DNA of 64,000 bases from positions 214,819 to 278,818 of the forward strand of contig OX638318.1 in NCBI GenBank assembly GCA_951812585.1. Reading direction: 5' to 3'. Shown in pieces: positions 1 through 64,000 of this stretch (its first letter is position 1; the number at the start of each line of letters is the position of its first letter). Made by a program: the position numbers and the translations under genes. Source of the stretch: Rhodothermales bacterium. GTDB lineage: Bacteria > Bacteroidota > Rhodothermia > Rhodothermales > Bin80. A model generated the notes under the pieces. That model did not search any database and had not been told where the DNA came from. It worked only from the letters and a program-made list of their open reading frames with translations.

Positions 1-306
1 CAGCGCACCACGCACGATGTGATATTTCACGCCCGGCAGGTCCTTGACGCGTCCACCCCGTACGAGCACGATGGAGTGCTCCTGCAGGTTGTGCCCCTCC
101 CCCGGGATGTATGCAATGACCTCAATCTGATTCGTAAGCCGAACCTTGGCCACCTTGCGCAGCGCTGAGTTCGGCTTCTTCGGTGTCGTTGTGTACACAC
201 GGGTGCACACGCCCCGCCGCTGCGGGTTGCCCTGCAGCGCCGCCGCCTTCGTCTTGCGAACCTTGGGATGGCGTCCTTTCCGGACGAGTTGCTGAATCGT
301 TGGCAC
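1..306 (-). CDS. rpsL: 30S ribosomal protein S12 (3' end outside window)
   Basis: This is the decoding-centre protein S12 of the small ribosomal subunit. The first 102 codons are present and the gene runs off the left edge; the family is usually about 124 residues. The start is GTG at 306-304, reading [12 protein letters not shown]. The signature [13 protein letters not shown], containing the lysine linked to streptomycin response, and the loop [10 protein letters not shown] are intact. It lies on the same strand as ftsH, 141 bases downstream of it, with a promoter candidate in the gap. Identity is certain; only the C-terminus cannot be seen. Confidence 0.97.
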
Positions 307-376
307 TGTGTCTGGTATCTACGGTCTGGTATCTACGTCGCTATTGCGCTGTACTCTGGTTCTGCATTAGCCTTGT

Positions 377-405
377 AAGATAGCGTTATACGCGCATTAG
401 TGCAA
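377..405 (-). promoter_or_regulatory. candidate sigma70-like promoter of rpsL
   Basis: On the minus strand TTGCAC (405-400) and TATCTT (382-377) are separated by exactly 17 bases, about 70 bases before the GTG start of rpsL. The gap after ftsH is AT-richer than the genes around it. This is a consensus match only; no transcript start is known. Confidence 0.4.
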
Positions 406-447
406 TAAACTCCTTTAAGATTGTGTTAAACGAGTCTCTGCCGCCTG

Positions 448-2652
448 TCAGCGGGCAGCCAGATCCGAGGCTTCGGCCTCGCGCCCGTTACCATCAGTGA
501 CCGCCGCCTCAGACGCGACGGGGCCATCACCGCCGGCAGGCTCCTCGGCAGCGGCCTGGCCATTCTCCGCGACGGGATCTTCAGACGCGATGGGGCCATC
601 GACGGTGGCAGGACTCTCGGATGCGGAGTGGGCATTTTCAGCGGCGGCTACGCGCGGCGGTCCATTGACAGTCACATATTCACCATAGGGCCGCTCACCC
701 AATACGTGCACCAGATCTGCAGGCCCCAGCACTTCCTGATCCAAGAGGAGCTGGGCCAGCTCCTCCAGCTTTTCGCGCTTGGCTTCCAAAAGCGCAAAAG
801 CGCGGCGGCGCACCTCGTCGATAAGCACGCGCACCTCTTCGTCAATGGTTTCCGCGAGCCGCTGCGAGTACGGCTTGTCAAATACAGGCATATCCTTGCG
901 CCCGTACATCACATTGAAGCTGACATGGCCCACCTTGTCGCTCATGCCGAAGTCTATCACCATCGCGTAGGCCGTCTTGGTGATGCGCTCCAGATCGTTT
1001 TGCGCTCCGGTCGACAGCTGCCCGAACACGATCTCTTCCGCTACGCGGCCGCCGATCATCATCGTCATCTGGTCCAGGAACGCTTCGCGCGTGGTGATAT
1101 ACCGTTCATCCGGCAACGACTGCGCGTAGCCCAACGCAGCCAGCCCGCGCGGCACAATCGATACCTTGATGACCGGATCGGTGTGTTTCAGGTACCACCC
1201 TGCGATGGCATGACCCGCCTCGTGATAGGCAACGATGCGCTTCTCCTCCGGCTTGATGAGCTTGTTCTTTTTCTCCAGGCCCCCGATGGTGCGATCAATG
1301 GCTTTCTCAAAGTCCACCATCGCGATGGCCTCCTTGTCCTGTCGGGCGGCCAATAGCGCCGCTTCGTTGCAGACGTTGGCAATCTCAGCACCCGCGAAGC
1401 CGGGTGTCTGCGATGCCAGCACCTCGTGATTCACATCCGTGTGCAGGACCAGGACACGCGTGTGCACCTTGAAGATTTCCGCCCGCTCCATGCGGTCGGG
1501 ACGGTCTATCATGATCTGTCGATCAAAACGCCCGGGGCGCAGCAGCGCGCTGTCCAGCACATCGGGACGATTGGTGGCAGCCATGATGATGACACCCTTA
1601 TCGGTGTTGAATCCATCCATCTCCACCAGGAGCTGGTTGAGCGTGTTTTCGCGCTCGTCATTGCCGCCCATCATCATGTTGCGACCGCGGCTGCGCCCGA
1701 TCGCGTCCACTTCGTCCACAAAAATGATGCACGGGGCCTTTTCCTTGGCCTGCTTGAAGAGGTCTCGGACGCGGGCAGCGCCCACGCCGACGAACATTTC
1801 AACAAAGTCGCTGCCTGACAGGGAAAAGAACGGCACTCCGGCTTCGCCGGCGACCGCTTTGCCCATAAGCGTCTTTCCGGTCCCCGGCGGCCCCACAAGC
1901 AGCACGCCCTTGGGCAGCACACCGCCCAGTTTTGTGAACTTCTTGGGATTCTGCAGGAACTCCACGACCTCCGCCACCTCTTCCTTGGCCTCGACCAGCC
2001 CGGCGACATCATCGAAGGTGACGACCTTGCCCTGCAAGCTGTCAAAGAGCACCGCCTTGTTCTTGCCGATGTTGAGCACCTGCGAGCCTGGATTCATGCG
2101 GCGAAGCAGGAAGACCCAGAGGGCCACCAGCAAGCAAAGTCCCAGGATCCAACCCATAGCACCACCGAACCAGCTTTCCTGGTGGGCCACCTTGAATTCC
2201 ACGCGGTGCTCCGGGTGCGCCGCGTTGTACGCGTTGAGCACCGCCACCAGGTCGTGGCTGGCTGTCTTGGTCGAGCGAAACCGCCCTTCTGACGATGAAC
2301 CGCCCAAGGGGCCGCTGCGGCCGCTCTTCACGGACACGCGCCCCTCTTCCACTGCTTGATCCGAGTAGACGCCATCAATGCGCTTGTCATTGACGATCAT
2401 CAGACTCTCCACATAGCCATCCTCAATCTGCTGGAGCAGCGTGGAATAGGAGACCTCGTTGGAGTCCGCTCCGCGCCACATCATAAAGATGTTGACGATC
2501 AGAATCCCGAAGATCGCCGCATAGATCCAGGAAAAGATGCGGGCGCGTCCCCCATCTTTGAGTCGGCGACGCTCCGTAGGGCGCGGCTCCTTCTGCTCGG
2601 GAGATACTTTAGGAGGGGGCGCTTTAGGGGACTCTTTAGGCTTAGGCTCCAT
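448..2652 (-). CDS. ftsH: ATP-dependent zinc metalloprotease FtsH
   Basis: FtsH is a membrane-anchored AAA+ protease that degrades misfolded and regulatory membrane proteins. From the ATG at 2652 it has 734 residues. A Lys/Pro-rich cytoplasmic start precedes membrane segments near residues 39-58 and 167-184. The Walker A motif GPPGTGKT lies near 254, Walker [10 protein letters not shown] near 310, then the second region of homology with LLRPGRFDR, and the zinc motif HEAGH near 477. The frame stays open to a TTG at 2682, but the ATG is the likelier start. The last 70 or so residues form an acidic Ala/Glu/Gly/Pro tail with imperfect repeats around DGPIASE and DGPVASE, absent from typical FtsH and presumably disordered. 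Confidence 0.96.
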
Positions 2653-2748
2653 GGCGGTGCACAAATCGGCGACGGCGCACAAACGGCACGCGCTCCGTAT
2701 ACTCCAAACAAGCCGCTCTTGTTCCTTGCGGCGACCCTAAGCGGAACC

Positions 2749-5700
2749 CTAAATGCGTGAGGTTTTCGGCACCTGCGCGATCTCTGCGTCTTCCGGGAGC
2801 TGCCCCTCAAGCTGCAGCATGGCCTGTTGCGCCTGCGACAGCGTTTCAAAGAGCCCCATGCCCACGCGAAACTCCACGCCGCGCTCTACAGCCGCACCCA
2901 GTATATCTATCGGATGCGGCAGCGTGCGCCCAAAGTTTAGCGCAAACCCCACGGCAGCCTCATAGTCTTGACTCCGGTGCACAATCACCGTGTAGCCTCC
3001 CGGAGACCAGTCAATATTGCCGAGACTGGGATCGCGCTGTTGTTCGCCTTTCATACGGGGATCGGTCGGTTCCAGGCCGACAGGTGCGCGCCCTTGCGAG
3101 GACACATTGACAGAACCTACCGGGGACAACGACTGATATCCTGGATTCAGAGAGCGCCGTGGCGGTTGGGGCTGCGCAGCACGGATCGAGTCGGCGCGTG
3201 CCTGCTCAAGAGCGGCCGCCAGTGCGGCCGCCGCGGCGGCGATTGAATCCTTTACGGCAAAGTACAGCGAATCCCTGATGCCCGAATGCACCGAATCCCG
3301 CGCCGCATAGATGAGCGAGTCGCTCGCTACAAGCAGCACCGAATCACTGACCGTATTCAAGACACTCATGCTGGCCGCGGCAAGGCGGGATTCGTTCGAC
3401 GCTATCAGCAGGGAGTCATTCACCATCATGGAGTCCACCATGGCCACAACCGCCATCGAGTCCACGCGCGCCAGCGAATCGGCCGTTGCCAGCGAATCCA
3501 GTCGCCTCAGGGAATCAATCGGTGCCATGATCGCCGCCCACCGTAAATCCAAGACCTCCACGATGCTGCCGGCCGCCCGGGCCTGCGGGCTTCGGGGGTA
3601 GTGCCCTTGAAGCACCTCCAGGACGGTTTTCAGCTTGACCTCCATGGAGTCCTTCAGAGGCGGCTTGGCTGCGCGACGCATCCAGGCGGCACTCGAATCA
3701 GTCAGCGGCAACGGAGCAAACAGGTCCAGGCTGTCCTGCTGTGCCCAGTCTATGTAGATGTTGCCCGCGGCCAACAGGGCGCGCGGGGCTACGTCCGTCG
3801 CCGGATAGGCCTGCGCCGCATCCAGCATGCCATGCAGCGACGCACGATAATCTCCGTCTCGCCAGAAGATGAAGTTCTCTGCGTACAGGGTTTCGGCCAG
3901 GGCCAAGGTATCGGAAATCACCGCCTCCAGCGGCGCGATCCCCAAGTGATCTGCGGCCTGCACGGCATAAGAAGTCCCAGGAAACAGGGTCACGATCTCC
4001 CGATAGATGCGGTCGGCACCCAGCGTGTCTCCAAGGGATAGCTGCACTTCAGCCAATGCGTAGTAGGCCCGCTGTGCCGCCGGCTCCGCGCCGCCTTCGT
4101 CGATAACCATCCGGTACCAGGCGGCCGCCGAATCGGGCATGCCCATGGATAAAAAGAGTGCATTGCCCAGTTCGTACCAAGTGCGAGCGCGGTCCATGCG
4201 CATCTTTGCCTGGCTCAGCGAATCCCTGGGCACGGCTGACACGTCTATCGTCGGCAGTTCGCCGCCAGGTCCGTCCATGGCAGCGAACGTGCTGTCCATT
4301 CTTCCATATTCGGCCGTGGATGTTACGGCCGTGACCGCTGCGATTCGGCGCCAGTTTCTAGCCAGCGGACGCTCGCCCCAGATAGACACAAACTCGAATT
4401 GCGCCTGCTGCATCTGCGCTTCGTCCCTATGATAGAGGAATCCCATCTCGGCCTGTCCTATATCCTTCCCTTCAGGCAGATCACCAAACCCTGCACCGAA
4501 GTCCTGTCCCCCGACCCCCCGAAATCCCTCTTCTGCGCGCCTCCGTGACTCCTCACGGCGCAATTCTTCCCGCTGCGCCGCCTTCTCCTGGCGCAGCTCC
4601 AGAATGATCGCATCAAAAGTGCTGTCTTCCAGGCTCCCCATGTAGAGAAGCGAATCCATCAGCAGTATGCGATCCATAACCGTCGCAAACGAGCCATAGA
4701 CCCTGGCCTGCTCTTCCGCATCGGTTATGGCCCCTGGTGCCTGCTGCCCGCTGCCTTTGGCTTGCTGCGCGGACGACTTGCCTCGAGCGGTGTTCATGGT
4801 TCTTCTGCCACCACTCGTCAGGCTCGTATTAGCGGTGTCAAAGTGGGCGGCAGCCAGCTGAAAGTCCAACGCCACATCCCGGTAGAACTGAGCCAATGCA
4901 TAGTGCACCCGGCCCCGGACCTCCGACGCATCGCTGTTCCTGTCGTAGAGGAGATAGTCATAATGATCCAGCGCGGCATCGTAGTCACCTGCCGCCTGGT
5001 AGGCCCGCCCGCGCATGTAGCTCAGGTAGGCCCTGTAATCGTAATTCTTGTCGTCACGCTCCATCTTGCGCAGGCGAAGCAGTGCCTCTTCGGCATCACC
5101 CTCTTCTACGAGCACCCGGATGGCACTGTACTGCGCGGCATACGACAATTCGTACCAGGGCTTGTAGCGCTCCACCTCGTCGTAGGATGCGACCGCATCC
5201 TCATAGCGACCCAGGGCTTCGTATACCTGCCCCAACAGAAACTGGGCCCTGCTGGCCAGATCGCTGTCGCGCACGCCGGGCAATCCTGCTTCCAGCTCCG
5301 CCGCCGCTTCCTCCCAGTCTTCACGCGTGACGTGCAGCTCTGCCAGCGCCAGGCGGTATTGCGGCTCCCATCGGCGCGACAGGTCCTCACCGCTGAGCGT
5401 AGCCTGCAAGTGGTCGTACGCCTCATCGTAGGCGCCGCTCGCGATATGCGTGCGCGCCAGCCAGAAGAACGCCTCGTACTTGAGCGGAGAGTCCAGAGCC
5501 AGAATCTCCTGAAACTTCCGCTCCGCACCGACGAAGTTCACCGTGTAGAACCATGCCTTCCCGATGCAAAGGGTCGCATCATCCACCCACTTCGAGTTTG
5601 GGTGATCGCGCAAGACATCTGCGCACTTAAGGATCGAGTCCTCAAAGGGCTGGCGCTGCGTCGTGCCGCTTTCGCTTCGTCCAAAGAGTGAGATGAACTG

Positions 5701-5892
5701 GTCCTGATCGACAGCCACATTCTCTACGCTGGCATCAAAACCGGCGATGCCCTCCTCCAGCGCCTGCTCCGCATTGTAGAAGGTGTTGTAGTATGCCGAA
5801 AAGTCGTCGAACCGCTGCTTGACGAAGGTCATCCGGCTGCATCCGCCCAAAAGGACCAGGGCAAGGAAGAAGAGTCCGATGTTACGCGCCAT
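2749..5892 (-). CDS. PorW/SprE-like TPR lipoprotein with C-terminal SPOR domain
   Basis: This is a predicted lipoprotein of about 1,047 residues. The signal peptide ends in LLGGC, and the mature start FSAYYNTFYNAEQALEEG resembles PorW/SprE, the periplasmic lipoprotein of type IX secretion and gliding. Many TPR-like helix pairs follow. A Ser/Asp-rich repetitive stretch rich in DSL/DSM steps lies near 770-880, and a SPOR-like peptidoglycan-binding domain (GGYTVIVHRSQDYEAAVGFA onward) ends the protein. The ATG at 5892 is preferred to a GTG three bases upstream. The gene follows pyk by 8 bases and precedes ftsH by about 100. The PorW assignment is by resemblance of the N-terminus and architecture; no other type IX component is in the window. 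Confidence 0.7.
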   Translation of the reverse strand: MARNIGLFFLALVLLGGCSRMTFVKQRFDDFSAYYNTFYNAEQALEEGIAGFDASVENVAVDQDQFISLFGRSESGTTQRQPFEDSILKCADVLRDHPNSKWVDDATLCIGKAWFYTVNFVGAERKFQEILALDSPLKYEAFFWLARTHIASGAYDEAYDHLQATLSGEDLSRRWEPQYRLALAELHVTREDWEEAAAELEAGLPGVRDSDLASRAQFLLGQVYEALGRYEDAVASYDEVERYKPWYELSYAAQYSAIRVLVEEGDAEEALLRLRKMERDDKNYDYRAYLSYMRGRAYQAAGDYDAALDHYDYLLYDRNSDASEVRGRVHYALAQFYRDVALDFQLAAAHFDTANTSLTSGGRRTMNTARGKSSAQQAKGSGQQAPGAITDAEEQARVYGSFATVMDRILLMDSLLYMGSLEDSTFDAIILELRQEKAAQREELRREESRRRAEEGFRGVGGQDFGAGFGDLPEGKDIGQAEMGFLYHRDEAQMQQAQFEFVSIWGERPLARNWRRIAAVTAVTSTAEYGRMDSTFAAMDGPGGELPTIDVSAVPRDSLSQAKMRMDRARTWYELGNALFLSMGMPDSAAAWYRMVIDEGGAEPAAQRAYYALAEVQLSLGDTLGADRIYREIVTLFPGTSYAVQAADHLGIAPLEAVISDTLALAETLYAENFIFWRDGDYRASLHGMLDAAQAYPATDVAPRALLAAGNIYIDWAQQDSLDLFAPLPLTDSSAAWMRRAAKPPLKDSMEVKLKTVLEVLQGHYPRSPQARAAGSIVEVLDLRWAAIMAPIDSLRRLDSLATADSLARVDSMAVVAMVDSMMVNDSLLIASNESRLAAASMSVLNTVSDSVLLVASDSLIYAARDSVHSGIRDSLYFAVKDSIAAAAAALAAALEQARADSIRAAQPQPPRRSLNPGYQSLSPVGSVNVSSQGRAPVGLEPTDPRMKGEQQRDPSLGNIDWSPGGYTVIVHRSQDYEAAVGFALNFGRTLPHPIDILGAAVERGVEFRVGMGLFETLSQAQQAMLQLEGQLPEDAEIAQVPKTSRI

Positions 5893-5900
5893 CACGTGGG

Positions 5901-7331
5901 CTATTCGACTTTGCTGACGTGAATCATGTTGGTCTGCGCCTTTCTGCCCAGCGGTATGCCCGCCGTTATCACTACAACGTCCCCTTCGCGCACCAGGCCG
6001 CGTTGCATCAGCGTCTTGTGCACAACGCGCACTCCCGCGTCGGTATCATGCTGAAAGGGTATTGCGAAGCTCTTTGTTCCCCAGAGGAGCCCCAACTGTC
6101 CGATTACGTCTGGCTGATCCGTAAAGGCATACAGGGGCATGCGTGGCCGGTGTCGTGCGATAGCGCGGGCTGTGGCACCCGAGCTTGTCAGGCAGGCGAT
6201 GGCGATCGCGCCCACATGAGCAGCCAGGTCGCACGCGGCGAAGCTTACGGCTTCGGTCGTGTTATTGGTCTGATGGAGCGCTTCTGGAAGTCCACGCCGC
6301 TCGGCCGGCATGTCGTACCAGTGCCGCTCGGTAGTGCGTATGATGCGCGACATGGCGCGGACCACATCCGCTGGATGCTGTCCTACGGCGGTTTCGCCTG
6401 ACAGCATCACACAGTCCGTGCCATCCAGCACAGCATTGGCTACATCGCTGGCTTCGGCGCGTGTGGGGACGCGGCTGTCGATCATGCTTTCGAGCATCTG
6501 CGTCGCCGTAATAACCGGCTTGCCAGCGATCAGGCACTTGTGGATGATTGCCTTCTGCGCCGCTGGCACTTCACTGATGGACATTTCTATGCCCAGATCA
6601 CCGCGCGCCACCATGATGCCATCCGAAACGGCGAGAATCCGGTCGATACAGTCCACCGCCTCCGGCTTTTCGATTTTGGCGATGATGTTGGCCCGATGCC
6701 CTGCGCGCCGCAGGTATTTGCTGAGGTGCACCACATCCATTTCATTGCGCACAAAGGAGAGGGCAACCAGGTTTACACCGAGCGCTATGCCCACTTCGAG
6801 GTCGCTGATGTCCTTTGCGGTCAGGGCGGGTCCCGTGGTCTGCACCCGCGGCAGGTTGACGCCTTTGCGTGAGCGAAGCACGCCGCCCGTTGTCACGCGC
6901 GCGTGCACATTGCATCCCTCGATGCGCTCCACAGAGAGCGCCAGGCGGCCGTCGTCCATGAGCACAGAGCCGCCCGGCACAAGGTGTCTGTCCAGTGCGT
7001 CGTAGCTGATATAGATCCGGGCATTATCGCTGATGGCACCCTTGTCCGCCGAGAGTACCACGGCCTGACCCGCTTTTAGCGTCACTGCGCCGCCCTGCAC
7101 GGCGCCCACCCGGATTCTTGGTCCTTGCAGGTCCTGCAGAATGGCCACCTGGCGGCCGAGGCGTGCAGCCTCTTCGCGCACGTAACGGGCGGCCCGGCGG
7201 TGATCCGCGTGGCTGCCATGCGAAAAGTTCAGCCGAACCACATCGGTGCCCGCCTCAATGAGGGCCGCGATCACGGCCCGGTCCGTGGAAGCCGGGCCCA
7301 GCGTAGATATGATCTTCGTATGCCGTCGCAT
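5901..7331 (-). CDS. pyk: pyruvate kinase
   Basis: Pyruvate kinase makes ATP and pyruvate from phosphoenolpyruvate in the last step of glycolysis. At 476 residues it has the usual bacterial length. The start RRHTKIISTLGPAS, the N-terminal RLNFSHG, the Mg/PEP-binding stretch MVARGDLGIEM and the CVMLSGETAVGQHP motif are all present, with the regulatory C-terminal domain following. It is the first gene of a minus-strand run pyk, porW-like, ftsH, rpsL, and is divergent from the PHP phosphodiesterase with 65 bases between the two starts. Confidence 0.97.
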   Translation of the reverse strand: MRRHTKIISTLGPASTDRAVIAALIEAGTDVVRLNFSHGSHADHRRAARYVREEAARLGRQVAILQDLQGPRIRVGAVQGGAVTLKAGQAVVLSADKGAISDNARIYISYDALDRHLVPGGSVLMDDGRLALSVERIEGCNVHARVTTGGVLRSRKGVNLPRVQTTGPALTAKDISDLEVGIALGVNLVALSFVRNEMDVVHLSKYLRRAGHRANIIAKIEKPEAVDCIDRILAVSDGIMVARGDLGIEMSISEVPAAQKAIIHKCLIAGKPVITATQMLESMIDSRVPTRAEASDVANAVLDGTDCVMLSGETAVGQHPADVVRAMSRIIRTTERHWYDMPAERRGLPEALHQTNNTTEAVSFAACDLAAHVGAIAIACLTSSGATARAIARHRPRMPLYAFTDQPDVIGQLGLLWGTKSFAIPFQHDTDAGVRVVHKTLMQRGLVREGDVVVITAGIPLGRKAQTNMIHVSKVE

Positions 7332-7396
7332 GAGGGCAGTGTTTGCGCCAAGAAAGGCTATGTTTAGCTAAGTTACGTGAATCAAACGGCTGCACA

Positions 7397-8500
7397 ATGA
7401 CCAGAATCTTACCCTCATATTGTCTGGTGATGCTCTTGACGCTGCAGAGCAGTGCACAGGAACGCGTTATTCACTTCCCTGACGTAGCCCCGTTCCAGAC
7501 GCTGGTAGCGGATCTGCACATGCACACGGTGTTTTCTGACGGGTCGGTCTGGCCCAACATTCGCGTGGACGAGGCGCTGCGCGACGGCTTGGATGTCATC
7601 GCGGTCACCGATCACCTGGAGTACCTTCCGCACCGGCATGATATTCCGTTTCCTGACCGCAATCGTCCGCACGAGATTGCGACAGCGTCTGCAGGAGACC
7701 GCCCCCTCGTCGTCATCAACGGCTCGGAGATCACACGCCGAATGCCGCTGGGACACCTTAATGCGATCTTTGTGCAGGATGCCAACAGCCTGGTGCTGGC
7801 CGACTCTGTAGCGGCTTTGCAGGAGGCGAACAGCCAGGGTGCGTTCGTATTCTGGAACCACCCCAACTGGGTGGCGCAGAACCCTTCGGGGCTTGCCGCG
7901 CTGAATCCGGTGCACCTTGCGCTGCTGCAGGAAGGGCTCTTGCATGGGATAGAGATAGCGAACGATCAGACCTATTCAGACGAAGCGCTGGCGATTGCAC
8001 TGGAGCACGACCTTGCGATTTTGGCCACCTCCGATATCCACGGCCTTGTAGACTGGCAGTTTGCAGTGCCAGAGGGAGGACATCGGCCTGTGACCCTGGT
8101 CTTTGCAACCGGTCGTGAGAAAAGCGCAATCAGGGAGGCCCTCAGGGCGCGGCGCACGGTGGCATACTTCAAGCACCGCCTTATTGGACGCGCCGAAACC
8201 CTTGAGCCGCTATTGGCGGCATCCCTTACCGTCACGAATGCCGCGTACGGCTTCGGCACGACGGTGGTGGCAGTCACCATCAGCAACGCGTCGTCGACTC
8301 CCTTCACGCTGCGCAACGTGTCTGCGTACACCTTGCACGAACACACCGATCTCATCGTGGTGCCTGCACGCGGTGAGGTCACCATCAAGGTCAAGACCGG
8401 CGAGCGGCTTTCGTCGTTGACGCTCACTTTTGAGGCTCTGAACGCGCTCACTGCGCCCGGCACGCATCCCCGCCTGCCTTTGGCGGTGGATGTGCCCTGA
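7397..8500 (+). CDS. exported PHP-domain phosphodiesterase (Sb-PDE-like)
   Basis: This 367-residue protein has a PHP metallophosphoesterase domain and resembles the Sb-PDE family of organophosphate diesterases known from Sphingobacteriia. The ATG at 7397 gives a signal peptide (TRILPSYCLVMLLTLQSSAQ); the frame is open further upstream but without a leader. PHP metal ligands are visible in DLHMHTVFSDG, VTDHLEY, the FWNHPNW motif and TSDIHG. A C-terminal beta-rich region of about 110 residues follows the catalytic part. The natural substrate cannot be inferred from the sequence. An export signal suggests periplasmic scavenging of phosphate esters. Confidence 0.8.
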   Translation: MTRILPSYCLVMLLTLQSSAQERVIHFPDVAPFQTLVADLHMHTVFSDGSVWPNIRVDEALRDGLDVIAVTDHLEYLPHRHDIPFPDRNRPHEIATASAGDRPLVVINGSEITRRMPLGHLNAIFVQDANSLVLADSVAALQEANSQGAFVFWNHPNWVAQNPSGLAALNPVHLALLQEGLLHGIEIANDQTYSDEALAIALEHDLAILATSDIHGLVDWQFAVPEGGHRPVTLVFATGREKSAIREALRARRTVAYFKHRLIGRAETLEPLLAASLTVTNAAYGFGTTVVAVTISNASSTPFTLRNVSAYTLHEHTDLIVVPARGEVTIKVKTGERLSSLTLTFEALNALTAPGTHPRLPLAVDVP

Positions 8501-8570
8501 GCGACGATGTTACTTTAGCACCCGTATGCGCGCCTTTAGTCATAAGGCACTCATCAACCTGTCAAGCGCC

Positions 8571-8990
8571 ATGAAAGTACACGCTGCTCTTTTCCTTACA
8601 CTCCTTCTCCTCGCTGGATGTGCGACTACGCAGTCCATCTCAGTGGAGACACGCACGCGCAATTACGATGCCGATTACGACGCGGTTTTTGATGCTGTTG
8701 TTGCCGCACTGGCAATAGACGGCTACTCTGTGACCGAGGCAGACCGTGAAAACGGAATCATCAACACGGACGAGCGTGTCCGCGTAGGCCTGCGAATTTT
8801 CCAGGGCAACCGCACCAAGATCACGGCGCTGGTTCGGGACACCGATGACGGCGCAACCGTCGTGCTGAATCTTGCCACCTCCAACGCCAATGAGGAAGGA
8901 GGTGAGTCTGTTTCGATTATGCCGAAGAGCGCCGCGCGCCAGTTCTATCGCGAGTTCTTCGCCAAAATCACTGCCCAGCTGCCCAGCTGA
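8571..8990 (+). CDS. small lipoprotein of unknown function
   Basis: A 139-residue protein starts at ATG 8571 with a lipoprotein signal MKVHAALFLTLLLLAGC. The mature part reads as an alpha/beta domain: YDAVFDAVVAALAIDGYSV, then beta strands ending in a helix with RQFYREFFAKI. This is the general layout of small outer-membrane or periplasmic lipoproteins with a fold used once per protein. The frame is open upstream to 8490, overlapping the previous gene, but the lipobox fixes the start. No family name can be assigned with confidence. Confidence 0.75.
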   Translation: MKVHAALFLTLLLLAGCATTQSISVETRTRNYDADYDAVFDAVVAALAIDGYSVTEADRENGIINTDERVRVGLRIFQGNRTKITALVRDTDDGATVVLNLATSNANEEGGESVSIMPKSAARQFYREFFAKITAQLPS

Positions 8991-9555
8991 CCCCGGTGCG
9001 CCAGAGTCTGGCGTTTGCCAGGCTCCAGTGCTTGCGACCCGCCACTCGCACGCCCCGTCCCAGTGCCGGTCGGACGGCGCTGCAGGTCTAGCGTGTATGT
9101 GCAGGAGTCAAATGTCACACTGCCCTCGCTTGCGCACAGTTGCAGCCTGGCTGACGCCTCACCGGCCTTTGCCCTTCTGTACGGCAACTGAATTGCGCCG
9201 GCGCGTCTTGCCTGCGGCGCCTATGGTACGCACAGACGTCAACGGAAACCGTGAGACACCAGATTTGCTTCTGGTGCCCCATTGCGCGCTTGTGCCACGC
9301 TACAGAAACCTTCGCTGTGGAACATCTGCTGCATCAAAGCGGTGGAAAGCGTCACCAACGCGATGCGCCTGTGCTGCGGGCTTCACGACCTGACCTGCGC
9401 CCGGCGGAAAAACACTCATGCTCGATGATCGGATCCAGAGAGGCTCCTCGACTTCGACCAGTCGAGTGAACATGGGTCCTGGCCGATTGGGCACGCACAG
9501 ACGATTTCCCAGAGCGGCTCGTGCAAGCTGCCTGCTGAATCGTGCTGCGCGGTGA
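8991..9555. other. gene-free stretch at the left edge of the island
   Basis: No convincing coding region is seen on either strand; the open frames are Arg/Ala/Cys-rich and start and stop at random. A short inverted repeat, CGCCAGA and TCTGGCG with one base between, follows the lipoprotein stop but has no T-run. This looks like eroded DNA at the boundary of the island that continues to about 17200. Confidence 0.4.
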
Positions 9556-9676
9556 ATGGATGCCCTGGCCAAAGTGCAAGCCAAAGTGCAAATAGCGGGT
9601 GCTCTCCGGTGAACACATAACGCTGCGTGCGCAGCGCAAGTGACAAACCTCCGACTGGAATGGGCGAATTCGTTCA
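9556..9676 (+). repeat. 121-bp perfect direct repeat, copy 1
   Basis: These 121 bases are identical, without one mismatch, to 13564-13684, at an offset of 4,008 bases; identity stops sharply at both ends. Inside are two tandem copies of CCAAAGTGCAA and an inverted repeat CGCTGCG-TG-CGCAGCG. It encodes nothing recognisable. The two copies bracket the decayed metal genes, the Fur gene and the propeller lipoprotein gene. Confidence 0.9.
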
Positions 9677-10580
9677 TGGAAGCAGGTCCGTCGCCGATCA
9701 TATCGCGTGATTCACCAGTGCTTCAATATCCGTGCGGTGAGAACACCCATTGGGAAGACCGCTATTGGCCAGAGTGGGCGCATATGCCATCTCGGCGCCG
9801 CGTATTGCAACGCGTATTGCAAACTCCGCCGATTATGCTGGCCCGGCCCAGGTACCGGCCGTGTTCCTCCGGCTATGCGTTGCGCTGTCAAGGATGACCT
9901 TGTCTCGTTAATCTCCTATTGCTGGGCGCATCCTCGACCATGGGCACGGTGCTCTGCCTGGCGCGCGTCGATCTGCCACCGAAGTTCAATCAGGACTATC
10001 CACGATCATTGTAAACTGATATTTGAGAACGTGTTACGGCATAGCATAACGAGCTATGTATCACTTACGATATGCAAAAAATAGCCGACTTTCGTCGGAT
10101 CAGTTGGGATCGCGGCGGACGAAGTTGCGGGATCGGAAGGGAGTGAGGCCAACTCGCAACCGGACGATCTCTCGCCCCCGATGAGTGGTTCTTCGGCTCG
10201 GCCCCATCCGCCGACCGCGCATCCGTGGTGAAGCGTCCGGCCAGTCCAGGCGACCAACTCGCGGGCGATCTCGCCAAAGCGTCGTCGCCGCGGCCTTGGA
10301 CGGCGCTGTCGTTCGTTACCGGCACGGCTTCGCGGGCGTCCGCAGGGCTGACTTGGAACACTGTAAGCTGCTCAAGCCAGCCTACCCTTTGTGGGTACAA
10401 AGGGGCTGGCGAGGGACTCGCCCCTTCGATCCCCAACAACGCCCTCGCTGACGCTCGGAGTTCGCGGGCTGCGGCCCGGCCCTCGGTAGAGAGCCATCCG
10501 GGGCGGACGGGGGCGGAGGTTCTGGAGGCGGCCCCCCGCCCCCAACCAGTTGGCCTACGTCAGCTTGGAGAAGGGTGAGC
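9677..10580. other. gene-free, eroded stretch inside the island
   Basis: No intact gene is recognised. A 12-base tandem duplication (CGCGTATTGCAA, 9799-9822) and an inverted repeat CATAGC/GCTATG near 10040-10060 are visible. Composition changes from mixed to clearly GC-rich after about 10100, suggesting a junction between two sources of DNA. Broken frames on both strands may be remnants but match nothing I can name. Confidence 0.4.
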
Positions 10581-10709
10581 GCGTGCCGGTCTCCTTCTGG
10601 AGACCCACTCTGGATCCACGGCACCTTAACCGTGGAAGAGACGACAAACCTGTACGGATCGGTGTCCTTCAAGATGGCCGGCACCTCGATTACGCCCTAC
10701 GAGTGGTGA
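10581..10709 (+). pseudogene. C-terminal remnant resembling a DUF3299 protein
   Basis: One frame ending at TGA 10707-10709 reads as a compact protein end: PLWIHGTLTVEE, then VSFKMAGTSITPYEW. That strand pattern and the closing Tyr-Glu-aromatic resemble the C-termini of DUF3299 proteins, which I recall beside zinc-uptake genes, MerC-domain proteins and Zur. No upstream part of the gene is visible. The reading is tentative and gains most of its weight from the merC and Fur-family genes directly downstream. Confidence 0.35.
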
Positions 10710-10768
10710 CGAGCCGAGGCCCTGCGGCCATCCCAGGCGTACCCATCCCGCGCGGGGGTGATGGATGG

Positions 10769-11098
10769 GTGGCTGGTGCCGCAGTGGTCTGTTCCGTGCA
10801 TTGTCTCATGACTCCCCTCCTGGCCACGGTCGCCCCGTTCATGGTCCTGGCCGAAGGCGCGGAATGGTAGATGTGGGGAGGGACGGTGTTTCCGGCTGTC
10901 GTGATCCTCGCAACCGGGCCGGGTCGGAGTCGACAAGCGATCGCCGGGCTTGTTCTCGCGGGGACTGCTATCTGGGCTGTCTCTCTGGCCGGTTGGTTCG
11001 GGCCCGCCCCGGAAATCGTCACGTCTCCCGTGGGGAGCCTTCTGATTGCTGGAGACATGCTGTGGAGCGCCCGGCTATGTCGTGCCAATGCCTGTTGA
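10769..11098 (+). pseudogene. MerC-domain membrane protein split by an in-frame TAG
   Basis: The frame reads VAGAAVVCSVHCLMTPLLA, a MerC-type first membrane segment with its Cys-x3-Cys spacing. It then meets TAG at 10868-10870 and continues in the same frame from ATG 10871 with further hydrophobic segments and the typical MerC end GSLLIAGDMLWSARLC. Only the single stop interrupts an otherwise continuous reading of about 109 codons. MerC-domain proteins are small inner-membrane metal transporters. The gene ends 80 bases before the Fur-family regulator. It is either a recent nonsense pseudogene or a sequencing error. Confidence 0.65.
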
Positions 11099-11178
11099 CT
11101 ATCGGGGTATCGAAATGCAGGCCACGGCGGTTATCGTTCTGGATGATTCGAGCCGCTACGCTCCCGACGAAGGACGCC

Positions 11179-11550
11179 ATGCACCAACGAGATACCCGAC
11201 AGCGACGGGCCATCCGCGCCGTCTTCCTCGACGTTGCGGGCCCGCTGACACCAGACGAAGTTCTCGAACGTGCTCAGGCGCTCGCGCCCACGCTCGGGCT
11301 GGCCACGGTGTACCGAAGCGTCAAAATCCTGGCTGAGAAGGGTTGGCTCACTGAAGTGGAACTCCCTGGGGGTGGCATGCGCTACGAGCTGGCGGCTCGG
11401 CCTCACCATCACCATTTCGTGTGCCGCGCCTGCGAAAAGGCGTTCGATATCCACCGTTGCCCCGAGTCAGTGGAGGATCTGGCTCCGGAAGGCTTCGAGG
11501 TCGATGACCACGAGGTGATCCTCTTCGGGCGTTGCCCGGCCTGCACCTGA
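11179..11550 (+). CDS. Fur/Zur-family metal-responsive regulator
   Basis: A 123-residue transcriptional regulator of the Fur superfamily. The winged helix with TPDEVLERAQ and GLATVYRSVKIL occupies the first 60 residues. The dimerisation half has the His cluster HHHHF followed by Cys-x2-Cys (CRAC) and a C-terminal CPAC pair, the structural zinc site. The ATG at 11179 has AAGGA just upstream; the longer open frame starting at 10765 is out of frame with merC and is rejected. Whether it senses zinc, iron or peroxide cannot be settled, but the MerC and possible DUF3299 neighbours favour zinc. Confidence 0.85.
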   Translation: MHQRDTRQRRAIRAVFLDVAGPLTPDEVLERAQALAPTLGLATVYRSVKILAEKGWLTEVELPGGGMRYELAARPHHHHFVCRACEKAFDIHRCPESVEDLAPEGFEVDDHEVILFGRCPACT

Positions 11551-11566
11551 TCGCAGGACGCTGCGA
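11551..11566. terminator. hairpin between convergent genes
   Basis: TCGCAG-GACG-CTGCGA begins on the base after the Fur-family stop codon, in the gap before the convergent propeller gene. The stem is six perfect pairs with a four-base loop. There is no T-run on either side, so terminator function is only possible. Confidence 0.3.
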
Positions 11567-11599
11567 GAGGGGACGAAACAGCGGGGGCGGCGGCGTCCA

Positions 11600-13435
11600 T
11601 CACCAACCGCTGGACCCATCTTCGGCGCCTGTGCTCCCGGTGGCGAGCGCGACGACCTCGATGGCAGCCTCGCGCATCGTAACCGCGAGCGTGCGCCCGT
11701 CGGGGCTCAAGCTCGGCTGGAGTGCGCCGAACACGCCGGTCGTAACCTGTTCCGTCACGCCGGTGAGGATGTCCACACGCCACACCTGGAAGGGCCCAAA
11801 GCCGTCGTTGCGCGAGTAGAAGAGCGATGCACCGTCGGCGCTCCACTCGGGCGCGCTGTAGGGTTCGCCATTGGCAAAGGAGACAACAGCCGTGGGGGTT
11901 CCACCCGCTGCCGGCACCGTGTAAACGGTGACACGTCCGTCCTCGAGCGAGCGTCCGTAGAAAGCCAGCCGCGCGCCGTCCGGCGAGAAGCGAGCTCCCA
12001 TGGCAGAGCCCTCGAACCCGTCGAGCGGGACCCGGACAGGGTCGGCGACCGCGCGCCCTGTAGCGGAATCGACGGCGATCGAGTAGACGGAAGTCGGGTT
12101 CCCCTCGAGCGGCGGGCCGTTACTGCTGAAGGCGAGCGCCCGTCCGTCCGGACTCCAATCCGGCTCGCCGGTGTCCGCGCCCGGTCCGAACTGCGTGAGT
12201 CGTATGGGTCGCTCGCTCCCGCCAACCCGGACGAGCCATATGTCGTCGCTGCGCTCCAGGTGCCCGTGGAAGGCGAGCCACCGGCCGTCGGGCGACCACG
12301 CGGCGCCGTAGTCTTCGCCCTCCTCCGAGAGCAGCACCCGGATCGTGCCGATCGGGGCACCCTCCGCATCGAGGTCAAGGACACCCAGGTCGAAGTCGAT
12401 GGGTATACGGACGCGTCGCCAGGAGAAGGTAATGAAACCCAGCGCCCCCCCAGCGGGGTGCCAGGAAGGCAGGAAGGCGCTGGTGGAACCTGCCGTTGTC
12501 ACATCGGTGGGTTCTCCTCCGGTCACCGGAACGAGGCCCACCGCGGTGCGCGTATGGTACACGCTGAGAGCAACGCGACCATCGACGAGCGGCGTGACCG
12601 CGAGCACGTCACGGCCGCTGCGCTCCAGTCGTTTGGCCGGGCCTCCGTCCACTGGCACGCGCCAGGCGACAAAGAGCGAGTCGTCGAGCCCCGCTGCCGC
12701 GAGATGGAGTGCTCTGCCCGTGGAGGACCACTCCACGCGGCGGTCCCATCCGAGCCGGAGGTCGGCAGCGAGCGTGCGCGTCTCGCCCGTCGCGATCTCC
12801 GTCATGGCCAGGGCCGCGCGTCCGTCCACGACGCGAAGGTACGCGACCGCGCGCCCGTCGGGAGATCGCACAGGTGCGGTCCATCCCCCGGCGCGGTCGA
12901 CCAGCACGGTCGCGTGGCCGGGGCCCGGCGCATACGCGACCCACGCGGTATCGGCACCCGCGTGTCGAAGCGCGGTCACGGTCCCGTCGGGCAGCAATCG
13001 CGGATAGTCAATGCGTGCGTCCCCGGGATCCACGATGCGCGACTCCTGACCGGTGGTCGGGTCCAAGGTCCAGACCCCGTGACTTTCAGGCCGGCGGTCG
13101 ACGTACACGACGCGTGAACCGTCGGGCGACCAGGTCACCCGCGACCGTCCCGCTGACGTCCTCGTCACCACGCGGCCGACACCGGTCGCTACGTCATAGA
13201 CCGCGAGCGATCTGCTACCCACGGCAAAGTCGGCGAATACGACTCGATCGCCGGCAGGCGACGGGATGCCCGGGTAGGCGTCGTAGAAGTCTGTGTGGAC
13301 GTGTCGTGCGAGCACGATGTCCGAGACCTCTTCGACGTTGCTTCCGCACGCCGCCGCCATGAGGAGCGGCACTGCTACGAGGCCGCGGCAAGCACGGACT
13401 GGCCGCAAACGCGGCCCACTGAGGGTGAAGCTCAT
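11600..13435 (-). CDS. TolB-like beta-propeller lipoprotein
   Basis: A 611-residue lipoprotein with signal peptide ending LMAAACGS. The body is a series of WD40-like PD40 repeats, recognisable by recurring SPDG steps (TWSPDGSRVVYVD, AWSPDGRWLAFHG, DWSPDGRALAFSS, RFSPDGARLAFYG, SLSPDGRTLAVTM). This is the propeller found in TolB and in the N-terminal domain of S9 peptidases, but no hydrolase domain follows. It is convergent with the Fur-family gene. Codon use is markedly GC-rich compared with the core genes, consistent with transfer. Partner and ligand are unknown; it might act with the S9 peptidase encoded next to it. Confidence 0.75.
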   Translation of the reverse strand: MSFTLSGPRLRPVRACRGLVAVPLLMAAACGSNVEEVSDIVLARHVHTDFYDAYPGIPSPAGDRVVFADFAVGSRSLAVYDVATGVGRVVTRTSAGRSRVTWSPDGSRVVYVDRRPESHGVWTLDPTTGQESRIVDPGDARIDYPRLLPDGTVTALRHAGADTAWVAYAPGPGHATVLVDRAGGWTAPVRSPDGRAVAYLRVVDGRAALAMTEIATGETRTLAADLRLGWDRRVEWSSTGRALHLAAAGLDDSLFVAWRVPVDGGPAKRLERSGRDVLAVTPLVDGRVALSVYHTRTAVGLVPVTGGEPTDVTTAGSTSAFLPSWHPAGGALGFITFSWRRVRIPIDFDLGVLDLDAEGAPIGTIRVLLSEEGEDYGAAWSPDGRWLAFHGHLERSDDIWLVRVGGSERPIRLTQFGPGADTGEPDWSPDGRALAFSSNGPPLEGNPTSVYSIAVDSATGRAVADPVRVPLDGFEGSAMGARFSPDGARLAFYGRSLEDGRVTVYTVPAAGGTPTAVVSFANGEPYSAPEWSADGASLFYSRNDGFGPFQVWRVDILTGVTEQVTTGVFGALQPSLSPDGRTLAVTMREAAIEVVALATGSTGAEDGSSGW

Positions 13436-13563
13436 CTGATCTCCTTCCGGTTATGTGATAGCACGTCAGTGGTCCATTCTCGCCCTCTCGGCCATCTCCT
13501 CCTGATGCCGGGAATCAGGAGGCTCGATCGCACATGATCAAGTCACGCTCCAATCGATGATAT

Positions 13564-13684
13564 ATGGATGCCCTGGCCAAAGTGCAAGCCAAAGTGCAAA
13601 TAGCGGGTGCTCTCCGGTGAACACATAACGCTGCGTGCGCAGCGCAAGTGACAAACCTCCGACTGGAATGGGCGAATTCGTTCA
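13564..13684 (+). repeat. 121-bp perfect direct repeat, copy 2
   Basis: This is the second copy of the repeat at 9556-9676, identical over 121 bases. It lies in the divergent gap between the propeller lipoprotein and the S9 peptidase and ends 61 bases before the peptidase start, so it may carry or replace that gene's promoter. Confidence 0.9.
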
Positions 13685-13745
13685 ACGCCGAAGAGAAGCT
13701 GAGGCGTGAGCACCTACAAGAGCACGAAGCAAGGAAAGGTCCTCA

Positions 13746-16058
13746 ATGATTCGAACCCTGGCAATCCTCCTCGGCGTGAACCTTGTTTCCCCAACCTTCA
13801 CCACCCAGGCCCAGGAAGCTCTCACAGCCGAGGACTACGCTCGTGCGGAACGGCTCCTCTACACGGCTCCGATGATGATGCGTTGGTGGGTAACTCCGAA
13901 CTGGCTGGACGGCGACAGGTTCTGGTACCGGATCTCCACCCGGGACGGCGGCGAGTACATGCTGGCGGACCCGTCCGCCGGGATCCGCCGTGTCGCTTTC
14001 GATCACGCGCGGCTGGCAGAGGCACTGCGAGAAGCCTCCGGCGCTGCCCCCGATCCCTTTGCCCTTCCCGTTCGGAGTATCCATTTGGAGCGCGATTCGG
14101 ATTCAGTCCACCTGCAACTACGGGAAGGATTTTACCGCTGCGACCTCCGAGCCTACCAGTGTCGGGAAGAGACCGACCCCACGGCGGCAGCCCCATCCCC
14201 CCGAGGTCCCGGAGTGACCTCACCTGACGGCCGCCTGACCGCCTTCATTCGCGATCACAACCTCTGGGTCCGCAACCTGGAGACGGGCGACGAAACCCGA
14301 CTCACCTCCGATGGCATCGAGGACTTCGGTTACGCCACCAACAACGCGGGCTGGGCGCGCAGTCCCCGGCCGGTCCTCAGTTGGTCGCCCGATTCTCGCA
14401 GGATCGCCACCTTCCAGCACGACGCGCGGGGTGTCGGGATGATGTATCTGGTGTCCACGAATGTCGGGCATCCGGAACTGGAAGCGTGGCGGTATCCTCT
14501 TCCTGGGGACAGCGTCATCTTCCGCATTGAGCGGGTCGTGATCGACGTGGACGCTCCTGACGAGAGTCGCGTCGTGCGCCTGCAGATACCCCCCGACCCT
14601 CACCGCTCCTCGGTGTGCGACCACATCTTCTGCGGCGGGGGCTTTGCCGATGTCGAGTGGAGCGCCGATGGATCCCAGCTTTTCTTCGTCTCCACCTCGC
14701 GCGACCACAAGGAAGCCACCGTCCGCGTCGCCGACCCCGAATCTGGAGAAGTGAGAGACCTTTTCGTCGAACGAGCCGAGACTTTCGTCAATACGGGAGT
14801 CTGGCAAGCCAATTGGCGTCTCCTCCCGGCGAGCAGCGAGATCCTCTGGCACTCCCAGCGGGACGACTGGGGGCATTTGTATCTCTACGATCTCGAAACC
14901 GGCAGCCTGAAGAATCAGGTCACCGGTGGGGAGTGGAACGTCCTCGACGTGCTGCGCGTGGACGAGGACGAACGGGTCGTCTACTTCGTGGGCAATGGGC
15001 GTGAACTGGGCGACCCATACTTCGAGTACCTCTACCGTGTGGGACTGGACGGTTCAGGGGTCAAGCTACTGACCCCCGACAGCGCGAACCATACGGTCAC
15101 CCTCTCTCCCGGCGGCAACTACTTCATCGACCGGATCGAGACCCCGGTGCTACCTACCCGTACGGTCGTGCGGGACATGAAAGGCGACCTGGTGATGCCG
15201 CTTGAAGAAGCCGACATATCCCGGATCCTGGAGATCGGGTGGCATCCCCCGATCCCGTTCTCGGTCAAGGCCCGGGACGGCAAGACGGATCTTTACGGAC
15301 TGATGTGGCGGCCGAGCCACTTCGATCCGTCGAAGAAGTACCCCATCATCAACCACATCTACCCGGGACCCTCAACGGGGAGTGTGGGAACTCGGCAATT
15401 CTGGCCGCAAAAGTCCGAGCGGGCACTCGCGGAACTGGGTTTCATCGTGTTGGCACTGGATGCCATGGGGACGCCGAAGCGCTCCAAGTCCTTTCACGAG
15501 GCGTACTACGGGAACATGGGAGATAACGGGCTCCCCGATCACATTGCTGGGATGAAGCAGTTGGCGGAACGACACCCGTGGATCGACATCGACCGAGTAG
15601 GCATATACGGAGGTTCCGGTGGAGGATACGCCGCGGCTGACGCCATTCTTCGGTATCCGGACTTCTTCAAGGTCGCGGTGGCCCAATCGGGCAATCACGA
15701 CAACCGCAACTACGAGGACGACTGGGGCGAGAAATGGCAGGGGCTGCTGGCGGAGTACCCGGACGGCACGACGAATTACGACAACCAGGCGAACCAGCTA
15801 CTGGCCGGTAACCTCAAGGGCAAACTGCTGATCACGCACGGTATGCTGGACGACAACGTCCCACCATACGGAACCCTGCTTCTGGTGGACGCCTTGATCG
15901 CCGCGAACAAGGACTTCGACCTAATCCTCTTCCCGAACGCTCGGCACGGGTTGTTTGGCGATGCCGACAACTACATGACTCGGAGGAGGTGGGACTATTT
16001 CGTGAGGCACCTGCTAGGGGCTGAGCCGCCGACGGACTATAGGATGGGGGAGAGGTGA
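13746..16058 (+). CDS. S9 family (dipeptidyl peptidase IV-type) serine peptidase
   Basis: A secreted 770-residue prolyl-oligopeptidase-family enzyme that removes N-terminal dipeptides. After a signal peptide (about 22 residues) comes a DPP IV N-terminal beta-propeller and, from about residue 510, an alpha/beta hydrolase domain. The nucleophile elbow is YGGSGGGYA, the acid lies in HGMLDDNV and the histidine in NARHGL, so the triad is complete. A GGAAAGG-like ribosome site (AAGGAAAGGT) precedes ATG 13746. Between the domains, the usual Glu-containing N-terminal-recognition helix was not confidently located. GC-rich codon use matches the propeller gene and not the core genes. Confidence 0.9.
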   Translation: MIRTLAILLGVNLVSPTFTTQAQEALTAEDYARAERLLYTAPMMMRWWVTPNWLDGDRFWYRISTRDGGEYMLADPSAGIRRVAFDHARLAEALREASGAAPDPFALPVRSIHLERDSDSVHLQLREGFYRCDLRAYQCREETDPTAAAPSPRGPGVTSPDGRLTAFIRDHNLWVRNLETGDETRLTSDGIEDFGYATNNAGWARSPRPVLSWSPDSRRIATFQHDARGVGMMYLVSTNVGHPELEAWRYPLPGDSVIFRIERVVIDVDAPDESRVVRLQIPPDPHRSSVCDHIFCGGGFADVEWSADGSQLFFVSTSRDHKEATVRVADPESGEVRDLFVERAETFVNTGVWQANWRLLPASSEILWHSQRDDWGHLYLYDLETGSLKNQVTGGEWNVLDVLRVDEDERVVYFVGNGRELGDPYFEYLYRVGLDGSGVKLLTPDSANHTVTLSPGGNYFIDRIETPVLPTRTVVRDMKGDLVMPLEEADISRILEIGWHPPIPFSVKARDGKTDLYGLMWRPSHFDPSKKYPIINHIYPGPSTGSVGTRQFWPQKSERALAELGFIVLALDAMGTPKRSKSFHEAYYGNMGDNGLPDHIAGMKQLAERHPWIDIDRVGIYGGSGGGYAAADAILRYPDFFKVAVAQSGNHDNRNYEDDWGEKWQGLLAEYPDGTTNYDNQANQLLAGNLKGKLLITHGMLDDNVPPYGTLLLVDALIAANKDFDLILFPNARHGLFGDADNYMTRRRWDYFVRHLLGAEPPTDYRMGER

Positions 16059-16230
16059 AGCAGGTGCGCGATCGCATCGTTCTCCGGTAAGTCGTCGGGC
16101 TGGACCAAGCGCACATGACTGGTGCTAGTGCCCGGCCTGGGCAAGCCCAGAATTGCTCAACAGCGTTTCTGTTCACGATTTCTGATCTCCGCCTGCGGAA
16201 GCTATGACTTAGTCCGCCCGGCGGCCTAAG

Positions 16231-17031
16231 CTATGTGATGTAATCGCTCCACGCTTGGAGAACCTGTGCGCGGCGCTCCAGCAGATCGGACCGCTGATAC
16301 GCCTGAACGACCGGGCTGCGCGGCACGTGAGCGAGGCAGGCCTCCGCTACCTCGGCCGGGACACCGGTCTTGGCCATCCACGACCGCGCGCTCGAACGGA
16401 ACCCGTGAACCGTCGAAGCGACACCGGCTCGCCGAAGCACGCGCCCCGGCACGTTCCTCGGCAACACCTCGCTGGTTCTCGACGGAAACGCCAGCGACGA
16501 GTCGGGAGACAGCGCCTGCACCCGGTCGAGTACGCCGAGCACGCCCGTGCTCAACGGAACGGAGAACTCGCGCCCGGTCTTCATCTTCGACGCCGGGATG
16601 GTCCACACGCCCGCCTCCAAGTCGATCTCGTCCCAACGCGCCCCGAGCGCCGCCGCAACCTCTCCGTGCGGAAGCGCGCGATAATGCCTCGCCGCGTTGC
16701 CGCTCGCCCTCGGCAGCGCCACGACCGCCCGGTCCAGCGGGTTGTCCGCGCGATGGTTGCGGCCGACACACCAGCGGAAGACCGCAGAGATCCGGTGCCG
16801 GGCCTTCCGGCGGGCCTCGGCCAGCGTGATCTCGGGATACGGCCCGAGCCCGATCGAGGTCAGGCGGCCCTCGATCCTGACGCGCTGACGCCATGTCTTC
16901 GAGATGCGGCCCGTCGCCGTCCGGTGGACCCGGAGGCTCAAGCCCTGTCCGCCGCGCCCGTCACCGTAGACGCCGGGTCGGCTGATTGTGCGGACGAACG
17001 CGGCGGTGAGCGTTCTCGGTCGTTTGGCCAT
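16231..17031 (-). pseudogene. P4-type tyrosine recombinase with two internal deletions
   Basis: The protein has the DUF4102 arm-binding start of P4-like integrases (DGRGGQGLSLRV, GLGPYPEITLAEARRKAR). The family then has about 85 residues of core-binding domain, but here the sequence jumps directly to HRISAVFRWCVGRNHRADNP. A second jump, from LPHGEVAAAL to GARWDEIDLE, removes about 30 residues including the first catalytic arginine. HGFRSS, the later LAH and the tyrosine in QAYQRSD remain. Both deletions are in frame, giving 266 residues instead of about 400. Start ATG 17031 has GGAGAAGG upstream. Loss of the arginine should abolish strand cleavage, so I treat it as a relic. Confidence 0.75.
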
Positions 17032-17160
17032 GCGTTCCTTCTCCAAAGCGTGTATCACTTATTGCAGCACTACACAGGGAAGAATATACCGGATCTCGAT
17101 GGACTGTAAGGGACAGACAGGTTCCTGTTGTAACTGATAACTCGTTGTTATACAGGATGT

Positions 17161-17179
17161 TATCGGACAACTATCGGAC
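17161..17179 (+). repeat. TATCGGAC direct repeat, 11-base period
   Basis: TATCGGAC occurs at 17161 and again at 17172, so both copies face the same side of the helix, about 115 bases before the decarboxylase start. The 11-mer ACTATCGGACT at 17170 recurs at 51529 inside a palindrome. It could be an operator or a recombinase site near the integrase relic. Confidence 0.35.
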
Positions 17180-17292
17180 TTCTATAGACGGCCTTGGAAG
17201 ACGGTGAGAGAGTTCAATCAGAACTGCGCGCCGCAGCGTATCTTTCGCAAGCAGCCGGGCGTGAACAGCGGCTGGGCGTGAACAGCATCGAT

Positions 17293-18237
17293 ATGCCAAG
17301 AACTGTCATCACCGGAGGTGCCGGCTTCCTCGGATCACACTTGTGCGACCGCTTCCTTGCAGAAGGCCATAAGGTGATCTGCATAGACAACTTCCTGACA
17401 GGCTCGCCGGAGAACATCAGCCACCTGATGGAGAGGCCAGACTTTCTCCTTATCAAACACGATGTAACTAACTACATCTATGTGGACGGGCCCGTTGATT
17501 TTGTCCTTCACTTTGCCAGTCCTGCCTCGCCCATAGACTACCTGCGCCTTCCGATTCAGACGCTCAAGGTCGGTGCACTAGGGACACACAAGGCGCTTGG
17601 CCTCACCAAAGAAAAGCAGGCGCGCTTTCTGTTGGCATCAACCAGCGAAGTCTACGGAGATCCGTTGGTGCATCCCCAGCATGAAAAGTACTGGGGCAAC
17701 GTCAATCCCGTAGGGCTGCGCGGCGTGTACGACGAAGCCAAGCGGTTTGCTGAGGCGATGACCATGGCCTACCACCGTTATCACGGCGTCGAGACGCGGA
17801 TCGCCCGCATTTTCAACACCTATGGGCCGCGCATGCGGCTGGACGACGGGCGTGCGCTTCCCACATTCATGCGGCAAGCCCTTACCGGCAAGCCCATCAC
17901 TGTCTACGGTGACGGGCTGCAGACGCGCTCTTTCGCCTATGTCAGCGACACCGTAGAGGGTATCTACCGGCTCCTCGTCAGCGACGTAACCGATCCGGTC
18001 AACATTGGGAGCCGCGACGAAATAGCTATCCGGGCGTTTGCTGAAGAGATTCTGACCCTTACAGGCAGCCGCAGCCCCATCGTGGCAGAGACACTACCGG
18101 CCGACGACCCCAAGAGCCGCCAGCCCGATACCACCGTGGCAGAAACGAAGCTGGGCTGGCATCCCCAGTATACGCGTGCTGAGGGCCTGGAGCTTACGCT
18201 TGCCTATGTGCGGAAACGGTTGGCCAAAAATGCGTAA
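17293..18237 (+). CDS. UDP-glucuronate decarboxylase (SDR family)
   Basis: This short-chain dehydrogenase/reductase of 314 residues converts UDP-glucuronate to UDP-xylose using bound NAD. The Rossmann motif [13 protein letters not shown] is at residue 6, the catalytic Ser/Tyr/Lys set lies in [10 protein letters not shown] and YDEAKR, and the substrate-site stretch [14 protein letters not shown] is typical of UXS enzymes. The ATG at 17293 puts the Rossmann motif at the very start; the frame is open upstream to 17194 but that part has no SDR sequence. It opens the nucleotide-sugar cluster and lies 261 bases from the integrase relic. Confidence 0.9.
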
Positions 18238-18466
18238 AACGTCCCATGCGTCGTCCCACCGCGTGCGATCACCACTGGACACTTAATATGCACCGCCAGG
18301 GCCTTGTCATTCGTTTCGCATTTGCCGTACCAAGCGACATCCTGATACGCAGGCTTCAGAGGCCCGAGTCCTCTGCCAGGGTCCGACCGCGGGGGTGGAT
18401 CCAATGTGCGGTACTTGAAATCAGGCTGAGGAATGCGGGGGCCCGGACGCAACAACAGCAGATGCT

Positions 18467-19516
18467 ATGAAGCCACGCGTGGCCCTGATCACGGGCATCA
18501 CTGGGCAGGACGGGGCCTACCTTGCCGAACTACTGCTCCGCAAGGATTACATAGTGCACGGCGTGAAGCGGCGTTCCAGCCTTTTCAACACGCAGCGCAT
18601 CGATCACCTCTACCAGGATCCGCATATCCAGGATCCGCGCTTCATCCTGCATTACGGCGATCTTACCGACTCGACCAATCTTGTTCGGATCGTTCAAGAG
18701 GTCCAGCCTGATGAGATCTACAACCTGGGTGCGCAGAGCCATGTCCAAGTGAGCTTCGACACCCCTGAGTACACGGCTAATGCCGATGCGGTAGGCGTAT
18801 TGCGCCTCTTGGAGGCCATCCGCATTCTGGCAATGACCGACTCCGTACGCTTCTACCAGGCTTCCACGAGCGAGCTGTTTGGCAATTCGAAGGAAGTGCC
18901 GCAGGACGAGCACACGCCATTTACGCCGCGCAGCCCGTACGGTGCAGCCAAGCTCTATGCCTACTGGATCACCGTAAACTACCGCGAAGCCTACGGGTTG
19001 TACGCCTGCAACGGCATACTCTTCAACCACGAGAGTCCGCGCCGCGGCGAAACCTTCGTCACGCGCAAAATCACGCGGGCGGCGGCGCGCATAAAGCTAG
19101 GACTTGAGGACTGCTTGTATCTGGGTAACCTCAATGCTTCGCGCGACTGGGGACATGCCAAGGACTATGTGGAAGGAATGTGGCTGATGCTGCAGCAGGA
19201 TGCACCCGAAGACTTCGTCCTCGCCACCGGCAAGGAGGCCACCGTCCGGGATTTCTGCAACAAGGCCTTCGGCGCGCTGGACATGACGCTGGAATGGCGT
19301 GGCCGCGGCGCAGAAGAGCAAGCCATCTGTAGGGAATCCGGCAAAACGGTGGTAGCCGTGAACCCACGGTATTACCGGCCTGCGGAGGTGAACCGCCTCC
19401 TGGGCAATGCAACCAAAGCGCGCGAGCGTCTGGGGTGGCGGCCCCGATATACGCTGGACTCCATGATTGAAGAAATGGTCGCGGCTGATCTGGAAGCTGC
19501 CAAGGCAGCGCTGTGA
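18467..19516 (+). CDS. gmd: GDP-mannose 4,6-dehydratase
   Basis: The enzyme converts GDP-mannose to GDP-4-keto-6-deoxymannose, the entry to GDP-fucose, rhamnose and perosamine. Its 349 residues are full length. The motifs [38 protein letters not shown] and [10 protein letters not shown], and the [16 protein letters not shown] stretch, are intact. A 229-base untranslated gap precedes it. The stop overlaps the ATG of the next gene by one base, so translation is probably coupled. No GDP-fucose synthase or reductase is in view, so the final sugar is unknown. Confidence 0.95.
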
Positions 19517-20271
19517 TGCACAAACTGCTGAAGGGCGTGGTGCTGGCCGGCGGCACGGGAAGCCGGCTGTTCCCGCTTACGAAGGTGACCAACAAGCACC
19601 TGCTTCCCGTCGGCAGGTATCCGATGATCTTTCACCCGCTGCTTCGGTTGCAGGAAGCGGGCATCACCCAGATCGCTATCGTAACCAGCCCCGAACACAT
19701 GGGGGACGTTGTAAACCTTTTGGGCAGCGGGCAGGAACTGGGTGTGGACCTTACCTACCGTGTGCAGGACGAGCCCGGTGGGATCGCACAAGCGCTAGGA
19801 CTTTGCGAAAACTTTGCCGGCGGTGATCGACTCGTGACGGTGCTCGGAGACAACATCCTCGCGGACAGCCTCGCGCCTCACGCCGCAGCCTACCGCGCGC
19901 AGGATGGCGGAGCACGGGTCCTGTTGAAAAAGGTGCAGGACGCTGAGCGCTATGGCGTCCCACGCTTTGAAGGAGACGAGATCGTCGAAATCATTGAAAA
20001 GCCTGCCAATCCGCCCAGCGCGTTTGCGGTTACTGGAATCTACTTTTACGATGCACAGGTTTTCGACTTCATCCGGCAGCTATCCCCGAGTCGTCGGGGC
20101 GAGTACGAAGTAAGCGATGTCAACTCTTCGTACGTACGTCACAGCAAGCTGACCTACGGCATCCTGGATGGCTGGTGGGGCGATGCTGGTACCATCGATG
20201 GCTGGCACGAGGCCAATGCGCTGGCACGGAATCTGGCCTACGAATCCTATCCCAGCACCCAGGGTCTGTGA
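19516..20271 (+). CDS. sugar-1-phosphate nucleotidyltransferase (RmlA-like, short)
   Basis: This 251-residue enzyme activates a sugar phosphate with an NTP. The signature GVVLAGGTGSRLFPLTKVTNKHLLPV holds the nucleotide and Mg-binding residues, and GDNI, EIIEKP and WGDAGT carry the remaining active-site positions. Its length matches archaeal/bacterial short glucose-1-phosphate thymidylyltransferases. The ATG at 19516 overlaps the gmd stop (TGATG). Which NTP and sugar it uses cannot be read from the sequence. Confidence 0.85.
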   Translation: MHKLLKGVVLAGGTGSRLFPLTKVTNKHLLPVGRYPMIFHPLLRLQEAGITQIAIVTSPEHMGDVVNLLGSGQELGVDLTYRVQDEPGGIAQALGLCENFAGGDRLVTVLGDNILADSLAPHAAAYRAQDGGARVLLKKVQDAERYGVPRFEGDEIVEIIEKPANPPSAFAVTGIYFYDAQVFDFIRQLSPSRRGEYEVSDVNSSYVRHSKLTYGILDGWWGDAGTIDGWHEANALARNLAYESYPSTQGL

Positions 20272-20283
20272 TACTCAGCGTCA

Positions 20284-20757
20284 ATGAATTGGATTGATGG
20301 CCCGGTATACGACTGCCGCGTTACGCCGCTGCACAAGTTTGTTGACGAGCGCGGCTGGCTAGCGGAGGTCTTCCGGCAGGATAACCTCGATGCCATGCAC
20401 CATCCGGTCATGGCCTACCTGTCCCTTACGCATCCTGGCGTTGCACGCGGTCCGCACGAACATGTCAGGCAGACGGACCTGTTCGTGTTCTTCAGCGGAT
20501 TGTTCCGGCTGTACCTCTGGGATGCCCGAGCCGCATCGCCATCTTATGGGCATCGCCATGTGATTGACCTTGGCGAAGCAAGTCCAGCCTCTGTGTTGGT
20601 TCCTCCGGGGGTCGTGCACGCATACCGCAACGTCGGTACCCGGGATGCACTCATCCTTAACTGTCCCAATGCGCTGTATGCCGGGCAGGGCAAGGCCGCG
20701 CCTGTAGACGAGATCCGCCACGAGGACAGGACGGACCACCTCTTCATGATAAGCTGA
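20284..20757 (+). CDS. RmlC-like dTDP-sugar 3,5-epimerase family protein
   Basis: A 157-residue cupin of the dTDP-4-dehydrorhamnose 3,5-epimerase family. The start (VTPLHKFVDERGWLAEVFR), the histidine-bearing GPHEHVRQTDLFVFFSG and the closing PPGVVHAYRNVG match RmlC-like proteins. It is shorter than classical RmlC (about 180), and no rmlB or rmlD accompanies it. It may act as an epimerase/isomerase on another 4-keto sugar made in this cluster. Its TGA is directly followed by the ATG of the next gene. Confidence 0.75.
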   Translation: MNWIDGPVYDCRVTPLHKFVDERGWLAEVFRQDNLDAMHHPVMAYLSLTHPGVARGPHEHVRQTDLFVFFSGLFRLYLWDARAASPSYGHRHVIDLGEASPASVLVPPGVVHAYRNVGTRDALILNCPNALYAGQGKAAPVDEIRHEDRTDHLFMIS

Positions 20758-21756
20758 ATGAAACTGATCATACCCATGGCTGGGCGCGGCAAGCGCCTTC
20801 GCCCCCAGTCGTCCGTTACACCCAAGCCGCTGCTCAGCGTATGCGGCAAGAGCATGGTCGAGCGGATCGTGGAGGGCTTTGCGAACACGCTTCCGCGGCC
20901 AATCACCGATTGCGTATTCGTCCTGGGTCCCAGCTTCGCGCGCGACGCGGAACCGTTGCTCCAGGACATATGTCACCGCCAGGACGTCCACCCGCACTTT
21001 GTCGTGCAGCACGAGCCGCTGGGTACCGGCCATGCCGTTGCGGTGGCCGCGGAGCACCTGCGCGGCGAAGGCATTGTCGTCTATGCCGACACCGTGTTTG
21101 ACATGGGCCAACCCGCCAACCTGGACGATTGCGATGTCATGGTGTGGGTAAAGCATGTAGCGGACCCTAGCCGTTTTGGCGTCGCGGTGCGCGAAGGTGA
21201 AAACGTGGTCGCGTTCGTCGAAAAGCCGCAGGATCTTATCTCTACTGAGGCGCTCATCGGTATCTACTACGTGAAAGAGTTGGCCATGCTGCACCGCAGC
21301 ATTCAGCACCTCTTCGAGCGCGGCATCCGGGGCAAGGGCGGCGAGTACTACCTTACGGATGCGTTTGACCTCATGTTGAGGGAGGGTGGCATCTTCAAGA
21401 CGACCTCCGTGCGCCATTGGCTTGACTGCGGCACCTTGGAAGCCTTCATGGATACCGTGCGCCACCTGCTGCGCGCCGAGGCCGATGCTTTGCCAGCAAA
21501 CGCCGGCAAGAACATCATCATCATTCCACCGGTTTTCATAGGAGCCGGGGCAACGCTTGAAGACGCTGTCGTCGGGCCGTACGCCTGCATCGAAAAGAAC
21601 GCCCAGGTAATTCGTGCAGTGATCAGAGACAGCGTTTTGTTTGAAGGTGCTACCGTGCGTGATGTAGTGCTGCAAGACGCCTTTGTGGGCGCACACGCAT
21701 CTGTTTCTCCTCGTCCGCGCAGCGTCAACGTAGGGGACTACTCCGTGGTGAAATAA
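20758..21756 (+). CDS. nucleotidyltransferase with left-handed beta-helix domain
   Basis: This 332-residue NTP-transferase-family protein has the nucleotide-binding start IIPMAGRGKRLRPQS and the PKPLL motif. HEPLGTGHAVAVAAEHL resembles glucose-1-phosphate nucleotidyltransferases, FVEKPQ is present, and a hexapeptide-repeat tail (about residues 250-310) follows. The layout is that of archaeal-type bifunctional GlmU/RmlA relatives, but no acetyltransferase active site is evident. It abuts the RmlC-like gene with no gap and ends 9 bases before uxaA. Confidence 0.8.
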   Translation: MKLIIPMAGRGKRLRPQSSVTPKPLLSVCGKSMVERIVEGFANTLPRPITDCVFVLGPSFARDAEPLLQDICHRQDVHPHFVVQHEPLGTGHAVAVAAEHLRGEGIVVYADTVFDMGQPANLDDCDVMVWVKHVADPSRFGVAVREGENVVAFVEKPQDLISTEALIGIYYVKELAMLHRSIQHLFERGIRGKGGEYYLTDAFDLMLREGGIFKTTSVRHWLDCGTLEAFMDTVRHLLRAEADALPANAGKNIIIIPPVFIGAGATLEDAVVGPYACIEKNAQVIRAVIRDSVLFEGATVRDVVLQDAFVGAHASVSPRPRSVNVGDYSVVK

Positions 21757-21765
21757 GGAAGCCCT

Positions 21766-23400
21766 GTGCCAACGCTCAGGATCCATCCAGAGGACAACGT
21801 TCTGGTAGCGCTTGATGTCCTCGAGAAGGGCGCGCAGCTTCCGCACGGCGTGGTGACGCAGTCCCGGATCCCCGCGAAACACAAGACCGCGGCATGCATG
21901 TTGGCGCCCGGCGATCCTGTCGTGATGTATGGGGTGCAGGTAGGACAGGCAACCGGGCATATTCCTGCCGGCGGTCTGCTTACTACGCGGAATGTGACGC
22001 ACGATGTCGCACCCTTCGTGGTGCGGCGGGGCGAATACCAATGGAATCCCCCCGACGTAACGCCGTGGCGGGATCGGTACTTCCTCGGCTACCACCGCAG
22101 CGACGGACAGGTCGGAGCGGCGAACCACTGGCTGGTTCTGCCGCTGGTCTTCTGCGAAAATCGCAACGTCCATGTGCTCAAGCGCGCCTTTGAGCAGGAG
22201 CTTGGCTACGGAGTATCCACTCCGTACCGCCGGCAGGTGGCGGAACTCGTTGATCTGTACCAGGCGGGTGCGTCGCTCGAAGCGCTGCGGTCCGTCGAAC
22301 CTGGTGTTACCATCGACCGGGCAGCCCGTCGGGTTTTTGCCAATGTGGATGGCATTCAGTTCCTGACGCATACGCTCGGGTGCGGCGGCACGCGCCAGGA
22401 TGCACGCGCGCTGTGCGGACTTTTTGCGGGCTACTTGCACCATCCCAATGTGGCGGGAGGCACGGTGCTCAGCCTTGGCTGCGAAAACGCGCAGATCGGC
22501 ATGCTCAAGGAAGAAATTCGACGCCGCAACCCGCGCTTTGACAAGCCCCTCCTCTCCTTCGTGCAGCAGCGCCACGCCTCCGCAGACGCCATGCTCCGCG
22601 CGGCCACGCAGGATACCTTTGCCGCGCTTGTGGAAGCGAACGCACTGGAAAGGCGACCGGCACCCCTGTCAAAGCTCACGCTCGGCCTGGAGTGTGGCGG
22701 ATCGGACGGGTTCTCGGGGCTAAGCGCCAACCCGGCTATCGGGCATGCAGCGGATATCATGGTGGCGCTTGGCGGGCGCGCGATTCTAGCGGAGTTCCCA
22801 GAGCTGTGCGGCGTGGAGCAAAGCCTTGTTGATCGGTGCGAGCGCTTGGCGGATGCGCAGCGTTTTGCCAATCTCATGCAGCACTATGCCGCGGCGGCTG
22901 CTTCGGTAGGCGCGGGGTTCGACATGAACCCGTCCGCCGGCAACATCAGGGATGGCCTCCTGACGGATGCCATGAAGAGTGCAGGAGCAGCAAAAAAGGG
23001 CGGCACCGCCCCGATCTCAGCGGTGCTGGACTACCCCGAGTACGCGAGCCGGTCCGGGCTGCACCTGCTTTGCACGCCGGGCGGCGATGTTGAATCCACA
23101 ACCGCCCTAGCCGGCGCCGGTGCGCAGGTGATCCTCTTCTCCACAGGAATGGGAACCCCCACGGGCAACGCCGTGACACCGGTCGTAAAGATCTCGTCCA
23201 GTACGGCTCTTTACCAGCGCCTCCCCGACCTGATAGACCTGGATGCCGGCGGCATCATTGATGGGGTCGATACTATTGAAGAGGTCGGTAGCCGCATTAT
23301 GGAGTTTGTTATTTCCGTGGCTAGCGGCGCATGCGTTTCGAAGGCATCGCAGCTCGGACAGCAGGACTTTATTCCTTGGAAGCGCGGCATATCGCTCTGA
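21766..23400 (+). CDS. uxaA: altronate dehydratase
   Basis: UxaA dehydrates D-altronate to 2-keto-3-deoxygluconate, the last specific step of galacturonate breakdown. The GTG start at 21766 gives 544 residues: an N-terminal SAF domain (about 1-100) and the large catalytic part. THTLGCGGTRQDA, LECGGSDGFSGLSANPA, MNPSAGN and FSTGMGTPTGNAVTPVVK are the family's Cys/Gly-rich signatures. It is transcribed with the nucleotide-sugar genes (9-base gap) but belongs functionally with uxaC and uxaB. Those lie 3-8 kb further on, beyond an accessory block. Confidence 0.93.
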   Translation: MPTLRIHPEDNVLVALDVLEKGAQLPHGVVTQSRIPAKHKTAACMLAPGDPVVMYGVQVGQATGHIPAGGLLTTRNVTHDVAPFVVRRGEYQWNPPDVTPWRDRYFLGYHRSDGQVGAANHWLVLPLVFCENRNVHVLKRAFEQELGYGVSTPYRRQVAELVDLYQAGASLEALRSVEPGVTIDRAARRVFANVDGIQFLTHTLGCGGTRQDARALCGLFAGYLHHPNVAGGTVLSLGCENAQIGMLKEEIRRRNPRFDKPLLSFVQQRHASADAMLRAATQDTFAALVEANALERRPAPLSKLTLGLECGGSDGFSGLSANPAIGHAADIMVALGGRAILAEFPELCGVEQSLVDRCERLADAQRFANLMQHYAAAAASVGAGFDMNPSAGNIRDGLLTDAMKSAGAAKKGGTAPISAVLDYPEYASRSGLHLLCTPGGDVESTTALAGAGAQVILFSTGMGTPTGNAVTPVVKISSSTALYQRLPDLIDLDAGGIIDGVDTIEEVGSRIMEFVISVASGACVSKASQLGQQDFIPWKRGISL

Positions 23401-23836
23401 TGATGGCCCCGTGGCAGGTACGGCCGCCAACTGCTGGCTGCGTCGTGGCACCCAAGCGCGCTCAGGCCTGGCCCGACTGCACATTGGCGCGAACCGCTGC
23501 GCAGTTGGGCATGGTGCAAGGCCGTTTTTCCATTCCCGGCGGCAGACGAATTTATCCACCCGATCCTTGCGCTCGGCAATGGCTTCGGCAACGCTGCAGC
23601 AGCGGCCGGACCCATAGCTACTACCAGCTTGCGCTACAATTCGTTGCCAATTCGTATGCATGGCGCCTCAGACTATCGGGCGTTCTGCTCGTACTTTTCC
23701 TATGCCGAACCACCTGATACCGTATCCAGACAAGTGGGCCATACGCACAGCTACTGAAGTGGGCCGCGGGCCCTTCGATCACGACCAGCACCTCAGCGGT
23801 CGGGGCGGCGCTGTGTTCAATGCAAGTGCACTAACG
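23401..23836. other. gene-free stretch after uxaA
   Basis: No coding region is supported. Frames on the plus strand are short and unlike protein. The block begins directly at the uxaA stop and ends at a long palindrome; it is the left flank of the accessory DNA that separates uxaA from the rest of the uronate genes. Confidence 0.4.
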
Positions 23837-23864
23837 ACGTGCGTTAACTGCAGTTAACGCACGT
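23837..23864 (+). terminator. 28-bp perfect palindrome followed by TTTT
   Basis: ACGTGCGTTAACTG is followed immediately by its exact complement CAGTTAACGCACGT, then TTTT. As RNA this folds to a long perfect stem with a minimal loop, suitable as an intrinsic terminator. As DNA it is also an ideal two-fold operator or the tip of a mobile element. Confidence 0.5.
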
Positions 23865-23945
23865 TTTGTATTTCGGAACCGATGGGACGAATAGGTGTCA
23901 AAACGGTGCCAAAACGGTGACGAAGTGCGCCGTGGTTGCTGCTAG

Positions 23946-24197
23946 TCTAATCAGAACTACCCGAATCCGTTCACTCAGGCAACGACCGTGCAGTACAGCC
24001 TGCCCCAATCCGGCCCGGTCACGATCGAGGTCTACGACCTCTTGGGTCGATGCGTTGCCGTGCTGGCAGAGGGCGCACGCGCGTCCGGCGCGCACCAGGT
24101 CCGCATAGATGCGCAGGCATGGGCCAGCGCAGTATACTTACTCAGACTCTCCACGCCCCACGGCGCGTCTACAAGGCGCATGGTGCTAGCCCGGTAG
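23946..24197 (+). pseudogene. orphan type IX secretion C-terminal sorting domain
   Basis: The frame directly after a TAG at 23943 reads SNQNYPNPFTQATTVQYSLP, followed by VTIEVYDLLGR and ASAVYLLRL, and ends near RRMVLAR. This is the type A Por-secretion C-terminal domain that targets proteins for type IX export, complete at about 83 residues. The protein body that should precede it is missing and no start codon with leader is present. It therefore looks like the tail of a lost surface protein. It implies that the lineage has, or had, type IX secretion, in agreement with the PorW-like lipoprotein. Confidence 0.75.
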
Positions 24198-24236
24198 CAC
24201 AGGAGGCACGGCTTTCGCAATCAGTTGAGGCTGACG

Positions 24237-25409
24237 ATGTATAGAACACCCGGAGGACTGGACCGCGGCCCTGCGAAGTACTTTCACGGGCGCAAGCGGA
24301 TACTGGCCAACTTCAAGGCGCGTTGTGACCGTGCGCTTGACACGAAGATGGGCACCACCTTTATGATCCAGGGCGCGCAGGGTGCGGGCAAGACCGCACT
24401 GCTCTACAAGTGCATGGAGCAAGCCGAAAACAACGGATGGACGACACTGCAGACGGACTACACAGCCCTTATTGATCCGCCAGCACTACGGGAGATGCTG
24501 GGACTGCGCAGTAAACTTGACCAGGTGCTCCAACTTGGGAGCAGAGATGTCGCGGTGCAGGACGTGAAATTAGGCCCGGCCAGCCTGAAGCTTGGTGCTC
24601 CCAGCCTAGGTGCTCACGGGTTGCAGAGGCAAATGCAGCGCGTGCTGCAAAGTGCAGCAAATAATCATGGACTGCTGCTTGTAATTGATGAAGCACAGAT
24701 CCTTGGCAACTTGCGTGACTACCGCTATCGCGTCGAGTTGGGAAATGTGCTCACGAGCATCCACAACGGCACTGTAGGCGCGCCCGTAATCTTGCTGGTT
24801 GGTGGTCTGAGCACTACGGAAAATGCGTTTGATGCGTTTGGCATATCGCGGTTTGAAAGCTCGTGCGTGGTCTATCTCCAGCGCCTGAATCCCAAGCCTG
24901 CCCGGAATGTGCTGCGCGACTACCTGACCATCAGCGGGCAGGTGCAGGGTCAAAAGGAAGAACTCGATAGGTGGATTCATGAACTGGACCGGCGCACCCA
25001 TGGCTGGCCGGCACATATAGCAGGATGGGGCGAAATGGCCGCCGAATTACTGCGAAGTAATGGCGGACAGCTAACCGCCGAAGCGTGGGCGTCTGTAGTT
25101 AGAGCGGGACGCGAACGCGATGCGAAGTACTACAGATCCCGGGCGGCCGGTACTGAGCCTCACGATCTTGAAGCACTGGGGCGACTCCTCATGCGTCGGG
25201 GACCGCATGCGCTGCTGTCGAAGGCGGAGGTGACCGCTTGCTTGGCGAACGACCGTTCAAAAGAAGACACCAAGCGAGCATTCTGGCATATTCTGCATAA
25301 AGGAATACTGGCCTACACCGACGACGGGGACTTGAAAGTGCCGATACCGTCTATGCACGATTGGCTGGTAGCCCGCTACCAGAGGCGGCAGCGGGCTAAA
25401 GAGGATTGA
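24237..25409 (+). CDS. AAA-type ATPase of unknown role
   Basis: A 390-residue ATPase with Walker A GAQGAGKT near residue 47, Walker B LLLVIDEAQ near 150 and a STAND/Cdc6-like overall layout. That includes LVGGLSTTENAF as a sensor-like strand and a C-terminal winged-helix-like part ending VPIPSMHDWLVARYQ. There is no nuclease, transmembrane or sensor domain. GAGG lies just before the ATG at 24237. Such stand-alone ATPases recur in accessory regions. Here it stands beside the truncated DUF5131 and tcmP genes, but the 270-base gap makes an operon uncertain. Confidence 0.7.
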   Translation: MYRTPGGLDRGPAKYFHGRKRILANFKARCDRALDTKMGTTFMIQGAQGAGKTALLYKCMEQAENNGWTTLQTDYTALIDPPALREMLGLRSKLDQVLQLGSRDVAVQDVKLGPASLKLGAPSLGAHGLQRQMQRVLQSAANNHGLLLVIDEAQILGNLRDYRYRVELGNVLTSIHNGTVGAPVILLVGGLSTTENAFDAFGISRFESSCVVYLQRLNPKPARNVLRDYLTISGQVQGQKEELDRWIHELDRRTHGWPAHIAGWGEMAAELLRSNGGQLTAEAWASVVRAGRERDAKYYRSRAAGTEPHDLEALGRLLMRRGPHALLSKAEVTACLANDRSKEDTKRAFWHILHKGILAYTDDGDLKVPIPSMHDWLVARYQRRQRAKED

Positions 25410-25679
25410 AGCCGCGCGGCAGTGGGAGGAGAGCGGCCCAGGCCTCTGACCACCTTCAAGTCGCGCCCGCATGAGCGTATTCGCCGGGAAGATGGACACC
25501 ATTTTCCCGATAGCCCGATGCCAAGGGCGAGGAAGATACTTGGGGTTACTGACTATGCCTGACAAGACATCACGGCCCAAGCCACCGCAAACACCCCGCA
25601 GCGGGGCTGATCGCACGGGCACAAATAGCGAACCCGCGACATTATTGGCGCCCACGCCGAACAGCACCCTGGCACGCAG

Positions 25680-26243
25680 GTGAAGGGCCACTATGTGTTT
25701 GTCAACAGCATGTCGGATGTCTTTCATCCGCGCGTGCCTTACACGTTCATACGCGCGATGTTTGACGTAATGCACGAGGCGGGCAAGGCGCGCAGGCACG
25801 TGTTCCAGGTACTGACAAAGCGGCCCGGGCGTGCCGTGGGGTGGTGGTATGACAACGCTCAGCACTATGACGGATGCTGGCCCAAAAACGTGTGGATTGG
25901 CACAAGTGTCGAGAATCAGAAGTACGCGCCACGGATCACCGTACTAGCACGATTGCCGGCCCCCATTCGATTTGTTTCAGCCGAACCGCTACTTGATCGG
26001 TTGGATCTTTCAGCATGGCTTGCAAGCGGTGAAGTCCAGTGGCTGATCGTAGGCGGTGAAAGCGGGTCGGGTGCCCGGCCAATGCATAGGAGCTGGGCGC
26101 GAAGCTTGCGTGATCAAGCACACCGCGCGGGCGTTCCGTTTTTTTTTAAGCAGCTGGGTGGTGTTAGAAACAAGCGCGGAGGAAAAGCCGCCATCCTCGA
26201 TGGCGAAACGTGGACGCAAAGACCCCAATCAGACGCGCCCTGA
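25680..26243 (+). CDS. DUF5131 (phage Gp37/Gp68) protein, N-terminally short
   Basis: From a GTG at 25680 the 187 residues match the C-terminal two thirds of DUF5131 proteins: YVFVNSMSDVFHPRVP, FQVLTKRPGRA, NVWIGTSVENQ, RFVSAEPLL, WLIVGGESGSGARPM and PFFFKQLGG. The N-terminal part, which in the family carries the three-cysteine cluster (CxxxCxxC-like, radical-SAM-type), is absent. The frame opens only 18 codons further upstream before a TAG. Full-length members reach about 240-300 residues. Without the cluster the protein is probably inactive. It lies 12 bases before tcmP, its usual partner. Confidence 0.75.
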   Translation: MKGHYVFVNSMSDVFHPRVPYTFIRAMFDVMHEAGKARRHVFQVLTKRPGRAVGWWYDNAQHYDGCWPKNVWIGTSVENQKYAPRITVLARLPAPIRFVSAEPLLDRLDLSAWLASGEVQWLIVGGESGSGARPMHRSWARSLRDQAHRAGVPFFFKQLGGVRNKRGGKAAILDGETWTQRPQSDAP

Positions 26244-26255
26244 TTGGGCCCAACA

Positions 26256-26429
26256 ATGAACAATCCCGCATTCGGAGGCCCTTGGACTGAGCAAAAGCTT
26301 GATATTCCGGAGAAATACCTCGAGACGTACACAACAGCTTTGAAGCTCCAGAGGTTTAGATTAGTTTACGTAGACGCTTTTGCAGGATCTGGCTACTATT
26401 CTGAGCCGAATGAAGCCTATCCCGGATAA
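26256..26429 (+). pseudogene. tcmP: truncated three-Cys-motif partner protein TcmP
   Basis: ATG 26256 opens a 57-residue frame with the family start: GGPWTEQKLDIPEKYLETYT, then ALKLQRFRLVYVDAFAGSG. The complete protein is several hundred residues with a methyltransferase-like Rossmann core whose first motif is the DAFAGSG seen here. The reading breaks after NEA and ends at a TAA within a 20-base motif shared with another intergenic site (50817-50836), so an insertion seems to have removed the rest. TcmP takes its name from being paired with the three-Cys-motif protein, here the DUF5131 gene. Confidence 0.75.
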
Positions 26430-26436
26430 ATCACCA
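26417..26436 (+). repeat. recurrent CCCGGATAAAT motif, site 1
   Basis: CTATCCCGGATAAATCACCA here differs in two positions from 50817-50836; 15 bases of that second form recur inverted at 59992-60006. This copy sits exactly where tcmP stops making sense, as expected of the end of a mobile element. Confidence 0.4.
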
Positions 26437-26733
26437 GGTTGCCAGGATTTGGAATCCAAGCTCCACGTAAGTGTTTGATATAACATCAGTTATAACCATC
26501 CTTGCTTTGCACGGCATATCGGGTGCACGGTAGTGTTATTCTGAAATATTATTCTGCTGATGTGGTGTATAAGTATAATTGGCGTACTCAAACGCAACCG
26601 ATCAGCCCCAACACGAGGGGCAAACGCGTGGTGGCCAAGCGCTGCGTTTGGAAGAACACGGCCGGTTTGGGCTGCCGATGCACGGGGCGGTATCGCGGGC
26701 AGCAAATTGCTGCGGACTCCGCCATGAAGCCGG
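26430..26733. other. AT-rich gene-free stretch before uxaC
   Basis: No gene is seen. The first half is noticeably AT-richer than its surroundings (several TATTATT-like steps near 26530-26580). It lies downstream of both the broken tcmP and the uxaC stop, so it probably holds the right junction of the accessory insertion. Confidence 0.4.
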
Positions 26734-28185
26734 TCAGGCCGGCGCGTCTGAGGCTTGCCCGTCGGCAGAGGCGATCGGTGCATATACGGGCAGCCCGAAG
26801 TAGTCGCGCGCATTGCCGTAAGAAATGCGCTCCACCATCTGTCCGAGCCAGGCCATCTCGCTGGGCAACTCGCCGCGCGCAACCTGGTCGCCAATCATGT
26901 TGCACAGGATGCGACGAAAGTACTCGTGCCGCGGATAGGACAAGAAGCTGCGCGAATCCGTCAGCATGCCGACAAAGCGACTGAGCAGACCCATGTTGGC
27001 CAATGCGGTCATCTGCCGGATCATGCCATCCTTCGTGTCCATGAACCACCAGGCCGTTCCTGCCTGAATCTTGCCGGGCGGCGGCCCCGTGCTGAAATTG
27101 CCGACCATGCTGGCCAAAACCTCGTTATGGGCTGGGTTGACGGAGTACAAGATGGTTGACGCAAGCCGTCCTTCCTCGTCCAAACGATCCAGAAACGCTG
27201 CCAGTGGCTGGGCCATCCGGTGCTCCCCGATAGAATCGAAGCCTGCGTCCGGACCGAGCGTGCGGTAAGCGCGCGTATTGGCGTTTCGAAGCGCACTCAG
27301 ATGGAACTGCTGCACCCATCCCGAAGCATGATCCATCTTGGCGAGCTCGTACAACCCCCAGGATTTGAACTGCCGGATATCCCGATCCGTCAGCGGCAAT
27401 CCCTGCAAGGCTGCATCCAGAATCCGGGCAATGTTCTGCTGCGTGTACGACTCCACATATACCTGTGCCTCTCCGTGATCAGAAGTGACGCAGCCGCAAC
27501 GATCAAAATGATCATGCCGCTGCTGGAGCGCCGCCAGCAGCATGTCGGGCGAATTGATCGTGAGCGCCGCCGAGTCGCCCAGGCGCTCCACGTACGAGGC
27601 GTATCCCGGGCGATCAACGGCCAGCGCTTTGTCTGCGCGAAATCCCGGCAACACCACGACCGGCCAATCGTCGCGCCGGATCTGGTCATGCGCTGCCAGC
27701 GAATCAGCTGGATCATCCGTCGTGCAAAGGGCGACTACCCTGAAGCGGTCCAAGAGCCCGCGTGCGCTGAACCCCGGCTCCCGAAGCCGCGCGTTGCACC
27801 GGTCATAGATGCTGCGCGCCGTGTCGGGCGACAACAGCGAATTGATACCGAAAATCCGCCTGAGCTCCAGGTGGGTCCAGTGGTACAGCGGGTTCATCAT
27901 GGTGTGCGGCACCGTCGCCGCCCAGGCGGCAAACTTTTCCCAGTCCGAAGCATCGCCGGTGCAATAGCGCTCGCTTATGCCGTTGATGCGCATCGCGCGC
28001 CACTTGTAATGGTCACCATCCAGCCAGATGGAGGTTATCGTGGGATAGGTCGCATCGCGGGCGATCTCGTCAGGGGGCAAGTGGCAGTGGTAATCAATGA
28101 TCGGCATGTGCACCGCATAGTCGTGGTACAACTGCCGCGCCGGGGCACTCTCCAAAAGGAAGTCGTCATCGAGAAATGGTCGCAT
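26734..28185 (-). CDS. uxaC: glucuronate/galacturonate isomerase
   Basis: UxaC interconverts glucuronate with fructuronate and galacturonate with tagaturonate in the cytoplasm. It has 483 residues, close to the usual 470. The metal-site start MPIIDYHCHLPPDEIA, WLDGDHYKWRAMR, TTDDPADSLAAH, VLPGFRADKA and NPAHNEVLA with the closing RRILCNMIG match the amidohydrolase-fold family. It is divergent from the IolB/KduI-family gene with 73 bases between starts, so the two could share a control region. Confidence 0.95.
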   Translation of the reverse strand: MRPFLDDDFLLESAPARQLYHDYAVHMPIIDYHCHLPPDEIARDATYPTITSIWLDGDHYKWRAMRINGISERYCTGDASDWEKFAAWAATVPHTMMNPLYHWTHLELRRIFGINSLLSPDTARSIYDRCNARLREPGFSARGLLDRFRVVALCTTDDPADSLAAHDQIRRDDWPVVVLPGFRADKALAVDRPGYASYVERLGDSAALTINSPDMLLAALQQRHDHFDRCGCVTSDHGEAQVYVESYTQQNIARILDAALQGLPLTDRDIRQFKSWGLYELAKMDHASGWVQQFHLSALRNANTRAYRTLGPDAGFDSIGEHRMAQPLAAFLDRLDEEGRLASTILYSVNPAHNEVLASMVGNFSTGPPPGKIQAGTAWWFMDTKDGMIRQMTALANMGLLSRFVGMLTDSRSFLSYPRHEYFRRILCNMIGDQVARGELPSEMAWLGQMVERISYGNARDYFGLPVYAPIASADGQASDAPA

Positions 28186-28258
28186 AGATCAGAATTTGCT
28201 AACTTCAAGGAAAGCAGGAAGCTTCAGGTCCTGCCTGTGCGCTCGCCCCCACGCCGCC

Positions 28259-29200
28259 ATGGTGACACCACGCCTCATAGGCAACTTTCGGCCGACGACA
28301 CCGGCAACCCCCCAGACCCGTGCCATCGAGGGGCGTGCGGTGATACCAGGAAGATCCACGCTGCGCCGGGTAGAAATTTTTGATGCGTGCCCTGTGATCA
28401 ATCAGCGCGCCCGAGTCGTCACCGGCAGCAACTCCAGCCTGCGCTTCTTGCGAATGGCGCGCATCGCGCTCTGCCCGGACGAGCCGGGCTACTCGCCCAT
28501 CACCGTGGTGCTGCGCAGCACCGAAGAGGCATTGTTTTATGTCAATCGCGGCAGCGCACTGATCCAAGTGGCTGGTGCGGAATACGAATTGCGCACGTTC
28601 GATGTCCTCTACGTAGGGCTCGGGGAAAGGATCACGATTCGTACCACCAGCGCGGTGTGCGACATCAGCGAGTTTTGCGCAATCGACTGCCATACCAAGT
28701 ACCCGCAGGCGCTGGTTCGCCATGCAGCCATAGAAGGTACTCATCTGGCCGCGAATGTCGGCACCAAGCGACCCATGACACAGCGGACCGTGTACAAGCT
28801 GATTGACCAGAATGTGCAAGCGTGCCGACTGCTCTTTGGCGATACGTTCATGGCCAACGTCGGCGGCGTGGGTAGCTATCCACCTCATTTCCATGGCCCC
28901 GATGGCCCGCACGGTCTCGGACCAGACGCCAAGGAGGAAATCTACCACTTCCGCTGTGCAACCACGCTGCAGGACGATGTGCCTTACGTGCTCCAAAATT
29001 GTGCGCGTCCTGGAGAAGCAGTCGACAGCTATGTGCATCTCTTTGATGAGCAGGCGATCAATGTGACGCCGAACTATCACGACACCATCGCACCGCCCTC
29101 GGTGGATTTCATGTTCACCTGGTGCCTGGGCGCCTTTACCGAAAATGTGCGAGACTGGGCAAGAATCGTGACGCGCCCCGGCTATGAAGACGAGTGGTAG
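28259..29200 (+). CDS. KduI/IolB-family uronate isomerase
   Basis: A two-cupin isomerase of about 313 residues. The metal-binding second cupin reads SYPPHFHGPDGPHGLGPDAKEEIYHFR, close to the SxPPHKHD...EEIYYF pattern of 5-deoxyglucuronate isomerase (IolB) and related to 5-keto-4-deoxyuronate isomerase (KduI). Its place between uxaC and a TRAP transporter argues for a uronate substrate, whereas IolB proper serves inositol breakdown. The start is uncertain: ATG 28259 is used, but homologous sequence is only clear from about residue 45. Its end overlaps dctP by 17 bases. Confidence 0.8.
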   Translation: MVTPRLIGNFRPTTPATPQTRAIEGRAVIPGRSTLRRVEIFDACPVINQRARVVTGSNSSLRFLRMARIALCPDEPGYSPITVVLRSTEEALFYVNRGSALIQVAGAEYELRTFDVLYVGLGERITIRTTSAVCDISEFCAIDCHTKYPQALVRHAAIEGTHLAANVGTKRPMTQRTVYKLIDQNVQACRLLFGDTFMANVGGVGSYPPHFHGPDGPHGLGPDAKEEIYHFRCATTLQDDVPYVLQNCARPGEAVDSYVHLFDEQAINVTPNYHDTIAPPSVDFMFTWCLGAFTENVRDWARIVTRPGYEDEW

Positions 29201-30170
29201 TGCCTCCATCGTTGCGGCGCTGATCTTCGTCGCCTGCGGCCAGCATCAGGACGTAACCGTCGTCAAGCTTGGCCACGGCCTTGATACCAATCATCCGGTA
29301 CATCAGGCCATGGTGTTTATGCAGGAGCGCGTGTACGAGAAAAGCGGCGGCACGATGTGGATTGATATCTACCCGAGCCAGCAGCTCGGAACAGAACGTC
29401 AGCTTTTGGAACTGCTGCAGCTGGGGAGTCTCGGCATGACGAAGGTGGCGGCCGCTGTCCTCGAAGGCTTCGCACCCAAGTACAAGGTGCTAAGCCTTCC
29501 GTACCTCTTCAGAGACGAAGCACACCGCTTTGCGGTGTTCGAGGGTGAGATAGGACAAGAGCTGCTGCTATCGAGCGAAGACTACTGGCTGCGCGGCCTG
29601 ACCTACTACGATGCGGGCAGCCGAAGCTTCTATACGAAGGCACAACCGATTCGCACGCCGGACGACCTTCAAGGGCTGAAGATTCGGACACTGGAAAGCA
29701 TCACGCAAGTCCAGATGGTCAATGCGCTGGGCGGCTCAGCCACGCCAATATCGTGGGGAGAGCTGTATACCGCCCTGCAGCAGGGCGTCGTAGACGGCGC
29801 AGAAAACAATCCACCTTCCTTCTACACCTCCCGCCACTACGAGGTATGCAAGTACTATTCGCTGGACGAGCATACGGGCATACCCGACGTGCTGCTGATC
29901 AGCACCATAGTCTGGGAAAAGCTTACGGAAGAAGAGCAAGCGTGGCTTACGGAAGCCGCTTTGGAATCTGCGAAGCATCAGAAAATTCTGTGGAAGGCGG
30001 CAACGGAAGAAGCACTGGCCGCCGTGCAAGCCGCGGGTGTAGAGGTGATCTACCCGGACAAAGCAGCCTTCCGAGAAAAGAGTGCCGCAATCTATGAGGC
30101 CTATCGTGATCAGCCAGCGATCACGGACCTGATCCGGCGTATTCAAGCGGTCACTCCGGTAATACCCTAG
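29184..30170 (+). CDS. dctP: TRAP transporter substrate-binding protein DctP
   Basis: The extracytoplasmic solute receptor of a TRAP transporter, 328 residues. The short leader ends in a lipobox-like FVACG, so it is probably lipid-anchored. Family features are LGHGLDTNHPVHQAM, YPSQQLGTERQLLELLQLG, LPYLFRDEAHRFAVF, the ligand-binding arginine region GLKIRTLES, and QQGVVDGAENNPPSF. It overlaps the end of the isomerase gene and stands 3 bases before dctQ. Uronate is the expected ligand from context. Confidence 0.93.
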   Translation: MKTSGSASIVAALIFVACGQHQDVTVVKLGHGLDTNHPVHQAMVFMQERVYEKSGGTMWIDIYPSQQLGTERQLLELLQLGSLGMTKVAAAVLEGFAPKYKVLSLPYLFRDEAHRFAVFEGEIGQELLLSSEDYWLRGLTYYDAGSRSFYTKAQPIRTPDDLQGLKIRTLESITQVQMVNALGGSATPISWGELYTALQQGVVDGAENNPPSFYTSRHYEVCKYYSLDEHTGIPDVLLISTIVWEKLTEEEQAWLTEAALESAKHQKILWKAATEEALAAVQAAGVEVIYPDKAAFREKSAAIYEAYRDQPAITDLIRRIQAVTPVIP

Positions 30171-30173
30171 CGC

Positions 30174-30644
30174 ATGGAGAAGGCCCGCCGCCTTGTTGAC
30201 CTTGTACTTTCGGCCATCCTGGTCGCCATCATGGCCGCGCTCGTTCTGGATGTGCTCTGGCAGGTCTTTACGCGGTTCCTCTTGAATAATCCCAGCTCCT
30301 ATACCGAGGAATTGGCCCGGTATCTCATGATCTGGGTCGGACTCCTGGGTGCCGGCTACGCAGCGGGAAAGAAGCTGCACCTCGCGGTGGATCTCTTGCC
30401 CCGCAAGCTCACCGGCAATCGCGCGAGAGCTCTGGGCCTGGTCATCCAGATGCTCACGCTGCTCTTCGCCTTATCCATCCTGGTAGGCGGTGGTTCGCGC
30501 CTCGTGTGGACCATGCTCTACCTTGGCCAAACCTCCGCTGGACTACAGATCCCGTTGGGCTATGTGTACCTGGTCGTACCGCTCAGCGGCCTGGTCATGA
30601 CTTTCTATACGGCTTGTGATCTGGTGCAAACATTGCGCAGGTGA
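30174..30644 (+). CDS. dctQ: TRAP transporter small membrane subunit DctQ
   Basis: A 156-residue protein with four predicted membrane helices; the family motif SYTEELARYLMIWVGLLGAGYA follows the first. It joins DctM to form the sodium-driven membrane part of the uronate TRAP system. Its stop TGA shares a base with the ATG of dctM. Confidence 0.9.
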   Translation: MEKARRLVDLVLSAILVAIMAALVLDVLWQVFTRFLLNNPSSYTEELARYLMIWVGLLGAGYAAGKKLHLAVDLLPRKLTGNRARALGLVIQMLTLLFALSILVGGGSRLVWTMLYLGQTSAGLQIPLGYVYLVVPLSGLVMTFYTACDLVQTLRR

Positions 30645-31936
30645 TGGAACTCACTGATGCCCTGGTGCTCGCCTTCTGCTTCGCCGCACTCCTTGCGATC
30701 GGCGTGCCCATTGCCTACAGCATTGGACTCGCCACCGTGGTCACCATGCTGCTAAGCATGGATCTGGTGCCTGCCGTCACCACTACGGCGCAGCGTATTG
30801 CTACGGGCCTGGACAGTTTCGCGCTCCTCGCGATACCGTTCTTCATCCTGGCAGGCCAGATCATGAATCGCGGCAGCATCGCACGGCGACTCATTGATTT
30901 CGCCAAGGCGCTGCTAGGCATGCTGCCTGCCAGCCTGGCCCATGTGCATATCCTGGCTTCCATGCTTTTTGGCGCCATATCAGGCTCCGCTGTGGCTGCA
31001 GCATCAGCGGTTGGGGGCGTCATGGCCCCTCAGATGGCAAAGGAGGGCTACGACAAGGACTATGCTGCCGCCGTTAACATCACATCGGCTACGACGGGTC
31101 TGTTAATCCCTCCCAGCAATATCCTCATCGTGTATTCGCTGGCCAGCGGCGGTGTATCGATTGCCGCGCTTTTTCTGGCCGGGTACCTGCCTGGGCTCCT
31201 GGTTGGCTTGCTGCTGATGACTGCGGCCGGGTTTATGGCGGTGCGGCGCGGGTTTGGGTCGCGACAGGCCGTGCCAATCCGCATGCTGCTGCGCCGCGCC
31301 GTAGATGCGGTTCCCAGCCTTACGCTTCTCATTGTGGTGATGGGCGGCATCATCGCGGGCATTTTTACCGCGACGGAGGCCGCAGCGATCGCCGTGCTGT
31401 ACGCCTTGATCCTGGCCTTTATCTACCGCGAAATCACCTGCCGCGACCTGCCCAAGATCTTCATCGACGCCTGCCTTACGACCGCCGTCGTACTGCTCCT
31501 TGTGGCAACCTCTGTGGGCATGAGCTGGATCATGGCCTATGTGAACATTCCCCAGAACGTAGCGGCGGCGCTGGTTGCGCTGACAGACAGCAGGCTCATC
31601 ATACTGCTGATCATCAATGTGCTGCTTCTTTCTGTCGGCACCTTCATGGACATCACGCCCGCCGTGCTGATCTTTACGCCCATCTTCCTGCCTGTGGCAC
31701 TCGACCTCGGCATTGATCCGATCCACTTCGGCATCATCATGGTCTTCAACCTGTGCATCGGGCTGTGCACACCGCCCGTAGGCACCGTGCTGTTCGTCGG
31801 CGTGGGCGTAGCAAAGACATCCATTGCAGGCGTGATCGGGCCGCTGTTGCCGCTGTTTGCAGCCATGGTGCTGGCGCTTCTGGCGGTGATCTATGTGCCT
31901 GGCCTCAGCCTTTGGCTTCCAGAACTGTTCCTGTAG
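30644..31936 (+). CDS. dctM: TRAP transporter large membrane subunit DctM
   Basis: A 430-residue, about twelve-helix membrane protein. Typical stretches are the GLDSFALLAIPFFILAGQIM motif, FGAISGSAVAAASAVGGVM, TSATTGLLIPPSNILIVYSL and the late NLCIGLCTPPVGTVLFVG. ATG 30644 overlaps the dctQ stop (TGATG); a GTG one codon earlier is possible. Two bases separate it from uxaB, so the transporter and the reductase are one transcription unit. Confidence 0.93.
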   Translation: MELTDALVLAFCFAALLAIGVPIAYSIGLATVVTMLLSMDLVPAVTTTAQRIATGLDSFALLAIPFFILAGQIMNRGSIARRLIDFAKALLGMLPASLAHVHILASMLFGAISGSAVAAASAVGGVMAPQMAKEGYDKDYAAAVNITSATTGLLIPPSNILIVYSLASGGVSIAALFLAGYLPGLLVGLLLMTAAGFMAVRRGFGSRQAVPIRMLLRRAVDAVPSLTLLIVVMGGIIAGIFTATEAAAIAVLYALILAFIYREITCRDLPKIFIDACLTTAVVLLLVATSVGMSWIMAYVNIPQNVAAALVALTDSRLIILLIINVLLLSVGTFMDITPAVLIFTPIFLPVALDLGIDPIHFGIIMVFNLCIGLCTPPVGTVLFVGVGVAKTSIAGVIGPLLPLFAAMVLALLAVIYVPGLSLWLPELFL

Positions 31937-31938
31937 CC

Positions 31939-33408
31939 ATGCCTGTGGAGCCTCTGCCGCTTATTCGGCGCACCACGCCGGCCCGTTCAGAGAAAGTCCT
32001 CCAATTTGGCACGGGGCGCTTCCTGCGCGCTTTTGCTGATTTTTTCGTCGACCGCGCCAACCGCGCGGGGCTTTTCGGCGGCAGCATCGTGGTAGTGCAA
32101 TCCACTGGTCGCAGCGCAGCGCAAGCGCTCAATGCACAAGGCGGCTGCTACACGCTATGGACACGGGACCAAGGTGGCGAAAGATTTGTGGTCGTGAGCG
32201 CTGTCAGCCGCGCGCTGGCGGCAAACGAAGACTGGGACCGCGTGCTGGCCCTGGCGCGGAGCGAAGACCTTGGCCTGGTGCTCTCCAATACCACCGAGGT
32301 TGGCCTTGCGCTGCATGCGGACGATGACCTTTATGGCAATCCGCCCCGATCGTTTCCAGCCAAGCTCACCGCAGTGCTTTATGCACGTGCACAGCACTTC
32401 AACTTTGACCCTGCCCGCGGCCTCGTAGTGCTGCCGTGTGAACTGATCGATAACAACGGCAGCGTGCTGCGCGCACTGGTGGAAACCGCGGCACGCAGGG
32501 CCAAGCTGGACGAGGCGTTCCTTCCTTGGCTTGCGCGCTCTACCGCGTTCTGCAACACGCTGGTAGACCGCATCGTGCCCGGTTCCCCGCCCAAAGACGA
32601 GCACCGGATTATAGAGCAACAACTCGGATACTCCGACCCGCTGCTCATAACTGCCGAGGGCTACCGGCTCTGGGCTATTGAAGGCGGCGACGCTTTGAGG
32701 AAGCGAATCGGTTTTGCGGATACCGATCCGGGCATCGTCATCGCACCGGACATCACGCCGTTTCGCTTGCGCAAGATTCGCCTGCTCAATGGCGGCCATA
32801 CGCTGACCGTCCCCTTGGGTCTTTTGGCGGGCAACCGCACCGTGCTGGACAATGTGACCAATCCGGTCACCGCTCCCTTTATCAAAGCCTTGCTGCGGCA
32901 GGAGATCGGGCCGACACTGGACGTAGACCCCGCTACCATTGGTCCCTACATTGACGAGGTGCTGGACCGGTGGCGCAACCCGCACCTTGTGCACCGCCTC
33001 ATCGACATCACGCTGCAGTCCACGACGAAGATGCGCCATCGGGTCGTTCCCACCATAGCGGCATGCTACGCGCGACTTGGCACTGCGCCGCGCCGCATTG
33101 CGCTCGGCTTTGCATCCTACCTCCTCTTCATGCGGGGTGAGATCCAAGAGGGTGGCACGATATACACGGCGTGGCAGGGCACACGGCATGTAGTGCGGGA
33201 TGATGAAGCGGCATTCATGCGGGACGCTTGGCAAAAGCACCCGGCACCGGAAGACCTGGCCGCATACGTCTGCAGCAATGTGCGCCTGTGGGGATTTGAC
33301 CTGGATGCCTTGCCGCTTTGGACCGACACGGTCGCCGGGTGCATGCAGCGGCTGATCAGCGGCGGCGTCGAGGCAGCGATAGGGCACATTGAAGGCGCTT
33401 TTTCGTAA
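31939..33408 (+). CDS. uxaB: tagaturonate reductase (altronate oxidoreductase)
   Basis: An NADH-dependent long-chain mannitol-dehydrogenase-family enzyme reducing tagaturonate to altronate. The ATG at 31939, after the dctM stop, gives 489 residues. KVLQFGTGRFLRAFADFFVD holds the nucleotide-binding start, VVQSTG the next strand, PCELIDNNG and RSTAFCNTLVDRIV the middle, and KIRLLNGGHT the catalytic lysine/histidine region. The branch is nearer UxaB than fructuronate reductase UxuB. With uxaC and uxaA it completes galacturonate to ketodeoxygluconate; the kinase and aldolase steps are not in the window. Confidence 0.9.
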   Translation: MPVEPLPLIRRTTPARSEKVLQFGTGRFLRAFADFFVDRANRAGLFGGSIVVVQSTGRSAAQALNAQGGCYTLWTRDQGGERFVVVSAVSRALAANEDWDRVLALARSEDLGLVLSNTTEVGLALHADDDLYGNPPRSFPAKLTAVLYARAQHFNFDPARGLVVLPCELIDNNGSVLRALVETAARRAKLDEAFLPWLARSTAFCNTLVDRIVPGSPPKDEHRIIEQQLGYSDPLLITAEGYRLWAIEGGDALRKRIGFADTDPGIVIAPDITPFRLRKIRLLNGGHTLTVPLGLLAGNRTVLDNVTNPVTAPFIKALLRQEIGPTLDVDPATIGPYIDEVLDRWRNPHLVHRLIDITLQSTTKMRHRVVPTIAACYARLGTAPRRIALGFASYLLFMRGEIQEGGTIYTAWQGTRHVVRDDEAAFMRDAWQKHPAPEDLAAYVCSNVRLWGFDLDALPLWTDTVAGCMQRLISGGVEAAIGHIEGAFS

Positions 33409-33415
33409 AAGCGCC
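33394..33415 (+). terminator. hairpin across the uxaB stop and cysS leader
   Basis: GGCGCTTTT, loop TCGT, AAAAGCGCC: a perfect nine-pair stem containing the uxaB stop and ending five bases before the cysS ATG. No T-run follows. It could end or attenuate transcription, or hide the cysS ribosome site. Confidence 0.4.
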
Positions 33416-33420
33416 GCCCT

Positions 33421-35085
33421 ATGAGCAACGAGATATCCTTGCGCCTCTACAACACGCTTACCGGCAAGGTCGAACCCGTATACCCGAAGGAGCCTGAACA
33501 TCTGCGCATGTACGGGTGCGGCCCCACTGTCTATTCGTACGCGCACATCGGCAACTTTCGTTCGTTCCTCACAGCGGATCTGATTCTGCGCACGGCCCGG
33601 GCCATCGGCTGGAAAACGACGTACGTGACGAATATCACAGATGTCGGCCACCTTGTGGACGATGATACCATCGACCCCGGGGGTGAGGACCGTATGGCGC
33701 GTGCACTGCGGTCCAAAGAAGGGCAGCGCTTCCCCAACGTATGGGACCTCGCCCGCCACTACGCTCAGGCGTTTGAGTACGACGCACGCCGCCTCAACCT
33801 GTTGGAGCCCGATGTGCGTCCACGCGCGACCGACCATATCCGTGAGCAGATACAGGCCATTGAAAAGCTCATGGAAATCGGCGCGGCATATGAAACGTCC
33901 ACCGCCGTGTACTTCTCTGTGCGCACGTTCGAGGACTACGGCAAGCTGTCTGGCAACCGTGATGCCGCGCAGCTCATGCACGCGGTTCGTGAAGTAGTTG
34001 TGGATGATGAGAAGCGCGACCCACGGGACTTTGCGCTGTGGAAGAAGGATCCGCACCACCTGATGCAGTGGCACAGCCCCTGGGGCTGGGGGTTCCCCGG
34101 CTGGCACATTGAATGCTCCGTCATGGCCCAGACCTATCTGAGCGAAGAGATAGATCTCCACACCGGTGGTGAAGACCTGATCTTTCCCCATCACGAATGC
34201 GAAATCGCGCAGGCAGAAAGTCTGACCGGCAAGCCGTTTGCACGCCACTGGGTGCATACGCGGTTCCTGCAGGTCGAGGGCCAGAAGATGTCCAAGCGCC
34301 TCGGCAATTTTCTGCGCGTCCGGGACGTACTCGGCAAGTACAAGGAAGAGGAGTTTCCGTTTGCGCTGCGCCTGGCGCTTATCGCAGGACACTATCGTCA
34401 GCCGTTCAACTACACGAACAAGGCGCTAAGCGATGCCGTGGATCATGTGCGGCGCCTGCGGGAAGCATTCTTTAAGTGTGCAAACGAAGCAATAGACACG
34501 AAAGGGTCTGAAAACCGCGACCTGGAAGTAGCGCTGCGCAAACAGTACCAGCGGGCTCTGGAGGCAATGAAGGATGATCTCAACACTCCGGAGGCCATTG
34601 CCGCTGCGCTGAAGGGTGCCAAGATGATCCGCACTGCCGAAGGCAGGCTGGGCGGTCGCGCGGCGAAAGCGGCCCGGAAATTCTTGGACGATATCAACGA
34701 GCTTCTGGGTGTGATTGTACCTAATCCTATGAACCTGCAGGGGAGCATTACGGCCGGCGTGCCAAGGCTTTCCGGGCGCCTCAGCATCGGTGACGATGTG
34801 GAGCCTGTGAACCCGCAGACGACCATTACGGCCGGCGAGTCAGGGGTTTCCGCGCCCTCCAGCATCGGTGACGATGTGGGGGTGGAGGTGCACGGTCTTC
34901 TGGTGCCTAAGAAAGTTGCGGGTAGCATAGCGCCGCTTATTAAAGCCCGCACGAAAGCACGGACCCTGAAGGATTGGAAGCGGTCGGACGCGCTGCGCGA
35001 CGAGATTCTAGGCAAGATTCCGTTTGAAGCCGAGCTCCGCGATACGCCGGAGGGCACGAAGCTAAACCGCAAAATAACTGCGTAA
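33421..35085 (+). CDS. cysS: cysteinyl-tRNA synthetase with C-terminal insertion
   Basis: The class I synthetase charges tRNA-Cys. [20 protein letters not shown] carries the zinc cysteine and the HIGH-like [14 protein letters not shown] and [12 protein letters not shown] hold the other zinc ligands, and KMSKR replaces KMSKS. At 554 residues it is about 60-90 longer than common enzymes. The excess lies near residues 437-500, between the helical bundle and the last helices, and contains two imperfect copies of a 26-residue unit (ITAG...SIGDDV). The reading frame and both halves are intact, so the enzyme should work. It is 12 bases from uxaB. Confidence 0.95.
34744..34879 (+). repeat. imperfect tandem repeat inside cysS
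   Basis: Two 58-base blocks at 34744-34801 and 34822-34879 are about 80-85 percent identical with a period of 78 bases (26 codons). The outer parts, CATTACGGCCGGCG and AGCATCGGTGACGATGTGG, are fully conserved while the middle has drifted. Together they make up most of the extra segment of CysRS. Confidence 0.7.
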
Positions 35086-35089
35086 CCTG

Positions 35090-35623
35090 ATGACTGATAT
35101 TACCTTCTTGGACTACAACGAGATCGGCGGCGGTCTTTCACGCATGCTGAATCGCTTTCGCGACGAGGGCACGCTCACGGGAGATGCGGACGAGGATGCC
35201 TTCCTTCGTGCCCATCCCGAGGCGGCGCTTTTGGGCTTGCTTTTCGATCAGCGCGTTCGTGCAGAATCAGCCTTCACAGGGCCGCGACGCCTCTACGATC
35301 AGATCGGCCACCTGGATATGGCGCGTCTCGCGACATATGATCCCGAAGCGCTTCGTGACATCTTTGCGCCGCCACCCCTGGCGGTGCACCGCTTCTCCAA
35401 CAAGATGGCCGACTTCACACGAAAGGTGGCACAAGCCATCGTGGAAAACTATGGCGGCGATGTCACCAGGCTCTGGAACGATGGCGCGGACAGCACGACG
35501 GTACGCAAACGGTTTCAGGCGCTGCCCGGGTTTGGGCCAGGCAAGTCAGCGAAGGTCAAGTACGTGCTGCACTACCTCGGCTTCAGAGATTTCTCTGGTG
35601 AGACTGCTTCCGCTGGAAAGTAG
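35090..35623 (+). CDS. HhH-GPD family DNA repair protein
   Basis: A 177-residue protein of the small uncharacterised HhH-GPD branch (the TIGR03252 type). LGLLFDQRVRAESAFTGPRRL is the family's N-terminal helix pair, PPPLAVHRFSNKMADFTRKVA the middle, and LPGFGPGKSAKVKYVLHYLG the helix-hairpin-helix with GPD-like region. The C-terminus is short and the last 52 bases overlap the convergent RND pump gene. Base-excision glycosylase activity is suggested by the family but not proven for this branch. Confidence 0.75.
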   Translation: MTDITFLDYNEIGGGLSRMLNRFRDEGTLTGDADEDAFLRAHPEAALLGLLFDQRVRAESAFTGPRRLYDQIGHLDMARLATYDPEALRDIFAPPPLAVHRFSNKMADFTRKVAQAIVENYGGDVTRLWNDGADSTTVRKRFQALPGFGPGKSAKVKYVLHYLGFRDFSGETASAGK

Positions 35624-38600
35624 TGCTTGTACAGCGTCGGCACCACAAACATGTTGAGGAGCGTCGAGGTAAGCAGTCCGCCCAGGATGACGATGGCCAT
35701 CGGAGACTGAATCTCCTTGCCCTGCTCCGAGCCACCGAGCGCCAGCGGCAGGAGCGCCAGGGCCGCCGTGATGGCGGTCATCATGATCGGAATAAGGCGC
35801 TCAAGGGTCCCCTGGAGCACCGCATTGTCAAGCGATAGCCCCTGCGCACGAAGATTCTGGTACTGACTCACCAGCAAAAGGCCGTTGCGCACCGCGATCC
35901 CGAACAGGGTCAAGAAACCCACCATGGCGGCCAGGTTCAACTCAGTACCCGTGATCACAAGCGTCAGAATCCCGCCGGTGAGCGCCAGTGGCAGGTTCAC
36001 CATTACCAGCAGCGCAAGCTTCGCCCCGCGGAGCGCCCGTTGCAGGATCACGAAAATCAGCACCAGCGCCAGTATGGAGAACAGCCCCAGCCGCATCGCC
36101 GCTTCGTTGGCACTGGTGACCCGGCCCTCCATCACGTAGTTGAAGCCAGTGGGCCACGACATGCTGCTTAGCTGCTGCCCCAATTCCCGCACCGCCGCCG
36201 CGGTATTGCCCCCCGTGACGCTCGCCGACACGCTGAGCACACGCTGCGCGTTTTCCCGACTGATTGTGTTGAGGCCGCGTTCCCAGCTTAGATCAACCAG
36301 TTCGCCCAGTTCCACGCGTGTGCCATGCCCAGAATTGACCTGTGCACGCAGGATTTCCTCGCCTGTGCTTCGGCGCTCTTCTGGAAAGCGCACGACCACA
36401 TCGTAAACGGCCGTGCCGTCTTGCACGGAAGTAACCGCACGGCCGCCGAAGGCAGTCTCAATGTATTTGACCAGCTGCCCTGCCGTGATGCCGTAGAATG
36501 CCATACGCTCTCGGTTGGCATACAGGCGAAGCTGTGGAACGAACGCCTGCGCTTCCACCAGGATATCCGCGAGGCCCTGAATTGAACCCATGCGCGCGCC
36601 GACTTCCGCTGCCTTCTGGCGCATCAGCGCCAGGTCCTGGCCATAGATCTTGACCACCAAGGCGCTCCGCGACCCGCTGAGCACATGATCGATGCGGTGG
36701 CTGATGGGCTGACCGAACGTCGTAATGACGCCCGGCAGCGCAGCTGCGCCGGAGCGCAGCTCTTCCAGTACCTCTTCAAAATCATGATCCGACAGGTCCA
36801 AGGCTACATCAATCTCTGAAGTGCTTACAGGCAGCAGATGGTCATCAAGATCTCCTCGACCGGTGCGGCGGGACGTGGACAGCACAGCGGGATGCGCTCG
36901 CAGCGTTTCCTCCATCTTTACTCCAACGCCGCTGGACACCTCCAACGAAGTGCCCGGCATCATCTGGGTGTGAACCACCAGTGAGCCCTCCTGAAATGGC
37001 GGCAAAAAACCTCGATCCAGCGTAAACAGAAGCAACAGCGAAACCAGCAGCAGCCCAATCGATGATCCGAGCACGAGGCGTCTGCGCCGCAATCCCCATT
37101 CCAACAGCGGCCAGAACCACCGGACCGCCCACGCAGATACCCGGGCCACCCTGAGATTCGTGCCCGGCAGCCACAAGAGGCATAAAGTTGGTGTGATGGT
37201 CATCGCAACCACAAGCGACGCCAGAATGCTGATCACATACGCGTAACCCAACGGCTTCAGGAGTTGTCCCTCAAACCCACCCAGGAACAGGAACGGCACG
37301 AACACCACGCAGATGATCGCTGTTGCGTTCATGATGGGGCTCCGCACCTCCTTGGAGGCCTCAAAAACAATCGTGAGCGCGGACTCTTTCGTTCTGCTTC
37401 GCAATCTGCGATGCACATTCTCCACATCAATGATGGCATCGTCTACCAGTGCGCCGATGGCAATGGCCATGCCGCCGAGCGTCATGGTGTTGACGGTAGC
37501 ACCCGTAAGCTTCATCACCACCAGCGCCGCGCATAAGGAGATCGGTATGGCCAGCACCGAGATCACCGTAGCCCTCACGCTCCAGAGGAACAAAAACAGT
37601 ATGATGATCACCAGAAGCGCACCATCCCTGAGGGCTTCTATCACATTGTTGACCGCACGCCCGATAAAGATGGACTGCCGAAAAACATTGCGGTTTATTT
37701 CCAACGAAGCGGGCAAAGCCTGCCCCAATTCGTCGAGCGCCTCATCAATCCGGCGCGTCAGCTCGATGGTGTTCGCACCCGGCTGCTTCTGGATGGACAT
37801 CACCACAGCGGGCTGCCCGTTAATCGAAGCAGTGCCATAGCGCGGCTTGGACCCCATTCGCACGGTGGCTACATCGTCGACCAGGACCGGCACGCCATCG
37901 CGCAAGCCGACGACGGCGCTAGCAATATCCTCTATGTCGCGTATCCGCCCCAACCCGCGGATCTTTATTTCCCGGCCACTGGCCCGATAGATCCCGCCCG
38001 AGCCATCCCTGTTGGATTCACTCACCGCATCCATGACTTCGTCCAGAGAAAGCGCGTATTGGCGCAAGCGCTCTGGAAGCACGATGACATGAAATTCTTT
38101 CACATCGCCACCGATCGGCACCACCTGGGCCACGCCAGGCACTCCCAGGAGCTTGCGGCGAACCTCAAAATCCGCGATAGCACGCACATCAGTCGGCGGA
38201 AGTGAATCGCTCGAAAGCCCGATCAACATGATCTCGCCCATGATGGACGACGAGGGCGTCATGATGGGCTCGTGTATATCGGGAGGCAATACGTCGCCCA
38301 GGGATTGAACGCGCTCGCCTATGACGCGGCGCGCGTCGCTTAAGTCCGTGCCCCACTCGAAGTCCGCATGAATGACGCTGATGCCGTAGGCAGAGCTGCT
38401 GGTCACGCGCCGCACGCCGGCTGCTCCGATGATCGCCGCCTCTATGGGATACGTGATGAGCCGCTCAATATCTTCCGCTCCCATTCCATGCGCGTCTGTC
38501 AACACGGTAACCGCAGGGGCGGCAAGATCAGGAAATACATCTACGGGGAGGCTGACCGCAGACCATATCCCGGTGCCGATCAGAATTACTCCGCCAATAA

Positions 38601-38649
38601 CGACCGCGATCCGGTTGTTAAGCGACCACTTTATCAGAAGATCAAGCAT
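35572..38649 (-). CDS. heavy-metal RND efflux pump, CusA/CzcA family
   Basis: An inner-membrane resistance-nodulation-division pump of 1,025 residues with twelve membrane helices and two large periplasmic loops. The start NNRIAVVIGGVILIGTGIWS, the VDVFPDLAAPAVTV loop and the fourth-helix motif IAIGALVDDAIIDVENVH identify the heavy-metal branch. The first aspartate of the CzcA DFG position is absent, so the charge pattern is closer to CusA-type Cu/Ag pumps than to Co/Zn/Cd pumps; this is an inference. The adaptor gene lies 9 bases upstream. No TolC-like outer-membrane gene is near. Confidence 0.9.
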   Translation of the reverse strand: MLDLLIKWSLNNRIAVVIGGVILIGTGIWSAVSLPVDVFPDLAAPAVTVLTDAHGMGAEDIERLITYPIEAAIIGAAGVRRVTSSSAYGISVIHADFEWGTDLSDARRVIGERVQSLGDVLPPDIHEPIMTPSSSIMGEIMLIGLSSDSLPPTDVRAIADFEVRRKLLGVPGVAQVVPIGGDVKEFHVIVLPERLRQYALSLDEVMDAVSESNRDGSGGIYRASGREIKIRGLGRIRDIEDIASAVVGLRDGVPVLVDDVATVRMGSKPRYGTASINGQPAVVMSIQKQPGANTIELTRRIDEALDELGQALPASLEINRNVFRQSIFIGRAVNNVIEALRDGALLVIIILFLFLWSVRATVISVLAIPISLCAALVVMKLTGATVNTMTLGGMAIAIGALVDDAIIDVENVHRRLRSRTKESALTIVFEASKEVRSPIMNATAIICVVFVPFLFLGGFEGQLLKPLGYAYVISILASLVVAMTITPTLCLLWLPGTNLRVARVSAWAVRWFWPLLEWGLRRRRLVLGSSIGLLLVSLLLLFTLDRGFLPPFQEGSLVVHTQMMPGTSLEVSSGVGVKMEETLRAHPAVLSTSRRTGRGDLDDHLLPVSTSEIDVALDLSDHDFEEVLEELRSGAAALPGVITTFGQPISHRIDHVLSGSRSALVVKIYGQDLALMRQKAAEVGARMGSIQGLADILVEAQAFVPQLRLYANRERMAFYGITAGQLVKYIETAFGGRAVTSVQDGTAVYDVVVRFPEERRSTGEEILRAQVNSGHGTRVELGELVDLSWERGLNTISRENAQRVLSVSASVTGGNTAAAVRELGQQLSSMSWPTGFNYVMEGRVTSANEAAMRLGLFSILALVLIFVILQRALRGAKLALLVMVNLPLALTGGILTLVITGTELNLAAMVGFLTLFGIAVRNGLLLVSQYQNLRAQGLSLDNAVLQGTLERLIPIMMTAITAALALLPLALGGSEQGKEIQSPMAIVILGGLLTSTLLNMFVVPTLYKHYFPAEAVSPEKSLKPR

Positions 38650-38658
38650 CCCCTGAGA

Positions 38659-40113
38659 CTAGTGTTCGTGTGTCATTCCCACTCCAATATTGAGTGAGGC
38701 CAAGTAGACCGTGTTGGTCCCTTGAATGACCACATATTCGCCCGCCTGCACACCGGACTCCACCAGTGATTGCTGTCCGTCGCTTGCGCCCAACGTCAAT
38801 ACACGCCGATCAAATCGTTCGCCTCCTGTTTGCACGTAGGCGACCATGGTTCCGTCTTCTATCTGTATTGCATCGTTTGGCAGGAGTACGCCCGACTCTT
38901 CCCCGCCCACGGCTACTTGCCCCGTGATATAGAGGCCGATGGCCAGCAGATGCTCCTCATTCGATACCGCAAAAAGGACCGGAATCGTCCGGTCAACTTC
39001 ATCGACCACGCTGGCCACCGCTATTCTTTCGTCGCTGAAGAATCGGCGGTCCAAGCCTTCCGCAGTAAACGACAAACTTCTGATTTGATGCACATGCTCC
39101 GCCTCGCTTACGCGCAATTGGAGCCGTGTCCAAACAACGCGGGGATCCACAATCGTGAACATCTGGTCTCCTACATCCACCACACTGCCTGCTATTGCCG
39201 CGCGCGTTTCGATGAATCCCTCAATCGGGGCACGCACGAGGTATCGATTGTCCTCTCCCATCGCACCGTGCAGTTCCTGCATCGCAGCGCGCGCCACCAT
39301 TGCTTCGCGCCGTGCATCCTGCAGTCGCACCGTGGGAACTGCACCGATCTGATGCAACTTCTCAACACGTTCGAGTTCCTGTTCCGCTTGCTCCACACTG
39401 GCCCGCAACGAAGCCAGAGAGGTCTCTGACGACAGTGGTACGATGGTTGCCAGCACCGCACCTTGTGCGACGTGTGAGCCTTCCGTCGGCGTCTGCAGAT
39501 TCTCGCCTGTCACCAGAATCCCACTCACCGGCGCAACTACATCCGCAACCCTCGAGGTCGCCTCCGTGACGATACCTTCCACCGGGATGGTTTGTTGAAT
39601 CACGCCCCGCCGTACCTGGCGCACTTCAAATGGAACAGCCCATTGCGCCTCCTTGAGGAGCGTTATGCCTCCGTCCGCATGATCCGCGGGTTCAGCCTCC
39701 GCCTGAGAGGCGTATACGGATACGGGCCCCAGGGCTATCTCCTCTTCGTGCGCGTTGCCAGAAACGTGGAGCACCGCCGGATACATCCCGGGTGCGGGTA
39801 ACGCAGTGTCAATCCTGAAGATGCCGGGACCTGCGACCGCCGCTGTTTCTGAGCGGACATTCCCTACGTGCAGCGTGACCATAGCGTCGGTGATCGGAGC
39901 ATGATCACGCCGACGCGTGAGATGTAATAGCCAGGATACCGGCTCACTGCTTGCAACAAGCGTCGGGTATTCTGCAAAGACTTCCGTGGAATCCGTCCAC
40001 ACTGTCACCGCATACGCACCGTCCACCGATTCTTCCGTAGCGGCCGGTGCGGCGCAACCCCCGACCCAGATCAGAATGCCTGCAGCAAGCAGGAAGCGAC
40101 ACACCACTTTCAT
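38659..40113 (-). CDS. RND efflux periplasmic adaptor (CusB/CzcB-like) lipoprotein
   Basis: The membrane-fusion partner of the pump, 484 residues with lipobox WVGGC. An unusual N-terminal domain of about 110 residues (VSWLLHLTRRRDHAPITDAMVTLHV) resembles the YtkA/FixH-like beta domain seen in some metal adaptors. Then follow the barrel-sandwich halves (VAPVSGILV and VRAPIEGFIETRA) around a coiled-coil hairpin, and a beta-barrel/membrane-proximal end closing in the metal-friendly MTHEH. It is the first gene of the two-gene efflux operon. Confidence 0.88.
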   Translation of the reverse strand: MKVVCRFLLAAGILIWVGGCAAPAATEESVDGAYAVTVWTDSTEVFAEYPTLVASSEPVSWLLHLTRRRDHAPITDAMVTLHVGNVRSETAAVAGPGIFRIDTALPAPGMYPAVLHVSGNAHEEEIALGPVSVYASQAEAEPADHADGGITLLKEAQWAVPFEVRQVRRGVIQQTIPVEGIVTEATSRVADVVAPVSGILVTGENLQTPTEGSHVAQGAVLATIVPLSSETSLASLRASVEQAEQELERVEKLHQIGAVPTVRLQDARREAMVARAAMQELHGAMGEDNRYLVRAPIEGFIETRAAIAGSVVDVGDQMFTIVDPRVVWTRLQLRVSEAEHVHQIRSLSFTAEGLDRRFFSDERIAVASVVDEVDRTIPVLFAVSNEEHLLAIGLYITGQVAVGGEESGVLLPNDAIQIEDGTMVAYVQTGGERFDRRVLTLGASDGQQSLVESGVQAGEYVVIQGTNTVYLASLNIGVGMTHEH

Positions 40114-40468
40114 TATCGCCGAGTAGCCTTACAGACCTGACTGGCACGATGAGGTAGCGAATGCAAAAACGCTACCCGCTTGCCTGGCTTACCGCATCAA
40201 CGGTGCGCAAGATTACCCAACCCCATCGCGTGCCTCCAAGTACACTGCATCCACAGAGTACGCGTTAAGTAAGCGCATGCAACGCACCCGGCTCAGGCAT
40301 ACGCACCAGCGGCCTGCGCTAAGGAGCCCGCCCGCATTAAGCGCACCAAGCATGGCGCCGCTGGGCGCGTTCGGACCCGCGACCCTCCTGATCCGCGGAG
40401 CCCTCCAATATGTGCAGGGCATCTGTACCCCCCGGTGCAAGCACCCGGGGCCAGAATAAACGCCGCTC
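40114..40468. other. gene-free stretch between adaptor and small lipoprotein
   Basis: No coding region is supported. An imperfect GC-rich inverted repeat (CCCCGGTGC-AA-GCACCCGGGG, near 40431-40451) lies just downstream of the Met/Glu-rich lipoprotein on the minus strand and may end its transcript, though no T-run follows. Confidence 0.4.
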
Positions 40469-40759
40469 CTAGTGCTCGCCCTCTTCGCCGCCTTCACCCT
40501 CCATCTCTTCACCCTCCATCTCTTCACCTTCCATCTCTTCACCCTCCATCTCTCCACCCTCCATCTCCTCACCTTCCATCGCTTCACCCTCCTCCATCAT
40601 GCCTTCCTCCTCCATCATGCCTTCCTCTTCCATCATGCCTTCGTCCTCCATCATCTCCATGCCGTCATCATCGCCTTCCATGTCGTCGTCACCACCAGCG
40701 CATGCACCGACAGTGCCGAGAAGCAGCAGCAGCACGAGTAATCCGCTAAGTCCTTTCAT
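40469..40759 (-). CDS. small Met/Glu/Asp-rich lipoprotein
   Basis: From ATG 40759 a lipoprotein signal MKGLSGLLVLLLLLGTVGAC leads into a mature segment of about 75 residues made almost only of Glu, Asp, Met and Gly, in repeated GMMEEE and EEMEG units, ending GGEEGEH. It has no foldable core. Methionine and acid clusters are typical of copper and other metal-binding tails, and the gene stands upstream of the metal efflux pair on the same strand. It shares its leader with the lipoprotein gene upstream (41012-41479). Expression is unproven, but signal, lipobox and paralogue argue for a real gene. Confidence 0.65.
   Translation of the reverse strand: MKGLSGLLVLLLLLGTVGACAGGDDDMEGDDDGMEMMEDEGMMEEEGMMEEEGMMEEGEAMEGEEMEGGEMEGEEMEGEEMEGEEMEGEGGEEGEH
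40493..40654 (-). repeat. coding tandem repeats (15-bp and 18-bp units)
   Basis: About six 15-base units (plus-strand TTCACCCTCCATCTC and variants) are followed by three 18-base units (CCTCCATCATGCCTTCCT). They encode the EEMEG and GMMEEE repeats of the lipoprotein. Unit lengths are multiples of three, so copy-number change keeps the frame. Confidence 0.85.
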
Positions 40760-41011
40760 GGGTCTTGTACCGGGTAAGTGGTTGATCTCTGTTGCGTGCG
40801 CAGACACCTTGCCTGCACGCGGTATTATACAACATAATGCTTTTCGGGGCAAGAACCCCCTCTGTTAGGACAAAAACAGGAAAAAACTTCCTTAAGCGGT
40901 GCAGCACTAGCACAGCGCACACGCGTCAACGCTCCATGCGGCACGGGACCAAGCCCTGACCACAGCACATATATCGGATGGGCCTTCGATGGCACCGCCA
41001 GGGCTCAGCTG

Positions 41012-41479
41012 CTAATTGTGTCCCTCCGCGCCATGTTCGCCGCGGCCCGTTTCGGCGTGTGTGGTCCAGGTCTCAAAGACGAGTCCGCCAGCCGGAAGTG
41101 ATACTTCAGCGCGTTCTCCTGGGCCAAGATCAGTCGGCGTGGTCGGCCCGAGCTCCGGGCCGTCTGTCAGATGCACCTCAACACGTACGCGCTCAACCAG
41201 CGATTTAGACACGTTCTCCACGGTGCCTACAAAGGCGGCCTGCGTGCTGTCATAGTGGAGCCTCAATCTTATGCCACGCCGGATCTCGTCTACCGAATTG
41301 GTGCGAGCATACCGAACGGATGAGTCTTCTTCTCCTGCTTCACTGTGTTCGCGTTCTTCGGCGGCCTCCGCGTGTTCGGCTTCGCGTGTCGCGCCCTGGT
41401 GCTCTGCGACCTCGCCATCAGCACACGCCCCTGCACTGAACAAGAGCACAACGAGCAACATTCCGCTCAGTCCCTTCAT
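41012..41479 (-). CDS. His/Glu-rich lipoprotein with beta domain
   Basis: A 155-residue lipoprotein with leader MKGLSGMLLVVLLFSAGAC, nearly the same as that of the gene downstream. A His/Glu-rich linker (AEHAEAAEEREHSEAGEE) precedes an approximately 80-residue beta-sandwich-like domain (FVGTVENVSKSLVERVRVEVHL, PGERAEVSLPAGG) of the FxLYD style. The end is another histidine-rich patch, THAETGRGEHGAEGH. Metal chaperoning for the efflux pump is a reasonable guess from composition and position, without direct evidence. Confidence 0.7.
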   Translation of the reverse strand: MKGLSGMLLVVLLFSAGACADGEVAEHQGATREAEHAEAAEEREHSEAGEEDSSVRYARTNSVDEIRRGIRLRLHYDSTQAAFVGTVENVSKSLVERVRVEVHLTDGPELGPTTPTDLGPGERAEVSLPAGGLVFETWTTHAETGRGEHGAEGHN

Positions 41480-42026
41480 AGTATTGCGCCGGTCATGTGA
41501 TTTCGGTGATGCAGCCCCTCATGCGTACTGCTACGTATGGTACGCACTTTGCGCTTTGTCCAGCGGCCTTCATACACCAGGTTGGTACTCTGAGTTTCAG
41601 GACTGGGTCTGATGGTCTGGCCTAATGCCTCCCAGGAGTCTCATGCGGTGCATTGGTGGCAGAAGGATGCTGTCTGGAAGCGCCCCGTGGTCGCGCGCAT
41701 TTCCTGGCCTTTTGTGGCGGGCCCATTGGCCTGAAGAACCCAAGCGCAAAGCGCTTCGAATCAGGGGATGCAAGCGATGCGCCGCTCTGCAGCCTGGCCA
41801 CGAGGATCCCCAAGCGGCTGGACATCTCTGGCGCACTGGTCTGACCTGAACTTCCAGCCACGGGCCTTGCATGACAGCTTGGCATAGTCCTGCGCATAAT
41901 CAGATACATTCGATGACTAACCCCCCCGTGCATCCATCATCCATGGGGTTCGGGCTTTTGAGATTCAAGGTAACCTGCCACGCGAATGGAAATCCCCGGA
42001 TCGGCTCGGCAACCCTCTTAGGCATG
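41480..42026. other. gene-free stretch between lipoprotein and kinase genes
   Basis: Nothing convincing is encoded in about 550 bases; frames on both strands are Arg/Pro/Cys-rich artefacts. The part next to 41480 must contain the promoter of the lipoprotein pair, and the part next to 42027 the end of the kinase transcript, but no clear signals were found. Confidence 0.4.
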
Positions 42027-45000
42027 CTAGTTGGCGAGCGGCAACCGGATATAGAACACGGTCCCGCTCGTCTCCGATGTCCGGAAACCTATCGTGCCGC
42101 CGGATGCCTCGATGCTTTGACGCGCAATAGCCAGGCCGAGCCCTGCCCCACTAGATTTGGTGGAGAAGCTAGGCTCAAAGATCTTCTCGCGCAGGTCCGG
42201 CGCAATACCGCAGCCGGTGTCGCGGACTGCGCTGTACACAGTATCGGCATCCCGGCGCGCCTCCATGGTGATGACTCCTTCCGGGTCTTCATGCATGGCT
42301 TCCAGCGCATTCTTGAGCAAATTGACGTAGATCCGCTTCAATTCCTTGCGGTCCGCCCGTACCACCAGCGACGCTTCTGGAAACTGCAGGTCAAAGGTGA
42401 TGCCATCGTTAGCCTCGGCCTGCATCAAGGCGGCAGCCTCTCGCATCACATCCACCAAGTCCAGATGCTCCACCATACGATCAGGCATGCGCGCAAAGGA
42501 TGCAAACTCATTCGCTATGTGGGCGAGCGAGTCGATCTCTCGGATCAGCGTGGACGTAACCCGCGCAAAAAGCTCTCGAAACCGCTTGACATCCCCCCGC
42601 CTGCGCATTGCAAAGGCGCGCTGCAGATGCTGCAGCGAGAGCTTCATGGGCGTGAGCGGATTCTTTATCTCATGCGCCACTTGGCGCGCCATCTCTCGCC
42701 AGGCCAGTTGCCGCTCCTGCTGCGTCAGCTGCCGCCGACTTTCAGCGAGCTGGTTTTGCATCTCGTTGAAGGTCTGGGCCAGTTGGCCCACCTCGTCTCG
42801 CGAATGGATGGCAATCCGGCGCTCAAACCGCCCGCGCGCCACGGCCCTCAGCCCCTGCTGAAGCCGGGCAATGGGGCGCGCTAGCGCGCTGGCCATGACC
42901 GACGCCGTCACCATCACCAGAATCATCAGGGCCAGCAGCGCACCAAACAGGTAGGCTAGCGTCCGGGCGCGCTCCTCGTCTATGCGCTCCTGCTCCGGCA
43001 GCGTCGGCACAGAAAGCACAAAACGCGGGACGCCTGCCTCGTCCAGAAGCGCATGGTAACCAGCCGTATAACCGAAGTGGCCAAGCTGCTGCGCTACAGG
43101 CGCGAACTTGTATCCATCCACAAACAGCGCCTCGTACGCCTGCAGCGGCATACGCGTATCGGTCAGACGCTCCCTCACCAACTCCGGACGGCTTGAAGCA
43201 ATGAGTTCCCTTCCTTCGTACAGGTTGAGGTCCAAACCAACACGCGCCGCCAACGAATCAATGCTGACACGCGCCAATGCCGCATACGGCAACTCATCGC
43301 CTTGTGCTTCGGAGGCCAACGCGATTTCAACCAGGTGCAGATGATTGCGCAGCCAGCTCTGGATGGCCTTGGTATTTTCTTCCGTCACCACGCGCACGCC
43401 CACGATGCCGACCGGGATCACCGCGATGATGGCCATCACCAGGAAGGCATTCAGCATCTTGTCCTGAAACCGTACGTGCTTCGCCGGCAGCATGCCCACC
43501 CTGCGCCGCAGGACGAGGCCCACTAAATAGAATGGAGCGCCGACCAAAAGTCCCGCCACGATAAGCCGCAGCAGGTAATACAAGTGGTCGAAGAGTGCAA
43601 TTGATCGTGCGCGCACGCCGACAATCTGGCCATCCTGTTGCCGCCGGTAATGAGCTTCGTATCGCCGGCTGCCGTACGCATCCAGGCGCCATACCGCGGA
43701 CGTATCCTGCAGCGCACGAACGACGTCCGCGTCGAGGGCATAATGTCTAAAGCTCCGCCCGATGCTGCGTTGCAGTATGCCGTCCCTAAACGAGCCAATC
43801 GACAGATTGGCATAGAGGTCGCGGTAGCCCGAAGGCAGCAGGATGCGGAGCAGCGGCGTATCGGCTCCCTCCGGAAGGACTTGCGGCTCCGCCCGCACCA
43901 TGATCCAGCCGAGCAGTGTGCCGTCCGCACCAACCGACGCGATGCCTTCGTACGCCTGGCCCGACTCAATGCCTGCGGCGGCCCTGACGATGACATTCGA
44001 AGACGCTGCGCGGTCAAGCAGCGCTTCAGACCGCGCGGATATGGAATCAGAATCGGAGCCACCCAAGCGCATCTGGTCTGTATCCAGAAAGTGCACCGCC
44101 ACATCGTAGGCCCCGCGCGAGGCCAGCAAAGCGCCTTCGCTATGGGTATCAGCAATGCGCTCAAGGGCCGTAAAGTCGCGCGATCGGAACGCAGCCGCCA
44201 AGGCCGGGTCTTTGCGCGTTTCCTCCAGCAGGTCTCTGACCGCAAAGGCCACGCTGGCATCAAAACCGCGATCAAACGAAGTCGCCGCATGCTCCATGCG
44301 AACGACGCGCCGTTCGTTGAGCCCTACAAGAATAAGCGGATACATCAGCGTACTCACGATCAGCGTCGCCAGCAGCACGCCGCGCATGGATAACCACTGC
44401 AGGTTTGCGCCTATGTCCATGTGCACGGCCGCCCCAGCCACCAGCAGAAATGCCATCACAATCGTCCATGGCAGGCCCAAGCGCACATGCGCTGCAGTGA
44501 TCACCATGAGAAGAAGAATCAGGGCTACCGCCCAGTAAGGCACCCTATGCCCGCCCTTGCCCGGGTGCGCCGCCGAAACCGCTCCTAAGGCCATACGGAT
44601 CAAGGCGGCCATCATGATCACGATGGCCAGCGTGCAGATCGCCAGGGCGCAAAAGATCACCAGGATCAGGGCATCGGGCAACAGGGCATCGCGCGACAAG
44701 TAGCTTACTGTGCTGTCTACCACCGCGCGCCGGGCAACCACGCCCATGAGCACGATGAGGCCTACACCCAACAATGCGGCCGCAAAACCGCGCACAGCAT
44801 GCCGTGGTGAATACCACAGCAGCTGCCATGCGGCAGGCGACACTGCGCCGTAGCGGTGGTGCGCGTGGCGCAGCAAGAGCAGCGCAAAGAAGAACAGGAA
44901 GATGGCGCTGACCAGGAAATCACCCGTTGAACGCATCAGGCCACCGCCGAGCGGCGTAGCCAGGTGCGTCGCATCAAACAGCGGACTGAGCGGTGCCTTG

Positions 45001-45914
45001 CCCATCTGCCAACGTTCGGGCACATCCGCCCATAGCAGTACGAAGCGTACGCCCCACAAGGCCAAGCCCGTGGCTGCAAGCCAGTGCCAGGAGCGGTCGG
45101 CGCGATACCGGAGCCAAATGACACGGAGCGCCACTGCAAGAAGCAGCACTACCCACACGGCTATGATGCTGAAGTAGAAGCGCTTGGTGTTCGACGCGAG
45201 CTGCTCCAGCGCTGGCGCGCGCAGCGCATAGTAGCCGATCGTCGCACCGTCGCGTGCTGCAAGCACTCTAGCATTTGCGGGAGACTCTTGCGGGCCAAAA
45301 AATGTGGACACGGGCAACCGGGCGAGCCGGCTCCATTCTTCTTCGACGCGATAGTCCTGCAAGTATTCATTCTGCACAGTCCGGCGCTCGTATAGAAGGC
45401 GCAACAGCCTGAGATGTCCGAGCAGTTCATCCCCATCCAAGATGGGGTGCCAAAGCTCTAGGGCATGCCGCCAGTCGCCATCGGAAGCCAGGCCCCAGCG
45501 CAAGGTCCTGGCATTGAACGGGGCCACTGCGCCCAAAGGGATGGTCACCCCGGTCCATGTTTTGAGCGATCCATCCTGATCATGCACCGCCATAGACCAC
45601 GGCGGCGGGAACTGCCTCGCGGCCACGAATCGGATCACCGTATCACTTCGGCTCTTCAGCGCACTGATCAGCAGAGAATCCGATGCGAGCGCCTGTGCGC
45701 GCCTCTCCATGGTCTCCTGCATCGCATCAAATCGCGCAGCGATCCGGCGCTCCGCCCGGTCAATTGCATCTTGCTGTGCCTTAAGGGGCGCGCGACGCAG
45801 CCAGTGCCCATGCCACTCCGCCGCACCGTAGGTCAGCGCGATCAGTCCAATAAGCAAAGCGCCCGCCCATGCCAGATGCAACGGTCGGCCCATCCACTGC
45901 TGCCTCTTAGGCAT
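42027..45914 (-). CDS. large NtrY-like sensor histidine kinase
   Basis: A membrane kinase of about 1,295 residues, roughly twice the usual length. The N-terminal half has repeated membrane segments, first near residue 15 and then a multi-helix block around 250-520, plus two long extracytoplasmic regions. A HAMP domain (ALARPIARLQQGLRAVARGRF) follows. The dimerisation/phosphoacceptor box REMARQVAHEIKNPLTPMK resembles NtrY, and the ATPase N, G1 and G2 boxes (NLLKNALEAM, VRDTGCGI, GAGLGLAIA) are intact. ATG 45914 lies directly after the DUF4783 stop and is preferred to 45950. No response regulator is encoded nearby. Confidence 0.88.
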   Translation of the reverse strand: MPKRQQWMGRPLHLAWAGALLIGLIALTYGAAEWHGHWLRRAPLKAQQDAIDRAERRIAARFDAMQETMERRAQALASDSLLISALKSRSDTVIRFVAARQFPPPWSMAVHDQDGSLKTWTGVTIPLGAVAPFNARTLRWGLASDGDWRHALELWHPILDGDELLGHLRLLRLLYERRTVQNEYLQDYRVEEEWSRLARLPVSTFFGPQESPANARVLAARDGATIGYYALRAPALEQLASNTKRFYFSIIAVWVVLLLAVALRVIWLRYRADRSWHWLAATGLALWGVRFVLLWADVPERWQMGKAPLSPLFDATHLATPLGGGLMRSTGDFLVSAIFLFFFALLLLRHAHHRYGAVSPAAWQLLWYSPRHAVRGFAAALLGVGLIVLMGVVARRAVVDSTVSYLSRDALLPDALILVIFCALAICTLAIVIMMAALIRMALGAVSAAHPGKGGHRVPYWAVALILLLMVITAAHVRLGLPWTIVMAFLLVAGAAVHMDIGANLQWLSMRGVLLATLIVSTLMYPLILVGLNERRVVRMEHAATSFDRGFDASVAFAVRDLLEETRKDPALAAAFRSRDFTALERIADTHSEGALLASRGAYDVAVHFLDTDQMRLGGSDSDSISARSEALLDRAASSNVIVRAAAGIESGQAYEGIASVGADGTLLGWIMVRAEPQVLPEGADTPLLRILLPSGYRDLYANLSIGSFRDGILQRSIGRSFRHYALDADVVRALQDTSAVWRLDAYGSRRYEAHYRRQQDGQIVGVRARSIALFDHLYYLLRLIVAGLLVGAPFYLVGLVLRRRVGMLPAKHVRFQDKMLNAFLVMAIIAVIPVGIVGVRVVTEENTKAIQSWLRNHLHLVEIALASEAQGDELPYAALARVSIDSLAARVGLDLNLYEGRELIASSRPELVRERLTDTRMPLQAYEALFVDGYKFAPVAQQLGHFGYTAGYHALLDEAGVPRFVLSVPTLPEQERIDEERARTLAYLFGALLALMILVMVTASVMASALARPIARLQQGLRAVARGRFERRIAIHSRDEVGQLAQTFNEMQNQLAESRRQLTQQERQLAWREMARQVAHEIKNPLTPMKLSLQHLQRAFAMRRRGDVKRFRELFARVTSTLIREIDSLAHIANEFASFARMPDRMVEHLDLVDVMREAAALMQAEANDGITFDLQFPEASLVVRADRKELKRIYVNLLKNALEAMHEDPEGVITMEARRDADTVYSAVRDTGCGIAPDLREKIFEPSFSTKSSGAGLGLAIARQSIEASGGTIGFRTSETSGTVFYIRLPLAN

Positions 45915-45916
45915 CG

Positions 45917-46312
45917 CTACTTGAAGACCTGAAGGTTGACCAGTTTCCATCCCGATGCTTGCTGCTCCCAGTGCGCATAAACCCGCAGCATGTTATACGC
46001 CTTGTAACGGCCTGTGGCAAACCAGTGACCATCATCCGCATGCATCGTTGACCAGACGAACGACTGCGGCGGGTAGTCGCGAAAAAATTGCCCCAGCCTG
46101 CGCTGCGCCTGACGTTGACTGTACAGCCGACTCTGCCCCAAAAGCCCCATCTCGATGTATTCTGCGGCTTGCGCAAGCACCTTGTGCACATCTTCCTGGA
46201 CAAACGCGGAGTCTACCGCCGCCACCAGCGCCGGGATCTGGGCATGCCCCCAGGGAACCAGCGCAGCGGATAGCCCAAGGGCGAAGGAAGCCTTAACAAG
46301 GATCGACCGCAT
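45917..46312 (-). CDS. DUF4783 secreted protein
   Basis: A 131-residue protein with a cleavable signal (MRSILVKASFALGLSAALVPWGHA) and the DUF4783 pattern: helix AEYIEMGLLGQSRLYSQRQAQRRLGQFFRDYPP, then beta strands with WFATGRY and LRVYAHWEQQASGWKLVNLQ. This is an NTF2/SnoaL-like fold common in Bacteroidota and relatives. Function is unknown. It lies between the GMC oxidoreductase (5 bases) and the kinase (2 bases), so the three are co-transcribed; a role as a periplasmic partner of the kinase is possible. Confidence 0.8.
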   Translation of the reverse strand: MRSILVKASFALGLSAALVPWGHAQIPALVAAVDSAFVQEDVHKVLAQAAEYIEMGLLGQSRLYSQRQAQRRLGQFFRDYPPQSFVWSTMHADDGHWFATGRYKAYNMLRVYAHWEQQASGWKLVNLQVFK

Positions 46313-46317
46313 GGCAA

Positions 46318-48015
46318 TCAAATGGCTCCACCTTGCAACGCCTTAACGGCGTAATCACAGGCGCGTGCCGTAAGGGCCATGTAGGTCAGGGAAGGATTCT
46401 GACAGGCTGACGAAGTCATGCAAGCCCCATCGGTTACAAACAGGTTGGGCACAGCGTGGCATTGGTTGAACGCGTTGAGCACGCTCGTAGCCGCGTCGCG
46501 CCCCATGCGGGCGGCACCCATCTCGTGATTGCCGAGGCCGGGTGCATCCTGAATATTGTCGTACGTGCTTACTGAAGCGGCACCCGCGGCCTCCAGCATT
46601 TCTGCTGCCGTAGCCATCATGTCCTTGCGCATGGCCAGATCATTCGCATCACGGGTGACGTGAAAGCGCAACACCGGTATCCCGTACGCATCTCGCACGG
46701 TGTCTTCCAGCTCGCAGTAGTTGTCGTAGCGCGGAAGCGTTTCGCCGAAGCCGCCGAGGGACATCGTCCAGCGGCCTGGTGTGCGCAGCTCGTGCTTGAG
46801 CGCCCTGCCGAAGCCCGGGAGGGCGTTGCCGCGCCCCCAGCCCTGCCTGTTGGCCGAGCCTTGGAATCCGTAACCGCGCACAAAGGCTGCCTGACGCGTC
46901 GCTTCGCTGATGTTTCTAAAGCGCGGGATGTAGATCCCGTTGGGACGATTGCCCAGGTAATACCGGTCCTCATAGCCCTCAAAGACGGCGCTGGCCCCGA
47001 CATGGTAATGGTGATCCATCAGGTAATGTCCAAGCACACCGCTATCATTCGCAATGCCATTCGGAAAGCGATTGCTGGTGGAGAGCAGCATGATCCGCGC
47101 TGTGTTCATGGACGACGCGCACAGAAAGATCATGCGTGCATGGAAGGTTAGCGATTTGCCTGTTTCGGTATCAATCACAGCAACGCCAGTGGCTCGGCCG
47201 CGTTTGTCATCGTACAGCACGCGGTGCACCAGGCTGTGGGGCCGGAGTGTCAGGTTGCCCGTGGCACGCGCAGCGGGCAAGGCCACGCTCTGCGTGCTGT
47301 AGTACGAACCTGTTGAGCAGCCGCGTGCACAGGGTCCGCAGTAGTGGCACGCCGCCCGATCGCCGATCGGTTCCGTAAGCGTCGCGGTCCGCCCAATCGT
47401 CACCGTGCGCTCCGGAAACGCTGCCTCCACCTTCGTCTTAAGCACTTTTTCGACCGCATTCATCGCCATGGGAGCCTGAAAGATGCCATCCGGGAGGTGC
47501 GCCAGTCCTTCCGCCTGGCCGCTGACGCCGATGGTACGCTCTACGTAGTCGTACCAAGGGGCAAGGTCTTCGTAGCGGATGGGCCAGTCGACTCCGTGTC
47601 CATCGACCCTGTTGGCTTCGAAGTCCATGGGACTTAAGCGGTAGCTCTGCCGTGCCCACATCAGCGACCGGCCGCCAACGACATTGGCCTGGATCCAGGT
47701 GTACGGTTCCAGCTGCACATACGGGTATTCCCGGTCTTTCATGAAGTAGTGCCGCGTCTCCTCTGAGAAGATGTACGTCTTGCGCTGGATTTCGTAGTCG
47801 CGCTCGAGTTCGGCTTCCGGAACCCATCCGCGGTGCCGGAGCTCCCACCGGTTCTTGTGCTCCGTGACATAGTCCACCGCATGCTCCACCATGCGGCCCC
47901 GCTCAAGCACCAGCGTCTGGAGCCCCTTTTCGCAGAGCTCCTTCATGGCCCAGCCTCCGGACATGCCGGACCCCACCACGATCGCGTCGTACTCCTTTCT
48001 GGTGGTGATATTCAT
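46318..48015 (-). CDS. GMC-family FAD oxidoreductase
   Basis: A 565-residue glucose-methanol-choline-type dehydrogenase. The FAD-binding start VVGSGMSGGWAMKELCEKG, with ERG closing the Rossmann motif, GGRSLMWARQSYRLSP, and the C-terminal catalytic His region NHEMGAARMG, with the closing NPSLTYMALTARACDYA, are intact. A cysteine cluster CHYCGPCARGC lies near residue 226. Related dehydrogenase subunits bind an iron-sulfur cluster in this part, but whether this one does is uncertain. No signal peptide and no gluconate-dehydrogenase small subunit were found. Oxidation of a sugar or sugar acid is likely. Confidence 0.85.
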   Translation of the reverse strand: MNITTRKEYDAIVVGSGMSGGWAMKELCEKGLQTLVLERGRMVEHAVDYVTEHKNRWELRHRGWVPEAELERDYEIQRKTYIFSEETRHYFMKDREYPYVQLEPYTWIQANVVGGRSLMWARQSYRLSPMDFEANRVDGHGVDWPIRYEDLAPWYDYVERTIGVSGQAEGLAHLPDGIFQAPMAMNAVEKVLKTKVEAAFPERTVTIGRTATLTEPIGDRAACHYCGPCARGCSTGSYYSTQSVALPAARATGNLTLRPHSLVHRVLYDDKRGRATGVAVIDTETGKSLTFHARMIFLCASSMNTARIMLLSTSNRFPNGIANDSGVLGHYLMDHHYHVGASAVFEGYEDRYYLGNRPNGIYIPRFRNISEATRQAAFVRGYGFQGSANRQGWGRGNALPGFGRALKHELRTPGRWTMSLGGFGETLPRYDNYCELEDTVRDAYGIPVLRFHVTRDANDLAMRKDMMATAAEMLEAAGAASVSTYDNIQDAPGLGNHEMGAARMGRDAATSVLNAFNQCHAVPNLFVTDGACMTSSACQNPSLTYMALTARACDYAVKALQGGAI

Positions 48016-48411
48016 GCGTTCGTAGACTGGTGGGTCTCAATAGTCATGTGCCAGATCCCCACGCCCAGCGCTGCACGCCTGGAACAGCCGCGACCACTGG
48101 GCCGATCTTCGCCTGCAGGCCGGTGGGCCGCTGCTGCCGTATGGCCCTGCCTTCCACCGGTGCAATCTCCATGCGAACCCATTGCCATGTCCTGAAGATA
48201 CGTTACGCTCGTTTGCGCCTGCACCACGCGGCGACCCACAGCTACGGCGTATCGCCAGTCGTTTGGTCTGAACGCAAGCAAGTGCGTGCGGAGTGGGCCG
48301 CTTGAGCGCAGTTCGGGACTGGGAACTCTCGAGGGAAGACCACCGCACGCCGCTGCGATCTGCCGGATCAACGGTTTGGGCCGGTCTCGGCCCCGGATCG
48401 CACCGACCGGG
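48016..48411. other. gene-free stretch upstream of the GMC gene
   Basis: A 137-codon open frame covers part of this on the minus strand, but it has no leader, no family pattern and unusual composition, so I do not call it. It probably holds the GMC operon promoter and the end of the DUF6807 transcript. Confidence 0.4.
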
Positions 48412-49626
48412 TTAGCGGCGCACAACGCCGGTCAGCGGCGCTGCGTAGTCCTCCCAGAGCGCATCCAGGAGCGTCGGATCAGGATCACCATCATAAACCA
48501 CATAGCGGTAGCGCAAGAGGAATGCGACTCCTGGCGTTATAGCAAAGGCACCCGCCTGTGACGGCGCGTAGTTGAAAAAAGGCTCATCTGGATGGATCCG
48601 CATGGGCTCCGGCGCCTCATGGTTGTCGGGGTGCCCCAACACCGCCAGGCCTACCTTTGCGTTGTCGACCAAGCCGCCGATATGGCACCAGCGCGCACGG
48701 GTCGCATGGCCATCCGCGCGCGTTCGGCCCTCTGATGTCAGAATTTCAGCGTTCTCTGCACCATTCCATGCCCTTGCGCCCCTCAAGCCAACCCCGCCGT
48801 AGAGGTGCTCCTGGAGATACAGGGTGCTGTCGGTAGCCAGCGTCTGCTCCACAGTCAGATCAATAATGTGCACGCCGGGCGTGTTGTAGACGCGCACAAC
48901 CCACGATTCGTTGAGCGCTGCCTGCGACACTTCGCCCGACAGATCCAACTGCACATGGCGCGCACGCAGGCCGCCGTGCACGGGGCCTTCCCAAACGCCA
49001 TCAAGCGCTACATGCTCAACCGTACCGGTGCTCCTGTGCATATTCCAGAAGTCCGGGTTTCGGCCCATGAATGTGGTGCGCGTCCACGCGGACCAGATAC
49101 CGTGATGATGCACATGGTTGGGTGGATAGTCATCGGTTACCATGTAGCCCACGGGCGTATAGACCGGATGCAAGTAGCCGCTCCGGTGGTAGACAGCGTC
49201 AATGTCATCGCGCGGGAGCGGCTGCTTCTCAGCGTGGTAGGCCACGACAGGGCCATGCGGCAGGCTGACACTCACCAGACCAGCCTGTTCGCTCACGAAG
49301 ACGCCCCGTCCCGGGCCTCCCCGCTGCAGGGTCAGCGTGCGCGACTCGCCGGCAGCAACGTTCGTCAGCACAACCTTGGCTGTGCCATCCGCACCGACCT
49401 GTACGGGCACGGCTGTGGCATCCGCCTGTAGCGCCTGCCATGCATCACCGGGTACCCCTCGCGGAAACTCGAATTCAACGATGGCAATGGGCCGATCCCC
49501 TTCCGGCGCAGCAACCTCCAGCACAAAGTCCCGTGCCGGGCCACAGGCTGCTACCGTGAGAGCCAAGGACACTAAGAAAACCGGGGGCAGCATGCGAACC
49601 AAGGGCACTTTGAGTCTCATAAGCAT
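48412..49626 (-). CDS. DUF6807 (PmoA-family) lipoprotein
   Basis: A 404-residue lipoprotein (lipobox TVAACG) of the DUF6807 family, which carries the misleading name PmoA. Characteristic stretches are YHRSGYLHPVYTPVGYMVTDDYPPNHVHHHGIW with a histidine-rich metal-site-like motif, WNGAENAEILTSEGRTRADGHATRARW and FFNYAPSQAGAF. These proteins occur in glycan-degradation loci of Bacteroidota and Planctomycetota. The exact activity is not established. It forms a minus-strand pair with the TIM-barrel isomerase gene 157 bases upstream. Confidence 0.82.
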   Translation of the reverse strand: MLMRLKVPLVRMLPPVFLVSLALTVAACGPARDFVLEVAAPEGDRPIAIVEFEFPRGVPGDAWQALQADATAVPVQVGADGTAKVVLTNVAAGESRTLTLQRGGPGRGVFVSEQAGLVSVSLPHGPVVAYHAEKQPLPRDDIDAVYHRSGYLHPVYTPVGYMVTDDYPPNHVHHHGIWSAWTRTTFMGRNPDFWNMHRSTGTVEHVALDGVWEGPVHGGLRARHVQLDLSGEVSQAALNESWVVRVYNTPGVHIIDLTVEQTLATDSTLYLQEHLYGGVGLRGARAWNGAENAEILTSEGRTRADGHATRARWCHIGGLVDNAKVGLAVLGHPDNHEAPEPMRIHPDEPFFNYAPSQAGAFAITPGVAFLLRYRYVVYDGDPDPTLLDALWEDYAAPLTGVVRR

Positions 49627-49783
49627 GGGTTGTTGAAAGGCTTAAGGCAAGATACACGACCTTCGGCAGTCGTTCCTGTCCCTGATCTGCTCCGGATGCG
49701 ACCGGGCAGCCGGCCTTCGTGGACTTGGCCAAGGTGCGCCGTGTTGCACAGTCGGACTGGAGTGGCCTCTTTTGCGGCAAAGA

Positions 49784-50665
49784 TCAGACCTTGGCCATCT
49801 GTTCCATCAGCACCTTGGCGGCCACTGGCAGCTCAGCTTCTCGCTCGCGCCAACGACACTCGACGGAGATGCGTCCCCGATATCCAATGGCTTTCAGTGC
49901 GGCGAAGAACGGTGTAAAGTCATCGCCGTGGACGCCGGGTGCCCGACGATCCCGGTTTTCCGCAATATGGCAGTGCTTGATCGCGTCGCCTGCGAGCAAC
50001 ACATCATCGGCCCCGCGGCCTTCCTGCGTGATGTGGTAGATGTCAAAGGTCAGCTGTGCAGCGGGATGCGACACGGCCTTCAGTATGGCCATGGCTTCCG
50101 GTACCGTGTTGATGAGGTTGGTTTCCTGGCTGCGCAAGGGTTCCACGCAAAGCGTTATGCCATGTGCATGCGCCATCGGTGCCATCCTGGCCAGTACGCG
50201 AGCGAACTGCTCCGTAGCCGCTTCCTTTGCAAATCCTTCCGGTACGCTGCGCGCCCCGCCGCTGCCGAATACGATGTGTTCGATACCCACAGCCGCAGCA
50301 CGCTTGAAGGCAACCGCAGCGTAGCGCAAAGCGGCGTCATGATCCGCTCTCGGGCCCACGACCTTCAGCGAAGAGGGCAGAAACTGATTCGCAACCGGTA
50401 CGGGCAGGCCGCGCGCCCGTATGGCTTCCAGGTTATCCTTGAACGTATCCTCGGAGCTTTTCGGCGTCAGAAACCGCTGCACGGCAGGCTCCACAAATGC
50501 ATAGCCGTACGCAGCGTAATCGTCTGTGTGCCCGGCCGCGTCGCAGATGCCGACCGACATGAACGACGCCCTGTCGCGCCAGGTGGCCGCTCCTAGACCC
50601 ACACCCGCGGCGCAGCCTAGGAAGTCGCGCCGCGACATTCTCCAATGGCTCAAGCCCTTGGCCAT
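49784..50665 (-). CDS. Tat-exported TIM-barrel sugar isomerase/epimerase
   Basis: A 293-residue AP-endonuclease-2-like TIM barrel, the fold of xylose isomerase-like epimerases. It begins with a twin-arginine leader (SRRDFLGCAAGVGLGAATW), so export to the periplasm is expected. Metal ligands fit VEPLRSQETN, FDIYH, HCHIAENRDR and SVECRWRE. ATG 50665 is used; a GTG two codons upstream and an ATG directly before the Arg pair are alternatives. Together with DUF6807 and the GMC dehydrogenase it suggests oxidation and cleavage of glycosides by way of keto-sugars; that link is inference. Confidence 0.82.
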   Translation of the reverse strand: MAKGLSHWRMSRRDFLGCAAGVGLGAATWRDRASFMSVGICDAAGHTDDYAAYGYAFVEPAVQRFLTPKSSEDTFKDNLEAIRARGLPVPVANQFLPSSLKVVGPRADHDAALRYAAVAFKRAAAVGIEHIVFGSGGARSVPEGFAKEAATEQFARVLARMAPMAHAHGITLCVEPLRSQETNLINTVPEAMAILKAVSHPAAQLTFDIYHITQEGRGADDVLLAGDAIKHCHIAENRDRRAPGVHGDDFTPFFAALKAIGYRGRISVECRWREREAELPVAAKVLMEQMAKV

Positions 50666-51034
50666 AATCACGCTCTGACTGCTGGTGAATCCAATGTCTG
50701 CCCGGCGGGGCCCGCTTCAGTCGCTGATGCCAGCGCTGTGAATCCACATCGCTCCGCAGCCCCCCGCTAAGATAACCCTCTTGATATGCACTTGCATGCA
50801 CTTCTGTGACTGGACGCTAGCCCGGATAAATGACCACCGCAGTCAACACTGGAGCCTAGCGTGTACGCAGTGCGGGCTACCCCGGACTTCAAGGCGCTGC
50901 TGTCCATGCGGTCAGTAGCGGCGACCGCGCCTTGTTAACGATAGCAGCGCAAGTACCTGGGTCGCTAGAGGGCGGACAGCGACCGCGCTTGGTTCTTCTT
51001 AAGCGGCTGATGTCTAGCCACACACAAAGTGTGC
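50666..51034. other. gene-free stretch; holds CCCGGATAAAT motif site 2
   Basis: No coding sequence is seen. At 50817-50836 lies CTAGCCCGGATAAATGACCA, 18 of 20 bases equal to the motif that ends tcmP. It marks the transition from the carbohydrate genes to the gene-poor accessory block. Confidence 0.4.
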
Positions 51035-51325
51035 TTAGGGGGTGGAAACTACATCAGTTTCCGATGTCGCTATTCCTGTCGCTCCCAGGTGTCCCCACGG
51101 CCATTCTGTTCGCCCTTCCATGCGCGCCACACGCTCGGTTAACGTCGACATGCGCTGCGACAACCCATCGATCCGCACCGAGAGCTTGTCCGTACTCTCC
51201 TTGAACTCCTGGCGCAAGGCAGCGTTGTCCGCCTTGAGCTCTGCAGCGCTAAAACGGGGGTGTGGACCGGGGCGGCGCCGTGCTGAATCTGGCAAGCGCG
51301 GCCGCCCCATGCGGACAGTCGTCAT
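51035..51325 (-). CDS. small coiled-coil protein, hypothetical
   Basis: From ATG 51325 a 96-residue frame has a basic N-terminal segment (MGRPRLPDSARRRPGPHPRF) and a heptad-patterned helix (AELKADNAALRQEF, LSVRIDGLSQRMSTLTERVARMEG), ending in a Gly/Thr-rich tail. The heptads speak for a real protein that oligomerises; the basic start could bind nucleic acid. There are no clear relatives and no clear ribosome site. It stands alone in a gene-poor region, so expression is uncertain. Confidence 0.5.
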   Translation of the reverse strand: MTTVRMGRPRLPDSARRRPGPHPRFSAAELKADNAALRQEFKESTDKLSVRIDGLSQRMSTLTERVARMEGRTEWPWGHLGATGIATSETDVVSTP

Positions 51326-51520
51326 TTTGTAAAGCTTTATTTCTGGCGTCAGCCAGGGCGGCCCCGACAAGAAGGGCAAGCATCGTGAGGCGGAAAACGG
51401 AGTTTTGCTGCCCTCTCGATATAGCTTGCTCACTTTCCCTCTTGCCCGCTACCCTATGCCTAAAGATACCCCGCTACTGTGAACCCGCTTCGCAATACCC
51501 GGGGAGTTGGGCGGATGGAG

Positions 51521-51541
51521 ATAGTCCGACTATCGGACTAT
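51521..51541. promoter_or_regulatory. perfect palindrome ATAGTCCGA-CTA-TCGGACTAT
   Basis: Nine-base arms with a three-base spacer, a typical dimeric repressor or recombinase core layout. ACTATCGGACT within it is identical to 17170-17180 next to the integrase relic, and CGTCCGATAG follows at about 51588. Confidence 0.4.
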
Positions 51542-51558
51542 TGGGTAGGGGGTGAGAT

Positions 51559-51637
51559 CAAGCCGTGATAAGGTCTCGATAGAGCCCGTCCGATAGCCCA
51601 CATAACCGAGCCTAAGAGCCTAACAAGCCGTGATAAG
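51559..51637 (+). repeat. CAAGCCGTGATAAG direct repeat, two copies
   Basis: Identical 14-mers begin at 51559 and 51624, 65 bases apart. Too few for iterons, but not explained by any gene. Confidence 0.4.
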
Positions 51638-52496
51638 CCATAACCCAATGTGTGGGTCGCCCCACACGCCCCGCGCTGCAGGGGATCGAAACAGCAAGGA
51701 CTCATTTACCGACCCGCAAACCACGCCAGAGCGTAAAAAGCGCCCAGAATCGCCGTAAGTCGGGCAAATACCCGATCACGCGGGCATCTAGGGCGATTCT
51801 GACACGCAGAACTGAAAACGGCGCCATACGGCCTCTGTAAGCCGCGTAGAGCCGTTCTGACGGCCAGTAAGGGTTTCGGCAATTCTTCACCATCCCGCCC
51901 TACGGGCGCCTGAGCGGCCTCTATGGCGCCTCAGCGGGGTTTGGCTGCCGTTCTGTACAACCCCAGTGTCGTATACGATCCCGTTACAAGGAAAGGCACA
52001 CGGAACATCTCTCTACCCCCTGCAGCCCCGCCTATGTATTGTGACTCTGGACTATGGCGGTGGAAACCGGCTACCGCGGACCGTATCCGTGGAGTAAGCT
52101 TGTTCAGTGGTGGTACGACGAGGTATCCATTGAGATCAATAAACTGAATAGTCGTCCGGACCCGGTCATGGCCGCGCCGCTGATCATGGTGAATCAAAAA
52201 AGCCGACAGGCACGACTGTTTTCTTCGCCCGGCCGCCTCGTTCACCGGCCCTACGGCCAAGCCTACCTCCCCCGGGCTTCGCCCCCGGCGAAGAGTGGGG
52301 GCCCAAGCTGCCCGTGTTGCCCTTGGCACTGTATGATCTGGGATAGCACGTCGTGGAGCAAGCTAAACACCATGATTGCGTGGTGCTGGCCTCGGGTCCC
52401 TACCGCGAAGCCTGTGCAGTCTAATTCGCTGAGGCAACAATCAGGAGGACCTTAATGAAGAAGACAAAGCTGTCTTTCGTGACCGCTGCGCAGGAA

Positions 52497-52570
52497 GAGC
52501 CGTGTGAGTCGAGAGGCTCACGCACGGTTCTGTGAGGGCCCGGGGGTGAAATTCCCCCGGGCTACTCGAC
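52497..52570 (+). ncRNA. group II intron remnant: domains V and VI, 3' end
   Basis: Bases 52497-52530 are exactly 34 long and fold as group II domain V. The catalytic AGC follows the first G, an eight-pair lower stem is closed by GGTTC, a two-base CG bulge lies on the 3' side, and a six-pair upper stem carries a GAGA tetraloop. Next is a domain-VI-like hairpin (GCCCGGGGG paired with CCCCCGGGC) and the end CTACTCGAC. The A seven bases before the last base fits the branch point. No reverse transcriptase or domain I is found upstream, so the element is a 3' fragment. Confidence 0.7.
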
Positions 52571-52834
52571 AACCCCCAGGAGTGGCTTGCCGACGTGTTG
52601 GACCGCGTTTCTACACATCCCGCCCGCAGGGGGTGCGGAACAGTCCGCTGATCAACAGCTGTCTGTCGTTACCGCCACACACAAAGCAGCGGAGCCTCGA
52701 AGCTCGGACGTCCTTAACGAAAAATCTGGTTGTCGCTGAGGAAAAAGTAGTTGCGTTGATCAGTTTATGTCGTACAATTGCACATAACAGCGGGGCGCTG
52801 TGCCCTGCCGCTTATCACCAAACCCAGAAGGCTT

Positions 52835-53164
52835 ATGTTCAGCACCGTAGCTAGGACTCGCACACTGGTCGTTATGACGTGTACCGTGGTGACGTGTACC
52901 GTTTTAGCGTACTTGGCGGGTGTGCTCATCGCTTTCGCTTTTGGTCCCTCTCACGCAGAGGCTGTCCCAACAAAATGTGAGTATGACATATGTATACCGG
53001 CACCGGGGCCGGAGGGTGAGGATAACGACAATGCATTTTGTCTGGCTTCTGATCCAGAAAATCTCGTGGCCAAAGATTGCGATGCTTGGGTGGTGAAGGA
53101 AGAGGATGGAGACTATCGGTATGGGTGCGAAGAGACCGACTGCGTGATCACTGCTTCTCCGTAA
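52835..53164 (+). CDS. small secreted six-cysteine protein
   Basis: From ATG 52835 a 109-residue precursor has a basic start, a long hydrophobic leader (about residues 8-38) ending SHAEA, and a mature acidic part of about 67 residues beginning VPTKCEYDICIPAPG. The mature part holds exactly six cysteines (KCE, DIC, AFC, KDC, YGC, TDC), enough for three disulfides. I know no family for it. It is followed after 47 bases by a propeller protein and then a thioredoxin-like protein, all on the same strand. The layout recalls the small-peptide (NVEALA-type) plus BF3164-like propeller loci of Bacteroidota, without clear sequence identity. Confidence 0.65.
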   Translation: MFSTVARTRTLVVMTCTVVTCTVLAYLAGVLIAFAFGPSHAEAVPTKCEYDICIPAPGPEGEDNDNAFCLASDPENLVAKDCDAWVVKEEDGDYRYGCEETDCVITASP

Positions 53165-53211
53165 GCTGGAGGTATCCTTGACTTTCTTGAACTAGCCGGG
53201 TAGGTAGGCAA

Positions 53212-54393
53212 TTGGGTTTCCGGAGCGGCCAGCGTGTGCTGCTGCTGATTCTGGCAGCGAGCTTGGCGTATTGCCAGAGTGATCGGAAGGAGGGTGTCAC
53301 GCTTCACCCCACAGAGGAGAATATCCCTGTCGTCACTGACCCCCGGTTTATTCTGCATGAGCAAGAGGTTGCCACTCCATGGCTGGAGTTCACCGATCTA
53401 CAGGGGTACACCATCGGAGTCAATGAAGGTGCCCGTAATGACATGATTGGAATGGTAACCGATTTGGCTGTCACTCCTGAAGCACTCTACTATACCGACG
53501 CTGAGTACTTCGAGGTACGTGTCTACGACTTCAGTGGCAATTTGAAAACAATAATTGGTGGCACAAAGGGTGTGGGCCCGGGAGAGTTTTGGTTTCCCGC
53601 CAGAGTAGCAGTTACAGAAGATGGGGAGCGGCTCATCGTCGGTGATGGTGGAAATTCGGTTGAGGTGTTTCGCCGGCAGGGTTCAACCTATACGCTGGAG
53701 CATTCCTTCCGAGCGGCGGGCCTATTTTTGAGCGGCGATATCTGTGTGATGCACGGCCACATTTACACGACCGGGTACGCGGATGAGCTGGACGGAATTA
53801 TTCACAAGTATACGCTTGACGGGAAACACGTGGCGTCTTTCGGGACACCCTACATGGCTACCGAGCGCATTGTCCGTGAAAAGATGTCTTCGCAAGCAAG
53901 TCTAGGGTGCAATGGTACGCATCGTATCATTGGCCACACCAATTGGTCTATTCCGGTTTTCACCGGCTACTCGGACACCGGAGAGGAAATATGGCGTGTG
54001 AAGTTTGCCGATGTAGTGCTTGCCCCTGTTAGGGAGAGACATCGTTCTGGCCAAGGCCCAACAGTAGGAAATTTATCTGCGAGTATTGGAGAAGCCTCAA
54101 ATATCAGAATAACTGCAGGTATACCGAGCTCGGCTGCATTCACGGTGACGTACCGCATCCGAGGCGAAAACAATTCTGGAAGGCATCATTTTTTTCGCGT
54201 AGACGCGAAAACTGGACAGGGAGAGTATCTGGGTTGGTACCCGAATTGGCATGAAGACGTTAGCCAACCCTCTGTATTCGCGTTAGATACAGAGCGAGTG
54301 TACACCGTTAGCAATAAGCCGTATCCTCAGATCGGGATTTACCGGCGTCCGGATTCTCTGCCTCAAAGACCCACTCCCGGCAGCCATCCGTAA
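53212..54393 (+). CDS. exported six-bladed beta-propeller protein
   Basis: The frame starts at TTG 53212 and encodes 393 residues. The leader (VLLLILAASLAYC) ends at a cysteine, but the tyrosine before it makes a poor lipobox, so it may be a lipoprotein or a soluble periplasmic protein. NHL/BF3164-like blades recur: MVTDLAVTPEALYYTD, FWFPARVAVTEDGERLIVGDGG, GIIHKYTLDGKHVASFG and HFFRVDAKTGQGEYLGWYP. Base composition is clearly lower in GC than the core genes, suggesting transfer. It lies between the six-cysteine protein and the thioredoxin-like gene. Confidence 0.75.
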   Translation: MGFRSGQRVLLLILAASLAYCQSDRKEGVTLHPTEENIPVVTDPRFILHEQEVATPWLEFTDLQGYTIGVNEGARNDMIGMVTDLAVTPEALYYTDAEYFEVRVYDFSGNLKTIIGGTKGVGPGEFWFPARVAVTEDGERLIVGDGGNSVEVFRRQGSTYTLEHSFRAAGLFLSGDICVMHGHIYTTGYADELDGIIHKYTLDGKHVASFGTPYMATERIVREKMSSQASLGCNGTHRIIGHTNWSIPVFTGYSDTGEEIWRVKFADVVLAPVRERHRSGQGPTVGNLSASIGEASNIRITAGIPSSAAFTVTYRIRGENNSGRHHFFRVDAKTGQGEYLGWYPNWHEDVSQPSVFALDTERVYTVSNKPYPQIGIYRRPDSLPQRPTPGSHP

Positions 54394-54406
54394 GCGTCCC
54401 TGGCTT

Positions 54407-55012
54407 TTGGTTTTCATCGTCGTCCTGGCAGGGGCTTTCGTGTCAGGTATTACCGATCTCTTGCCTAGGCCATCGGTGGATATACATTGGCCAAAAAACT
54501 CTGCCGATACCGTAATGTCGGATCGCTACGTGCCATCTTACTCCACTCAACAGGGTAAAGAGCTCGTGATGGTGTACCTCGGTTCTTCAACGTGTGCCTA
54601 CGCTAATCGTCCGGAGATGCCAGAAGCGGTTGAGCGCGCCAAGCTTGCTCTGCAGCAGAAGGCACAGGAAAATGGATTTCTGTTCTCGACCATAGGTGTA
54701 TCCATCGATTGGGATACCGGAAAGGGCTTGGCTCATCTTGCCAAATTCGGGCTCTTTGATGAAATCGTGACGGGAAGAAAATGGCAAGGTATAGGAGCCC
54801 GCCAGTTTTTATGGACGGGGTTGTCGGCTACGCCCCAAGTGCTCGTAGTGTCTCGGATGATTCAGACACCCACGCCAGAACAGCCCCGCCAATCCTATCG
54901 CGTAACTGGAAACAACGAGGTGATCCGTAAGGTGGGAATCACGCAGATAATCAATTGGCTCGAACAAGGTGCTCCACTTGCCTTAGATCGACTTGCACAA
55001 TCAGAGAATTAG
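54407..55012 (+). CDS. membrane-anchored thioredoxin-like protein with one cysteine
   Basis: A TTG at 54407 gives 201 residues. The true start may lie slightly upstream, where the frame reads IRKRPWLL as a positively charged lead into the membrane helix (VFIVVLAGAFVSGITDLL). The outside domain has a thioredoxin-like order: GKELVMVYLGSSTCAYANRPEMPEAVERA (strand, active-site loop, helix), FSTIGVSIDWD, then SATPQVLVVSR with a cis-proline-like TP. The active loop has one cysteine (TCAYA) instead of CxxC, as in some peroxiredoxin- or TlpA-like variants. A role on the disulfides of the six-cysteine neighbour is a tempting inference. Confidence 0.65.
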   Translation: MVFIVVLAGAFVSGITDLLPRPSVDIHWPKNSADTVMSDRYVPSYSTQQGKELVMVYLGSSTCAYANRPEMPEAVERAKLALQQKAQENGFLFSTIGVSIDWDTGKGLAHLAKFGLFDEIVTGRKWQGIGARQFLWTGLSATPQVLVVSRMIQTPTPEQPRQSYRVTGNNEVIRKVGITQIINWLEQGAPLALDRLAQSEN

Positions 55013-55297
55013 TGGTTGGTAGCAACTTCTCTGTTCTCAGGTCTCAGGCATTGGGCGTGTAGGTACAGTCGTTTGTGAGTGCGTCCAAAGGTTGCTACAG
55101 GTACATACAGATTTTCCGCTGGCGCATATTGGCACGGCCAAGGCGTTCTGTGCAGCGTCCTTCTTGCCGCTTGGCTAGCCCTGTGCACGCGTGGGCAGCG
55201 CTAAGTGTCCGGAGTTGGCTGCCATGGCGCAGCGACTGCTGGCACGTTTGCCGTCCTACGCTGCGTAGCGCAACCGCACCATGCGCCGCGTGCAGGC

Positions 55298-55699
55298 CTA
55301 GCAGTCCGTGGAAGAGGGGGGGGGGGGGAGTCGGGCTACCGACGGTGTGTGCGCCTGCAACGGTTCCACCGCTGGCGGGGCCGACTCTGAGCGCCCGATA
55401 GGCCCGAACAATCCCATGACCACCGGCGGTTCGCCGTCCGGTGAGGGGACTGTGAGCTTGCCCTCGTCCAGCGCATCAAGCGCTTGCGCCAGGCACACCT
55501 CCAGCTGTCGGGGTAAGATCCCGCGCGGCAGCGCATCCCACCCCGCCGCGCTCGCGGCCGCTTGCTCAATCGGAACCCGGTACGCATTGTAGAGCCACTG
55601 CCAATCCCGATCCTCCCAAAAGCGCTCAGTGGCGCCTTGCCGCGCCACTGCCTGCTGTGCTTCGGAGAGGAGCGCCAGGCGCGCCCTGTTGCAGGACAT
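55298..55699 (-). CDS. hypothetical protein with homopolymer-coded C-terminus
   Basis: From ATG 55699 a 133-residue frame reads LLSEAQQAVARQGATERFWEDRDWQWLYNAYRVPIEQAAASAAGW, then a helix LEVCLAQALDALDEGKL and a low-complexity tail ending PPPPSSTDC. The helical part looks like protein, but no family is recognised. The last codons are set by a run of 13 C on the coding strand, so slippage would alter the C-terminus. It is divergent from the M15-peptidase gene. It may be a remnant. Confidence 0.4.
   Translation of the reverse strand: MSCNRARLALLSEAQQAVARQGATERFWEDRDWQWLYNAYRVPIEQAAASAAGWDALPRGILPRQLEVCLAQALDALDEGKLTVPSPDGEPPVVMGLFGPIGRSESAPPAVEPLQAHTPSVARLPPPPSSTDC
55316..55328 (+). repeat. 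run of 13 G
   Basis: Thirteen consecutive G lie inside the 3' end of the minus-strand hypothetical gene, where they encode prolines. Tracts of this length are prone to slippage in replication and to miscounting in sequencing. Confidence 0.85.
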
Positions 55700-55724
55700 C
55701 AGTTTCGTTACCGTTACCGTTATT

Positions 55725-55736
55725 GGAAGCGCTTCC
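55725..55736. promoter_or_regulatory. GGAAGCGCTTCC palindrome, LacI-type operator candidate
   Basis: A perfect 12-base palindrome with the AAGCGCTT core common to LacI/CcpA-family operators, 26 bases before the minus-strand ATG 55699. A second AAGCGCTT lies at 55825-55832, in the same divergent gap before the M15 gene. Confidence 0.35.
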
Positions 55737-55933
55737 TTTTTTTCCACTGTAACTTTTTGTGCATAATTGTGCAAACGGTACCAAATCTTTGCGTATCCCG
55801 CCGCCAACCATCATAGGCTTAAGCAAGCGCTTCCGAGCGCAGCAACCGGGCTGCGAGGCCTACGAGGTGCCTTCGCCCGAGCACCATGTAGTCTGTAATG
55901 TCTATGTCGCGTGTGAGACAAAAGCTGCGGGCG

Positions 55934-57258
55934 ATGCGTTCTCCCGCACTCCTGGCGACTTTCCTGCTGGCCTACTGGGTCGCCCGCCAGCTGCGACAGC
56001 GGCTTCACCCCTGAGCGCCCTCCGTCTTCGGAGGGCGTATCCCCTACCGCCCTGGTGCAGGCCTGGTACGAGGAATCCCTTGACAGTCTGCAGGAGGAGC
56101 GCCCTCGGGAAGTACAGTAATGCGGAGATACTGGAGGCGTTTGTACGGCAGTATCCGCCGGACTGGTCGCAGGCTGTCGAGGTACCGCTGGCTGATGGCG
56201 GCAAGCGCGTTATCACGGTGCTGGGCCCAGGGCAGCCGAACACTACGCATTCACATGCTAAGCTGGGCGTAGTCCGAACCCTTTCGGTAGATGTGAACCC
56301 TAGCGGCGAGGTGGTAGGCTTCCGCCTGCTGGAGTTTGTCAGTCCGGACACGCTTGACGCTGCGGGCTTTGCCGACTATGTAGGGCAGTGGGAAGATCGG
56401 GACTTTGGGGACTTGCGGATGCTCACCAGTGAGTACGATATCGCCTACGAGTCCAGGGTATGTGAGGTATATACGCCCGGTGAGGGCTTCAAGACGGTGG
56501 ATGTGACGTTGGAGGAAGTGTCGGGGATGGGGAAGACGGCAGCCACCTGGTATTGCTGGGTGTCGGGCGAATGGGAGGTTTGCGTTGTGGAACCTTGCCA
56601 TGAGCCAGACTCGGCTGACTGCCCTGATCCTGATGAAGCAGAAGAACACTGCACTTCGTACGTCGAAATCACCTGTGTATTGGTGGATGGTGGCGGCGGC
56701 GGTGGTGATGGTGACGATGAGGATGACGATGAGGATGACGATGAGGATGACGAAGACACCTGTGCCTGTGACGACGAAGAGGCCTGCAAGATGGAGGCGG
56801 AATATGATTCGTTGAACGTTAAGTTCACCATCGCCTGTGACCTGTACACCACGACCGGTGGATCGGAGCATTTCTCCTGGTCGGAGCTAAACGATGGCTG
56901 GAAGGACGGCAATCCGCACACAGGGTATGGATACATCGCGTCGGGGATCACGGACCGTCTGGAGGCCCTGCGAACACTGGCGCTTGCTGACACCCTCCTG
57001 GCTGTCCAGTCATTGCCGCTGAGCAGCGGTTACCGGTGCCCCCACGGCAACGAAGCTGTAAACGGTGTACGCAACAGCCGGCATCAGGCGGGCACGGGCG
57101 TTGATATCAGCACCAGGACGCTTTGGGGCCACCTGCCTATTTCCGAGTGGAAGGCACGATATGATACGCTCAATACCTATGCACGTGTAGTGGGCTTCAA
57201 TGAGCGCTTCAACTTTGACAAGTACCCCGACCATCACCTGCATGCAGCAGTTGAATAA
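55934..57258 (+). pseudogene. M15-type peptidase lipoprotein with two frameshifts
   Basis: The intact C-terminal frame (about 56100-57258) has a beta-rich domain (VITVLGPGQPNTTHSHAKLG, VVGFRLLEFVSPD), an Asp/Glu run (GDDEDDDEDDDEDDEDTCAC) and a peptidase M15-like domain. The zinc residues are in SGYRCPHGNEAVNG, SRHQAGTGVDI and DHHLHAAV. Its start is scattered over three frames. ATG 55934 opens a leader MRSPALLATFLLAYWVA. One extra base shifts to SCDSGFTPERPPSSEG...ALVQAWYEESLDSLQEE, and a second shift is needed to reach YSNAEILEAFVRQYPPDW. The open frame begun at 55759 is not homologous there. D-Ala-D-Ala carboxypeptidase-like activity would be expected of the intact form. Confidence 0.6.
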
Positions 57259-57266
57259 ACCCCAGC

Positions 57267-58148
57267 ATGGTCATGAAAAGCATCACATCCTCGTTATTGC
57301 TGACCGCTGTCATGGCGTTATCCGCCACTTTATTGGATGCGGCCGCGCAAGATGCCCAGGTGCCGCGCAGTCAGGCGGACATCGCGGCAGACCTTCGGAG
57401 TGACGACATTGACACCATGCTTCGAGGCATGCGTCATCTCAACTTTCCCGTATCAGAGTGGACGCCCGCCTTGCGCAGTGCCTTGCTCTACGCACTGGAA
57501 AGTGAGATACGCAGGGACCTTGAGGCCCAAGCGGCGCAGATATATCGGTGGCATGACGAGCCCGCAATGACTGGACTGGCGTACAGGGCGATGGTGATAC
57601 AGGACCCTGCTGCGATTCCTTCGCTGGCGCTGGTGGTGGGGGAGCTGTCTTACGCACGCAGCGCTTTGGTCGCTTTTGGCCGGCAGGCGCTTCCCGATGT
57701 GATACGCGTGGCCCGCTGGGAGAGTCCGGTGCTGGCCTGCTGCCCTGAGATGGCCGCCTTTGAAGCAGACGGCAGCCTGCTTACCCTGCGCGAGATGGTG
57801 GAACACTGGGGGCTGGCGTACTTCACCCCAGAGGAACAGGCGCAGCTGAAGGGTGTGGTCGCAATGTACCTGTCACCCGACACGCCGCCGCTTCCGCCAG
57901 GCGGATCGCGCGTCATACGAGGGTTCCTGCTGAAGTATGCAGCCGGCGTGGCCATGGCGCTGAACGACACGGAGGCCCGTGGCTGGATCGAGCATATGGC
58001 GACGAACGCGGAGGCATACAGCACGAAGACAGGGGACCCGCCGTACGGGCAAGCGCACCTGCGGAGGGTCCTGGTCGGCAACCCGGAGTGGCCGCCGCTC
58101 CCTCCGCTGTCCAGGCTCTTCGACCGATACGATAGAATGGCCAAATAA
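57267..58148 (+). CDS. secreted helical-repeat protein, unknown function
   Basis: A 293-residue protein with a signal peptide (MKSITSSLLLTAVMALSATLLDAAAQ). The mature part is almost all helical with HEAT-like pairs: IDTMLRGMRHLNFPVSEW, ALRSALLYALESEIRRDLEA, YARSALVAFGRQALPDVIRV, LLTLREMVEHWG and GFLLKYAAGVAMALNDTEARGWIEHMA. ATG 57267 or the ATG two codons later starts it, 8 bases after the M15-like gene, so the two form an operon. No family name is offered; a scaffold or inhibitor for the peptidase is conceivable. Confidence 0.7.
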   Translation: MVMKSITSSLLLTAVMALSATLLDAAAQDAQVPRSQADIAADLRSDDIDTMLRGMRHLNFPVSEWTPALRSALLYALESEIRRDLEAQAAQIYRWHDEPAMTGLAYRAMVIQDPAAIPSLALVVGELSYARSALVAFGRQALPDVIRVARWESPVLACCPEMAAFEADGSLLTLREMVEHWGLAYFTPEEQAQLKGVVAMYLSPDTPPLPPGGSRVIRGFLLKYAAGVAMALNDTEARGWIEHMATNAEAYSTKTGDPPYGQAHLRRVLVGNPEWPPLPPLSRLFDRYDRMAK

Positions 58149-58841
58149 CCGTTTTCGTAGCCGTGTGCAGGGGCTTCCTTACACCGCACGCTTACGTTGA
58201 TCAGCCTGGCGCTCCTGCCCCTTCTCGACGAGGCTGCCACGCGCACGGCGGGATCATTACGGAGCCGGTCGGCACCCGCCTGGTGCCCCCAGCCTTGAAC
58301 CTGCATTAGCAGAAACTGTCGCAAGAGCACCTTGGGCCGCGTGCCGTCCTTCTGCCTTGCACCATCCGCAACATCTTATGCGCGGCCCAAGGCACCGGCG
58401 CGCTGGAGCATCGGGTGGCGAATGGGCCCTTTCATTGGCTGATGCACAAAACGAAGTGCTACGCGATACATCCCAAGCCCGGCCTGCGGCGCCGTTGGGG
58501 TACGATGGCCGTCTTCCGCGTCGCAAGAACAAAAGACCGACGCCCCAATGGGGCGCGGACATCCCCAGCATCCACATGCCGAAGGGCTTTGCCCGCCTGG
58601 TGGCGCTCCAAGGCGCAAAAAGCCCGTGCTTGTGCCCCGTTTGGCGGAAGGCCCGCTCGATCATCCAGCCCGAGGTCATGCAGTCCGATCTGGGATCACA
58701 GTACAAGAGTCAAGCCAGGGTACGCTGGTAGAAACACGCCGGAGGTGTGCGTCCCGGGCTGCAACAATATCCTGTTCGCGCATCTCTAGCGCATCGCGAG
58801 GCAGCCTGCAGTTGAGAAGACATGCTGCAGCCTGAAAGTGG
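58149..58841. other. gene-free stretch before the IS630 remnant
   Basis: No intact gene. One plus-strand frame contains VMQSDLGSQYKS near 58674-58709, reminiscent of the HSDRGSQYTS motif of IS3-type transposases, but nothing else of such a protein surrounds it. The DNA is probably layered insertion debris. Confidence 0.4.
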
Positions 58842-59217
58842 TTGGAGGTGCCGAAGAGACGGGAGATACACATCATCCTGGACAACTACTCGACTCACAA
58901 GCACCGCAAGGTCAGGGAATGGGCCGAGAACACGGGGCGGGTCCACTTCCACTTCGTCCCGACCAGCTCCTCGTGGCTGAACCTCGTCGAGCGCTTCTTC
59001 AGCACGCTGACGCACAAGCGGATCCGCCGCGGCGTCTTCCACTCGGTCCCCCACCTCGAATCGAGCCTGAAACACTACATCGAGACCTACAACGACAACC
59101 CCCGGCCCTTCGTCTGGACGAAGTCGGCCGCGCAGATTCTCGAGAAGGTGGACCGGGCGCGGAAGGCCCTCGCAGCCGCCTCCGCATAGACGCCTTATGT
59201 TTCGGACACTACACTAG
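58842..59217 (+). mobile_element. IS630-family insertion sequence, 3' fragment
   Basis: The frame 58842-59189 encodes the last 115 residues of an IS630-type DDE transposase: IHIILDNYSTHKH holds the second aspartate, FVPTSSSWLNLVERFFSTLT the closing glutamate, and PFVWTKSAAQILEKV the typical end. The element ends about 59217 with GTTTCGGACACTACACTAG as its presumed right terminus, abutting a broken group II intron reverse transcriptase gene. The first two thirds of the transposase and the left terminus are missing. Confidence 0.8.
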
Positions 59218-59517
59218 GCTGGTACCGCAGTATGCCTCCAGTCGCAAGTCCTGCGACCATGCCCCCAGCCAGCGCGCCACGCCGTACGCTTCAACGTCCG
59301 CAATGCTTTCTCCATCCACGCCCGCCAATCCGCCATTGCGGCGGACCATCGACCACGCTTCCTTGAGAGAGTCCATGCGCCACACCTTGTCGGCCAGTGC
59401 GTGAAATCGCCCGTTAGGATCGTCCTTCGCTTTCGCATGCCGTATGGTCTGGAGTCTCCGAATCTTCTTTGACCCTGTTAGACGTGCGTCCGTAGTCAGG
59501 CCTTTTGTCCGTTCCAT
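59214..59517 (-). pseudogene. ltrA: group II intron reverse transcriptase, N-terminal fragment
   Basis: From ATG 59517 about 98 codons encode the start of an intron-encoded protein: RLQTIRHAKAKDDPNGRFHA, LADKVWRMDSLKEAWSMVRRNGGLAGVDGE, YGVARWLGAWSQDLRLEAY. This is the RT0/RT1 region with the GxDG motif that precedes the polymerase palm. The reading is cut after LEAYCG by the end of the IS630 fragment, so palm, maturase and endonuclease parts are lost. Upstream (59518-59900) probably belongs to the intron's RNA. Confidence 0.75.
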
Positions 59518-59900
59518 ACAACGTTCAACTTAGGGCCCATTCCCTCGACGAGCAGTACCCCGCGTCTTCAGTAGTACGGGCCCATCCGCCACCCTGACGG
59601 CCCAGCCTGCCCCGCGCGGGGTCCCGGTTGCTGCGTGCAACAGCACCGACAGGGCTTCCCGTGTTGCCCCTTCCCTGATCTTCCATGCGGGCCCGCGCCC
59701 ATACCCCTGGCGCGTCGGTCTCGGTGCTTCTGACGCACTCTTCCCGAGCCGCCGCGGTCTTCCCCATAAAAACGGAAGGTCGACACTCGCAACACCCGTT
59801 TCGAGGCCTGCGCGGCGTTCACGCACGTTCCGGCCCGCAGGGTCGCTAAGCCACGTAACGGGGCCCGTTAACCCCAATGCTTCATTCCATGTCGTTACCT
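59518..59900 (-). ncRNA. probable 5' part of the group II intron
   Basis: The 380 bases before the reverse transcriptase start have no credible gene, are rich in short GC-rich inverted repeats and AAGACGCGGG-like turns, and occupy the place of intron domains I-III. The 5' boundary motif (GUGYG) was not located with confidence, so the assignment rests mainly on position. Confidence 0.35.
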
Positions 59901-60245
59901 CCACAATACGCTGAGGCCGCTACCAACTGGAGCGACCGTTGTTGGGCAGGGTCCGCACCCGCCACAGGAAAGCGCCTTTTCACGGCGCACAATTTATCCG
60001 GGCTAGCCATTGGCAGCGGTGTGCCTTGGCCCCCTGGCCTGCAAGCCGCAGACCAGATGTCCGGACATGCCCCGCTTGGTGCGGACGTTCGCGATGCCGC
60101 ACAGACTGAGGCCGCCCGGTGCAGCAGGCGTGCCTTCCAGATGGCGCGGCGGCCGGAATGGAGATTAAAAGTCCGTTTGGCCTGCTATATTCTGTAAATG
60201 GCAGCCGCAACTTCGCAGCCTGCACATCACTCGAGCTTCTGAAGC
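59901..60245. other. gene-free stretch before the MFS gene; CCCGGATAAAT site 3
   Basis: Contains the inverted third copy of the recurrent motif (ATTTATCCGGGCTAG, 59992-60006) next to an inverted repeat around GGCGCACAATT, then the upstream region of the MFS gene. TTAAAA and TATATT, 15 bases apart, near 60166-60192 might be promoter elements with short spacing. Confidence 0.35.
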
Positions 60246-61808
60246 ATGGTCAACAGAACATATGTCGCCCGAACCGCGCTCATTGTCGCATTGGGCGGAT
60301 TCCTTATGGGCTTCGACGCATCGGTTATCTCCGGCGTAGTCAAGTTCATTGAGCTTGAATTCTCACTTTCCTCCCTTCAGCTCGGATGGGCTGTCAGCTC
60401 ACTCACGCTGACGGCTACGCTGGCAATGATGGTCTCCGGACCGCTGAGCGATGCCGTCGGACGGCGCAACGTGCTCTATGGTGCTGCTGTGCTCTATGCG
60501 ATCTCCGCCATAGGTTCGGCGCTCGCACCGAGTTTCACGTTTCTGGTTGTCGCCCGGATGATCGGCGGCCTGGGTGTAGGAGCATCGCTCATCATCGCGC
60601 CCATGTACATCGCAGAGATAGCCCCGCCCGCGATGCGCGGTCAGATGGTGTCCTTCAACCAACTGAACATCGTCATCGGCATCTCTGTCGCCTTCTTCAC
60701 CAACTACCTCATCTTGCAGCTTGGGCAGTCGGACGCCGCCTGGGCGACATCCTTGATGTTCGGGCCCCACAACTGGCGCTGGATGCTGGGCCTTGAAACG
60801 CTCCCCGCGATCCTATACTTCCTCTGCCTCTTTGCTGTGCCTGAAAGCCCACGCTGGCTGGTGATGAAAGGAAGGCATGACGCGGGCCTTGCGATCATGA
60901 CCCGGGCAAGCGGCGAAACAGCCGCCCTGCGCGACCTGAATGATGTTAAGCAGAGCCTGGCTTCAGACGCGCACAAGGAGAAAGCCAAGCTGTCCGCGCT
61001 GTTTGCGCCTGCGCTGCGGCTGGTCCTCCTGATCGGCATCGTGATCGCCGTGGTGCAGCAGATCACCGGCATCAACGCGGTGTTCTTCTATGCTCCGATG
61101 ATATTTGAGCAGTCCGGTATCGGAACGGACGCCTCCTTTATGCAGGCCATCCTGGTGGGGCTGGTCAACCTGGCGTTCACCGTCGTGGCCATCCTGCTTA
61201 TTGACCGTATAGGACGCAAGCCGCTGCTGGTTGCTGGACTCGCCGGCGTCGCTGTTTCTATGGTGGTCTTGGCGTACGGCTTCTGGTCGGCTTCGTATAC
61301 GCTGGAGGCCGACGCCTTGAGCACCCTGCCCGCTGAAGTCAGCACAGCCCTGATGCCGATGGCTGGCGAGACGTTCACCTCGGACCTTGCTTTCAAGGAG
61401 GCGGTCGAGACGACCGCGGGTGCCGCGATGGCACTGCAGTACCAGTCAGAGATCATCACGGCTGCCATCGAGATGAACTCGATGCTGATTCTGCTCAGCA
61501 TTTTGGCCTTTGTGGCTTCCTTCGCGGTGTCAGTCGGTCCGGTGATGTGGGTGCTGTTCTCTGAGCTGTTCCCCAACCGCATTCGCGGCCTGGCAATCTC
61601 TTTCGTGGGTCTGATCAACTCGGCAGTAAGCTGGGCCGTGCAGCAGTTCTTCCCCTGGGAGCTGGCCAACCTTGGCAACGCCCTGACCTTTCTGCTCTAC
61701 GGCATCTTCGCCCTGCTAGGCCTGGCCTTCGTCATCACGCGGGTGCCAGAAACCAAAGGCAAGTCGCTGGAGGAACTCGAATCCTTCCTTAAGCAGCAGG
61801 ACACATAA
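60246..61808 (+). CDS. sugar porter, MFS family
   Basis: A 520-residue twelve-helix proton-sugar symporter of the SP branch. It has the loop motif GPLSDAVGRRNVLYG, the sixth-helix exit motif PESPRWLVMKG, QQITGINAVFFYAPMIF in helix 7, the repeat IDRIGRKPLL, and the end PETKGKSLEELE. An insertion of about 65 residues between helices 9 and 10 (LEADALSTLPAEVS to YQSEIITAAIEM) is longer than usual. ATG 60246 opens directly into helix 1. Thirteen bases separate it from the glycosidase gene, so uptake and hydrolysis are co-expressed; the sugar is unknown. Confidence 0.9.
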   Translation: MVNRTYVARTALIVALGGFLMGFDASVISGVVKFIELEFSLSSLQLGWAVSSLTLTATLAMMVSGPLSDAVGRRNVLYGAAVLYAISAIGSALAPSFTFLVVARMIGGLGVGASLIIAPMYIAEIAPPAMRGQMVSFNQLNIVIGISVAFFTNYLILQLGQSDAAWATSLMFGPHNWRWMLGLETLPAILYFLCLFAVPESPRWLVMKGRHDAGLAIMTRASGETAALRDLNDVKQSLASDAHKEKAKLSALFAPALRLVLLIGIVIAVVQQITGINAVFFYAPMIFEQSGIGTDASFMQAILVGLVNLAFTVVAILLIDRIGRKPLLVAGLAGVAVSMVVLAYGFWSASYTLEADALSTLPAEVSTALMPMAGETFTSDLAFKEAVETTAGAAMALQYQSEIITAAIEMNSMLILLSILAFVASFAVSVGPVMWVLFSELFPNRIRGLAISFVGLINSAVSWAVQQFFPWELANLGNALTFLLYGIFALLGLAFVITRVPETKGKSLEELESFLKQQDT

Positions 61809-61821
61809 AGTTTGTAGACCC

Positions 61822-63135
61822 ATGACTTCACAAAAGTGGTGGCCCGTCGCAGCGCTAGTCTTGGTTGCCGCATGCAGCCGTGCACCCGGGCCCGCCAAGG
61901 TGGAAATCCGACAGATGAACGGAGCCTACCAGCTCTATGTGGATGGTGCGCCGTTCTATATCCATGGCGCGGGCTTGGAGTTTGGCGATGTCGAAAGGCT
62001 CGCGGCCCATGGCGGCAATTCGTTTCGCACCTGGCGCACCGACAACGGCCAGTCTACGGGCATGGAGGTCTTGGACCGCGCCCATGCCAACGGGCTGTAT
62101 GTCACTATGGGCATCGAGATCGCGCGCGAGCGGGAAGGTCAGGGACGGGGCGTGTTTGGGTTTGACTACGATGATGCGGATGCCGTTGCCGCACAGCTGG
62201 AAGCGGTCCGTGAAGAGGTGCTGCTGTACAAGGACCATCCGGCCTTGCTCATGTGGGGCATCGGCAACGAGTTGAACCTCGGCGCTTCCAACCCGGCCGT
62301 TTGGAATGCGGTCAACGACATCTCCAGGATGATTCATGAGGTGGATGGAAACCATCCAACGACTACGATGCTGGCCGGCCTGTGGCCTGAGCTCATCAGC
62401 GACATCAAAGAGCGGGCGCCGGACCTGGATCTGCTGAGCTTTCAGAGCTATGCGGCGATTGTCAACTTGCCCGGCGACCTACTTGCTGCTGGCTGGAATG
62501 GCCCGTACATGGTTACGGAATGGGGTGCCACCGGGCACTGGGAGGTACTCACCACGCCGTGGGGCACACCGATTGAAAACAATAGCTCCGTCAAGGCCGA
62601 CTTCTACCGGGAACGGTACGAGATCGCCATCGCGTCGGATACCACGCAGTGCCTCGGTTCGTATGTGTTCCTGTGGGGGCAAAAACAGGAACGCACCCCG
62701 ACTTGGTACGGCATCTTCCTGGAATCGGGCGAGAAGACCGAAGCCGTGGATGTGATGCACCACATCTGGAACGGATCCTGGCCGGACAATCGCACGCCGC
62801 GCTTGGAGCGCCTGACGCTGGATGGCCGCGCTGCCACTGACAGTGTCCGCCTGGAGCCGTCCGCTTCATACGCCGCGGCGGTCGTAGCCCATGATGCCGA
62901 AGGCGATTCTCTGACCTACTCGTGGGAGATCAAATACGAAAGCACCAGCGTGGCGCACGGAGGCGATGACGAAGAAGTCCCGGCGACCCTCACCGGTTTG
63001 ATCGAAGCGCCTGTGTCGGACACCGTTCATCTTACTGCACCCCAGGCGTCCGGAGCCTACCGCCTCTTTGTGTACGTCCGGGACGGGCATGGCAGCGCAG
63101 CGCACGCAAACATCCCGTTCTTCGTCGGAGAGTAA
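61822..63135 (+). CDS. glycoside hydrolase (GH2-like TIM barrel) lipoprotein
   Basis: A 437-residue lipoprotein (lipobox LVAACS). The barrel resembles the catalytic domain of family 2 enzymes: YVDGAPFYIHGAGLEFGD, GGNSFRTWRTDN, LLYKDHPALLMWGIGNELNLG with the acid/base Asn-Glu pair, and PYMVTEWGATGHWE with the nucleophile glutamate. A C-terminal beta domain (about residues 330-437) follows with Ig-like spacing. It lacks the N-terminal sugar-binding domains of classical GH2. Substrate cannot be deduced; context is a sugar porter and a phosphorylase-like enzyme. Confidence 0.8.
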   Translation: MTSQKWWPVAALVLVAACSRAPGPAKVEIRQMNGAYQLYVDGAPFYIHGAGLEFGDVERLAAHGGNSFRTWRTDNGQSTGMEVLDRAHANGLYVTMGIEIAREREGQGRGVFGFDYDDADAVAAQLEAVREEVLLYKDHPALLMWGIGNELNLGASNPAVWNAVNDISRMIHEVDGNHPTTTMLAGLWPELISDIKERAPDLDLLSFQSYAAIVNLPGDLLAAGWNGPYMVTEWGATGHWEVLTTPWGTPIENNSSVKADFYRERYEIAIASDTTQCLGSYVFLWGQKQERTPTWYGIFLESGEKTEAVDVMHHIWNGSWPDNRTPRLERLTLDGRAATDSVRLEPSASYAAAVVAHDAEGDSLTYSWEIKYESTSVAHGGDDEEVPATLTGLIEAPVSDTVHLTAPQASGAYRLFVYVRDGHGSAAHANIPFFVGE

Positions 63136-63138
63136 CGA

Positions 63139-64000
63139 TTGCCGCTTCCAGAAGACCGCTTGTTCAAGGCATCGGCAGGCAACGCTGAGGGCGCACTCAT
63201 CGCACGAGGAGGCGACACATGGTATGTAGTGCACCGCTACGACGCACTACAGCCATTTCTGATGTCCATCGTCAGCAGCGCTGATCACTGGCTGTTCGTA
63301 TCCAGTCGCGGCGGCCTGACCGCCGGGCGAAGGAGCGCGGAGCATGCGCTCTTTCCGTACATCACCGATGATAAGCTTCATTATGCTCACCACCATACGG
63401 GGCCGCTTACCATCTTTCGTACGCCAGCGCTGTGGGAGCCCCTTTCTGATCGCTGTGAGGGACACCACGCTGTAGAGCGGCACCTGTACAAGAGCATCCT
63501 AGGGCACCAGGTTTGCTTTGAGGAAGTCAACCTGGACCTGGAGCTCCGATTCTCCTACACATGGCAAACGTGCGACCGGTATGGTTTTGTCCGGCAGGTG
63601 ACGCTGGCGAATGAAGGCAGCCATGCGCGCACGATCCATGTGCTGGATGGACTGCGCAACATGCTGCCGCATGGGGTTTCGCTCGGGCTGCAAAACGAGC
63701 GCAGCACGCTGGTCGATGCGTACAAGCGCAATGAACTGATTGGCTATGTGGGCGTCTACGCGCTCAGCGCCCACATTGTAGATCGCCCGGAGCCCACCGA
63801 ATCCTTGCGGTGCACGACGGCGTGGTCTGTCGGACTCGACGCGAAGGCGACACTGCTTTCGGAGCGCCAGGTCTCGGCCTTTCGGCGCGACCAGCCGATT
63901 CGGAGCGAGCACGACGTTCGTGCCATGCGCGGGACCTACCTGGTAGCCAGCGAAATAACCCTGTCGCCTGGGGAATCCCGCTCATGGACCTTTGCTCTGG
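63139..64000 (+). CDS. cellobiose-phosphorylase-like enzyme, 5' part
   Basis: A TTG at 63139, three bases after the glycosidase stop, opens a frame that stays open to the window end (287 codons). It reads LPEDRLFKASAGNAEGALIARGG, LFVSSRGGLTAGRRSAEHALFPYITDDK, then LEEVN-like strands (VCFEEVNLDLELRFSYTW), DRYGFVRQVTLANEG, VLDGLRNMLPHGVS and TAWSVGL. This is an N-terminal beta-sandwich of the kind seen in large GH94-related proteins of over 1,000 residues. The catalytic (alpha/alpha)6 domain lies beyond the window, so the class is tentative. There is no signal peptide, which fits a cytoplasmic phosphorolytic enzyme. Confidence 0.65.
   Translation, partial: MPLPEDRLFKASAGNAEGALIARGGDTWYVVHRYDALQPFLMSIVSSADHWLFVSSRGGLTAGRRSAEHALFPYITDDKLHYAHHHTGPLTIFRTPALWEPLSDRCEGHHAVERHLYKSILGHQVCFEEVNLDLELRFSYTWQTCDRYGFVRQVTLANEGSHARTIHVLDGLRNMLPHGVSLGLQNERSTLVDAYKRNELIGYVGVYALSAHIVDRPEPTESLRCTTAWSVGLDAKATLLSERQVSAFRRDQPIRSEHDVRAMRGTYLVASEITLSPGESRSWTFAL

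Follow-up and report, generated by a model that had tools for sequence, protein, structure and literature searches.

A recurrent cassette encoding a six-cysteine exported peptide, a propeller and a thioredoxin-like protein in a Rhodothermales bacterium

The cassette and its surroundings

The window, a 64,000-nucleotide stretch from a Rhodothermales genome of 3.2 Mb held in one contig, carries at positions 52835–55012 three genes on one strand, encoding in order a small peptide, a propeller and a thioredoxin-like protein (Table 1). The gaps between them are 47 and 13 nt, a spacing that suggests co-transcription, and a promoter and terminator scan of the cassette returned no consensus element and nothing above chance. 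The GC content of the cassette is 52.3%, compared with approximately 60% in both flanks, which places it in the lowest 0.2% of 2.2-kb stretches within the window. The initial annotation had described three consecutive same-strand genes of lower GC content than the surrounding DNA, and both statements hold, with all three open reading frames present as described. However, in 55 of 61 loci propellers of this kind are AT-richer than the DNA on either side, irrespective of the GC content of the host, and we therefore regard low GC as a trait of the family and not as proof of a foreign origin or recent transfer. A plasmid-borne cassette was also rejected, as the thioredoxin-like protein has no plasmid match.

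Table 1. Features of the cassette and its upstream neighbour (window positions)
Feature	Positions	Strand	Basis and remarks
Group II intron 3′ end (domain V/VI); neighbour, outside the unit	52495–52570	+	Rfam RF00029, 61.5 bits
AGAAGG, likely ribosome-binding site of gene 1	52826–52831	+	Inferred from sequence only
Gene 1, exported acidic peptide, 109 aa precursor	52835–53164	+	ATG start; sequence
Gene 2, exported propeller, 393 aa, HPTxENIP family, NHL/DUF5128-like, lipobox-like LAYC	53212–54393	+	TTG start; sequence, profiles
Gene 3, thioredoxin-fold protein with membrane anchor, cis-Pro and a single Cys in the active loop (CAYA instead of CxxC)	54407–55012	+	TTG start uncertain; frame open from ~54287

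The distance from the intron domain V/VI to the start of the cassette is 265 nt, and a second group II intron piece, with a D1–D4 match, lies at 59823–59964 on the minus strand; the upstream flank looks like mobile-element debris. At 55759–57258 (+) there is a 499-aa open reading frame with a weak C-terminal match to Peptidase_M15, in which an acidic Asp/Glu low-complexity stretch adjoins a cysteine-containing segment.

The gene 1 product has a hydrophobic signal and an HAEA site, followed by a mature part of about 67 residues containing exactly six cysteines in the spacing C-x4-C-(15)-C-(12)-C-(15)-C-x4-C; two further cysteines lie inside the signal. By a rough count its net charge is about −14, in keeping with the small acidic exported protein first described. 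No family among the Pfam and NCBIfam profiles covers the peptide, and membership of NVEALA was rejected, as PF14055 matches neither the peptide nor anything else in its own genome at E 10. The AF2 model of the peptide (pLDDT 55.7) is too uncertain to be read.

Gene 2 is preceded by GGTAGG upstream of its TTG start, and its product displays the HPTxENIP signature after the signal. A lipobox-like motif is present at the N-terminus of 45 of 75 propeller homologues. Propeller profiles reach NHL propellers, and nine of 13 homologues match DUF5128 (PF17170), with a best E-value of 2.4e-12, although the gene 2 protein itself scores 12.9 bits against a Pfam cut-off of 22.9. On these profile comparisons the protein is a distant DUF5128/NHL relative, and its homology to propellers of both kinds suggests a six-bladed form.

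The gene 3 product combines an N-terminal hydrophobic helix with the active loop GSSTCAYAN, and its AF2 model (pLDDT 88) has a thioredoxin fold, for which the best structural matches were tryparedoxin, CcmG/DsbE and TlpA/ResA, with Z up to 9.1. These data agree with the membrane-anchored thioredoxin-like protein with a single active-loop cysteine that was initially described. Pro143 is invariant in alignment A2, and the predicted fold, the N-terminal active cysteine and the cis-Pro together place the protein in the thioredoxin superfamily; no Redoxin or thioredoxin profile in Pfam or NCBIfam matched it. Genes 2 and 3 had both been assigned TTG starts. That of gene 2 (53212) stands, but that of gene 3 is doubtful because its frame is open further upstream and its homologues begin approximately 15 residues earlier, at an ATG or GTG codon that is replaced by CTC in the window.

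Recurrence in other genomes

The three-gene unit recurs in many marine bacteria, and the neighbourhood proposed from this one locus is thus conserved in many other genomes. Propellers occupy 11 places in the genome that contains the window, three of which are complete cassettes (in the window and at about 1.320 and 2.409 Mb). At about 2.853 and 1.226 Mb the peptide and propeller genes are intact and the thioredoxin-like gene is broken, which indicates that the thioredoxin-like protein is not needed in cis. The remaining places include several decayed remnants, although some frameshifts in MAGs may be sequencing errors. In one decayed copy, L068 (G000:C1, ~334.9–336.3 kb), a truncated propeller lies in one frame with a truncated thioredoxin-like gene, an in-frame joining that seems to be the product of a deletion.

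Propellers were found in 13 of 15 other genomes of the same family. A genome of the same genus has two propellers only, both divergent, and so does not share the window copy. Of 245 genomes of the class, 51 encode the thioredoxin-like protein, as do 25 of 395 in a sample of the phylum, with loci partly counted in two collections; the protein also occurs in MAGs labelled Latescibacterota, Poribacteria and Gemmatimonadota, whose contig labels may be wrong. By sequence, the nearest named records are MAGs of Rhodothermales, and their isolate names suggest that several of them came from sponges. In nearly all loci, across families and other phyla, the propeller lies directly upstream of the thioredoxin-like gene, the order being reversed in two outside loci (L220 and L222). 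Distances between thioredoxin-like proteins and between propellers correlate with r=0.892 (permutation maximum 0.309), and the two proteins are inherited as a unit, as operon linkage alone would also predict. No other gene family recurs among the neighbours of the cassettes.

Two loci have other arrangements. The first, in a Gemmatimonadota MAG (L123:1308-4315), comprises four genes, for a six-cysteine peptide, a DsbA/Thioredoxin_4 protein with a CPAC site (E 3.8e-20), a propeller and a monothiol thioredoxin-like protein, the DsbA-type gene standing between those for peptide and propeller. The other, on the minus strand of L124 at ~7.2–9 kb, is the second peptide–propeller locus of its MAG, with two other cysteine-rich peptides and a more distant propeller, without a thioredoxin-like gene.

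Peptides with the cysteine pattern of gene 1 are found upstream of the homologous propellers. When 1.48 Mb of strand sequence was scanned with a simple six-cysteine pattern, 57 matches were obtained, and 30 of these immediately preceded a propeller, compared with 0.8 expected; as the collections overlap, these 30 represent about 21 distinct sequences. When the loci are read less strictly, about 45 distinct peptides emerge; almost all are acidic, and some have eight cysteines. Some loci carry two or three peptides in tandem. Those in L163, L158, L165, L167 and L168 are different six-cysteine peptides, and some of these loci have two propellers and one thioredoxin-like gene. The invariant columns of the peptide alignments A4 and A5 are all cysteines and the rest of the peptide is poorly conserved, so that selection among the homologues, a point on which the candidate peptide could have failed, does fall on the cysteines.

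The layout had been likened to the small-peptide/BF3164-propeller loci of Bacteroidota, and we examined this in the NVEALA-bearing genome G329. Like the cassette, loci that combine NVEALA (PF14055) with TolB_like/BF3164 (PF15869) or DUF5128 (PF17170) are multi-copy and encode a small exported cysteine-containing peptide immediately ahead of an exported six-bladed propeller. The NVEALA peptides of G329 lie in the vicinity of TolB_like and DUF5128 propellers, and two of the peptides immediately precede a propeller. The propeller profile of the cassette finds two of these propellers, at 40 and 19 bits. In contrast, its thioredoxin-like profile found nothing in the G329 cluster, and the G329 peptides belong to another family with mostly three to five cysteines. 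The analogy of layout therefore stands and that of family membership does not. Since G329 shares the layout and the propeller matches and has no thioredoxin-like protein, the cassette is a variant of the peptide–propeller locus type in which the peptide belongs to a different family and is accompanied by an additional thiol partner.

The active site of the thioredoxin-like family

The thioredoxin-like proteins have a conserved signature of their own (GS-S-x-C and FDEI-x-GR). The nucleophilic cysteine is invariant in all 58 sequences, and the resolving position, the third residue after it, is occupied only by Cys, Ser or Ala. The resolving cysteine is replaced (Cxx[SA]) in 39 of 52 cassette members and in none of six stand-alone homologues. 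A rapidly built tree, in which several branches are long, requires as many as 11 switches between the two states at this position, and well-supported branches account for at least four of them. The cassette proteins have thus repeatedly turned monothiol. The stand-alone relatives (L159, L166, L225, L226, L227 and L175) are secreted, have CGPC, CVPC or CTPC sites with no cassette propeller alongside, and are likely to be ancestors or sisters of the cassette proteins.

One subclade (L066, L067, L068, L077, L078 and L080) keeps a CxWC site, and the peptides of L067, L077, L078 and L080 have seven or eight cysteines and include an additional CGxC. Enzyme and peptide may have changed together in this subclade, although ancestry is a confounder. 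A general link between eight-cysteine peptides and CxxC proteins, which occur together in L067, L078, L080 and L160 (L077 having seven cysteines), is suggestive; we do not claim it, because L031 and L119 pair eight cysteines with a monothiol protein, L124, L161 and L162 pair six cysteines with CxxC, and the supporting cases come mostly from one clade.

Two known groups offer comparisons. Gene 3 resembles TlpA, ResA and CcmG (DsbE) in its predicted fold, membrane anchor, cis-Pro and N-terminal active cysteine. It differs from the classical TlpA/DsbE proteins in its CAYA site, the usual lack of a resolving cysteine in its family, the signature described above and the lack of a Pfam or NCBIfam match. 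In NHLRC2 a thioredoxin-like domain is fused to a six-bladed NHL propeller, with the active loop beside the binding face of the propeller, and its bacterial homologues are not in conserved operons (PMC6107167). The cassette shares with NHLRC2 and SOQ1 a thioredoxin fold, an NHL-type propeller and a non-classical active loop (CCINC in NHLRC2/SOQ1), and SOQ1 is among the weak matches of both the propeller profile and the thioredoxin-like model. However, NHLRC2 and SOQ1 are single fused chains without a peptide and with no close sequence relation to the cassette, which has separate genes and in which the CC(I/V)NC motif is absent.

A possible role in the folding and display of a disulfide peptide

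A thioredoxin-type protein that retains the attacking cysteine without the resolving one forms long-lived mixed disulfides, and serves as an isomerase, a holdase or a sensor. Proofreading of the adjacent six-cysteine peptide is the simplest job for such a protein. We propose, at about even odds, that the cassette provides an exported disulfide-folded peptide, that a thiol protein dedicated to this peptide proofreads it and that the propeller binds it. The peptide would be exported and held by about three disulfides, which a general DsbA-type oxidase would supply. Anchored in the membrane and facing the periplasm, the gene 3 protein would be a private thiol–disulfide helper with the peptide as its presumed substrate. 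Because its nucleophilic cysteine is always kept and the resolving one is usually Ser or Ala, it would most likely form mixed disulfides with the peptide, in isomerization, proofreading or holding. The initial annotation had suggested that an oxidoreductase folds or releases the peptide, a suggestion strengthened by the DsbA-type protein of L123, where the two thiol proteins would look like the expected pair of oxidase and isomerase. The propeller, exported and usually lipid-anchored, may bind the folded peptide as a scaffold, presenter or receptor, as their linkage suggests. Duplication and decay of the cassettes in each genome would leave every strain with divergent peptide–propeller pairs, and we infer that this birth-and-death pattern fits a role in surface recognition, signalling or competition.

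The alternative that survives best, although unlikely, is that the thioredoxin-like protein serves the propeller and that the peptide is loosely linked and has another job. Some loci have no peptide, the pair of propeller and thioredoxin-like genes being the more widely conserved, and the propellers have conserved cysteines (C178 and C233). However, loose linkage would not preserve the peptide in its upstream position in different families and phyla, as is observed here.

We consider it improbable that the peptide is a disulfide-rich bacteriocin or a toxin for which the propeller lipoprotein acts as immunity or carrier protein. Multiple, divergent and decaying copies and tandem peptides would suit a weapon under diversifying turnover, but the strongly acidic charge of the peptides sets them apart from most membrane-active peptides and speaks against an antimicrobial identity. 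In addition, dN/dS was below 1 in five of six close peptide pairs (the exception being L108/L110, at about 1.2), indicating mostly purifying selection, and no export or lysis gene recurs. No match of the cassette to known anti-phage defence proteins was found in PADLOC-DB, and on this ground a defence system was also rejected.

A redox or metal sensor, in which the reduced peptide binds metal or senses an oxidant, the propeller transmits or stores and the thioredoxin-like protein resets the thiols, appears quite improbable. Acidic cysteine-rich peptides beside a monothiol protein could sense redox state or metals, and the matches given by Foldseek for the gene 3 model include Sco copper chaperones. 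However, Sco proteins require a CxxxC and a His, neither of which is present here, the peptide alignments A4 and A5 contain no conserved His or Met ligands, and no regulator or transporter recurs nearby.

The weakest alternative, which we regard as very improbable, is a two-subunit enzyme like methylamine dehydrogenase or quinohemoprotein amine dehydrogenase, with the peptide as cofactor-bearing small subunit, the propeller as large subunit and the thioredoxin-like protein as a MauD-like maturase. The methylamine dehydrogenase cluster (MauB propeller, MauA, MauD and MauE) does have the same three types of part, namely a small disulfide-rich subunit, a propeller and a MauD-type thioredoxin protein. 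According to work cited in PMC7794033, MauE and MauD are needed for methylamine metabolism and MauE has been proposed to form disulfides, which would suit such an enzyme. However, alignments A4 and A5 contain no conserved Trp pair (the TTQ pair) and no CxxCH, and hence no tryptophylquinone site, up to three different peptides accompany one propeller, and no MauE, MauG, cytochrome or other electron carrier, radical SAM protein or other neighbour recurs, so that a MauA/MauB/MauD-type enzyme was rejected.

The folded and proofread peptide thus remains our preferred reading, and the cassette looks like an unannotated, privately serviced disulfide-peptide system, related in layout to the uncharacterized NVEALA-peptide loci of Bacteroides. 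Such peptide–propeller loci are multi-copy in G329, yet our literature search gave no paper on NVEALA or DUF5128, and BF3164 was mentioned once, in passing. By adding a thiol protein as a linked partner, the cassette makes both dedicated thioredoxin-like folding or proofreading and binding of the peptide by the propeller testable, and the repeated loss of the resolving cysteine, confined to cassette members, offers a natural experiment on the way in which thioredoxin folds acquire a new function. More tentatively, and with less confidence than in the reading itself, these loci may represent a widespread, unnamed system of secreted disulfide peptides, each a ligand with a private monothiol folding helper and a propeller as receptor or presenter, in which the divergent cassettes act as a strain recognition code. 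If so, the repeated loss of the resolving cysteine would be a natural series leading from a thioredoxin oxidoreductase to a mixed-disulfide isomerase or holdase.
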